Below, piece after piece: positions 1-35,920 of a stretch of DNA of 35,920 bases (positions within the stretch are counted from its first letter, which is position 1; each line of letters starts with the position of its first letter). Position numbers and translations under genes: made by a program. The notes under the pieces were generated by a model. The model did no database searches. It was not told the DNA's origin and worked only from the letters and a program-made list of their open reading frames with translations. Source of the stretch: a virus; the IMG/VR virus record IMGVR_UViG_3300009156_000057, positions 1 through 35,920 of that record. The stretch is one strand, 5' to 3'.

Positions 1-90
1 CGCTTGCGCGGTTACGGCAATGCAATCGTGCCGCAAGTCGCGGCGGAGTTCATCCGGAGCTTCATCGAATGTGACGGATGGGACAAATAG
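1..90 (+). CDS. DNA (cytosine-5) methyltransferase, C-terminal end only
   Basis: Frame 1 is open from the first base to a TAG at 88-90. The 29 residues read RLRGYGNAIVPQVAAEFI and then a short tail. An R-L-R-x-Y-G-N-A-I-x-P-x-V-A-x-x-F-I block is the usual C-terminal end of phage C5-cytosine methyltransferases (the last conserved motif of the family, next to the AdoMet-binding core). The catalytic PC and ENV motifs lie upstream of the window, so activity cannot be judged. The next gene starts six bases after the stop. The assignment rests on this single motif but the match is characteristic. Confidence 0.62.
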   Translation, partial: RLRGYGNAIVPQVAAEFIRSFIECDGWDK

Positions 91-95
91 GACCA

Positions 96-434
96 ATGAC
101 ACCCGCTGAGTTTCATCCATTGACGCATTTGAGGCGGCGGCATTTGTTGGCGCTGGGGTTCAGTGACCAGTGTATCGAGGCGATGCGGTATGTGGTGGGG
201 TCGTTCGAGGAGCGGGTGCCGGCGCGGCGTATCGCGTATATGAGGCTGCCGTCAAAGCGGGCCAAGAAAGGGCGCCCCCTCACCCCGACCCTCTCCCCCA
301 ATGGGGGAGAGGGAGTGAGGGGCATGGGCGCGGGCATTTATCGCAAGAGTGATGTGTTGCAGTTCCTGGGGCCGGAGTTTTCCAACGGGAATAGGACTGA
401 GAAGACGAATGGGACAAATTTTCGTAAATCGTAA
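96..434 (+). CDS. small helix-turn-helix protein with in-frame palindrome
   Basis: A 112-residue protein. The ATG at 96 is preferred to that at 78 because the earlier one lies inside the preceding gene. The N-terminal part (LTHLRRRHLLALGFSDQCIEAM) and the C-terminal GIYRKSDVLQFL look like the two halves of an excisionase/MerR-like winged helix: a recognition-helix half and the 'YrksDVlxfL' wing. Between them sits RPLTPTLSPNGGEGVRG, encoded by a family A palindrome, so the DNA element was inserted between helix and wing without breaking the frame. The stop TAA lies inside the tandem repeat before the portal gene. It may be a packaging or regulatory DNA-binding protein; a small terminase role is possible but not shown. 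Confidence 0.55.
   Translation: MTPAEFHPLTHLRRRHLLALGFSDQCIEAMRYVVGSFEERVPARRIAYMRLPSKRAKKGRPLTPTLSPNGGEGVRGMGAGIYRKSDVLQFLGPEFSNGNRTEKTNGTNFRKS
275..322 (+). repeat. family A palindrome, copy 1 (in frame)
   Basis: C-rich arm CCCTCTCCCCC, short centre, G-rich arm GGGGGAGAGGG, flanked outside by CCCCTCACCCC and GAGGGG. It forms a long hairpin and is read as LTPTLSPNGGEGVRG. Related copies occur at 1023, 12020, 19063, 23830 and, inverted, at 23893. Confidence 0.85.
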
Positions 435-442
435 ATCGTAAA
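422..442 (+). repeat. junction tandem repeat (TCGTAAA)x3
   Basis: Three exact 7-bp units between the small HTH gene and the portal gene. The array supplies the TAA stop of the upstream gene (432-434). The downstream continuation CGTAAATCCAAAGT is also found in front of the gene at 20139. Confidence 0.85.
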
Positions 443-453
443 TCCAAAGTTAA

Positions 454-2826
454 ATGACTACATTACCTGATCCCCTGGCTGAAAATGTCTGGCAAGTGAG
501 TGAGACGCCGCCGGTCGAACGCATCATAAAAGAGTTCGAACGGTCGGGCGGGCTGGCGCAATCGAGTGTCAACAAGACGCGCAATGACCGTATCCGGTAT
601 TGTCGGTGGACCGGGCGGTCCACGGATTACAAGAAGCATCGCAGCGCGTTGGGCAAGGACCCGGTGCCGTATGAGGATGCCTGGGACGGGCGCATTTACA
701 CGGCGGACGGCATCATCGAGGACTTGGGGGCGGTGTTGAATAGTGCGTTTGCCCGCGCGCAGTTCGCGATGAAGCCGACGGGTGCGGAGGATTTGGCCAA
801 GGCGGCCAATGCGCGCAAGGTGTTGTTGAAATACATCGACCGGGATCGCGAGGTGTTGAACGAGGAGGCGGAGTTGTTGTGGCAGACGGGGCTCAATTAC
901 GGCAACGCGATGTGGCACGTGTATTGGGACAAGTGCGTGTCGATGAAGATGGTGGAGGTGAAGGGTGAGGCGTTGATTGAGGCGGCGCAGAGGGCGGAGC
1001 AGGCGCTGGCAGGGATGGGGAACCCCCTCACCCCGGCCCTCTCCCCCGGTCCTGCGGACGGCGGGGGCGAGGGAGGACCTGCGGTCGGCGGCCCACCACC
1101 AGAGGTGATTGAGGCGTTGGCGATGTTTGCGAGTGTGCCGGAGTTGATTGCTGACCCGGCGCGTGAGGATGAGGCGGTGGAGGTGTTCAAGCGGATTGCG
1201 AAGGCGCTGGCGGGTCAATTGTTCCACATGGAACGTGATGAGTACGGCGACAGTTGGCTGAACAATTATGAGTTGACGACGGCGCAGGCGCGCAAGGCGG
1301 TCAGGCAGTTGCGCAAGGAGGGTTACACGGAGTTTCCAGCGCCGTATTTGTCGAAGAATGCGCCGTGCGCGACGGCGCGCGAGGTGGGTTACGATTATTT
1401 TGGGCCGCCGGAGATGACGGATCCGGAGGTGGCGCCGTGGCATATCGTGCGGGAGTGGCTGACGCCGGCGCAAATCATGGAGAACAAGGTGACGGATGGG
1501 TGGAATCCGGAGTGGTGTGACGCGGTGTTGAAGACGGCCGGCCAGGTGACGGAGTGGGGCAGTGAGGTGCAGATGAATGACGTGGAGTTGGACGATGACA
1601 CGGAGTCGTTCGATGTGCAGCGGCATAATCGGCACAGCACGCTCATCGAGGTGTTGCATTGTTACGCGCGTTACACGACACCGGAGGGTGTGCCGCAGAT
1701 TTGGTGCACGGTGTTGAGTCCGCACCTGCTGCATAAGACGAGTGGGACGGGTGGGACTGATAAAATGTGGGCCAAGCATTATCCGTTGCGCGGTTCCAAG
1801 TATGGGTTCTTTCCGTTTCGGTGGCAGAAGAAGCGCAGGAATTTCCATCAGAATTTTGGCATTCCTGAACTGGTGGGTTCGGACCAGCAGTTGATTAAGC
1901 GGACGCATGACCAGCTCACGGACCGCGCGGATCTGGAGTTGAATCCGCCGTGGCTGGTGCGCAATCGGCTGGCGATGCAGTACAAGGCGGGTCCAGGTTC
2001 GCAAATCCCGATTCGTGTGCCGGATGGTGTGCGGCGCGCGGAGCTGGCGGCGGGCAATCCGCAACTGGGCTTTGAGCTGATCAAGAGCGCGCAGTATCGG
2101 TTGGACAATTATTTTGGGTTGATGACGGAGAATGTTTTGCCGGCGAAGTGGCAGATGAAGTTGCAGGCGTTGGCGGGACGGTTCCTCGGTTCGTGCCAGG
2201 TGATGTTCAAGTATTACTGGGAGTTGATTCAGGAGCACGCGGATGAGCAGGAGTTGCAACGGATCGCGGCTGGTGACGTGAATTTTCCAAAGACGCCGGA
2301 GGAAATTGAGGGCGAGTATGACGTGAGTCTTTACTTCGATGTGAAGGACCTCGATATGGAATTCGTTTTCAAGAAATTGGAGGCGGTGTCGAACATGGCG
2401 GTGCCGTTGGACCGCGCGGGCACGCTGGATTTGAGCGCGTTGGTGCGGATGATTGTGCTGGCGATCGACCCGACGTACGCGCAGGCGTTGTTGACGGACA
2501 AGGAGGGGGCCAGTCGGCGGGTGTATCGCGACGTGGACACGGAGGTGTTGCGCATGTTCGCGGGCAATGAGGCGGATTACGTGGAGAGCGACCCGACGGC
2601 GAAGATGAAGCTGGAATTTCTGGACCAGGTGCTGAAGTCGAATCCGCGTTACGTGCAGGCGATCAATCCGGAGGGCAATGGCGAGCAGGATCCGCTGTTC
2701 AAGGCGCGTCTGGACAAGTATGTGAAGAACCTGCAACAGAGCGTCACGCAGCAGCAGAACAAGCAGGTGGGCAGGTTGGGGGTGGTTCCTGATAGTGCGG
2801 CGCAAATGGTGAATGGTGAAGCGTGA
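454..2826 (+). CDS. phage portal protein
   Basis: A 790-residue protein that should form the dodecameric ring at the capsid vertex through which DNA is packaged and released. The region around residues 125-160 (KYIDRDREVLNEEAELLWQT, then GNAMWHVYWD) and the segment around 450-500 (YPLRGSKYGFFPFRWQ, PELVGSDQQLIKRTHDQL) resemble P22/SU10-type portals, which are usually 500-800 residues. It is followed by small genes, a scaffold-like gene and the capsid gene, the usual head order. Residues about 190-213 (NPLTPALSPGPADGGGEGGP) come from a composite palindrome inserted in frame. The stop TGA lies in a GCGTGAA repeat. No strong Shine-Dalgarno sequence precedes the ATG. Confidence 0.78.
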   Translation: MTTLPDPLAENVWQVSETPPVERIIKEFERSGGLAQSSVNKTRNDRIRYCRWTGRSTDYKKHRSALGKDPVPYEDAWDGRIYTADGIIEDLGAVLNSAFARAQFAMKPTGAEDLAKAANARKVLLKYIDRDREVLNEEAELLWQTGLNYGNAMWHVYWDKCVSMKMVEVKGEALIEAAQRAEQALAGMGNPLTPALSPGPADGGGEGGPAVGGPPPEVIEALAMFASVPELIADPAREDEAVEVFKRIAKALAGQLFHMERDEYGDSWLNNYELTTAQARKAVRQLRKEGYTEFPAPYLSKNAPCATAREVGYDYFGPPEMTDPEVAPWHIVREWLTPAQIMENKVTDGWNPEWCDAVLKTAGQVTEWGSEVQMNDVELDDDTESFDVQRHNRHSTLIEVLHCYARYTTPEGVPQIWCTVLSPHLLHKTSGTGGTDKMWAKHYPLRGSKYGFFPFRWQKKRRNFHQNFGIPELVGSDQQLIKRTHDQLTDRADLELNPPWLVRNRLAMQYKAGPGSQIPIRVPDGVRRAELAAGNPQLGFELIKSAQYRLDNYFGLMTENVLPAKWQMKLQALAGRFLGSCQVMFKYYWELIQEHADEQELQRIAAGDVNFPKTPEEIEGEYDVSLYFDVKDLDMEFVFKKLEAVSNMAVPLDRAGTLDLSALVRMIVLAIDPTYAQALLTDKEGASRRVYRDVDTEVLRMFAGNEADYVESDPTAKMKLEFLDQVLKSNPRYVQAINPEGNGEQDPLFKARLDKYVKNLQQSVTQQQNKQVGRLGVVPDSAAQMVNGEA
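1023..1090 (+). repeat. composite palindrome: family B nested in family A, inside portal
   Basis: The left half of a family A element (CCCCCTCACCCC, CCCTCTCCCCC) runs directly into a family B unit GGTCCTGCGGACGGCG at 1048-1063. It then continues into the G-rich right half (GGGGCGAGGG) and a second B-like unit GGACCTGCGGTCGGCG at 1075-1090. The whole 68 bases stay in frame with the portal. Confidence 0.8.
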
Positions 2827-2845
2827 AGCGTGAAGGGCCAAACGA

Positions 2846-3070
2846 ATGAAAACGAAGCAAGTGGAGTTGTGGATTGATTTGTATCCGGGTTGGCAGGACC
2901 AGGCAGAGACATGGTTGATTGCCCAAGCACTGCCAAAGCAAGAGAAGCAGCCACACACCAAGCGGGTCAAAATATTGGTCGAGTTGCCGGTGTTCGGTGG
3001 GAGCGCGGAAGTGGACCACACGGTGACCAGCGTCAGCGAAGTGGTCAAGGAGGGATTGTTGAAGCAATGA
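2846..3070 (+). CDS. small hypothetical phage protein
   Basis: A 74-residue protein between portal and scaffold genes. I do not recognise it. It begins MKTKQVELWIDLYPGW and reads like a small alpha/beta protein with a basic middle and an acidic, valine-rich end (VDHTVTSVSEVVKEGLL). The start follows a GCGTGAA repeat by about 15 bases. Its TGA stop (3068-3070) overlaps the next ATG (3067-3069), so the two are probably translated together. Confidence 0.5.
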   Translation: MKTKQVELWIDLYPGWQDQAETWLIAQALPKQEKQPHTKRVKILVELPVFGGSAEVDHTVTSVSEVVKEGLLKQ

Positions 3071-3414
3071 GAACCCTGGATGAATTGACGGCGGAGGCGC
3101 CGGGTGACGCACAGCGGCTGAAGCAAATCAGCCAGGCGGCTGATGCGTTGATGGCGGTGCCGGAGCAGGGCCCGGTGTGGCAGGGGTTGCGGGCGCGCTT
3201 CGAACTGGCGATTGCCGAGGCGAATGACGCGGTGACGCATCCGGACACGCCGGAGGAGAAACGCGCCGGCTGGGCTGGACGTGAGCGCGGCTTGCGCGAT
3301 TTGTGGAGTGAGCTGGCGGACCTGCGGTCTGGCAAGTGGAAGGAGTGGCCGGAGGTCAGCGCCAGCGAGGAGCGGCAACGGAAGATGAAGGCGAGAACGG
3401 AGGAAGAGGAGTGA
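3067..3414 (+). CDS. hypothetical helical phage protein
   Basis: A 115-residue protein starting at the ATG that overlaps the upstream stop. It is predicted to be mostly helical and charged (LDELTAEAPGDAQRLKQISQ near the start; a basic/acidic tail ending KARTEEEE). No catalytic motif is visible. Its position directly before the scaffold-like gene suggests a head-assembly or morphogenesis accessory. The long helices would also fit a small coiled-coil protein. Function unknown. Confidence 0.5.
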   Translation: MRTLDELTAEAPGDAQRLKQISQAADALMAVPEQGPVWQGLRARFELAIAEANDAVTHPDTPEEKRAGWAGRERGLRDLWSELADLRSGKWKEWPEVSASEERQRKMKARTEEEE

Positions 3415-3738
3415 AAACGAGGCTGCGAATTACGCAGGCTGGAAATCCAACGACACATGGGTTCCGGCTTTTCGACCAGTGAAGTTTAGGCTGTATCTGC
3501 CAGAGTGACATCTTCGCCCATCTTCATCCACATTAGTCCAAAGCAGTCCACTTTCCCAAGAGGCTATTGACGGGTCGCAATGGCTCGTCGTAAACCGCGC
3601 ATTGTAAGTTCAGGCGCGGTTGTTCTGCCTTCAGGCCGCGGTCCTGCGGACGGCGTTTAAGCGGACGGCGCTTATGCGCCAAAATTCAAGGCTGGTTCAT
3701 CCCTTAACAGATCGCAGTCGTTCTTGCGTTTCAATCGC
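3415..3738 (+). other. long non-coding gap in the head operon
   Basis: About 320 bases without a convincing gene, the largest gap in the head region. It contains a family B unit at 3640-3655 (GGTCCTGCGGACGGCG) with a partial second unit at about 3661-3670. It also holds a 26-codon ATG frame (3580-3660) that ends inside this repeat. A TTGACG hexamer at 3568 has no convincing -10 box 17 bases further on. The gap could hold a late promoter or be debris left by repeat insertion; I cannot decide. Confidence 0.45.
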
Positions 3739-5148
3739 ATGGCTAAAGCAAAGAAACAATCTGCTGATGCACAAGCCGGCGCTCTCCAGAGCGCCGCTAC
3801 AAGTGCACTGGCGGCGGAGTCCACGTCTGCTCCGCTTGCAGTTCCCAGCGTGCCGAAGAGAAAGAAGGTTAATTCCACTGCTCAACCTCAAGTTGCTCCA
3901 ACGGCTGCGGATGCGGCGTCGGACGGGTTGGGTGGCAACTTCCGGGATCAGGCGTTGCGCTTGTTGTCGGGAGATTTAACGGCCTTGGCGCCGAATGCGG
4001 AAGGCGGCGGTCGCGGAGCGACGCGCCCTACCGAGACGGCGACTGGGGAGGACGATTCTGGCGAGGATGCTGGCGGCGATGGACCTGAAGCGTCCGCCGT
4101 CGGTGCCGAGTCGGATGACGATAATTCACACCTGGCTGACCTCGGTCCTGCGGACGGCGATGCGCCTGCGGCGGGCGGTCCTGCGGACGGCGCTCCTGCG
4201 GACGGCGGTCCTGCGGACGGCGCTCCTGCGGAGGGCGATGAGGGCGAAGCGGCAGGCGAAGGCGAGACTGACGAAGAGGCTGACGACGAAGACCTGGATG
4301 CGTTGGCGGAGTTGGATGATGCGCCGTTGGACGCGCACGCGAAGGCTAAACAGTGGCCGGCTTCATTCCATAAGCGAGTCAAGAAGTTCGCAAAGCAACA
4401 TCGGCAAGCGGTCGCGCACGAAGCGCGGTTGAGTGAGAGAGTTGCGGAATTGGAGCAGGAGCTGGAGCAGCGCAATGGTCCAGAGTCCGGCGCGGTGGGG
4501 ACACCGCGCCCTACCAGCAATGGTGGTCCGGCGTCACTGCCGGAGCAGGCGTTGTTGAAGGACATCGACCTGCGGGAGCGGGCGTTGGGCCAGATTGACG
4601 CGCATTTGTCCAGTCCGGAAGGGATGGCCGGTCAACCGATGGAGGTGGGCGGCCAGACGTTCACGATCGCGCAGTTGCGTGCAGAGGCGCGCAAGTATGA
4701 GCGGGAGGTGAACCAGGCCAATGCCCAGTTGCATCAGCTTCGGCAGACGACTGAGACGGCGCGCCGGCAGTTCGATGCGCAGGCCGTGACGCAGCACCCT
4801 TGGTTGAAGGACCAGCGGAACGCGGAAACGGTGGCCATCGAGTCGGCGTTTCGCAACTTCCCGATGCTCGCCCAGATGCCACGGATGCGCCTGATTCTGG
4901 CGGACCATCTCGCTTACCAAAAGCAGTTGGCGGCAGCTAAGGCGACAAGTGCCAACGGGACGAATGGTAAAGCCCATCGGCCATCGGCGCCGGCTGCGCG
5001 CGCTCCGGCGCGTCCAGCGGCTGCACCGTTGCCAGCGGCACGCGCGGAGACGGATGGCAGAGCCGCGGTCAGTCAGGTGATGAAAACAGGGACGCACGCC
5101 GACGCAAAGAAGGCGGTGATGCACCTGATCGAGTCCAGACCGAGATGA
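3739..5148 (+). CDS. scaffold-like head assembly protein
   Basis: A 469-residue protein directly before the capsid gene, the usual place for a scaffold. The start is taken as the ATG at 3739 (MAKAKKQSAD); a TTG 15 bases earlier is less likely. The N-terminal third is low-complexity Ala/Pro and then very acidic (residues about 105-200), carrying the pentapeptide array GPADG/APADG. A coiled coil follows (HEARLSERVAELEQELEQ) and a second helical region around 300-345 (LRAEARKYEREVNQANAQLHQ). This acidic-plus-coiled-coil layout is typical of scaffolds. Four palindromes are read in frame within it (families D, C, B array, C). It could also be a non-scaffold internal protein. Confidence 0.65.
   Translation: MAKAKKQSADAQAGALQSAATSALAAESTSAPLAVPSVPKRKKVNSTAQPQVAPTAADAASDGLGGNFRDQALRLLSGDLTALAPNAEGGGRGATRPTETATGEDDSGEDAGGDGPEASAVGAESDDDNSHLADLGPADGDAPAAGGPADGAPADGGPADGAPAEGDEGEAAGEGETDEEADDEDLDALAELDDAPLDAHAKAKQWPASFHKRVKKFAKQHRQAVAHEARLSERVAELEQELEQRNGPESGAVGTPRPTSNGGPASLPEQALLKDIDLRERALGQIDAHLSSPEGMAGQPMEVGGQTFTIAQLRAEARKYEREVNQANAQLHQLRQTTETARRQFDAQAVTQHPWLKDQRNAETVAIESAFRNFPMLAQMPRMRLILADHLAYQKQLAAAKATSANGTNGKAHRPSAPAARAPARPAAAPLPAARAETDGRAAVSQVMKTGTHADAKKAVMHLIESRPR
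3778..3795 (+). repeat. family D hairpin, copy 1
   Basis: GGCGCTC, loop TCCA, GAGCGCC, followed by GCTAC. It is read in frame near the scaffold N-terminus as AGALQSAAT. The second copy is at 5160-5181. Confidence 0.75.
4004..4032 (+). repeat. family C element in scaffold gene
   Basis: Half of a family C element, core GGTCGCGGAGCGACGCGCC followed by CTACC, in frame as GGRGATRPT. The same core stands in the intergenic copy at 8412-8440. Confidence 0.7.
4144..4237 (+). repeat. family B tandem array in scaffold gene
   Basis: About six 15-bp units of the type GGTCCTGCGGACGGC, alternating with CTCCTGCGGACGGCG and two degenerate units (GCGCCTGCGGCGGGC and CTCCTGCGGAGGGCG). A 15-bp period keeps the frame and yields alternating GPADG and APADG pentapeptides. 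Single units of the same element are scattered elsewhere in the window. Confidence 0.85.
4489..4515 (+). repeat. family C palindrome in scaffold gene
   Basis: GGCGCGGTG, centre GGGA, CACCGCGCC, then CTACC. Read in frame as SGAVGTPRPT. Inverse-oriented relatives lie at 21095 and 26536. Confidence 0.8.
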
Positions 5149-5159
5149 CGAAATCAATG

Positions 5160-5181
5160 GCGGCGCTCACCAGAGCGCCGC
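5160..5181 (+). repeat. family D hairpin before the capsid gene
   Basis: A perfect 9-bp stem GCGGCGCTC/GAGCGCCGC with loop ACCA, 23 bases before the capsid ATG. There is no T-tract, so it is not a standard terminator. Sequence identity to the copy inside the scaffold gene argues for a mobile repeat, though a processing or stability role before the most abundant virion gene is possible. Confidence 0.7.
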
Positions 5182-5204
5182 TACGGCGCTTCAGAAAATA
5201 ACTC

Positions 5205-6221
5205 ATGCTGATTGAACGAAATCAAGTGGGCAAACGGGAGGCATTGGCCGACCTGATTGCCCGTGTGGATGCCAAGGCGAAACCGCTCTTGGCCCGCATC
5301 CCGAAGGGGCCAGACCGCAACAACATGTTGTTCTCCTGGCAAATGGATGACTTCGAGAACGACGCCGATTTGGCGGTCGATGACGGTGAAGATGCCGACA
5401 GTTTCGGCAACGCCTCGGAGAACCGTTTCCTGGCGTCGTCGTATCAAACGAAGTTCCGCGACACGGCGATGGTGTCGGACCTGGCCGAGAACGTGTCGGA
5501 CGTGGCGGGTCTGCCGCGCGGTGAGGAAGCCGAGTCGATTATGAAGAAGCTGGAGAAGCTCGGTCGCTCGATTGAAGCCGCGATGTGCGGTGACCAGGAC
5601 CATCAGGCGGGCGCGGCGGGTGTGCCGTACAAGCCGCGTGGCCTGGGTGTGTGGATTACTGCGGCCGGCGACGGCGCGCAAGCGGTGTTGCCTGTGGCGG
5701 ACCGGTTCCGTCCACCGTCTGCGAGCATCGACACGACGGCGATGTCGAGCGTCACGCCGACGATCATCAACAACCTGTTGCAGAGTTCGTATCAGCAAAC
5801 GGGCAAGGAAGGCGCCTTCACCGGATTGTTTGGTCCGACGTTGCGCCGCGTCATCAGCACGTTCGTTGAACAGACCGGCGGCGGCACGAGCGCCACGGTG
5901 ATTCGCGCTTACACGACTGCGTTCAACCAGAACCAGGGGACGGTCGGCAGTGTGGTGGATGTGTTCAAAGGCGACTTTGGCACGATCGACATTCTGCCGT
6001 CGCTGTTCAACGCCTCGGCACGCTTCGGCGGGTCGGACGCTGCGAATCTGCGGCGCGGTTACATCTTCCTCGACGAATGGCTGGAGATGACCCACAAGCG
6101 CAAGCCGCGTGTGAAGGAGCTGGAGGATCGCGGCGGTGGTCCGCGTTTCCTGGTGGATTCGATCTGGTCGTTCTTCCCGAAGAACACGCGCGGGTTCATC
6201 AAGATGGCGGCGACGACGTAA
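5205..6221 (+). CDS. major capsid protein, SU10-like
   Basis: A 338-residue protein expected to form the icosahedral head shell (HK97 fold). The N-terminal half matches the layout of the SU10 major capsid family: ARIPKGPDRNNMLFSWQMDD, then ASSYQTKFRDTAMVSDLAEN, then a helical SIMKKLEKLGRSIEAAM segment ending in a small-residue turn. The length fits this family (about 300-350). It lies right after the scaffold-like gene, and ATG 5205 is the only sensible start. No repeat element interrupts this gene, unlike its neighbours, which suggests strong constraint. Confidence 0.8.
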   Translation: MLIERNQVGKREALADLIARVDAKAKPLLARIPKGPDRNNMLFSWQMDDFENDADLAVDDGEDADSFGNASENRFLASSYQTKFRDTAMVSDLAENVSDVAGLPRGEEAESIMKKLEKLGRSIEAAMCGDQDHQAGAAGVPYKPRGLGVWITAAGDGAQAVLPVADRFRPPSASIDTTAMSSVTPTIINNLLQSSYQQTGKEGAFTGLFGPTLRRVISTFVEQTGGGTSATVIRAYTTAFNQNQGTVGSVVDVFKGDFGTIDILPSLFNASARFGGSDAANLRRGYIFLDEWLEMTHKRKPRVKELEDRGGGPRFLVDSIWSFFPKNTRGFIKMAATT

Positions 6222-6229
6222 GCCAAAGG

Positions 6230-6257
6230 CGAATGACGAATGACGAATGACGAATGA
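6230..6257 (+). repeat. junction tandem repeat (CGAATGA)x4
   Basis: Four exact 7-bp units between the capsid gene and the next gene. Each unit contains an ATGA, so several out-of-frame ATGs stand before the real start. This favours the ATG at 6275 over the one at 6254, which is part of the last unit. Confidence 0.85.
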
Positions 6258-6274
6258 CGAAAACTGAAACGACT

Positions 6275-6847
6275 ATGAACAAACCCATTCGCTGGTTTTA
6301 CAAGCAGGTCGCCACGGCTCTTATGCTGCTGGCTTTTCTCACGGCGCTGATTGCGCCGCTCAAGGTGGCCGCGCTCGATGCGCAGGTGTTGCCCATCGAA
6401 ACGCAGGCGCGCACGGGGTTCACCCACGCGATCAGCCTGTTCGGCTCGGACCTGACCAATACGCTGACGCATTCGTTGTATCGGTTGATTCCGCGCTCTG
6501 GCAATGGAGCGGCGGGGGATGTCATCGACCGCGTGGGCGTTTACATCGTGCAACCGTTCTACGTGACCAATGCAAACGCGGGCAGCAACAGCGTGTTCCT
6601 GAACGCCGGCAGTTCGATTGTCACCAACGCGTTCCTGAGCAACTTCCCGATAGGAAGCAATCAAACGCAACTGGCATTCGTCACGAACCTGACGGTGCCC
6701 ATCATATTGAGCGCGGCCACGAACTTCACGGTGGCCAGCATCACGACATCGAACGCGAGCATGACAACGAACATGCTGATTAACACGACGCCGGAGGTGC
6801 AAATCTGGATTCGTGTGACGCCGTTCGCACGGCTCTCCAATTGGTAG
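6275..6847 (+). CDS. signal-peptide-bearing protein downstream of capsid
   Basis: A 190-residue protein (seven more if the ATG at 6254 is used). Residues 1-35 look like a Sec signal or membrane anchor: basic NKPIRWFYKQ, then ATALMLLAFLTALIAPL, then AALDAQ. The rest is rich in Asn, Thr and Ser with beta-type alternation (FVTNLTVPIILSAATNFTV) and no cysteines, as in extracellular or virion-surface beta proteins. Its position suggests head decoration or neck, but an export signal is unexpected there. I do not recognise a family. Confidence 0.5.
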   Translation: MNKPIRWFYKQVATALMLLAFLTALIAPLKVAALDAQVLPIETQARTGFTHAISLFGSDLTNTLTHSLYRLIPRSGNGAAGDVIDRVGVYIVQPFYVTNANAGSNSVFLNAGSSIVTNAFLSNFPIGSNQTQLAFVTNLTVPIILSAATNFTVASITTSNASMTTNMLINTTPEVQIWIRVTPFARLSNW

Positions 6848-6903
6848 TGCCCCTGTGCCATGGGCGCGGCGGGTTTGTTTGTGCATCCCGTCGCGCCCAA
6901 CTG

Positions 6904-6939
6904 AGTAGGAGTAAGAGTAAGAGTGGGAGTAAGAGTAGA
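6904..6939 (+). repeat. AGTAAG hexamer array abutting a start codon
   Basis: Six hexamers (AGTAGG, AGTAAG, AGTAAG, AGTGGG, AGTAAG, AGTAGA) end exactly one base before the ATG at 6940. The first reads TAGGAG, so the array could act as a Shine-Dalgarno-like ribosome landing tract. Confidence 0.75.
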
Positions 6940-7329
6940 ATGAGAAACCTGCAACTGCACCTGGACCCGGGCCTGTGCGCGGCGCTCGAGGAATTGGCGC
7001 GGCGCAAGTTGTTGCTCGAACACATCCAGGCGCAGAAGGAGCAGGAGGCGATGGCGCGGCAGATGCGCGAGGCCAAAAGCGTGGATGGCATGGGCGAGTT
7101 GCAGATGCGGGTGCACTCGACGGCGTATCACGATTGGGGAATGAAGCACGGCTTCGACTGCTGGAAGGATGAAGGGTTCAAGAAATACTTTCGCAAGATT
7201 GCGCCGGAGACGCGTGTGAAATGCGGCGGCACGAAGTTGATGGTGGGCTATCAGCCAGGGCAGGAGCAGCAGGTGGCCATATTCGGGAGCGGCAATGAGC
7301 CGCGATTCAGGAAGAGATACGACGAATAG
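6940..7329 (+). CDS. hypothetical head-tail region protein
   Basis: A 129-residue protein. It has an N-terminal amphipathic helix (LDPGLCAALEELARRKLLLEHIQAQKEQ), then a mixed region with HDWGMKHGFDCWKDEGFKKYF that recalls small conserved phage head-to-tail proteins, and a basic tail (EPRFRKRYDE). Only one good start exists, directly after the hexamer array. Its TAG stop is part of the next junction repeat (GACGAATAG). It probably belongs to the neck or a chaperone; no defined family is recognised. Confidence 0.5.
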   Translation: MRNLQLHLDPGLCAALEELARRKLLLEHIQAQKEQEAMARQMREAKSVDGMGELQMRVHSTAYHDWGMKHGFDCWKDEGFKKYFRKIAPETRVKCGGTKLMVGYQPGQEQQVAIFGSGNEPRFRKRYDE

Positions 7330-7338
7330 GACGAATAG
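7321..7338 (+). repeat. junction repeat (GACGAATAG)x2
   Basis: Two 9-bp units followed by GACCTATG. It provides the stop of the upstream gene and sits five bases before the next ATG. Related GACGAATAGGAC strings occur at about 8889 and 17540. Confidence 0.7.
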
Positions 7339-7343
7339 GACCT

Positions 7344-8411
7344 ATGACTCTCGTCGATGCTGAAGACATTTTGCGCGGGATGAAGGCGCTGTTGGACGGC
7401 GAGAATGCGTTGCCGGACACAGAGGAGTTCCCGCGGTATCGCATCGGCCTGGACCTGGCGATCAATCATTGCTGGCGCTCGGAGTGGTGGCCGGAATTGA
7501 TGCGCGGCCAGTTTCGCTACTTTCGCGCGAACTGGCTCGCGGCGTCCACGTACGACAAGACGGATGAGGTTTACGATTCAGCCACGCAACAATATTTCCA
7601 GTCGCTGCGGAATGGAACGACCGGCGCTGGGAACAGTCCTACCGTCGGGGGCGTCGAGCAGAGCAGTCTATGGGCGGTGTGCAGGACCACTTATGCGGGT
7701 TCGAACTGGGTGAGCGGCACAGCCTATGCCGTTGGCCAGAAGGTGTTCTATCCGGTCACAAACCAGTTCTATCAATGTCACACGGCGCACACGAGCAGCG
7801 GGACGCTTGTCCCCGATGCCACGGGTGGCAATGAACGTTGGGGCGTGTTGACGCCGTTCGACCGTTACGTGAGCAAGACGCAGCCGGCGCAGACGGGTTC
7901 GGGCGCTGCGGAGACGGTCATAGGTGATTGCTTCGATGTGAAGGACAACAATCCCAAGGTGAATGCGCGTTGGCAGACGTTGGCCTGGGACAATTCGGAG
8001 AATGGGATTCAGGTGTTGGAGGATGCCATTCGTGTGTTTGTCCAGTTCCGGATTCCGCGACCGCGGCTGAAGGGGAATCTGTTCGACGCGACGCTGACTT
8101 ATGCGGTGGGCAACCAGGTGTATTGGGACAATGACGGAACCATCATCGGAAATTTCTACGATTGCATTGACGCCACGACCGCCGGAGAAGACCCGACGGA
8201 TACGCCGGCCAAGTGGCAGGTGGTCCAGATTCCTGAGTGGTTCTACCCAGCACTCGTGCACATGGGCGTGGCGAAGATGTATATGGCCGATGGACAGGCC
8301 GATAAGATGGGCGCGCCGATGGAGCTGGCGGATTCCAATTTGAACGATGAGACGGGAGTCATTTACCGGCAGCAGGGGAAGAGTCCACCGATACCGATGC
8401 GCACTTACTGA
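7344..8411 (+). CDS. neck/tail adaptor-like protein with two carbohydrate-binding-like modules
   Basis: A 355-residue protein. Residues 1-65 (MTLVDAEDILRGMKALLDGE, INHCWRSEWWPELM) and the C-terminal part (IPEWFYPALVHMGVAKMYMA, ETGVIYRQQG) look helical, as in head-tail adaptors. Between them are two modules with the W-x-x-G-x-x-Y-x-x-G-x-x-V spacing of CBM5/12 chitin-binding domains. Module one (about 121-168) has WVSGTAYAVGQKV and YQCHTAHTSSG. Module two (about 247-292) has LTYAVGNQVYWD and YDCIDATTAGEDP. This suggests a neck or tail protein decorated with sugar-binding modules. Ligand unknown; both functional readings are inference. Confidence 0.55.
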   Translation: MTLVDAEDILRGMKALLDGENALPDTEEFPRYRIGLDLAINHCWRSEWWPELMRGQFRYFRANWLAASTYDKTDEVYDSATQQYFQSLRNGTTGAGNSPTVGGVEQSSLWAVCRTTYAGSNWVSGTAYAVGQKVFYPVTNQFYQCHTAHTSSGTLVPDATGGNERWGVLTPFDRYVSKTQPAQTGSGAAETVIGDCFDVKDNNPKVNARWQTLAWDNSENGIQVLEDAIRVFVQFRIPRPRLKGNLFDATLTYAVGNQVYWDNDGTIIGNFYDCIDATTAGEDPTDTPAKWQVVQIPEWFYPALVHMGVAKMYMADGQADKMGAPMELADSNLNDETGVIYRQQGKSPPIPMRTY

Positions 8412-8440
8412 GCGGCGGTCGCGGAGCGACGCGCCCTACC
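8412..8440 (+). repeat. family C element, intergenic
   Basis: GCGGTCGCGGAGCGACGCGCC then CTACC, immediately after the stop of the upstream gene. The same half-element occurs in frame at 4004-4032. Confidence 0.75.
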
Positions 8441-8449
8441 AAAAGCGTG

Positions 8450-8470
8450 AAACGTAAAACGTAAAACGTA
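8450..8470 (+). repeat. junction tandem repeat (AAACGTA)x3
   Basis: Three exact 7-bp units preceded by a GCGTGAA variant. The array ends one base before the ATG at 8472. Confidence 0.85.
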
Positions 8471-8471
8471 A

Positions 8472-8882
8472 ATGAAGAGAATCATTCTACCCATCCTTTG
8501 CCTGGTGGCGCTGGCCACGATGGCGCAAGTGGTGCCGAACCGGCAGATCGCGGGCATTAAGAAGACGACGCCGGTCGCAACCAATCTTTGGAACGCGACA
8601 ACGCAGCCGGCGCGCGTGTTCTCGATCACGGTCTACAACAGTTCGGCGACGGACCTGTATCTGTATGTGGCGGACACGAACAGCGCCACGGTGGCGAACA
8701 ACAGTTTGCCGAGCCTGGCGCCAGTGAAGATAACGGCCGGCGCGGCTGGCTTCTGGGCGGAGCCAGCGGGCATTCCATTTGGACAAGGGGTGACCATTGG
8801 AACCTCAACCACGGACCGCACGCTCACCAATGGAACAGCCAGTTTCATTATTACCATTTTGTATGATGGCTCACCGAACTGA
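8472..8882 (+). CDS. small exported beta-rich protein
   Basis: A 136-residue protein with a clear Sec signal: MKRIILPILCLVALATMAQ, cleavage expected after AMA. The mature part is beta-rich and Ser/Thr/Asn-rich (FSITVYNSSATDLYLYVAD) and ends FIITILYDGSPN; it resembles small virion or tail-decoration proteins. The TGA stop leads into GAGGATATG, the likely start region of the next gene. It stands directly before the SGNH receptor-binding protein and may be its partner. Export of the protein, if real, is unusual for a virion component. Confidence 0.5.
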   Translation: MKRIILPILCLVALATMAQVVPNRQIAGIKKTTPVATNLWNATTQPARVFSITVYNSSATDLYLYVADTNSATVANNSLPSLAPVKITAGAAGFWAEPAGIPFGQGVTIGTSTTDRTLTNGTASFIITILYDGSPN

Positions 8883-8886
8883 GGAT

Positions 8887-10785
8887 ATGACGAATAGGAC
8901 GAAGGGGACGTATGCCTTGGCGGTCCTGTGTCTGTTGGGGCTGTTGTTCGGCGCTGGGAATGCGGGCGGTGCGGTGAGTGGTGGTGGCGGTGTCAGCGTC
9001 AGCGGCACAAACCTCAACCAATGGTCGAGCATCCCAACGAACGAAATGGCGAGCATCTATTACGTGGAGAGCAATGCATTGCCAGTCTTTCCGAACGTCG
9101 CCAGGCAGATGTTGAACAGCAAGCCACTGCGGTTTGGCTGGCTGGGGGATTCGATTGGAAGCCTGATGATGGAGGAACTGGTTGCATCGGTCGCTTCATA
9201 CCACGGACGGAACGGGGCGGCGGTGAATGGCGGAGTTTATCTATTCCAAACGCTGGGGGCCGCAGCAACGAATGTCACCCGGTTGACCAACTGGTTTGCG
9301 CAATACGTGGATGTCGGCACGGGCGGCGATGTCACCTATAGCAACTTCACTGGCTTTCCCTACATTTGGTCTGACCGTTTCGGGTGTGAGTTCCTGTTCC
9401 AGACCAATGGCGGCACGTTCAAAATGCAGCTCGCAACCAACGGCGGGGCGTTTGCCGATGTGCTGACAGGGATTGCGACTGGGACAGCGAGCACGAACCT
9501 GGGTGGCGTGACGAACGTGGCCATGCTGCCAGGCTACTATGCGGCCAGGATAGTGCAAACGGCGGGCGGCTTGGTGAGCATTATAGGTGTTGATTTGTGG
9601 TCCACTAACGGACCCGGAGTGCGCGTCTCTTACCTCAATCAATCTGCCACAACCATGCAGGACATGGCTGGCGTGCCATCCTCAATATCAGAGCCGATCC
9701 TGCGTCATTTGGGCCTCGATTTACTGACGCTGGAGGGGACGGTGGACCCAACGGTGGATGTCCTGACGGCCGTCTCGAATCTCAACAGGCGGTCGTTCCT
9801 GACACTGACGAACACCGATATTCTGTTCGTTGGAACGAAGCCGGTGGACCCCGTGAATAACTTTGACTACGTGACGTTCAATGCGGCGTATCGAAAGGTG
9901 GCGGCTGACAATAACAGGTTCTTCATCGACCTCTCTATCGTGTCCGGTACGTTTTCAAACATGCAAGCGATGGGCTGGTCAGGCGATGGCCTGCACGGGT
10001 CGAACAATCTGCACCGCCTCTGCGCATCGGCCGTGATGCAAAAGGCGAAGCTATTTGATACGACGATGGACAATGAAGGGCGGTTGATGTCGCGCACGAA
10101 CATGTTCAACGGCCCGCTCTACGTCTCCAATAACCTGGCTGTATTCGGACCCAACAGTAGCTTCACCATCTATGACAGGAGTAGCCCGATACCAGTGCCG
10201 CCAGCGCCGGGAGCACTGCCTTTCGGACTCAGGCTGAGGGGGGAAAATAACGGTGGAACTATCTCGTTTATGAGTTCCTCTGGAGCCGAGTTCGGCTCCA
10301 TGCGGTTCGGTGGTTTTGGTAACGCCCCTTACCCATTTACAATGGGTGACTCCTTCGGCGACCCAAGGGTGCCGTGGAAAGTTTACGCAACGAACGGCGT
10401 TGATATGGGCGTGGGCGGATTCACCAACAATTACGAGCTGGGCTTGTGGACCATTGCAGGCGCGGGCAATGGGAACACGAATTATACGCTGCTGGCCAGC
10501 AAGGGGGCGATGTTCCTGGGGTCATCGAACGTAAACATTTCGGCGGTGATGGAGACGCCGGCGCTCCTACAGCGGTCCTTTACGGCTTATGTCACCAATC
10601 TCAGCGCGGATACGTGGGGATTCCAGGTAAGTTCGGTGACGAATCGGTGGCGCTGGTGGGGATTGAACGGTGGCGGGACCAATGCGCCGACAGTGCTCAC
10701 GAACAACACGATGCTCGTGGTGGAAGGGAAGTGTCGCGGCACGAATATCGTGGCGACGTATTATTACGTGCGACCGGGGCTGTAA
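8887..10785 (+). CDS. SGNH-hydrolase receptor-binding/tail-spike-like protein
   Basis: A 632-residue protein from ATG 8887; further upstream ATGs overlap the previous gene and would hide the signal-like N-terminus TYALAVLCLLGLLFGAGNAGG. Residues about 84-90 hold GWLGDSI, block I of SGNH/GDSL hydrolases with the catalytic serine. Residues about 364-376 hold GDGLHGSNNLH, block V with the catalytic Asp-x-x-His. The family removes acetyl or acyl groups, often from polysaccharides, so this could modify host surface glycans during attachment. The last ~108 residues (LGSSNVNI, NLSADTWGF, GTNAPTVLTNNT) recur in the fibre gene at 13202. Acyl substrate unknown. Confidence 0.65.
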   Translation: MTNRTKGTYALAVLCLLGLLFGAGNAGGAVSGGGGVSVSGTNLNQWSSIPTNEMASIYYVESNALPVFPNVARQMLNSKPLRFGWLGDSIGSLMMEELVASVASYHGRNGAAVNGGVYLFQTLGAAATNVTRLTNWFAQYVDVGTGGDVTYSNFTGFPYIWSDRFGCEFLFQTNGGTFKMQLATNGGAFADVLTGIATGTASTNLGGVTNVAMLPGYYAARIVQTAGGLVSIIGVDLWSTNGPGVRVSYLNQSATTMQDMAGVPSSISEPILRHLGLDLLTLEGTVDPTVDVLTAVSNLNRRSFLTLTNTDILFVGTKPVDPVNNFDYVTFNAAYRKVAADNNRFFIDLSIVSGTFSNMQAMGWSGDGLHGSNNLHRLCASAVMQKAKLFDTTMDNEGRLMSRTNMFNGPLYVSNNLAVFGPNSSFTIYDRSSPIPVPPAPGALPFGLRLRGENNGGTISFMSSSGAEFGSMRFGGFGNAPYPFTMGDSFGDPRVPWKVYATNGVDMGVGGFTNNYELGLWTIAGAGNGNTNYTLLASKGAMFLGSSNVNISAVMETPALLQRSFTAYVTNLSADTWGFQVSSVTNRWRWWGLNGGGTNAPTVLTNNTMLVVEGKCRGTNIVATYYYVRPGL

Positions 10786-10800
10786 GACGCATGGCGATGT

Positions 10801-11013
10801 GTGAACAAAGAGAGTGAACGGGACTTAATCAACATGGTGAAGGAACACGACCAGATTCTGCGCGGCAACGGTGACCGCGATGGCCTGTTGCATTCGGTGC
10901 GCGGTCTGCTCGAGGAGATGCGCAATCGCAAGAAGATGCAGCAAGCGATTTTGATTGGGGTGGTTGGGCTGCTCATTGAAAGGGTGCTGACGATGGTGGG
11001 GCGGATGATGTGA
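10801..11013 (+). CDS. XhlA-like small membrane protein
   Basis: A 70-residue protein with GTG start (MNKESERDLINMVKEHD). A charged helical N-terminal part is followed by a basic stretch (EEMRNRKKMQQ) and one membrane segment (AILIGVVGLLIERVLTMV). This order matches XhlA-type proteins, which partner holins in host lysis. The next gene also encodes a membrane protein with holin features, so the pair looks like a lysis cassette. Its TGA stop is followed directly by GCGTGAATCGTGAA junction repeats. The family assignment rests on layout only. Confidence 0.5.
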   Translation: MNKESERDLINMVKEHDQILRGNGDRDGLLHSVRGLLEEMRNRKKMQQAILIGVVGLLIERVLTMVGRMM

Positions 11014-11039
11014 AGCGTGAATCGTGAAGCGTGAATCGT
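11012..11039 (+). repeat. junction tandem repeat, alternating GAAGCGT/GAATCGT x4
   Basis: Four 7-bp units alternate between GAAGCGT and GAATCGT. The first unit overlaps the TGA stop of the upstream gene; the ATG at 11048 follows nine bases after the array. Confidence 0.85.
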
Positions 11040-11047
11040 GAAAACAA

Positions 11048-11332
11048 ATGAGTGAGTCGGACACAACGCTGATGGTGAAGCCTGAGACGAACGGGAGCGG
11101 CAAGGATAGCACGTTCTTTGGCGTGTCCATCCGCGCGTGGCTGGCGTTCATGCTGGTGGCGGCCATCGTGATGACGCACGTGATGGTGACGGCCGGAGTG
11201 GTGGTGGACGCAATCAGCACCAAGGATTGGTCACGGGTTGGAACGTTCGCCAATGTGGGTGAGCCGCTCTACAGCATGAGTGTCGCGGCGCTGGCGTTCT
11301 ACTTCGGCCAGAAGACTTCCAAGACGGGATGA
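11048..11332 (+). CDS. holin-like membrane protein
   Basis: A 94-residue protein with two membrane segments: AWLAFMLVAAIVMTHVMVTAGVVV and LYSMSVAALAFYFG. It ends FYFGQKTSKTG, like many two-span phage holins (YFGQK before a short polar tail). A polar N-terminus (SESDTTLMVKPETNGSG) precedes the first span. It would permeabilise the inner membrane late in infection. It neighbours the XhlA-like protein. No endolysin was recognised nearby, which leaves the lysis module incomplete in this window. Confidence 0.6.
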   Translation: MSESDTTLMVKPETNGSGKDSTFFGVSIRAWLAFMLVAAIVMTHVMVTAGVVVDAISTKDWSRVGTFANVGEPLYSMSVAALAFYFGQKTSKTG

Positions 11333-11335
11333 CGC

Positions 11336-11623
11336 GTGTATTTCGAGATTTGGTACGAGTGGCGCGAGGCATTGCCGCCACAACAATGGGCAGCGAAGTG
11401 GTGTTGCCACGTGCCGATGCCGCGCACGCCGGAGGACGCCGGCGCGGTTGTGGGGTCGCTGTTGCGCACGAAGCGGCCCAATGCGGTGCATGTCCGCCCG
11501 TATTATCAGGTAGGTCCGGCAGAGCGTGCTACGGAAGACCAAGGGCCGGCGCTGGCGCCTAACATCGAAGTGCAACACGCGAAAGGCAAACCGCGAAAAG
11601 GAAACCAAAGGAAACGTTTATGA
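11336..11623 (+). CDS. hypothetical protein after holin-like gene
   Basis: A 95-residue protein with GTG start three bases after the holin-like stop. It is basic and has aromatic clusters (YFEIWYEWREALPPQQWAAKW) and two adjacent cysteines (WCCHVP). No membrane segment, enzyme motif or known family is visible. Its stop overlaps the ATG at 11620, which argues that it is expressed with its neighbours. It could be a lysis accessory; this is only positional. Confidence 0.4.
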   Translation: MYFEIWYEWREALPPQQWAAKWCCHVPMPRTPEDAGAVVGSLLRTKRPNAVHVRPYYQVGPAERATEDQGPALAPNIEVQHAKGKPRKGNQRKRL

Positions 11624-11913
11624 AGCGCAAGATCGCGATGGTGGCCGGGGCCCTGGTGCTGGCGGTGGTGACCGTGTTGGCGATGACCAACGTCACTGTG
11701 ACGGTGCCGATGGCAGAGGTGAAGTACACGAACCTGGTGCGGTGGGCCAGCAACCAGAACACGACGGTGGAGGCGCTATTCATGGAGCGGTTGACGCGGG
11801 ATGTGGAGGACCAGTGGTTTTCGACGATGCTCGAACTGTGGCCAAAGGCAACGCTGGCGCAGCAGCAAGCGGCGCTGGAGGCGTTAAGGACGCCGCCCGC
11901 AGAGAGCCCGTGA
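11620..11913 (+). CDS. small exported or membrane-anchored protein
   Basis: A 97-residue protein whose first 22 residues form a signal or anchor (MKRKIAMVAGALVLAVVTVLA). The rest is soluble, helical and ends in APPAESP-like polar sequence (ALEALRTPPAESP). A periplasmic domain anchored at the inner membrane would fit a lysis or superinfection role. The ATG overlaps the stop of the preceding gene. No family recognised. Confidence 0.45.
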   Translation: MKRKIAMVAGALVLAVVTVLAMTNVTVTVPMAEVKYTNLVRWASNQNTTVEALFMERLTRDVEDQWFSTMLELWPKATLAQQQAALEALRTPPAESP

Positions 11914-11936
11914 TTGTTAGGAACCAAATAACAAAA

Positions 11937-12446
11937 ATGATGAAAACAAAACTGATGATGTTGGTGGCAGTGCTGGTGGTGTGTTGGACCGGGACGCTAT
12001 TGGCGGGTGATGAGACGAGCCCCCTCACCCCAGCCCTCTCCCCCAATGGGGGCGAGGGAGTGGGATTGTACGCGGATACGTTCCTGAGCCTGCGCACGCC
12101 GGACTTCAAAGATTCCACTTATGGCTATGGCATTGGTGTGGGTTACCAGGTGACGCGGCATTGGGGCGCGGACCTGCGCCTGAGTCATCAGGGCCTCGAT
12201 GCGGAGGGGAGCGCGGTGCAGGACATCGGCGGCCGGCTCATTGCGCGGATGCCGTGGGAGACGTTGCAGCCGTACACGTTCATCGGGGGGTCGTTTGATT
12301 TGGAGCGCGACGCCTGGCACATCGACCCGGGCGTGGGTGTGGCCATCGGCAAGCGGCTGCAATGGTTTGCCGAGGCAGGCATTGACGCGGATTTGCGCGG
12401 GCACAGTGGATACAAGTTTGGGAGTGGGTTGCGACTGCGGTTCTAA
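11937..12446 (+). CDS. phage-encoded outer-membrane beta-barrel (Lom-like role)
   Basis: A 169-residue protein. Signal peptide MKTKLMMLVAVLVVCWTGTLLAG is followed by a small barrel with alternating aromatics (YGYGIGVGYQVTRHWGADLRL, YTFIGGSFDLERD) and a final Phe in GSGLRLRF, the C-terminal insertion signal of outer-membrane proteins. The size suits an eight-stranded barrel. Lambda Lom is a precedent for phage-encoded barrels expressed from a prophage, often changing surface properties or blocking reinfection. Directly after the signal peptide a family A palindrome adds SPLTPALSPNGGEGVG in frame. TAGGA about 14 bases upstream is a weak ribosome site. Confidence 0.65.
   Translation: MMKTKLMMLVAVLVVCWTGTLLAGDETSPLTPALSPNGGEGVGLYADTFLSLRTPDFKDSTYGYGIGVGYQVTRHWGADLRLSHQGLDAEGSAVQDIGGRLIARMPWETLQPYTFIGGSFDLERDAWHIDPGVGVAIGKRLQWFAEAGIDADLRGHSGYKFGSGLRLRF
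12020..12060 (+). repeat. family A palindrome in outer-membrane protein gene
   Basis: CCCCTCACCCCAGCCCTCTC on the left, CCCCCAATGGGGG at the centre, CGAGGG on the right. It falls between the predicted signal-peptide cleavage region and the first barrel strand. Confidence 0.85.
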
Positions 12447-12462
12447 CCGCAGATGAACGCGG

Positions 12463-12831
12463 ATGGACGCAGATGTGAAACGTGAAAAGCAACCGAGCAA
12501 GATTCTTGACCTGCTGAATCCGTGGCGGGTCGTTAACCGAAAACTGGATAACATTATGAGCAAACTAAGTGAACTGAGCGGGCAATTGACTCCGATCGTG
12601 GATGGGCTGACGGCCGCGGTGGACGCGCTGGGCCAGGTGGGAACGCAACTGGACAAGGCCAAGACGGAAATCATCAAGGCCATTACGGACAACGATCCCG
12701 AGGTGCCCCAAGCGGTGCTGGACAAGGTGAATGCGCTGGGGTCCCTGGGCACGGCGCTGGCCTCAGCAGCAACGACGCTGAAGAACGCCAGCCAGGCGTT
12801 GGATGATTTGAATCCGGACGCGCCGGCGTGA
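12463..12831 (+). CDS. small coiled-coil virion-like protein
   Basis: Up to 122 residues. The ATG at 12463 lies inside an AACGCGGATGGACGCAGATG-type repeat, a GTG stands at 12475, and an ATG at 12556 would give 91 residues (MSKLSELSGQLTPIV). The longer version adds a plausible amphipathic stretch (KILDLLNPWRVVNRKLDNI), so I keep it. The rest is heptad-like and Ala/Leu-rich (VDALGQVGTQLDKAKTEIIKA). Short coiled-coil proteins of this type are common next to holins and tail genes. Function unknown. Confidence 0.5.
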   Translation: MDADVKREKQPSKILDLLNPWRVVNRKLDNIMSKLSELSGQLTPIVDGLTAAVDALGQVGTQLDKAKTEIIKAITDNDPEVPQAVLDKVNALGSLGTALASAATTLKNASQALDDLNPDAPA

Positions 12832-12834
12832 ACG

Positions 12835-12897
12835 GGTAGGGCGTGTTGCTCCGCGACCGCCGGCTACTGCGGCTCGCGCGGAGCGGCGAGCCCTACC
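12835..12897 (+). repeat. double family C element, intergenic
   Basis: GGTAGGGCGTG...GACCGCCGG joins CGGCTCGCGCGGAGCGGCGAGCC and CTACC, so two half-elements face each other between GGTAGG and CCTACC ends. It fills the whole gap before the tail gene at 12912, which is the upstream boundary of the inserted fibre cassette. Confidence 0.75.
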
Positions 12898-12911
12898 AAA
12901 ACAACTGACGA

Positions 12912-13205
12912 ATGCCACGCTTTAGAACATACGGGCCGTTGGATGAGGCGCCGCGCGTCGATGGCGATGAACGCTTCATTGGCGTGAACATGCGGTTGCA
13001 CCCGGCGGTGTTGCCGCCGGGGTATGTGAGCGAGGCCATCAATGCGCGGTTCAATGATGGCGTGGCGGAACCGCGCAAGGGGTTCGTGCGGCTGAATTGG
13101 ATTAACCACACGCAGTTGCAGGAGCAGGTGACGGCCATCATGGAAGAGGGCGGTGTGCCGGGGGCGATCATGGGTGAGGGCGCCGGGGCCATCCTCGAAG
13201 AATGA
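12912..13205 (+). CDS. N-terminal fragment of split tail nozzle/propeller protein
   Basis: A 97-residue protein. After MPRFRTYGPLDEAPRVDG it reads ERFIGVNMRLHPAVLPPGYV and then AINARFNDGVAEPRKGFVRL. This is the typical opening of long phage tail proteins of the nozzle/tubular type, where it is followed at once by a propeller-like body. Here the body is missing: the frame ends in EGAGAILEE and overlaps (ATGA) a fibre gene. The expected body starts in a separate gene at 15123. It could still act as a separate subunit that completes the propeller. Confidence 0.6.
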   Translation: MPRFRTYGPLDEAPRVDGDERFIGVNMRLHPAVLPPGYVSEAINARFNDGVAEPRKGFVRLNWINHTQLQEQVTAIMEEGGVPGAIMGEGAGAILEE

Positions 13206-15079
13206 AAACGGGAAGACGAGAAGACGGGAAGGCGGGCAGGGTAGGGCGGTCGCTCCGCGACCGCCGCGGCGCGCGCGGAGCGGCGCGCCCTACCTGGCTG
13301 CTGGCGTTGCTGCCGCTGCCGCTGGCGCTCGTGCTGATTGCGGCTACGGTGGTGACGCCGGGGGAGCGCATCAGCCGTTACCCGCGGGTGACGACGTTGA
13401 GTGATACGGACCTACTGGTGGCCGGGCGGACGAATGCTGCGGTGCCGACGAACGTGGGCATTGCGGCGCTGAGTTTGCTGGCGCAGGCGACCAATGGACT
13501 GGCGAGCACGGGGTTTGTCAACCAGGTGGGCACGACGGTGAGCAATGGCGTGGTGAACTTCGTGACGAACATCGTGGCGAACACCAGTAATAGCTTGTCG
13601 TTGTCCATTTCCAATACGAGCAACTTTCTGGCGACCAGTTCCATCGACGTGAAGACGAACGAAGACAGATTGATTCTTCACGGAATGCCAGTGGCCGGAA
13701 GTCAATGGTACGTTGGGACCAATGGGACACCGAATACCAACAGCGGTCAAAGGAGAGGAATGGAGTTCATTGCGGCAAAGGCATCATTGCGAGTGGGGTC
13801 AGTTGGGAATGTTGGTGTTGCGAGACATCCCTACATCGCGGAATCAAACTATTGGGAAGACGCAAACGTGCAGCTTGGAAGCTCAATACTGGGAGGCTCC
13901 AACAATCTTGCCAACGCTGTCTTTTCAACCATTGGTGGCGGTGTCGGGAACCACATTTTCACCAATGCAGGTGCGTCCTTCATTGGAGGTGGCACCAATA
14001 ACTACGTTCGCACGAACGCATATAACTCAGTCATCGGGGGCGGCAACTTCAATCAGATTCACGTGGACTCGCATTCCTCGGTCATAGGTGGAGGAACCGG
14101 TCACAACATAGGAGGCGGAAGCCAGCACGTATTCATTGGAGGTGGACAAGCGCAGAGCATTGGTGGCTTGAACTTCGGAGGTCAGAACTTCGCTTTCATG
14201 GGTGGAGGCGTGAATAACACATTGGGCGACGAAGCGTCCGGAACGTCTGAGAAATCCGTGCTGGTAGGAGGCGAGCTTAACAGGTGCAATGGTGAATGGG
14301 CATTTCTTGGCGGCGGCAGTCAGAACACTTTCTCTGCGGATTGTGACTATAGCAGTATCGTTGGAGGCTTTGGGAATGGAATGGGCGCCAACCCGAACTC
14401 GGGTTCTTTATATGCTTTCATTGGCGGAGGAAGGGGTAACGGAATATCGGACGGAGCAGATAGCAGCGTTATTGTAGGAGGACGGGATAATACAATTAGT
14501 GGGTCGAGCGACACAAATGCTTTCATAGGTGGAGGATTTGCTAATCTCATTGCTGCTAATTGCAACGCAGGCGCAATCTTGGCAGGAAAGAATAACACTG
14601 TCTCCGGATCCGGTGATTTCGGAACCACAATAGGCAATTCCAATACGGTAAGCGCGCCATACGCAATTGCCATTGGTGTTACCGTAACAAATGCTATCGC
14701 TGGCTCAGTGACGGTCGGGGAACTGATTTCTTACAACACGCCGGCGGTCATTGCGGGGGCGGGGACGGGCAGCACGAATTACACGTTGCAACTGACTTCG
14801 CCGGAGATGGTGCTGGGATCGAGCAATGTCAATATCGTGGCGGCGATGGGATGGATTGATGGGCGGACGCATAAGTGGAGTGTCAGTATTACGAATCTGA
14901 GTCCGGATACGTGGGGGTTCACGTTCTCGGCGGTGAGTAACAGGGTGCGGTGGCAATCGTGGATGTATGGGACCAATGCGCCCTCTGTGTTGACGAATAA
15001 CACGCTGTTGAGGATTACGGGCACGTCCACGGGGACGAACACGTTGTGTGAGTTCAAGTATTTCAGTCCGGCGTTGTGA
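13202..15079 (+). CDS. YadA-head-like beta-roll fibre with N-terminal membrane segment
   Basis: A 625-residue protein. Residues 13-31 come from a family C palindrome (GRVGRSLRDRRGARGAARPT), followed by a membrane segment LLALLPLPLALVLIAATVV. A Ser/Asn/Thr-rich linker follows, then from about 226 to 500 some 16 repeats of about 17 residues with I-G-G-G-x-x-N-x-I cores (STIGGGVGNHI, SVIGGGNFNQI, SVIVGGRDNTI), the pattern of left-handed beta-rolls in trimeric adhesins such as the YadA head. The C-terminal ~107 residues are shared with the SGNH protein. It is probably a receptor-binding fibre. The repeat region is visibly less G+C-rich than its surroundings, a sign of separate origin. Confidence 0.65.
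   Translation: MKTGRREDGKAGRVGRSLRDRRGARGAARPTWLLALLPLPLALVLIAATVVTPGERISRYPRVTTLSDTDLLVAGRTNAAVPTNVGIAALSLLAQATNGLASTGFVNQVGTTVSNGVVNFVTNIVANTSNSLSLSISNTSNFLATSSIDVKTNEDRLILHGMPVAGSQWYVGTNGTPNTNSGQRRGMEFIAAKASLRVGSVGNVGVARHPYIAESNYWEDANVQLGSSILGGSNNLANAVFSTIGGGVGNHIFTNAGASFIGGGTNNYVRTNAYNSVIGGGNFNQIHVDSHSSVIGGGTGHNIGGGSQHVFIGGGQAQSIGGLNFGGQNFAFMGGGVNNTLGDEASGTSEKSVLVGGELNRCNGEWAFLGGGSQNTFSADCDYSSIVGGFGNGMGANPNSGSLYAFIGGGRGNGISDGADSSVIVGGRDNTISGSSDTNAFIGGGFANLIAANCNAGAILAGKNNTVSGSGDFGTTIGNSNTVSAPYAIAIGVTVTNAIAGSVTVGELISYNTPAVIAGAGTGSTNYTLQLTSPEMVLGSSNVNIVAAMGWIDGRTHKWSVSITNLSPDTWGFTFSAVSNRVRWQSWMYGTNAPSVLTNNTLLRITGTSTGTNTLCEFKYFSPAL
13240..13294 (+). repeat. double family C element in fibre gene
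   Basis: GGTAGGGCGGTCGCTCCGCG, then CCGCCGCGGCGCGCG, then GAGCGGCGCGCCCTACC. It is in frame at the fibre N-terminus, directly before the hydrophobic segment, and gives the positively charged flank of that segment. Confidence 0.8.
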
Positions 15080-15080
15080 T

Positions 15081-15108
15081 GAAGCGTGAAGCGTGAAGCG
15101 TGAAACGT
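15081..15108 (+). repeat. junction tandem repeat (GAAGCGT)x3 + GAAACGT
   Basis: Four 7-bp units just after the fibre stop and 14 bases before the GTG start of the next gene. It marks the downstream boundary of the inserted fibre cassette. Confidence 0.85.
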
Positions 15109-15122
15109 AACGAATAACAATC

Positions 15123-17234
15123 GTGCCATCCACATTTACAGCAATTACGACGCCGTGGGGGACAGTGTATGGGCAGGGGCTGTTCAATACGGCCTCGGCG
15201 AGTGGCACCATTCGGGAGTATGTCATCATGGCGACCGATGAGGGCGTGTTCGCGTGCCTCGAGAACAATTTCCCGTTCCTGGTGCCGTTGCCGAGTGGGG
15301 TGACGGTTACGGATCGGGTGCGGTTCACGCAGGCGGGGTCCACGCTTTATATGTGGCGTGGGTTCGATGCGGACCCGCTCCGATGCACAGACTTATTGGT
15401 GGGCTTTGAAGACGTGCCAGACCCGCCGGCGGGCAGTGGTCTGCAACGGATTCCACGTGGTATTCGCGCAGTGGTGGTGGGCAATCGGATGTGGGTGCAA
15501 GCGGCGGATGACCAGGTGTGGCCGAGTGATGTGCTGGATTATGAGGCGTTCGACCTGGCGAACGTGCAGACCATCCAATCGAATCCGGGTGATGTGCTGC
15601 AAACGATTGTCCAGTTTGGCAGCGGCATTGCGGCGTCCATCATTTGCCTGAAGCGGCGCAGTGTGCATCGGCTGGTGAACGTGTCGGGTGACCTGGGGGA
15701 TCTGATTTTGTTGACGGTGACGAACCGGTTCGGTTGCGTGGCGCCGGAGAGCGCAGCGGATTGGGGCAGTGACCTGGCGTGGCTGGCGGATGAAGGCGTG
15801 GCGAGCCTGTCATTGACTGAGTTCGGTGAATTGCAGCCGACGGTGCGCAGCGGTCGCGAGCCGCAGCCGATGTTGAGCGACGCGATTCAACCGCTCATCG
15901 AGCGCATCAATTGGCAGTACGCGGAGAATGCCTGGGGCGCGTTCTGGAATGGCAATTACTACCTGGCGGTGCCGCTGGACGATGCGGAGTCGTTTCGGCA
16001 GGAGCTGGCGATGGGCCAGTTCGTGGGACGGGGCGGCGCGACGGCCGTCGTTCCTGGACTGCTCGAGGTGGGCGCGACGTATCGTTACATCCGCGGTGAA
16101 TCGGGGGTGAGCCTGACGAATGGGGCGCAGGTGTTCACGGACCAGCATGATTTCACGGCCACGAGCGAGGATGTTACGTTCACGTTGTTTGGTGCGGGGT
16201 CGATTTGCAATGACAGTTTGATGCGGGTGTTCAAAGGCGTGAACACGGCGGTGTTGGTGTTCTCGACGCGCAATGCGGCGTGGGCTGGCTACGACACGAC
16301 GCCTGGCCTGGAGGTGAAACAGTTCTTCACTGCGAAGACGCGTTCGCGGTTGCGCTTGTTCTTCATCAGCCAGGACGGTTGGGTCCCAATGTATGAAGAG
16401 GATTTTGAGGATGCGATCGCGGTGCCGTATGTGGATGTGACGGTCGGCGCACTGCCGGCTAATGGGGACACCATCCAGGTGAACGGCGGTCAACTGGTGA
16501 CGGCGGATGACACGCTGGTATTGAACACGGGCACGGCGTGGGGCACGGACAATTTGAATCTGGCGCAGGCGAATTTCTATCGTGTCATAGATGACCCGTC
16601 GAACATGGGTTACAACCAGCAGAATGGTTGGGCGGCTTACTTCACCACGCCGTTCCGAGTGGACAGTGACACGGTGCGTTTCTATTCGACCAATGGATTG
16701 GTGCCGACCATCACGATAACAGGCGATTGGGCGACGGTGTTGAAGGTGAACACGCAACCTATCGAGTGGACATTGGTGACGCGTGCTTATCGACTGACGC
16801 AGGAAACGCGGCCGGGATTGTTGGCTGCAATGATTGCCCAACTGCAAACGTGGGCGCCGACGTATACGGTGTCGTCGCTGCCTGAAGGTGTCGAGGAGCA
16901 GCAGGTATTGGTGGACGCCAAAACGCGCAGTCGCACGAAGTATGACCGGCCATTCAACAAACCGGATTGGGTGCAGACCAATATCAATGACGATTTTCAC
17001 ACGCCATTTCGGCAGGATTACTCGGTGGTGTTCACGAGTGATACGATGGAGCTGACGCTGGAGTCGAACGGCGTGACGGTGGACAAGCACCAGGAGATTA
17101 CGCATCCCATCCGCGGGCGCGGGCGCGGGCGGACGGTGCAGGCGACGATCTTGAATGAGACGGGGCGCGTGCGTTTGCTGGCGATGCAGAGCGAGGGGAT
17201 ACGGCGGGATCGTGGATACGGAATTAAAACGTAA
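15123..17234 (+). CDS. tail nozzle/propeller protein, body part
   Basis: A 703-residue protein with GTG start. It begins abruptly with TPWGTVYGQGLFNTA, which in related long tail proteins comes after the 'NARFxxGVAExRxGxVxL' opening. Repeated blade-like stretches follow: YVIMATDEGVFAC, DRVRFTQAGSTLYMWRG, IRAVVVGNRMWVQ with PSDVLDYEAFD, and SIICLKRRSVHRLV. These fit a beta-propeller tail tube or nozzle protein (T7 gp12-type role, DNA exit). The missing N-terminus is in the gene at 12912. The stop TAA is part of the AAAACGT array after it. No palindromes are seen inside. Confidence 0.6.
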   Translation: MPSTFTAITTPWGTVYGQGLFNTASASGTIREYVIMATDEGVFACLENNFPFLVPLPSGVTVTDRVRFTQAGSTLYMWRGFDADPLRCTDLLVGFEDVPDPPAGSGLQRIPRGIRAVVVGNRMWVQAADDQVWPSDVLDYEAFDLANVQTIQSNPGDVLQTIVQFGSGIAASIICLKRRSVHRLVNVSGDLGDLILLTVTNRFGCVAPESAADWGSDLAWLADEGVASLSLTEFGELQPTVRSGREPQPMLSDAIQPLIERINWQYAENAWGAFWNGNYYLAVPLDDAESFRQELAMGQFVGRGGATAVVPGLLEVGATYRYIRGESGVSLTNGAQVFTDQHDFTATSEDVTFTLFGAGSICNDSLMRVFKGVNTAVLVFSTRNAAWAGYDTTPGLEVKQFFTAKTRSRLRLFFISQDGWVPMYEEDFEDAIAVPYVDVTVGALPANGDTIQVNGGQLVTADDTLVLNTGTAWGTDNLNLAQANFYRVIDDPSNMGYNQQNGWAAYFTTPFRVDSDTVRFYSTNGLVPTITITGDWATVLKVNTQPIEWTLVTRAYRLTQETRPGLLAAMIAQLQTWAPTYTVSSLPEGVEEQQVLVDAKTRSRTKYDRPFNKPDWVQTNINDDFHTPFRQDYSVVFTSDTMELTLESNGVTVDKHQEITHPIRGRGRGRTVQATILNETGRVRLLAMQSEGIRRDRGYGIKT

Positions 17235-17260
17235 AACGTAAAACGTGAAACGTAAAACGT
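17226..17260 (+). repeat. junction tandem repeat (AAAACGT)x5
   Basis: Five 7-bp units, the fourth being GAAACGT. It contains the stop of the propeller gene at 17232-17234 and ends six bases before the next ATG. Confidence 0.85.
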
Positions 17261-17266
17261 AAATAA

Positions 17267-17530
17267 ATGGGCGCAACTGTAACAGTCCAGGCTGGGAAGA
17301 CGTTCGTTCCGAACGAGAAGTTGACCATTCCCAAGCTGAATCTGCTGGGCTTGCCGACCATCCTTGTGGAACTGGAACTTGGCCAGGTGGAGGATGTCAG
17401 TGCGACGCCGCCCAGTGATGGACAAATTTTGGTGTTCAATGCGGCGACTGGTGAATGGACGCCGCAAGCCATCCCGGTCAGCACAAGTGACACGTTTAAT
17501 CGAATCTTTGCGTGGGCGAACTTTGCGTAA
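17267..17530 (+). CDS. small tail-associated protein
   Basis: An 87-residue protein. Middle PSDGQILVFNAATGEWTPQ resembles the 'DGQVLxYNxxTGxW' strand-turn motif seen in phage tail fibres and virion decoration proteins. The N-terminus is beta-rich (TVTVQAGKTFVPNEKLTIP). The C-terminus DTFNRIFAWANFA is amphipathic. The start is right after the junction repeats; the stop is followed by GACGAATAGGAC strings. It may be a short fibre or joint protein attached to the nozzle. Confidence 0.5.
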   Translation: MGATVTVQAGKTFVPNEKLTIPKLNLLGLPTILVELELGQVEDVSATPPSDGQILVFNAATGEWTPQAIPVSTSDTFNRIFAWANFA

Positions 17531-17582
17531 GGCATGAGACGAATAGGACTGATAGGACGAATGACGGATTGAGCAACAACTT

Positions 17583-17999
17583 ATGAGTGCAGCACCTGTT
17601 TTCTTCACGACGTTACGGCAAGGGTCAGCCAATAGCACTGGCTCGACCAACAGCGACAAGTCGCGCGCCAGTGCCAATAACCTGGCCACGGTGGTCACCG
17701 GCGGCGCCAGCGGGTCCATCATCCAGCGCGTGAGCGTGGTGCAGAATGTGGCCGCGGCGTCCACGGCGAACAACATCGTCCGGGCCTACATTCACGACGG
17801 TACCAATTTTGATTTGATACTGGAGAAGAACATGGGCGGCGCGGTGACGCCGAGTGCGACGGTGATTGGCATTCGCGAGACGTTGCCGGAACTGGTGGGC
17901 GTCAAGCTGCCATCGAGCAGCCACAGCTTGCGCGTCGGGTTCAGTGCAGCCGGCGCGGGTGACTCGTTCACCGTGCGCGCGGAAGTGGGGGATCAGTGA
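17583..17999 (+). CDS. beta-sandwich virion decoration-like protein
   Basis: A 138-residue protein with no signal peptide. It reads as a compact beta sandwich (ASGSIIQRVSVVQNVAAAST, NIVRAYIHDGTNFDLILE, SLRVGFSAAGAGDSFTVRAE). Similar sequences with the 'IHDGTN' strand are frequent among phage structural genes. A decoration or tail-surface function is likely by context. The stop TGA precedes the CGTTAAAT array directly. Confidence 0.5.
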   Translation: MSAAPVFFTTLRQGSANSTGSTNSDKSRASANNLATVVTGGASGSIIQRVSVVQNVAAASTANNIVRAYIHDGTNFDLILEKNMGGAVTPSATVIGIRETLPELVGVKLPSSSHSLRVGFSAAGAGDSFTVRAEVGDQ

Positions 18000-18002
18000 G
18001 CG

Positions 18003-18034
18003 CGTTAAATCGTTAAATCGTTGAATCGTTAAAT
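18003..18034 (+). repeat. junction tandem repeat (CGTTAAAT)x4
   Basis: Four 8-bp units, the third being CGTTGAAT, between two small virion-type genes. The GTG start at 18046 follows 11 bases later. Confidence 0.85.
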
Positions 18035-18045
18035 CGTTTGAAATT

Positions 18046-18426
18046 GTGAACGGCACGAATCCAGCCAGCGGAATGTACGACGTGGGCCCGCAGGGCGGCG
18101 CGCTCGTGTCGGAGCCGCAGTTTCTGAGCGCGATTGCCGTGGCGGAGACTGCGTATCCGCACAGCATGGGGCGTCCGCCGGATTACAGCGCGCTGAAGTT
18201 CACGTGCGCGGTGGCCAATTCCAATTGGGTGCCCGGTGAATCCTTTGTGCTGACGGAGGAGCGCGGGTTTCAACTGGTCGGTCTGGCCGACAAGGTGATT
18301 GTGTCGTGGGAAGGGTCCAATGGCGCGAACATTTTGTTGCCGGCGCGCGATGGCAGCACGTCGGGCATCATCACGACAACGAGCTGGCGCTTCGAAGTGA
18401 TCGCGGTGTGGTGGCCGAGAATATGA
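18046..18426 (+). CDS. hypothetical virion-region protein
   Basis: A 126-residue protein with GTG start. Beta-rich and neutral, with MGRPPDYSALKFTCAVANSN and SWRFEVIAVWWPRI at the end. It pairs with the preceding decoration-like gene and may form a complex with it, but no family is recognised. Its TGA stop overlaps the ATG of the sulfotransferase-like gene, so they are coupled. Confidence 0.45.
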   Translation: MNGTNPASGMYDVGPQGGALVSEPQFLSAIAVAETAYPHSMGRPPDYSALKFTCAVANSNWVPGESFVLTEERGFQLVGLADKVIVSWEGSNGANILLPARDGSTSGIITTTSWRFEVIAVWWPRI

Positions 18427-19130
18427 GCATTCCTCCTCAAATCACTTTTCTGGCGTGTCTGCCGCGGTCGCGCTCGGCGTGGTGCGCGAATCTCCTGACG
18501 CACGGACCGAGCTTTGCGTATCACGAGCCGTTGCGGTGGGCCGTGCAGGACAGTGGTCCTGCGGATGGGACACCGGCGCAGGTGCCCAATTGGCTGGAGC
18601 TGGCGCGGTTGGCGGGCACGGAATACGTGACGTTCTGTGACACGGCGTTTGCTTACTATTGGAAGCGCGCAATGGAGTCTGTGCCCAAGGCGCGTGCGCT
18701 GATTCTGTGGCAGGGCGCTGAGGTGTCGCGCCTGGATTGGAACAAGGCAGTGGCGAAGGCTGGACAACCGAGTTTGCACAATGAGCTTGGGAATGAGTTT
18801 TACCACATGGAACGTGAGTTGCGTCAGCTCGAGGAGTATGGATTGCCGGCGAGCCGGGTGGGTCACATGCGCGTGAAGTCGTTGGACCGTATGAGCGGGG
18901 TGCAAGCGTTGTGGGAGTTCTGCACGGGTTACGGTCCATTCTCGCCGAAGCTGGACTTGCGCCGTGCGCGGATGTTGATGGACCTGGACATCCAGGCGAT
19001 TTTGCCGCGTTACATTGATGACAGCGGGGCGGCGCCGAAGGTGCGGATGATCGGTGACGTTGCCCCCTCACCCCAACCCTCTCCCCCAGTGGGGGCGAGG
19101 GAGAAGACGAAAGGTGTGCCATGCCATTAG
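18423..19130 (+). CDS. sulfotransferase-like P-loop protein
   Basis: A 235-residue protein. Its N-terminus TFLACLPRSRSAWCANLLTH carries the PRSRSxW form of the 5'-phosphosulfate loop of sulfotransferases, and FAYHEPLRW follows as in phage relatives of that family. Such enzymes move sulfate from PAPS to sugars, lipids or proteins; in phages the substrate is not known to me. A family B unit adds SGPADG in the middle (about residue 45), and a family A palindrome forms the C-terminal tail APSPQPSPPVGARE. The stop overlaps the next gene by ten bases. Helices around LRQLEEYGLPASRV fit the family fold. Confidence 0.55.
   Translation: MSIPPQITFLACLPRSRSAWCANLLTHGPSFAYHEPLRWAVQDSGPADGTPAQVPNWLELARLAGTEYVTFCDTAFAYYWKRAMESVPKARALILWQGAEVSRLDWNKAVAKAGQPSLHNELGNEFYHMERELRQLEEYGLPASRVGHMRVKSLDRMSGVQALWEFCTGYGPFSPKLDLRRARMLMDLDIQAILPRYIDDSGAAPKVRMIGDVAPSPQPSPPVGAREKTKGVPCH
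19063..19103 (+). repeat. family A palindrome at a gene end
   Basis: CCCCCTCACCCCAACCCTCT on the left and GTGGGGGCGAGGGAG on the right of a CCCCCA centre. It replaces the natural C-terminus of the sulfotransferase-like protein and leads into the start of the next gene. Confidence 0.85.
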
Positions 19131-20104
19131 GCTCCATTGCGGGAGGCATTTTCCAACTGACCGGTGGCGCCGATCCGGAACTGCCGCGTCGCAACATTCC
19201 ACGTGAGGTCAGTGATTGGAATAACGCAATGCCACGTGTGCTGCGCGGTCAGGCGGCGTACAATCCGCAGTTCGCGGCGCTGATGCAACAGCAGCAGGCG
19301 GACCAGTTGCTGGGCACGGCCGGTGGTTTTCAGGACGTTCCGATTTACACGTGGCGCACGGAGCCGGAATGGATTCAGGGCCCGGGTGGCGATGGCATCT
19401 TCAATCGCATTCCCAATCCCCGCGCTGGCCAGCGCACGCTCGTGGTGCAGCAGCAGCCGGTGCAAACGCCGGCGCAACGCGGCATCCTGAATCTGTTGCA
19501 GGATGTGCAGCCGGGACTGCGGGCGGCGCGCGCAGCGGGCGATGTCGAGGGGATGAGCCTGCTGGATTTGTTGACGCGTGATGCGGAGGGTTTGATTAAC
19601 CGCGGGAGCAATCCACTGGATGAACGCGAGACGGTGCAGTCCATTCGCGGCGCGCAATCGGCGCGCGGTCTGGCGCACGGTCCCGGGAACGCGCTGGCCG
19701 AAGTGCTGGGGCTGGACCGGAGTCGCGACAGCCGGCGGATTCAACGCGGCCAATACGGCAGCGGGATTCTGGCGTTGCGCCGTGGTTACATGGGTGACCC
19801 GACGAGCGACGCGTTGCGCTTGCTGGGCCTGGGCGACTTGAGCGGTGCGCGCGGGTTCACCAATCCGTTCAACGCTTACGGTGCGGACGTGGCGAACACG
19901 AATTACGGCGCGGGCGCGTATGAGGAAATTGCGAAGGTGAACAATCGCGTGCAGGGGATCCAGAACGTGGGCAGTGGCGTGAGCAGTCTGGCAATGCTGG
20001 GCTTTGGCGGTGGGTTCGGTGGAATGGGCGGCGCCATGGGCGGTGGCGGTGGTGGCGGCGTGGCTGGTGCGACGAATTACTTGCAGAGGGGACAATACTT
20101 TTGA
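19121..20104 (+). CDS. internal virion protein candidate, glycine-rich tail
   Basis: A 327-residue protein. It begins MPLGSIAGGIFQLTGG and is rich in Gln and Ala through the middle (FAALMQQQQADQLLGTAGGF), with helical regions (LLDLLTRDAEGLINRG). A Gly-rich segment near the end (LGFGGGFGGMGGAMGGGG) could cross or bind a membrane. Together with the next two genes it looks like a set of proteins packed inside the head and ejected with DNA, as in other short-tailed phages. No enzymatic motif. Start overlaps the previous gene. Confidence 0.5.
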   Translation: MPLGSIAGGIFQLTGGADPELPRRNIPREVSDWNNAMPRVLRGQAAYNPQFAALMQQQQADQLLGTAGGFQDVPIYTWRTEPEWIQGPGGDGIFNRIPNPRAGQRTLVVQQQPVQTPAQRGILNLLQDVQPGLRAARAAGDVEGMSLLDLLTRDAEGLINRGSNPLDERETVQSIRGAQSARGLAHGPGNALAEVLGLDRSRDSRRIQRGQYGSGILALRRGYMGDPTSDALRLLGLGDLSGARGFTNPFNAYGADVANTNYGAGAYEEIAKVNNRVQGIQNVGSGVSSLAMLGFGGGFGGMGGAMGGGGGGGVAGATNYLQRGQYF

Positions 20105-20105
20105 G

Positions 20106-20133
20106 CGTAAATCGTAAATCGTAAATCGTAAAT
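20106..20133 (+). repeat. junction tandem repeat (CGTAAAT)x4
   Basis: Four exact 7-bp units followed by CCAAAGTG. The same unit and the same CCAAAGT tail precede the portal gene, so this whole junction block was copied between two places 20 kb apart. Confidence 0.85.
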
Positions 20134-20138
20134 CCAAA

Positions 20139-21065
20139 GTGCCCTTCCCTTTCAACATCAATTACCGCGGCGATGCGGCGATTCAGCCGAGCCCGTTGCT
20201 GAACCAGTTCGCGGCGATTGCCGAGCGCCGGCGCGAGGAGAATAAACGCATCAGCCAGGCGGGGCGCGTCAGTAAATCGTTCCTCAAACTGGTGGCGGAA
20301 CAGACCGGGATGGACGCGGGTGAGATTGATAATCTGTCCAATGAAGACGCCACGGCGCGACACCTGGGGTTGATTGGCCAGCAGAGTTACACGAAGGGTG
20401 CTGAGGATTTGCTGGATGCGCTGGCGTTGAGGGAACAGCGGGAAGTGGCAACGGCGAATCAGGGGGCGTTGGCCGGCGCGTATCAGGACTTCGCGGAGAC
20501 AGGGCAGCCAGCGGAAGCCGTGGCTGCACCGTACAGTAACGAGGAGTTTGACCGGCGGACATCTCCGCAAACGCCGCGGACATTCCTTCAGGCGATGGCA
20601 GGCCGCGGTGCCGTCCCGCGCGACCAGGAGCTGGACTTGCTCAAGGCACTGCAAACCAAACCGGCGAAGGGATTGCCACTGGGAGTTACGCGTGACGTGG
20701 GCCAAGGATTCGTTGCCATCGGAACGGGCGAGGATTTTGAACCGAACATTCGGGCAACACAAAAGAAGAAGCCGCTCTATCCCTGGCTGTTTACCGATAA
20801 CGATGAGGAATTCAAGACTGGCTTGCGCGAAATCAAGGACCCAGAGGAAGCGGCGGCGGTGATTGCCTCACGCAGTGCGTATCAGACGGCGCTCGGGCGC
20901 CCCAGTGCGATGGAGAAATTACTGGGTGATGTGCTCAATCCAGGCAAGGTAGGGCAGGGCGCTCCGCGCCCGCCGACTGGACCGAAAGCGGGAACGGTCG
21001 AGGGCGGTTACAGGTTCAAAGGTGGTGACCCAGCGAAGGCTGAGAACTGGGAGAAAGTAAAGTGA
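20139..21065 (+). CDS. internal virion protein candidate
   Basis: A 308-residue protein with GTG start (MPFPFNINYRGDAAIQPSP). Highly charged and helical (FAAIAERRREENKRISQAG), then Ala/Glu-rich segments. The tail GTVEGGYRFKGGDPAKAENW resembles a recurring C-terminal motif of phage structural proteins. A family C element adds VGQGAPRPPT in frame shortly before this tail (20948-20974). It sits between the Gly-rich protein and the giant protein. Function is inferred from position only. Confidence 0.5.
   Translation: MPFPFNINYRGDAAIQPSPLLNQFAAIAERRREENKRISQAGRVSKSFLKLVAEQTGMDAGEIDNLSNEDATARHLGLIGQQSYTKGAEDLLDALALREQREVATANQGALAGAYQDFAETGQPAEAVAAPYSNEEFDRRTSPQTPRTFLQAMAGRGAVPRDQELDLLKALQTKPAKGLPLGVTRDVGQGFVAIGTGEDFEPNIRATQKKKPLYPWLFTDNDEEFKTGLREIKDPEEAAAVIASRSAYQTALGRPSAMEKLLGDVLNPGKVGQGAPRPPTGPKAGTVEGGYRFKGGDPAKAENWEKVK
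20948..20974 (+). repeat. family C palindrome
   Basis: GGTAGGGCAGGGCGCTCCGCGCCCGCC; the GGGCG/CGCCC arms flank CTCCG. Read in frame as VGQGAPRPP. The nearly identical left part recurs at 21965. Confidence 0.75.
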
Positions 21066-24000
21066 ATGGACGGTCCCTGGGAACGTTACCAGTCGGTAGG
21101 GCGCGGTGTCCCCACCGCGCCGGATGGACCGTGGACACGCTACGAGCGGCGCGGTGAGGACACCGCGCCCTACCAGGCGCCAGACTTCGCAGGTGCGCAG
21201 GCGGACATTGGTCCAGGTGGTTACAGTCCAGGCAGGGAAGCGCCAGAGGGTTTGTACAGGCCACGCGTTGCGCCAGGCCCAATCCCGGGCATTACACCGC
21301 TGTGGTTGCAGCAGATGGCGGATGATTACGGGGTCAGCCCGAAGGAAATGGCCAGTCAACTCCTCGAGGCGCAGGCCGAAGAGTTCAATGTCGGCCAGGA
21401 AGGGACGTTGCGCGCCGCCAAAACGTTCAGCGAAATGAGCGGACGCGAGCGGCGCGATACGCTCCGGCGCACGCCGTTCCTGCGCAAGCTGCTCGGTCCA
21501 CCAGCGGAGGAACGTGAGACGATGATTGAGGTGCCGGTCAGCCCGGGTGACCTGGCCAGGCAAGCCATTCGCGCCACGCAATTGCCGCCGGCAGCACAGG
21601 AAGCAATCGTGGGCGTCGCACAGCACGCGACGAAAGATTTACCACCTTCAGTCCGCGGGGTGACAACTGGGCTGGCCGAAGCTGCGGCAGGTCTGCCCGT
21701 CATCCCCGGATTGCCGCCGGTTGCCGGTCGCGTGGTGGCCGGTGGATTTGCCGGTGAACTGACCGCCCACTTGCCAGAGGCGGTTGAAGACTTGCAAGCG
21801 GCCATTGCGGAAGGGGACAGCGAACGCATCGCGCACTCGGCCACTGGACTGGGAACGCAAGTGGCGTTCGCCGTATTGGCTGGACGCCATGCGGTGAAAT
21901 CGCCAGTCAAGCCGAGTGCTGGCGAAACGTTGGCGCGTGAGTTGGAACGGGCTGAGATGGTCGAGGTAGGGCAGGGCGCTCCGCGCCCGCCGTTAGTGGA
22001 GGATGTCGGCTCGCGCGGAGCGACGAGCCCTACCAGTGAAGGTGTGCATCCCGCTTTACGTTATGCGTTGGAACGTCAATTACGCGCTGCTGTGCCCGCG
22101 AGAAGTGCACTGGCTGAAGCCCCGGCTGAACCGGCAACGTCGCAAGGTATCCCGACTCAATCACCGCAACCAGCAAGGCCGGGCTTCGTGAGGATGTATC
22201 ACGGCGGCGCTGACCCGACTGGCAAACTGAATGGGCCGCGAGATATCACTCCGGACCCGGAGTATGCCAAGGGCTACGCAGACAAAAGCGCGGCTAAAGT
22301 GTGGTACGTGGATGTTCCGGAGAACGCTCCGTACATGAAGAAAGCCTTCGAAGAGTTTGAAGGCGGTCCAAAGTCGCCTTGGATTAACACGACAGCTCCG
22401 GCTGAGATAATGAAATCTGCAAAGCCGCTGGGGCGCCGCGCCATCGCGCTCGATGACGTGGCGGCTATCGAGGCAGAGGCTGAAGCGCAGGCACAACGCC
22501 GCGCGCCGTCCGCAGGACCAGGAGCTAATGTAACTTTACCCCCTGAACCTTTAATTGTTCCCGAGACAATTAAAGAAAGTTTACAAGTCCAACCCGAACG
22601 AGCAGTATCCGAACCGGCAGTGGCGGGCGCGGAAACTATCACCGGCCCAGAAGTGCGAACAGGCACTGCAATGCCGGCGGAGCGTGAGGAACGCCCGACC
22701 CCGCCACTGTCTCAAAGGAAGCAACGCGCACCGCTCGATCGTCCGTGGGACATCATTGACGAAATCGAGGGCTCTGTCGGTGGCAAGATTGACCCTGCGC
22801 TTATCCGTGAAGCGGATCCGCACTGGCGGCCGGAGGGTGCTGCGCGTGCGCTGTTCCGTCGCGGTGGACGCGGTGCGGATCGCGTGCTCAACGACATCAC
22901 GTATGACGGTCCAAAACTGGGGCTGGCACAGGACACGCCCCTCGGTGACTTCGGCCACGCGCTGAACGCCGCGGCGCGGGCCCGTCAGGAATATCGCCGG
23001 CGGTCCAGTGCGGCGGCGCTGACGCGCGAGCAGTCCGGCGAACGTCGTGCGGCTGGCCAGGACGCGCAGTTCACAGCGAAGGTGCTGCAAGGCGAACGTC
23101 CCAAAGCGGAGCAATCCAACGTCGAGCGCGTGGAGGTGGGCGGATTGGTCGAGGGCGACACGTTCAAAGTGCAGAACCACGAGTTCAGCGTCGAGCGCAT
23201 TGGGTTCGACGAGGACGGTCGCGCCACCAGTGTCACGCTCAAGGACGGTCCCAAGTTCGGCATTCACAAGATCGGCGCGGACGAATTCATTCACATCGAC
23301 AAGGCCAGTTTGAAGACTGTGCCGCGTGAAGCCGCGGCTGAACCGTTCAGCTTTGCGCCACCGGAGAGCGTCGCTGAACAGGCGGCGCGACTGGACGCCG
23401 AGTCGAAAGTGAAAGCGGCGCGTGACCTGGAGGCCAGTCAGCGGCAGCGAATGATGGAGCAGGCGGCGCGTCCACTGGGCGGTGACCTGGGCAGTGCTGG
23501 TCAAGGTGGACTGTTCGCTGAACCTGGGCAGCAGGAGATTTTCAGACCGCCGGCGCCTCAGAAGAAACCCGGCCTCATTGCCGACACTGCGACTGAGGCC
23601 TGGGCGGATCGCACGATTGCGGAGGGACAGAAGCGCGTTTCCACCGGGCTGGACCCTGAATTGTTGGCGGCGTACGTGGTCAAGGGAGCGGCGTTGTTGG
23701 AGCGTGGCACGCGCCGGTTCGCCGATTGGTCGCAGAAGATGATTGCGGAGTATGGCGATGTCATCCGGCCGCATCTGCGGGCGATCTGGGGCGAGGCGCA
23801 GGCGTCGTTCAAGGAATTGCAAGCGCGCACCCCCTCACCCCAACCCTCTCCCCCAGTGGGGGAGAGGGTGTCAGGCGCGCAACGTCCAGGTTCCCTCTCC
23901 CCCATCGGGGGAGAGGGTCAGGGTGAGGGGGCGCGTCTCAGAAAGCTGGCCAGTCGCGCCACAACTTCTCCTGATGTGCTGACCGCACAGCAAGCGGCCA

Positions 24001-26420
24001 TTCCGGCTGACCCGGGGATGTATTACGAGCGGCAGCGTCAATTAACCGTTGCGGATCGCATTGGACGGATGTCGTCTGATGAACTGGCGGCCGTGCCATT
24101 CGTGCAGCCGGACGGCACGGAGAACATTTGGGTGGCGTCACGATTGGAGCTTTACAAACGCCTCAATGCCGCCGGCCAGTCGGATGCCGCGTATGCTGTG
24201 CTGCGCGACGCTGCCCAGCGCGGCACGGCGCTTGGCCAGCTCGTGAACCAGTTCAAGTTTCTGCGCGGCGCCACTCCCGAGGGCGTGGTGGATATGGTCG
24301 AGCAGCGCGTGACGGAGAATGGGTTGCCGCCGCTCAGTCCGAAGGACCGCATTGCCGTGCACCGTGGCGCTGAGGAAAGCATTCAGCGCAACCAGGAAGC
24401 GAAGCAGCGCGAGCGCGAATGGGAAACGGCGCCGACGGATGAGAATTTCGATGCGGTTTACGATGCGCGCAAGCAGGCCATCGAGGCCGATCGCCAGTTG
24501 CAGGAACGGATCCGGCGCATCAACCCGGCCAGTTTCTGGGACCTGCTCACGACGGTGCAGCAGGGGAACAAGCTCACCACGATTTCGCAGGGGCGCAACG
24601 TCATCGGCAATCTTTCAACGCTCTGGATGCGTGCGCCGGCGCGTGGCGTGGCGGCGGTGGTCGATGCGGTGGATTCGTTCGTGCGCAATCGCCCACGGCA
24701 AGTCATCGCTGCGCCGCACCATACCATTCCCGCGGCACTGGAGGCGGCGGGACGCGCCATTCCGCAGTCGGGCAAGATTCTCATTAACGGTGCGACTGAC
24801 TTCGAACTGAGCAAGGCCGATGCACACGTGGGGTTGCGTCCATTGAAGGCGCTCAAGAGTCTCTTCGCGGGTGAACTGCGGGGCAAGCCGGTCAGTTACT
24901 CGGCGGCGCTCGCGCTGGAGGCGTCGCCGTTCTCGTGGATTCCTGCGGCCAGTTTGCGGTTGCTGGCCGCGGCGGATCTGCCCAGTCGTGAAGCGGCCCG
25001 GGGGCGTCTCGTGGCTGAGGAATTGAAGCTGCGCGAGAAACGGTCCAACGGCGCATTCCAGGCCACGCAGAAGATCATCTCGCAGGCCATCCGCATTCCG
25101 GAACTGTTCTTCGATGAACCGACGTTGGAGCGGCTGAACCGGGAAGCGGCCGGCGCGGTGTTCAATCAACCCAACAAACTCACGAGTGCGTTGCTGCGCG
25201 GCATCCAGTCGTTGCCAGGTCCAGCACGGTTCGCGATTCGACTGGGGCTGCCGTTCATCAAGACACCGGCCAATATCATTCGCGAAGTCTACTCGTTCAC
25301 GCCGCTGAACCTGGTCGGCGCCATTCACGCGGCCAGCAAGGGCGACATCCGCGGTGCGGAGCAGGCGATTGGCCGCGTCATCGTCGGGTCGATGGTGTTG
25401 GCGGCCGGCAATTGGCTTTACCAAAAGGGATTGCTCGGTCCACCGCTCGATGCCGATGACGAACAGCAGAAGGGGCGCATCCTGAGCGGTCAAGTGCTGC
25501 CGCCGGGACACATTAATCTGAGCGGATTGCAACGCGAACTGAGCGGTGAGAGTGGCGTGTGGCAGGAAGGCGATCGCACGGCGGACGTGGTGACGCTCGG
25601 CATCGGCGGCGCGCTGTTGTGGAACGTCGCCAGTGCGCGGCGCGCGATGGAGAAACATCCTGAAGCGGGCAACGGCGTCGAGTTCGCCGCTGAGATTGTC
25701 AAGGATTCCACGCTCGCGACGCTCGGTTACGCCGTCAATCAAAGTTTCCTGAAGGGCACTGCCGATGCCCTGGACGCCATTGCCAATCAGAAATTTGACC
25801 AATGGTTTCAGGGTTACGCCGGCAGCCTGCTCGATGTGGCCACGCCGCGGCAGTTGGAGAACATCGCGCGGTCGATGCGCCAGAACGTGCCGGTGGTCGC
25901 TGGCGATTCGAACGTCAAGACGCTGGAGAACGTGTTGCGGGCGCGTCTCGGTGCGTTTGGATTCGCGGACACGTTGCCGTTGAAGCGCGACTTGTGGGGA
26001 CGGCCCATTCGCGAGACGCCCACGGGCGCGTTGCCGTGGGTGCATCAGAACTTTGACGTGAGCAAGACGCGCACGATCGCCGATGACCCGGTGAACCTGG
26101 CGCTCTATTCGCTCTGGCGCCAGACGGCGGACCCGCGCGTGTTGCCGACGCCGCCGGATGCGAATTACATTTTCCAGCGCGAACGCTTCACGCTCACCAA
26201 GGAACAGATCGGCCGTCTTCAGGAACTTACTGGTTCTGCCCGGCGCCGGCTGGCGGAGCGGGTAGTGCTCGCGCCTGGCTTCCAACGCGCCAGCACGGAG
26301 GGACAAATTGCGATGCTGCAAGCGGCTTACGAATACGGCGCCAAGGTGGGCAACATGCGCTTTGGTTTTGAACGCCACGGACAATTGCAGGAACGCCAGA
26401 AACCAGCGGGATTTAAGTGA
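21066..26420 (+). CDS. giant polyvalent-type internal protein
   Basis: A 1784-residue protein, the largest gene here. It begins DGPWERYQ and repeats DGPWTRYE around a palindrome. Residues about 374-470 (RMYHGGADPTGKL, PDPEYAKGYADKSAAKVWYV) look like an ADP-ribosyltransferase-type domain of polyvalent proteins. About 690-760 (GDTFKVQNHEFSVERIGFD) looks SH3-like. About 850-915 (GAALLERGTRRFADWSQKMI) is a helical block common in such proteins. From about 1260 to the end, large helical regions include IKTPANIIREVYSFTPLNL and a hydrophobic stretch IGRVIVGSMVLAAGNWLY, reminiscent of large polyvalent-protein associated domains. Such proteins are thought to be packaged and ejected into the host. Five or more palindromes are read in frame. 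Domain names are from memory of the families. Confidence 0.6.
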   Translation: MDGPWERYQSVGRGVPTAPDGPWTRYERRGEDTAPYQAPDFAGAQADIGPGGYSPGREAPEGLYRPRVAPGPIPGITPLWLQQMADDYGVSPKEMASQLLEAQAEEFNVGQEGTLRAAKTFSEMSGRERRDTLRRTPFLRKLLGPPAEERETMIEVPVSPGDLARQAIRATQLPPAAQEAIVGVAQHATKDLPPSVRGVTTGLAEAAAGLPVIPGLPPVAGRVVAGGFAGELTAHLPEAVEDLQAAIAEGDSERIAHSATGLGTQVAFAVLAGRHAVKSPVKPSAGETLARELERAEMVEVGQGAPRPPLVEDVGSRGATSPTSEGVHPALRYALERQLRAAVPARSALAEAPAEPATSQGIPTQSPQPARPGFVRMYHGGADPTGKLNGPRDITPDPEYAKGYADKSAAKVWYVDVPENAPYMKKAFEEFEGGPKSPWINTTAPAEIMKSAKPLGRRAIALDDVAAIEAEAEAQAQRRAPSAGPGANVTLPPEPLIVPETIKESLQVQPERAVSEPAVAGAETITGPEVRTGTAMPAEREERPTPPLSQRKQRAPLDRPWDIIDEIEGSVGGKIDPALIREADPHWRPEGAARALFRRGGRGADRVLNDITYDGPKLGLAQDTPLGDFGHALNAAARARQEYRRRSSAAALTREQSGERRAAGQDAQFTAKVLQGERPKAEQSNVERVEVGGLVEGDTFKVQNHEFSVERIGFDEDGRATSVTLKDGPKFGIHKIGADEFIHIDKASLKTVPREAAAEPFSFAPPESVAEQAARLDAESKVKAARDLEASQRQRMMEQAARPLGGDLGSAGQGGLFAEPGQQEIFRPPAPQKKPGLIADTATEAWADRTIAEGQKRVSTGLDPELLAAYVVKGAALLERGTRRFADWSQKMIAEYGDVIRPHLRAIWGEAQASFKELQARTPSPQPSPPVGERVSGAQRPGSLSPIGGEGQGEGARLRKLASRATTSPDVLTAQQAAIPADPGMYYERQRQLTVADRIGRMSSDELAAVPFVQPDGTENIWVASRLELYKRLNAAGQSDAAYAVLRDAAQRGTALGQLVNQFKFLRGATPEGVVDMVEQRVTENGLPPLSPKDRIAVHRGAEESIQRNQEAKQREREWETAPTDENFDAVYDARKQAIEADRQLQERIRRINPASFWDLLTTVQQGNKLTTISQGRNVIGNLSTLWMRAPARGVAAVVDAVDSFVRNRPRQVIAAPHHTIPAALEAAGRAIPQSGKILINGATDFELSKADAHVGLRPLKALKSLFAGELRGKPVSYSAALALEASPFSWIPAASLRLLAAADLPSREAARGRLVAEELKLREKRSNGAFQATQKIISQAIRIPELFFDEPTLERLNREAAGAVFNQPNKLTSALLRGIQSLPGPARFAIRLGLPFIKTPANIIREVYSFTPLNLVGAIHAASKGDIRGAEQAIGRVIVGSMVLAAGNWLYQKGLLGPPLDADDEQQKGRILSGQVLPPGHINLSGLQRELSGESGVWQEGDRTADVVTLGIGGALLWNVASARRAMEKHPEAGNGVEFAAEIVKDSTLATLGYAVNQSFLKGTADALDAIANQKFDQWFQGYAGSLLDVATPRQLENIARSMRQNVPVVAGDSNVKTLENVLRARLGAFGFADTLPLKRDLWGRPIRETPTGALPWVHQNFDVSKTRTIADDPVNLALYSLWRQTADPRVLPTPPDANYIFQRERFTLTKEQIGRLQELTGSARRRLAERVVLAPGFQRASTEGQIAMLQAAYEYGAKVGNMRFGFERHGQLQERQKPAGFK
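21095..21174 (+). repeat. inverted pair of family C palindromes
   Basis: Copy one (21095-21121) is GGTAGGGCGCGGTG then TCCCCACCGCGCC. Copy two (21146-21174) is its mirror: GGCGCGGTGAGGACACCGCG then CCCTACC. Between them lies a duplicated version of the gene's first codons (DGPWTRYE after DGPWERYQ). Confidence 0.8.
21965..22034 (+). repeat. family C half-elements flanking a 20-base spacer
   Basis: GGTAGGGCAGGGCGCTCCGC at the left and GGCTCGCGCGGAGCGACGAG then CCCTACC at the right. The ends face each other, as in 12835-12897. In frame as VGQGAPRPP...SRGATSPTS. Confidence 0.75.
22504..22519 (-). repeat. family B unit, reverse orientation
   Basis: CGCCGTCCGCAGGACC, the exact reverse complement of the 16-base family B unit, in frame as APSAGPG within the polyvalent protein. 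Confidence 0.75.
23830..23931 (+). repeat. inverted pair of family A palindromes
   Basis: Copy one (23830-23869) has CCCCTCACCCCAACCCTCTC to the left of its centre. Copy two (23893-23931) is in the opposite orientation, ending GGGTCAGGGTGAGGGGG. Together they make a palindrome of about 100 bases read as TPSPQPSPPVGERV and SLSPIGGEGQGEGAR in the giant protein, just after the helical block. Confidence 0.85.
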
Positions 26421-26707
26421 TGACACCACTGCCCACCTGGCTGGCGATGCTGATTGTCTTTGGCGGCGGCCTGCTCGTTATCTACGTCATAGCCGTCCCA
26501 CTGGTCCCATGGCTGGACAGGGAACGGAAACCGAAGGTAGGGCGCGGTGTCCCCACCGCGCCGCCGCAGGACCGCAGTCCGCACGACAAGTGGTCCGGCC
26601 ACTGCTACCGATGTGGCGCCCTCGTGGATCCGAAAGTGGCCGTCAGCCTCCATCGAGCCGGGAAGCCTCCGCAATACTTCTGCCCCGACTGCCGGCCACG
26701 GTTTTAA
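26420..26707 (+). CDS. small membrane protein with zinc ribbon
   Basis: A 95-residue protein. The ATG at 26420 shares its A with the TGA of the giant gene; a GTG at 26417 is possible. The N-terminus is a membrane span (LAMLIVFGGGLLVIYVIAV). A family C palindrome adds KVGRGVPTAPP in frame at 26536-26562. The C-terminus has two CxxC pairs (CYRCG and CPDC), a zinc-ribbon pattern. It would be inner-membrane bound with a cytosolic zinc module. It is the last rightward late gene; its end overlaps the minus-strand gene by 65 bases. Confidence 0.55.
   Translation: MTPLPTWLAMLIVFGGGLLVIYVIAVPLVPWLDRERKPKVGRGVPTAPPQDRSPHDKWSGHCYRCGALVDPKVAVSLHRAGKPPQYFCPDCRPRF
26536..26562 (+). repeat. family C palindrome in membrane/zinc protein gene
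   Basis: GGTAGGGCGCGGTG, then TCCCCACCGCGCC, identical to the copy at 21095-21121. It lies exactly between the membrane span and the zinc ribbon. Confidence 0.8.
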
Positions 26708-27020
26708 TGAACGCCTCGGCGCGTTGGGCGGCGGTGCAGTGATAGACCCAATGGTCACAAGGCAACGCGCCAGGAATCGGTTGCAACTCTTTCAGCGCCC
26801 AATAGAAATCGCTAGCTTGGTCAACATTGAGCATCTTCTCCGCCTCGTGCATCGCGTTCAGATCGTTGAGGTAGTCGGGCAGTGTGCCCGTGAACACGCG
26901 GCCGACTTCATCGCCCCGCTGGTAGACATCCCATGACTCGCCTTGCGGGTTTGTAATTCTGCGGGCGAATTTCCACCCGCACGCCTTCGCAATCTCGATT
27001 CGCTTTTCTTCTGGTGTCAT
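26643..27020 (-). CDS. conserved small phage protein
   Basis: A 125-residue minus-strand protein starting MTPEEKRIEIAKACGW. The core TLPDYLNDLNAMHEAEKML followed by HCTAAQRAEAFIKT is a recurrent arrangement in small phage proteins of unknown function: an asparagine-rich helix and a terminal HCTAxxRAEA block. The last ~20 residues (GSRGRSIAEASRLDGG) are antisense to the zinc ribbon of the convergent gene and look less natural, so the original stop may have been lost. No enzyme motif. Confidence 0.6.
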   Translation of the reverse strand: MTPEEKRIEIAKACGWKFARRITNPQGESWDVYQRGDEVGRVFTGTLPDYLNDLNAMHEAEKMLNVDQASDFYWALKELQPIPGALPCDHWVYHCTAAQRAEAFIKTVAGSRGRSIAEASRLDGG

Positions 27021-27053
27021 AAATCTTTCCGTGGCCTCACGTGGCCAACTTGG

Positions 27054-27245
27054 TTACTGACTGGATACGGCATTGGATACTAACCGCCGTGTCCGCATCT
27101 GTCCACGCCTGTCCGCACCCGACAACCGTCCAGCCCGCCTCAACCCCTGCTCCCCCAACCACTTCCCACGCGCCGCCGCTCCAACCCACTGCGCCACAAT
27201 CCCCCTCTCCTCCCGGTCGAATTGGCATTTGCCCTGATCCTTCAT
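27054..27245 (-). CDS. doubtful small basic protein
   Basis: A 63-residue minus-strand frame, MKDQGKCQFDREERG then IVAQWVGAAARGKWLGEQG. Codon use is like that of the surrounding genes up to about residue 45, but the C-terminus (RTRRLVSNAVSSQ) is made from the tandem repeats of this region. No recognisable domain and no good ribosome site. It may be a real small regulator or chance. Confidence 0.28.
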   Translation of the reverse strand: MKDQGKCQFDREERGIVAQWVGAAARGKWLGEQGLRRAGRLSGADRRGQMRTRRLVSNAVSSQ

Positions 27246-27331
27246 CGGCTCGAATTTGGGGTGGCGGCGTTGGGGATGAGTGGGTTAGGCGATGGCGGCG
27301 GCGGCGGATACGGGGTTGGATACTGGGTCCG

Positions 27332-27532
27332 TCATGCCGTGGCCAGTTTGGAATTGAGGCTGGTGAGTTCGACGCTGATTTTCTCTGCGGCGCAGAGGGA
27401 GCAGCGGCTGGCCCAGTCGAAGATGCGAACGTATTTGCTGCGCTTTGGACGAACGCCCGACGGCTCTCACGTCGTTCTGGTGTCCGCGCCGTACGCGTCG
27501 CGTCCCGTGAATTGTGGGTCACTGCCGGCCAG
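27332..27532 (-). pseudogene. gene remnant interrupted by TGA
   Basis: Read on the minus strand this frame gives LAGSDPQFTGRDAYGADTRT, a TGA at 27467-27469, then EPSGVRPKRSKYVRI, FDWASRCSLCAAEKISVELT and SLNSKLATA. Both halves are protein-like and in the same frame, with a CxxC pair and a helical end, while other frames look random. There is no ATG in front (a CTG follows an upstream TAA). I read it as an inactivated small zinc-binding protein; readthrough cannot be excluded. Confidence 0.4.
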
Positions 27533-27615
27533 TATTTAGTGTGAACACGGCGTCCCGGCTGTCGTTGTAGTACTGAGCGTGCCGGATACTTGCCACAACC
27601 AAGGCCGTGTAAAGG

Positions 27616-27718
27616 TGGTGAGCACGGCTGGCCTCGAACCAGCATCGCCCCGCGACAGGGCGTTACCGCGCCGGGTTGCAATCCCGACGGGCGCGTCTGC
27701 CAACTTCGCCACGTGCTC
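27616..27718 (-). tRNA. oversized tRNA-like gene with encoded CCA (TGC anticodon by position)
   Basis: On the minus strand a 7-bp acceptor stem GAGCACG/CGTGCTC closes perfectly, followed by A and an encoded CCA (27616-27618). The T arm is GCTGG-TTCGAGG-CCAGC, the D arm GCG-AAGTTGGCAGA-CGC (GUUGGCAGA as in leucine tRNAs), and the anticodon arm TCGGG-ATTGCAA-CCCGG would place TGC (Ala). But five bases instead of one separate D and anticodon arms, and the variable region is 27 bases with its own CGCCC/GGGCG hairpin, giving 100 bases without CCA. It is either a novel class II-like tRNA or a decayed one. Its 5' end overlaps the stop of the upstream gene. Confidence 0.6.
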
Positions 27719-28214
27719 AAAGTTTTACTCCATCCTTCCACCACGTTATCGCGGCGGTTGGGTTCGCCCGAAACAGCCGGTGCGGGCTGTCGCCCATCAT
27801 CACCAGCTTGTAACCGTCCGTCACGTAAACCGCGACGCGATCTGGCTTGTGGTCCACCTGTCCCGGTAACGCGATGCCGTCCTTGCAGGCGCGCTTGACG
27901 TAGTTCGGCATGGCGAGAAACGGGCAGACCTGAACCGCGTACTCGGCGCACTCGACGTGCGACGGCGCGTCGCTGAATATTCGGTTCTCGACCGACAGCG
28001 GCCCGCCGACGAACGCCATCTTGCCGATCAGTGGCATGCCGCAGACCCAGCACAGTTGCTCACGGATGGCCCTGCGCAGCTTGAGCTGGTCCGACATAGA
28101 GAACTCCGGCTGACCCATCCGGATCGGCGCGAAGAACGGGACCGGGAATCCGCGCTCGTCCTTCGGCAGCGCCGCGATCATGGACGGCATCGGGACTGAT
28201 GGGTTTGCTTTCAT
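27717..28214 (-). CDS. conserved phage protein, cysteine-rich
   Basis: A 165-residue minus-strand protein. Opening MIAALPKDERGFPVPFFAP and then QLCWVCGMPLIGKMAFVGGP plus SHVECAEYAVQVCPFL form a pattern of Cys and His (CWVCG...HVEC...C) that should bind zinc. The same order is common in a family of phage and actinobacterial small proteins of unknown function. A C-terminal ITWWKDGVKL follows. Its ATG overlaps the stop of the 40-residue membrane gene, and its TGA overlaps the tRNA-like gene. Confidence 0.6.
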   Translation of the reverse strand: MKANPSVPMPSMIAALPKDERGFPVPFFAPIRMGQPEFSMSDQLKLRRAIREQLCWVCGMPLIGKMAFVGGPLSVENRIFSDAPSHVECAEYAVQVCPFLAMPNYVKRACKDGIALPGQVDHKPDRVAVYVTDGYKLVMMGDSPHRLFRANPTAAITWWKDGVKL

Positions 28215-28333
28215 CGCTGTTTCAGCAGATCGCTGGCGCGCCGTTCCGGAGCCAGCACCAGCCGCGCGGCGCTGGCAAACAGAGTGATGACATGAATGGC
28301 GATGAAAACTGCCAGCAGTATGTTTGCGATCAT
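28211..28333 (-). CDS. 40-residue single-span membrane protein
   Basis: A short minus-strand gene: MIANILLAVFIAIHVITLFA forms a membrane span, followed by a basic tail (ARLVLAPERRASDLLKQR). It is too short for most gene finders but fits its place exactly: its ATG overlaps the TGA of the upstream gene and its TGA overlaps the ATG of the downstream gene (both ATGA). This double coupling supports it as a real gene. Function unknown. Confidence 0.6.
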   Translation of the reverse strand: MIANILLAVFIAIHVITLFASAARLVLAPERRASDLLKQR

Positions 28334-28680
28334 TTTGGCTCCGTTAATTTGGTAGCCAGCCAGTCTGAAATCTGTTCTTCGGTAATCTCCCAGTTCTCAA
28401 CCGGCAGCTTGGCGATCACGTCGAACTTGAATTCTTGGTAATTGCCCGGCTTCATCAACACCACGTCCCACTTGTCCTCGCTCTTGTCCCAGTCGAAGCC
28501 GCAGTCCTTCCACTCGCGGCACTTGTCGCCGTCCATCTTGCTGTCGCACATGGGGCACAGCGCCGGGGGTGCCAGCGGACCGTAAACGTCGCAGAGGATC
28601 GCCAGCGCTAGCTGCGCCGGGCCGGAGCCGCCGTAACCCCACTCGAAACCGGTCGGGCTGTGGTTCCGCACGTCTAGCAT
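28330..28680 (-). CDS. DUF6166-like protein with zinc-knuckle insert
   Basis: A 116-residue minus-strand protein. NHSPTGFEWGYGGSGPAQLA followed by LAILCDVYG, and later YQEFKFDVIAKLPVENWEIT with a final SDWLATKL, match the pattern of the DUF6166 family of phage and plasmid proteins. Between the two halves lies a cysteine-rich insert (CPMCDSKMDGDKCREWKDC) that looks zinc-binding and is extra to the family as I know it. Molecular role unknown. Coupled to both neighbours by overlaps. Confidence 0.6.
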   Translation of the reverse strand: MLDVRNHSPTGFEWGYGGSGPAQLALAILCDVYGPLAPPALCPMCDSKMDGDKCREWKDCGFDWDKSEDKWDVVLMKPGNYQEFKFDVIAKLPVENWEITEEQISDWLATKLTEPK

Positions 28681-28838
28681 CAGCGGGAGCGGATCGATTC
28701 GCCGGTCGGGCCCGGCACAATGGCGACGGGTTTAACTAGGGTGCCGTCGAACTGGCGCTTGTCTTGGGCGTACCAGTCTGCCATATCGACGATGCCAACG
28801 AAGCCGAAGCCAATGGGAATTTCTGCGGCGGTTTTCAT
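28680..28838 (-). CDS. 52-residue hypothetical protein
   Basis: A minus-strand gene starting MKTAAEIPIGFGFVGIVDMA. It is acidic to neutral with one aromatic segment (DWYAQDKRQFDG). The start is set by the ATG that overlaps the stop of the upstream gene; longer versions would run into that gene. Its TGA overlaps the next ATG (TGATG). No family recognised. Confidence 0.5.
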   Translation of the reverse strand: MKTAAEIPIGFGFVGIVDMADWYAQDKRQFDGTLVKPVAIVPGPTGESIRSR

Positions 28839-29128
28839 AGTCCTGATTCCTCGTCCATCTGAATCCTGCGCCATTCTGTAGCGGCGTCCCTGTCGTTCCA
28901 TCCGGCGGCTTTGAGTCTGAGCACAAAGGCTTCCCGGTTAGCCTCGTGCGTTTGGTACGCACTCATTTTCAATTCTTCAACCTCCGCCATCGTTGTCGGC
29001 GTAAGCAAGTATTCAAGAAAGCCTTTGGCAATCTGCGCGTCACTGCGCATTTCGTCGGCAGTGTAATACGCTGGAAAGTCCAGCTTCCGCATTGCTTCCT
29101 TCAAAGTTAAGAGGCGATGGGGTGTCAT
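28835..29128 (-). CDS. small charged helical protein
   Basis: A 97-residue minus-strand protein (MTPHRLLTLKEAMRKLDFPA). It is helical, with acidic and basic patches (MAEVEELKMSAYQTHEANRE) and a tail NDRDAATEWRRIQMDEESGL. Its ATG overlaps the TGA of the integrase gene, so it is likely made from the integrase transcript. A recombination-accessory role is only suggested by position. Confidence 0.5.
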   Translation of the reverse strand: MTPHRLLTLKEAMRKLDFPAYYTADEMRSDAQIAKGFLEYLLTPTTMAEVEELKMSAYQTHEANREAFVLRLKAAGWNDRDAATEWRRIQMDEESGL

Positions 29129-30513
29129 GCGGTGGCAAGTTGAGGGGTGAAGGTGCCGGTGGGTGGGGGTTCGGGCAGGGGGATCGGTTCGTTGGGGATC
29201 GCGGTGACGAAGTAACGGCCGTAGCTCTGTTCGGTGGTGGTGATGTGGTTGTGCCGGGCCCAGACTTGGGCTTCGCGGAGTCCGTGGCGGCCGGCGCGCA
29301 TTGCGGCCATTCCGACTTGGCAGATGGCGTAAGCGCGGAATTCGTGGATGGTCTTTTGGGTGCCCCAGCCGAGGGCGCGCATCCAGCGGGTGATGTCGCG
29401 CCAGACGTAATCGGTGCGGCAGGAGCGGTGGGGGCCGGACAGAATATAATCCTCGGGCCTGCGGCCGGCGATTCCTTCCGATGGGACGGATGCGACGGAT
29501 GGGGCGGATAGCAGAAAGGGAGCAAGGTGAGCAAGTCCATCGTTGGCGGCGGGGATGAAGGGGAGTTCCTGGCCGTTCTTTTGTAAATCGCTGGGGCGGC
29601 GGGCAACCCAATTTTCGCTGATGACGAATCCGGTGACGCCGTTGCGGGTTTGGATGTCGCGGATCCGCGCGCCGATGATTTCGCCTTTCCTCAATCCGAA
29701 CGTGAGGGCGAGCCATACGGCGGCGTATAGGTTGGGGTTGCGCGTGCGTTGTACGGCTTCCAGGTCGTCAAAGGTGCGGCGGATGATGTGGTCGGGTGGG
29801 ATCTGGTAGTCGCGGCCTTTGGCGCAATCCCGGGGTGGGAATGGCCAGGCGGCGCAGAAGTCGTCAATGGACTTGGGGAGTTCAATGCCGGCGATGTCGC
29901 GGTAGTAGGCACGGAGTTTTGGGTTTTGGAAGCAGAGGCGGGCGCTGGATACGGTGGAGTTGGCGGAGCGTTGGAGTTGTTTTAATCGCCTTGCGCCAGC
30001 GGATTCGGCGTGGGCTTGGGTGAGGACGGCGCGGGCGTAGGTTTCGATTAAGGAGCGGCTGATGATGGTGAGGGGACTGGATAGGACGGATGGGACGGAT
30101 GGGACGGATAGCGGCTCGCGCGGAGCGGCGAGCCCTACCTTGCTGACGATGTTCAGGAGTTGTTGGCGGGCGGAGTGGATGGTGTTGACGTTGAGCACGC
30201 CGTTGGCGGCGCGTTCGAAGTGGATTAGGAATTGTTCGAGGGTAGGCACGGGTGGCGCGGGTTTCTGGCGGCGGCGGAATTCCTGGTCGGCGAGGTCGGC
30301 GCGGCCGAGTTCGCGGAGTTTGATTTCTGCAAGGGCGGCTTTGCGGGTCATGCGGCGGGCAGCGGCTTCGCCTCCGGCGAGTTCGTTGGTGATGCTGGTG
30401 GTGTGTGTGCGGACTTTGCCTTGCCAGGTAAAGCGGTAGGTCCACTGTGATTCGCGCTCGCCTGGGGTGGCGGTGGGGCCGCGGCGGAGGCGTTGCCAGA
30501 TGGTGATTTTCAT
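29125..30513 (-). CDS. int: tyrosine-type phage integrase
   Basis: A 462-residue minus-strand protein that should catalyse site-specific integration. The start is MKITIWQRLRRGP at 30513. Catalytic-domain motifs: LTFGLRKGEIIGARI with the first Arg (about residue 272), TIHEFRAYAICQ with His-x-x-Arg (about 388), and HITTTEQSYGRYF with the nucleophilic Tyr (about 430). The N-terminal part has an arm/core-binding layout. Two insert-like stretches, KVGLAAPREPLSVPSVPSVL in the core-binding domain and SAPSVASVPSEG in the catalytic domain, come from a family C palindrome and GGACGGATG repeats read in frame. The catalytic residues are intact, so the enzyme may still work. att sites are not identified. 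Confidence 0.8.
   Translation of the reverse strand: MKITIWQRLRRGPTATPGERESQWTYRFTWQGKVRTHTTSITNELAGGEAAARRMTRKAALAEIKLRELGRADLADQEFRRRQKPAPPVPTLEQFLIHFERAANGVLNVNTIHSARQQLLNIVSKVGLAAPREPLSVPSVPSVLSSPLTIISRSLIETYARAVLTQAHAESAGARRLKQLQRSANSTVSSARLCFQNPKLRAYYRDIAGIELPKSIDDFCAAWPFPPRDCAKGRDYQIPPDHIIRRTFDDLEAVQRTRNPNLYAAVWLALTFGLRKGEIIGARIRDIQTRNGVTGFVISENWVARRPSDLQKNGQELPFIPAANDGLAHLAPFLLSAPSVASVPSEGIAGRRPEDYILSGPHRSCRTDYVWRDITRWMRALGWGTQKTIHEFRAYAICQVGMAAMRAGRHGLREAQVWARHNHITTTEQSYGRYFVTAIPNEPIPLPEPPPTGTFTPQLATA
30077..30139 (+). repeat. GGACGGATG repeats plus family C palindrome inside integrase
   Basis: GGATAGGACGGATGGGACGG followed by another GATGGGACGGATAG, then GCGGCTCGCGCGGAGCGGCG and AGCCCTACC. 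Antisense to the integrase and in frame with it. It shows that junction-type repeats and palindromes can sit together in one coding insert. Confidence 0.75.
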
Positions 30514-30529
30514 GTGCTGCGCACGGCGT

Positions 30530-30838
30530 TCAGGGTTTAACCGCGAATGGACGCGAATGGACGCGAATGGACTGGTCGTGTCCGGGCAAACCGAACCGCG
30601 CAATGAGGCCATCGCGGAGGGCAATATCGGAATCGCCATAGCCGCAGTCGGAGTGCCGGAGGTTGCCGGATTCTTCGATAAGCCATTCATAAGAGCCCAT
30701 GACGGGGTTACCGATGACGCGAACGGACCATCCGGGACTTCCAGGCAAGTGGTAGAGAACGGCAAGGTCGTCAGGGTCTGTGTATCGGAGTTCTAACCGT
30801 GGGCCAGTGTAACGGGCCCAAGTGCGTGTGTGGTTCAT
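30530..30838 (-). CDS. hypothetical protein upstream of integrase
   Basis: A 102-residue minus-strand protein from ATG 30838 (MNHTRTWARYTGPRLELRYT). It contains a beta-type core (GWSVRVIGNPVMGSYEWLIE) and ends FGLPGHDQSIRVHSRPFAVKP; the last 14 residues come from the CGCGAATGGA repeats. The stop lies 16 bases before the integrase start. The ATG overlaps the stop of the XRE gene. No domain recognised. Confidence 0.5.
   Translation of the reverse strand: MNHTRTWARYTGPRLELRYTDPDDLAVLYHLPGSPGWSVRVIGNPVMGSYEWLIEESGNLRHSDCGYGDSDIALRDGLIARFGLPGHDQSIRVHSRPFAVKP
30542..30571 (+). repeat. (CGCGAATGGA)x3 tandem repeat
   Basis: Three exact 10-bp units at the 3' end of the gene upstream of the integrase. 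Similar units occur at 31074-31093 and, varied, at about 12450. They encode the C-terminus and stop region of that minus-strand gene. Confidence 0.85.
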
Positions 30839-31038
30839 GATTCGGGAGGGGATTGGAGTTTGAGGGTGAGGGCGTCGAGGGCCAGGCCGCGCGGGGTGCG
30901 TTGGCCTTGTTCCCAGTTGCGAAAGGTCTTGAGTGGCACGCCCAGGGCGGCGGCGGCCTGGAGCTGGGTGAGTTGCCAGCGGCGGCGCCAGTCGCGGAGT
31001 TTGCGTTTCACGGGTGGGCATATACCCCAATGGGGCAC
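30835..31038 (-). CDS. XRE-family repressor-like protein
   Basis: A 67-residue minus-strand protein. Residues about 15-60 (RDWRRRWQLTQLQAAAALGV then PLKTFRNWEQGQRTPRGLAL) form a canonical XRE/Cro-type helix-turn-helix with the conserved TxxxxAxxLGV...xxxxxWExGxRxP pattern. The start is GTG 31038, or an internal GTG at 31011 (MKRKLRDW), which would give a tighter protein. As a short single-domain regulator beside the integrase it may control lysogeny or the minus-strand operon. Confidence 0.7.
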   Translation of the reverse strand: MPHWGICPPVKRKLRDWRRRWQLTQLQAAAALGVPLKTFRNWEQGQRTPRGLALDALTLKLQSPPES

Positions 31039-31089
31039 ATGCTGGCAAGTGGAAAGTGAAACTATTTGTGAACCGCGAATGGACGCGAA

Positions 31090-31311
31090 TTAACGCGAAG
31101 TCGGCGGTTCGGCGATGAGTACCCAGGTGCGGTCTTTGGGGTTGAGTGCCCAGACGTGGCCGGTGTAGGTGTCGAAGAGGACGGGAAGTTTATCGCTGGT
31201 GTGAAGGGTGTAGCGGCTCGCGGGGACGGATGGAGGTGGCGCCGGCGGCGGTGTGCAGGAGGCTAATAGGACGCAGAGGGCGCAGGGGACCAATGCACGC
31301 ATTGGTTTCAT
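31090..31311 (-). CDS. small phage lipoprotein
   Basis: A 73-residue minus-strand protein with a lipoprotein signal: MRALVPCALCVLLASCTPPP has a lipobox LAS-C, so Cys is the lipidated first residue. A proline-rich linker precedes a small domain, KLPVLFDTYTGHVWALNPKD then RTWVLIAEPP. The TAA stop is formed by the repeat copy after the gene. Expressed from a prophage it could act in superinfection exclusion, like other lysogenic lipoproteins; that is inference. Confidence 0.6.
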   Translation of the reverse strand: MKPMRALVPCALCVLLASCTPPPAPPPSVPASRYTLHTSDKLPVLFDTYTGHVWALNPKDRTWVLIAEPPTSR

Positions 31312-31321
31312 TTCATGTGGT

Positions 31322-31567
31322 TCACTTGGTTTTGCTGGGGGGATGTTCCTTGAGGAAGGAGTCCGCGGCGCGTTTGCGTTCGAGGTCCACTTCGCGCACG
31401 ACTTCGGGCAGGGCGCGTTCGACGCAGCGGCTGATAAGGTCTGTAACGGTTAAGCCCGTGGCTTTAATGGCTCGGTCAATCAGTATTTCTGTATTACCGC
31501 TGGGACGGAAAGCCTTTGGTTTCGCAAGCTTCGACACAGCACAGATTGAAGGGGCGTCGCTCAACAT
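31322..31567 (-). CDS. ribbon-helix-helix-like small regulator
   Basis: An 81-residue minus-strand protein. The ATG at 31567 is chosen over a GTG at 31609 because GGAG stands nine bases before it. The central NTEILIDRAIKATGLTVTDL and SRCVERALPEVVREV could be a ribbon-helix-helix DNA-binding domain (strand, two helices). It faces the plus-strand gene at 31731 across a region with inverted repeats, the typical layout of a repressor and its operators. It may equally be an antitoxin-like protein. Confidence 0.45.
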   Translation of the reverse strand: MLSDAPSICAVSKLAKPKAFRPSGNTEILIDRAIKATGLTVTDLISRCVERALPEVVREVDLERKRAADSFLKEHPPSKTK

Positions 31568-31730
31568 TTTACAAGACTCCAAACCCGCGTAAACACGATT
31601 CTCAATCACGCTTGGTTAAGCGATTTGTGGCAAGTTGTAAACTTTTACTTGCGAAGAATAGCGAGAAACGCTATTTGGTTTGCCGGTTAACAGAAACATG
31701 GATAGACGAGATTCAAATGGAGTTGAGCCG
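31568..31730. promoter_or_regulatory. divergent control region with two inverted repeats
   Basis: AT-rich compared with the rest of the window and between two divergent operons. Inverted repeat one is GTAAA-CT-TTTAC (31637-31648) within CAAGTT...CTTG. Inverted repeat two is AATAGCG-AGAAA-CGCTATT (31657-31675, seven-base stem). Both are of the size of repressor operators. Weak promoter-like hexamers exist but I could not assign -35 and -10 boxes with confidence. This is the most likely lysis/lysogeny switch. Confidence 0.55.
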
Positions 31731-31922
31731 ATGTTGCCGAGTGCCATCGGGATTCGGACGGATGACCTGGCGCCGTTGTTGTTGAAGTGGCGCAGGCGGA
31801 ATCCGCATGTGCCGTGGAAGATTTTGGTGACTGCGGCGTTGCGGCGGGAGCTGGCGCCGTTGGCGGGGAAGCGGCACGCGCACCTTGTGAATGGTGCGGC
31901 GAGAGGGAAGGTGGCTGCGTGA
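31731..31922 (+). CDS. small DNA-binding-like protein, first early gene
   Basis: A 63-residue protein. ATG 31731 is favoured because GGAG stands eight bases before it; ATG 31698 would add 11 residues without a ribosome site. It reads LPSAIGIRTDDLAPLLLKWR followed by RNPHVPWKILVTAALRREL and ends with a basic APLAGKRHAHLVNGAARGK. The strand-then-two-helices layout would fit a ribbon-helix-helix regulator. It is the first gene of the rightward early operon. Its TGA overlaps the GTG of the next gene. Confidence 0.5.
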   Translation: MLPSAIGIRTDDLAPLLLKWRRRNPHVPWKILVTAALRRELAPLAGKRHAHLVNGAARGKVAA

Positions 31923-32212
31923 GTGCTGCGCCAAACAATTTCGACCTCCGAGCGGTCGCACGGCCGCACACGTGCCGGAGTGATAGCCATGCCGCCCACT
32001 CAGCCGGCATGGAAACAGAAATTGGGGACAGCCGGAGAGACGGCAAATTCGTTTGTCGGTGTTGCGGGGAGCCGGGTGAGCCGGCGTTTCGGGATGCGCA
32101 CGCGTGCGTCAAGTGTTGGGATGCGTGGGTCCTGCGGACGGCGGACTGTCCTGGGGACGGCGGCGGCTCGCGCGGAGCGGCGAGCCCTACCAGACAGGAG
32201 GCGGCCGTATGA
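31919..32212 (+). CDS. zinc-finger-like small protein with in-frame repeats
   Basis: A 97-residue protein from a GTG that overlaps the upstream stop and follows a GGGAAGG ribosome site. The middle has CRCCGEPGEPAFRDAHACVKCW, two CxxC pairs that should bind zinc. The C-terminal WVLRTADCPGDGGGSRGAAS is encoded by a family B unit (32128-32143) and a family C element (32163-32191), so the natural tail is probably replaced. The last codons contain the AGGAGG of the next gene. Function unknown. Confidence 0.5.
   Translation: MSAAPNNFDLRAVARPHTCRSDSHAAHSAGMETEIGDSRRDGKFVCRCCGEPGEPAFRDAHACVKCWDAWVLRTADCPGDGGGSRGAASPTRQEAAV
32128..32191 (+). repeat. family B unit plus family C element, adjacent
   Basis: GGTCCTGCGGACGGCG (32128-32143), then a degenerate copy, then GGCTCGCGCGGAGCGGCGAG and CCCTACC. 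In frame at the end of the zinc-finger-like gene. Confidence 0.8.
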
Positions 32213-32448
32213 TTTTTGGATTTGGTTTTGGCTCGGGTGGCAGGGCGTTGCAAACGGGGTTTCTCCTGCCCCTACCCTCCTTGGCGTCTGTCGCCCGGGC
32301 CCTCCTGCGGAGTGCCAAACATCCTCTAAAGCGGCGGCGTGGATCTGAACAACCTCGCGCTGCCGTTTCCCTGCGGACGGCCCGTTATGCATTTCGGGCC
32401 GTCCGCCTTCCCTCCTGCGGAGGGCGTTCATTGAATAGGACGAAATAG
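32209..32448 (+). CDS. small basic protein with strong ribosome site
   Basis: A 79-residue protein starting MIFGFGFGSGGRALQTGFLL. AGGAGG lies eight bases before its ATG, the best Shine-Dalgarno sequence in the window, and the ATG overlaps the upstream stop. Yet the protein is odd: hydrophobic start, then a very basic, repeat-derived C-terminal half (SLRTARYAFRAVRLPSCGGR) encoded by CCTGCGG-containing palindromes around 32371-32429. It may be a truncated or remodelled gene. Confidence 0.4.
   Translation: MIFGFGFGSGGRALQTGFLLPLPSLASVARALLRSAKHPLKRRRGSEQPRAAVSLRTARYAFRAVRLPSCGGRSLNRTK
32371..32429 (+). repeat. family B-related hairpin
   Basis: CCTGCGGACGGCCCG, TTATGCATTT centre, then CGGGCCGTCCGCC and CCTCCTGCGGAGGGCG. 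GGACGGCCCG and CGGGCCGTCC pair perfectly in a 10-base stem. The element is in the coding part of a small basic protein. It lacks a T-tract. Confidence 0.7.
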
Positions 32449-32462
32449 GACTGAGGTGACTT

Positions 32463-32642
32463 ATGATGGAATCGGCGAAATGGATGTTGATTGGCGCGTT
32501 GGCGTATGGCGCGGCGTGTGGGTTGTTGTTGTTGCTGGTGCGCTTGACAACGGCGTGGCTGGATTGGCGGCGGGCGTGCTGGGAACGGCGTGAGGCGCGG
32601 CGGTTGATGACGCAGCGGCCGTGGCCGTGGCGGAAGATGTGA
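32463..32642 (+). CDS. 59-residue single-span membrane protein
   Basis: MMESAKWMLIGALAYGAACG followed by LLLLLVRL forms one membrane span; a Trp/Arg-rich cytosolic tail follows (WLDWRRACWERREARR, RPWPWRKM). GAGGTGA directly upstream is a good ribosome site. It lies between tightly packed early genes. Small phage membrane proteins in early operons often block superinfection or alter the host envelope, but nothing specific points to that here. Confidence 0.55.
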   Translation: MMESAKWMLIGALAYGAACGLLLLLVRLTTAWLDWRRACWERREARRLMTQRPWPWRKM

Positions 32643-32650
32643 GGGGAAAA

Positions 32651-32857
32651 ATGAAACGCAAAACGAAAGTGGTGTGTCCGATTTGCAGTCTGGTGGTCGC
32701 CCTGAATTCAAACGGCGTGCTACCGCGCCACAAGCCGCGATGGCGCGGCGGTCCGTTACGTGTGAGTGACCTGGCCTGTTTTGGCAGTGGCCGAACGATG
32801 CTGGAAGCTGAAGCGGCGATGCAGAATCTGGAACAGTGGGATTCGGTCGCATCGTGA
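32651..32857 (+). CDS. small zinc-binding-like protein
   Basis: A 68-residue protein starting MKRKTKVVCPICSLVVALNS after a GAGGGG ribosome site. The CPIC pair and a downstream His (LPRHKPRW) and Cys (DLACFGSG) could make one zinc site of the kind seen in 'CPxC...RH...C' small phage proteins. The C-terminus is an acidic helix (TMLEAEAAMQNLEQWDSV). Function unknown; nucleic-acid binding is possible. Confidence 0.5.
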   Translation: MKRKTKVVCPICSLVVALNSNGVLPRHKPRWRGGPLRVSDLACFGSGRTMLEAEAAMQNLEQWDSVAS

Positions 32858-32864
32858 ATTCTCG

Positions 32865-33191
32865 ATGCGTGCGCGGGATCCATTTGAGTGTTGGTACACG
32901 GTGGCTGAGGCGGCTCAGCGGCTGGGGGTGTCGGAGCGGACGGCGGCGCGGTATGTCGAGGCGGATGCGGGGTTGTTGAGGGCGGCGCGTTTTTTTGGTG
33001 GTTGCAGGCGGTTGCCGTGGAGTGCGTGGGAGCAGTGGCTCGGGCGTCAGCCGGACCACGAAGCGATGCCGACGGCGGAGCGCGTGGCCAGGCGTGGTGT
33101 TACCGGGCGGTACACGACGGGTCCGGTGCACGCGAGAACCGAGGGCGAAGCGCGGCGATTGCTGTTGCAGATGGAGAACGACGAAGCATGA
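32865..33191 (+). CDS. excisionase/MerR-like DNA-binding protein
   Basis: A 108-residue protein (MRARDPFECWYTVAEAAQRL). Residues about 10-45 (YTVAEAAQRLGVSERTAARY) are a clear helix-turn-helix of the excisionase/MerR type, followed by the wing-like RRLPWSAWEQWLGRQP. The C-terminal half is charged and helical. Candidate for the excisionase partner of the minus-strand integrase, although it lies in the other operon; an early regulator is equally possible. Its stop overlaps the next ATG. Confidence 0.6.
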   Translation: MRARDPFECWYTVAEAAQRLGVSERTAARYVEADAGLLRAARFFGGCRRLPWSAWEQWLGRQPDHEAMPTAERVARRGVTGRYTTGPVHARTEGEARRLLLQMENDEA

Positions 33192-33445
33192 TACCAATTG
33201 CGTTCAAAGGTCATAACGTGGTCATTGCCAAAGACCAGCCGCAATACTTGCCGCTGCCGGCGCACGTCAATCCGCGTGACAACACTGGATTGACGACGTT
33301 CTGCTGGCGGCTGAGCTGGCGGGAACGTTGGAAACTGTTCTGGGGCGGTCATCTCTGGCATCAGGTGATGACATTCAATCGACCGTTGCAGCCGCAACTT
33401 TTGTCAGGCGAACGACCAGAGGGCCTACCCGAATCGACCCCATGA
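33188..33445 (+). CDS. conserved small phage protein
   Basis: An 85-residue protein (MIPIAFKGHNVVIAKDQPQY). The core TTFCWRLSWRERWKLFWGGH followed by LWHQVMTFNRPLQPQLLS matches a widely distributed phage family with a 'CWxLxxRERxxxLxxGxxWxxxxTFxxPLQPxxLS' pattern. The molecular role is unknown; the family is usually found among early genes. Overlaps its neighbours by ATGA at both ends. Confidence 0.6.
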   Translation: MIPIAFKGHNVVIAKDQPQYLPLPAHVNPRDNTGLTTFCWRLSWRERWKLFWGGHLWHQVMTFNRPLQPQLLSGERPEGLPESTP

Positions 33446-34263
33446 GTCAACGTGCTGAACAGGCGGCTTTGCCGTTGTTGGATGCGTTGCCGGAGCGGCC
33501 GGACTTGCTGGAGTCGATTGCGACGCGGCCGGTCCCGGCGCATCCGGTGAAGTGGCGGCACACGGGGCGGCGTTTTTTGGAAAAACTGCGGTCGGATGGG
33601 GACCTGGCCGAGATGGTGTGTGAGGGGTTGGCGTTGGGGTATTCGGTGCGGTTGTTGGCGTTGCGGTGTGGGGTGTCGCCGAATACGATCGCCGCGGTGC
33701 GGGTGTTGATGACGGAACGTGGTGAACTGGAGGCGGTTCGGATACGGGCGGACCGGTTGCTTGACCAGGTTGTCGAGGAGTCTATGGAGTATTGGCTCGA
33801 GGGGATGCGGGCTGGGGTGATTTCGCCGGGTCAGATACCCATTCCGGCGCTGGCGGCGTGGGACAAAAAGGGGCAGCGGGACGCGGGCCTGGTGGCGGGC
33901 ACGTCGCGCACGGGTGAGGAGATCACGGAGGAGCGGGTGGCGGCGCAGTTGCGGTTGTTGGAGGAGCGGGCGAGGCGTCGGGCTGAGGGTGCATCAGGTG
34001 GACGTAGCGATGGGGCAACGGCTTACGCATGGAATGGGGCGTTGGATACGGAGTTGGATACGGGCGGACCTGGCGGACCTGTGGTGGATGTGGCCGTTGT
34101 GGCCGTGCCGGTGCCGGCGCCGGAAGCCTGCGCGCCAGCGTCCACCACGAGTGCGCCTGGCGGGGGGGGATCGGGCCAGATCGGGGCTGGAATGGCCGAT
34201 GGGCTGGGGCTCGAAAACGATGGAGGCAAAAGCACTCCTTTTAGTCCAGGGGGTGAGGCGTGA
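33442..34263 (+). CDS. helix-turn-helix protein, early operon
   Basis: A 273-residue protein from the ATG that overlaps the upstream stop. Residues about 45-90 (FLEKLRSDGDLAEMVCEGLA then YSVRLLALRCGVSPNTIAAV) form a helix-turn-helix, followed by a helical region (LLDQVVEESMEYWLEGMRAG). The C-terminal ~80 residues are low-complexity Gly/Ala/Asp, partly encoded by GTTGGATACGG repeats near 34043-34068. The layout fits a small terminase-like or regulatory DNA-binding protein. The assignment is open. Confidence 0.5.
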   Translation: MSQRAEQAALPLLDALPERPDLLESIATRPVPAHPVKWRHTGRRFLEKLRSDGDLAEMVCEGLALGYSVRLLALRCGVSPNTIAAVRVLMTERGELEAVRIRADRLLDQVVEESMEYWLEGMRAGVISPGQIPIPALAAWDKKGQRDAGLVAGTSRTGEEITEERVAAQLRLLEERARRRAEGASGGRSDGATAYAWNGALDTELDTGGPGGPVVDVAVVAVPVPAPEACAPASTTSAPGGGGSGQIGAGMADGLGLENDGGKSTPFSPGGEA

Positions 34264-34562
34264 CGCCTTCTCTGCCGAGGTCTGTGCCGGGGCATACGTT
34301 GCAAATTGGGGTGAAAAAAATCGCGCCCTCCGGCGCGCACGAGTTAACGCTGGAATGTGGGTGTGGTGTGACGCTGGACTCGGTGCTTGACGGGATTTTA
34401 TGGCGCGGTCGGGAGCGCGTGCTGGCTCTGGCCGACGTGGTGTACGGGGAGCATCTGAAAAAGTGCGGCGTGAAATGGGACGGAGGGGACAAAGGGGACG
34501 AATCTAAAAAATGGGCGGACCTGCGGTCGGCGCCCGAATCAGGTGAAGTGAACCCGTCGTAG
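34260..34562 (+). CDS. small zinc-binding-like protein
   Basis: A 100-residue protein with GTG start overlapping the upstream stop. LTLECGCGVTLDSVLDGILW and a later YGEHLKKCGVKW give a CxC...HxxxC pattern, plausible for one zinc ion. The C-terminus is polar and ends in repeat-like GGDKGDESKKWADL (GGAGGGGACAAAGGGGACG in the DNA). It directly precedes the replication gene. Function unknown. Confidence 0.45.
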   Translation: MTPSLPRSVPGHTLQIGVKKIAPSGAHELTLECGCGVTLDSVLDGILWRGRERVLALADVVYGEHLKKCGVKWDGGDKGDESKKWADLRSAPESGEVNPS

Positions 34563-34577
34563 GTGATTTTGAACCAT

Positions 34578-35324
34578 TTGAGTGTATGTGTGATGAACAC
34601 TGTTTGGCAGTCGAGCCGGGCTTCCGGCAACGCGTTGCTTGTGTTGCTGGCGATCGCGGATAACGCGAATGATGCGGGCACGGCCTGGCCGTCGGTGGAC
34701 ACGATTGCGCGCAAGGCGCGGTGTTCGGAGCGGCGGGCGCAGCGGCATTTGCGCCGGCTCGAGGCGTTGGGTGAGCTGCAAGTGGAAAAACAGGCGGGGC
34801 CGCGGGGGTGCAATCTTTACCGGGTGACGGTTTGTCGCCCCGACGTTTCGGCCACCCCGGGTGACGGTTTGACGGGTGACAGTTTGGGCGGGGGTGACGG
34901 TTTGACGGGTGACAGTTTGGGCGGGGGTGACGGTTTGACGGGTGGCCAAATGGTGCAGGGGGGGGTGGCCAAAACGGCCACCGGGGGGGTGACCCCTCCG
35001 TCACCCGAACCATCATTGAACCATCAGGAACCGTCATCTTATAAGAAGAAGGGGGGGTCTGCGGTCGGGAAGGGGACGAAGGGGACCGATGGTCCTGGTC
35101 CTGCGGACGGCGGACCTGCGGACGGCGGATCAGGCGCCGGCGCGCTCACGGAGGCACAGGTGAGGGGGAGCGCGATGCGTTACGCGGCGCTCAATGCGCG
35201 GATCGTGAAGGCGGAGGCGTCGCTGGCGCGTGGGGAATTGGATGCCGGGCAGGTGGAGGTTTTGAAAAAAATGCGCGCGGAGCGGGATGAGTTGCAGAAA
35301 AAACAGGCGCGGGGGGAGTTTTGA
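34578..35324 (+). CDS. phage replication initiator-like protein
   Basis: About 248 residues. Family members usually begin 'MSxxVMNxVWxxS', so the TTG at 34578 (MSVCVMNTVWQSS) fits best; GTG 34563 and ATG 34593 are alternatives. Residues about 15-80 (NALLVLLAIADNANDAGTAW, WPSVDTIARKARCSERRAQR, HLRRLEALGELQVEK) form the winged helix common in phage replication initiators. A disordered middle carries GDGLTGDSLGG repeats encoded by iteron-like DNA. The C-terminal half ends in a charged coiled coil (LKKMRAERDELQKKQ). It probably binds the origin in its own gene and recruits the host helicase, as lambda O does. Confidence 0.65.
   Translation: MSVCVMNTVWQSSRASGNALLVLLAIADNANDAGTAWPSVDTIARKARCSERRAQRHLRRLEALGELQVEKQAGPRGCNLYRVTVCRPDVSATPGDGLTGDSLGGGDGLTGDSLGGGDGLTGGQMVQGGVAKTATGGVTPPSPEPSLNHQEPSSYKKKGGSAVGKGTKGTDGPGPADGGPADGGSGAGALTEAQVRGSAMRYAALNARIVKAEASLARGELDAGQVEVLKKMRAERDELQKKQARGEF
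34823..34937 (+). repeat. six iteron-like 12-mers inside the replication gene
   Basis: GGTGACGGTTTG at 34823, 34860, 34893 and 34926, and GGTGACAGTTTG at 34875 and 34908. Spacing from 34860 on is regular (15, 18, 15, 18 bases). The repeats lie within the initiator-like gene and are followed at about 35005-35050 by a relatively AT-rich stretch (CATCATTGAACCATCA, CATCTTATAAGAAG). This is the layout of a replication origin in an O-type gene: iterons, then an unwinding region. Function is inferred. Confidence 0.6.
35097..35127 (+). repeat. two family B units in the replication gene
   Basis: GGTCCTGCGGACGGCG directly followed by GGACCTGCGGACGGCG, in frame as GPADGGPADG, 3' of the iterons. Confidence 0.8.
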
Positions 35325-35359
35325 GTCTCGTTAAAGCGTGAAACGGTGAATCGTTAAAA

Positions 35360-35658
35360 ATGAAAAAACAAACAAACAACAAGAACGGAGCGGATGAAAA
35401 GCCGCTGTTGGTGACGACGGCGCACAAAGGGGTGTTCTTCGGCTATGGCTTGCCGACTGAGGCAAAAACGGTGCGCCTGAAGAGGGCGCGGATGTGTGTT
35501 TACTGGTCGGCGGATGTGCGCGGGGTGTTGGGTCTGGCTGGGAAGGGGCCAACGACAAATTGCAAGATCGGCCCGGCTGTGCCGTCCATCACGTTGCAGG
35601 ATGTGACATCGGTGGTGGAGGTGTCAGATGTGGCGCGTCTGGCATGGGAGGCTGAGCC

Positions 35659-35668
<10 letters not shown>
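35360..35668 (+). CDS. DUF6948-like phage protein
   Basis: A 102-residue protein. EKPLLVTTAHKGVFFGYGLP, then RLKRARMCVYWSADVRGVLG and LAGKGPTTNCKIGPAVPSIT, match the DUF6948 pattern of small phage proteins (LLVTTxHxGVFFGxG...C.YWSxDVRG...GLA..GP...C.IG). Ends in VSDVARLAWEAEPWN. Molecular role unknown. It sits right before the GY-repeat gene, and its end overlaps that gene by ten bases. The ATG follows a GCGTGAAACGGTGAA junction string. Confidence 0.7.

Positions 35669-35920
<252 letters not shown>

Follow-up and report, generated by a model that had tools for sequence, protein, structure and literature searches.

A podovirus nozzle gene probably split in two by a fibre-like gene where its N-terminal arm meets its propeller

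The nozzle is the last gate that holds the DNA in short-tailed phages. In podoviruses it sits as a hexamer on the adaptor, and N-terminal strands complete its platform. In T7, the N-terminus of the nozzle protein supplies strands of the platform barrel, and in T7 and SU10 the N-terminal arm corresponds to the platform strands (platform geometry: PMC6702177, PMC9509320). Our analysis concerns an uncultured short-tailed phage, known from a virus record of IMG/VR (IMGVR_UViG_3300009156_000057) with a podovirus-like structural module; the window, i.e. the whole stretch of DNA analysed, comprises 35,920 bp. With a probability of roughly two in three (about 0.68), a podovirus nozzle gene of this phage is split in two by a fibre-like gene, and the nozzle probably consists of two separately made chains. 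A description of such a split nozzle was sought in the open-access literature and not found. The split of the window is seen in a single contig, and its presumed consequences for expression and for the virion are read from sequence.

The gene order in the window is that of a portal-like gene (start 454), the major head protein gene (start 5205; phrog_1328, 1e-28), an adaptor-like gene (start 7344), a cargo-rich stretch and then the split nozzle region. This region contains three intact open reading frames on the plus strand: the N-terminal arm gene with 97 aa (12912-13205), the inserted fibre-like gene with 625 aa as an ORF (13202-15079), and a gene of 703 aa with a GTG start (15123-17234), which encodes the beta-propeller together with the remainder of the nozzle. 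The first and the third share one reading frame; the stop of the arm gene and the start of the fibre-like gene overlap as ATGA. A small tail gene follows (17267-17530, plus strand), whose homologues come after the nozzle in the relatives G001, L011 and L014. The locus has by this synteny the gene order of a nozzle, after the adaptor and before the small tail gene and the internal virion genes. That the gene at 17267 might be a truncated fibre (the homologue in G001 has 524 aa) was considered and dropped, since a short version occupies the same place in L011 too.

Some other features of the window were noticed. The product of 11937-12446 resembles an outer-membrane beta-barrel protein encoded by the phage (OMP_b-brl, E 2e-5, under the curated cut-off); it contains a LTPALSPNGGEG repeat that is present in the 78-434 product as well, and the 18306 product has a similar PSPQPSPP-type stretch close to its end. 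An integrase-like gene (29125-30765, minus strand; phrog_1, 9e-8) and a replication O-like gene (34563-35324, plus strand; phrog_391, 1e-21) indicate that the phage is possibly temperate. Near the end of the record, the hexamer ACGGCT is repeated 27 times (35669-35830). Two scans of genome contigs yielded no relative.

The sequence-only reading had taken the 97-aa gene for the N-terminus of a long tail protein and the gene at 15123 for a later part of the same type of protein, and both assignments hold when the parts are compared with single-chain relatives. In G001 (IMGVR_UViG_3300037493_004247), a genome that is circular by a 127-bp terminal repeat, residues 1-65 of the 97-aa gene align with residues 1-65 of the nozzle at 64.6% identity (E 1e-24). 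The same ORF of G001 is matched by the 703-aa gene over residues 9-297 (38.8%, E 2e-51) and 258-691 (38.8%, E 1e-76), i.e. at ~39% identity. Arm and propeller lie there in one frame, with a linker of 6 residues between them: the joint reads ...FTVLPWLN-KIVSGN-TTPWGEVHG... in G001 and ...FVRLNWINH [tail, stop, insert] VPSTFTAI-TTPWGTVYG... in the window. The L011 nozzle aligns to both parts in the same manner, the 703-aa protein being 34% identical to it. In a tblastn comparison with annotated phages, both parts match one gene of phage C75C1, annotated as head closure Hc3, to which the arm gene is 44.8% identical. Full-length homologues start ~60-70 or more residues before the point equivalent to 15123, with the arm, and not at that point itself. 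The two genes thus represent, as judged by these alignments, opposite ends of a single podovirus nozzle protein (head-closure Hc3 / P22 gp10-like).

For a wider comparison, viral contigs were scanned twice with an arm profile; each scan gave 80 loci, in overlapping sets, and 116 complete arm ORFs were obtained, of which 88 are distinct when judged by their last 200 residues. Arm and propeller form one chain of >500 residues in 87 of these 88 relatives; the sole exception is L058. Searched alone, the arm gene has no match among the viral contigs, and alignments were needed to find its relatives; it matches phrog_3287 weakly (E 0.011), and the 703-aa protein searched alone has no PHROG match. 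Hence, membership in the nozzle family runs through the relatives, since members of the family alignment match phrog_578 (best 1.3e-9) and phrog_3287 (1.3e-12). Within the window, a second copy of either nozzle part was sought and not found.

A profile search of solved structures gave no match; only the comparison of folds succeeded. The AlphaFold models of the L011 nozzle and of the 703-aa protein are confident in the propeller alone: the mean pLDDT of the latter is only 55.7, with mostly 80-90 in the propeller part, and the arm of L011 remains below 50. Foldseek relates the 703-aa model to the tail of Pa223 (3.8e-13), P22 gp10 (5e-10) and Sf6 gp8 (7e-9), and the top matches of the L011 model are Pa223, VP1, Pan3, SU10 and T7 gp12, i.e. 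portal-tail or nozzle chains of podoviruses; with TMt reaching 0.53 at most, the TM-scores normalised for coverage are modest, and these matches give the fold class and not the details. The cut lies between the N-terminal arm and blade 1 of the propeller, which is undivided. It had been proposed that the propeller might be assembled from two chains, but the break precedes blade 1 and leaves the propeller whole. Because the N-terminus gives platform strands in T7, it is the platform, not the propeller, that would be built from two chains and completed in trans. By analogy, the cut would fall between the platform strands and a propeller left whole; that the arm docks there is a prediction, the arm being of low confidence in the model.

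The joint at which the nozzle is cut varies in length throughout the family. In 43 non-redundant relatives, the distance from the end of the arm (W.N) to the start of the propeller amounts to 4-338 residues, is always in frame, and falls into groups of 4-26, 85-109 and 210-338 residues. These in-frame length groups suggest a site tolerant of insertions, and the alignments point to the arm-propeller linker as an insertion hot spot. The window goes further, since a whole gene has been taken in, with stop and start codons. Linker inserts of >200 residues in L052, L081 and L085 open with a CBM5/12-like motif, and these could possibly be sugar-binding domains in the nozzle; Pfam gives only sub-threshold CBM_5_12 hints for the linker inserts, with a best E of 0.008.

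The relative L058 (also sampled as L100; IMGVR_UViG_3300024510_000155) has an ORF of 214 residues, consisting of the arm and ~145 residues without a family match and ending in TGA; this stop overlaps the ATG with which the propeller ORF of 695 aa begins, again as ATGA. Its insert domain is unrelated to the insert of the window but occupies the same linker. This could reflect a sequencing frameshift or error; given its position and the overlapping ATGA, what is apparently a second, independent split is the preferred reading. The suggestion that a nozzle split by a fibre gene would be a new arrangement therefore needs qualification: it agrees with the single chain in 87 of the 88 relatives, but one of them is apparently split at the same linker.

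The sequence-only reading described a complete beta-roll fibre gene, and the ORF is indeed complete, with a GGGxxN beta-roll (13661-14740, plus strand); no Pfam or PHROG profile matches it, hence no known fibre profile, and its N-terminus resembles a signal peptide. It is called a fibre because of its beta-roll repeats and its place in the tail cluster, and we regard the product as fibre-like, a putative virion fibre. Searched alone, the gene has no match among viral contigs or in the phage collection. Its true start is uncertain because a palindrome lies within the first 31 codons. The hydrophobic, signal-peptide-like segment WLLALLPLPLALVLIAATVV, read by eye, follows at 13295-13354 (plus strand). 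The C-terminal domain of 112 residues (14735-15076, plus strand) shares 51% identity with the C-terminus of the protein encoded at 8797-10785 and is, by this similarity, paralogous to that other fibre-like gene of the phage. GC3 of the beta-roll is 0.50, against 0.74-0.84 around it; the parts of the insert that flank the beta-roll have values of 0.76-0.82, so that the ends are typical of the genome. The sequence thus indicates a mosaic, with a paralogous C-terminal domain and a beta-roll of atypical codon GC. The best homologue, 45% identical, is found in L162 (IMGVR_UViG_3300044500_000149), where it immediately follows a nozzle gene that is intact (phrog_3287, 8.8e-23) and also comes after a tail-fibre-like gene; it opens with a signal-peptide-like segment too, MRKIVTLFFVLFVLSANA. 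From this neighbourhood, a fibre-like gene adjacent to the nozzle that moved into the joint appears a plausible origin. The proposed recent gain of a receptor-binding protein is in keeping with the atypical GC3 of the beta-roll and the nozzle-adjacent homologue, but less so with the genome-typical ends and the signal-peptide-like N-terminus.

Signal peptides are unusual for virion fibres, which assemble in the cytoplasm. The 13202 product could accordingly be an exported surface protein carried as cargo instead of a virion fibre, a reading compatible with the split as such, which we consider rather unlikely. The signal-peptide-like N-terminus common to the insert, the L162 homologue and the 8797-10785 paralogue speaks for export, as does the lack of a PHROG or Pfam match; the fibre-like GGGxxN beta-roll, the place of the insert within the tail-gene cluster and the position of the L162 homologue after a nozzle gene and a tail-fibre-like gene argue for a fibre. 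Signal-peptide-like starts, odd for virion proteins, were observed in several genes of the structural region (6254, 8472, 8887, 11937, 13295-13354), as well as at 3521 of L162 and at 1882 and 3298 of L163, which are unrelated contigs with the fibre C-terminal domain. The fibre-like protein of 8887-10785, with which the insert has the C-terminal domain in common, contains a GDS motif (FGWLGDSIGS) and is possibly an SGNH-type hydrolase.

The insert had also been described as bounded by a double palindrome and a tandem array. Both are present: a double palindromic repeat lies just upstream of the arm gene (12834-12897; GGTAGGGCG...CTCCGCGACCGCCG...GGCGAGCCCTACC), and a TGAAGCG array is located after the fibre stop and before the propeller start (15080-15108, plus strand). 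A second double palindrome occupies the first codons of the fibre-like ORF (13239-13294), and a short array of GAAGACGG runs across the arm stop and the fibre start (13204-13236, plus strand). However, such elements are found at other gene junctions too and hence are no specific mark of the nozzle insertion. Exact copies of the palindrome core CTCCGCGACCGCC number 4 in the window; when <=2 mismatches are allowed, there are 17 matches against 3.95 expected by chance; half units lie at 4006 and 8414 (minus strand), double units on either side of the arm gene. Short tandem arrays (422-444, 6230-6261, 7317-7341, 8442-8472, 11010-11042, 15080-15108, 17225-17263, 18003-18038, 20106-20134) have a period of 7-9, are A-rich, and differ in their units (e.g. 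CGTAAAT, CGAATGA, CGTGAAR). They end within ~15 nt of the start codons of many genes, or enter them, and replace a clear Shine-Dalgarno sequence. The array before the propeller GTG ends 14 nt upstream of it, as at several other genes of the phage.

According to the model we favour, an ancestral single nozzle gene would have been interrupted in the short linker between the conserved arm and blade 1, where, by comparison with the relatives, a complete fibre-like gene now resides. The sequence shows that the arm gene closes with a stop codon behind a new tail of 31 residues, and that the propeller gene is provided with a separate start codon and leader. The tail (13110-13202, plus strand) contains a 30-nt imperfect repeat (AIMEEG/AIMGEG) and has no family match and no tblastn match. 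The site would be tolerated because the linker already takes in-frame inserts of up to 338 residues in relatives, and the likely source of the insert is a fibre gene beside the nozzle, as in L162, from which it would have been acquired or moved by recombination.

Alternatively, the insertion may have inactivated the nozzle, and the record would show a defective or decaying genome caught soon after the event. Such a history, which we hold to be improbable, would agree with the single contig, a record that may be partial, and a somewhat derived propeller: 29 of 39 conserved positions are kept, against a family median of 95% and a minimum of 62%. Relaxed constraint could account for this count, which is close to that of L058 (30/39). 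Against decay, all three ORFs are open, GC3 is typical of the genome in the arm (0.76) and the propeller (0.74), the leader of the propeller gene resembles those of other phage genes, and the window offers no further copy of the nozzle that could take over. Furthermore, of the 14 arm positions that are conserved at >=85% in the family, 13 are retained in the conserved arm of the window (residues 1-66, ending in LNWINH; 12912-13109, plus strand), against a family median of 93%. When arm identity was regressed on that of the propeller, with 946 intact pairs, the arm of the window lay above the prediction by a residual of +0.097, above all 44 other taxa. This higher identity speaks against decay of the arm and in favour of its function, although the comparison would fit a functional arm and one cut off very recently alike.

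Even less probable is an artefact in which assembly joined a fibre gene from elsewhere into the nozzle gene via shared repeats. Short repeats do flank the insert and recur in the window, but the two nozzle ends are both there, complement each other and lack hardly anything, a result that one mis-join does not produce; the ends bear a new stop codon, tail and start codon, and L058 has a comparable split. That the parts are rejoined in expression into one chain, by an intron, an intein or translational bypass, we regard as very improbable, despite the common frame of both parts. A self-splicing intron or structured RNA in the nozzle gene was sought in Rfam without a match at E<=1 on either strand; the stop that ends the arm speaks against an intein; bypass would have to span a gap of ~2 kb, to our knowledge far beyond known cases; and the propeller gene is equipped with a start codon and leader of its own. 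The split into two genes with separately made products remains the preferred reading.

We lean, by a small margin, towards a more general proposition: nozzles could be, and would repeatedly have been, divided at the arm-propeller joint, a small protein made separately would complete in trans the platform sealing the nozzle against the adaptor, and the joint would be a hot spot for domains and even whole fibre genes. A natural two-chain nozzle, if true, would demonstrate that action in trans is open to the N-terminal arm. It would offer a natural split point for studies of nozzle assembly, be relevant to the idea of a circular permutation put forward for T7 gp12, and mark a site where phages add domains or whole genes beside the tail machinery.

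The fibre-like protein of L162 has the beta-roll, the C-terminal domain and the hydrophobic N-terminus in common with the insert, at 45% identity; its gene directly follows the intact phrog_3287 nozzle gene, whereas that of the window lies inside the nozzle gene. In L030, L052, L081, L089 and others, the nozzle carries an insert at the same linker, but there it is fused in frame and the chain remains single. The nozzle of L058 is apparently split at this linker as well; its arm is fused to a different domain of ~145 aa, and the propeller ORF begins directly at the stop, with no separate fibre gene. With the known podovirus nozzles (P22 gp10, Sf6 gp8, T7 gp12, SU10, Pa223; PHROG 578, PHROG 3287), the nozzle of the window shares the profile, the predicted propeller fold, the N-terminal arm and the order of the tail genes. 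The known nozzles, however, are single chains, whereas in the window the arm and the propeller are encoded by genes that lie apart, with a fibre-like gene between them.
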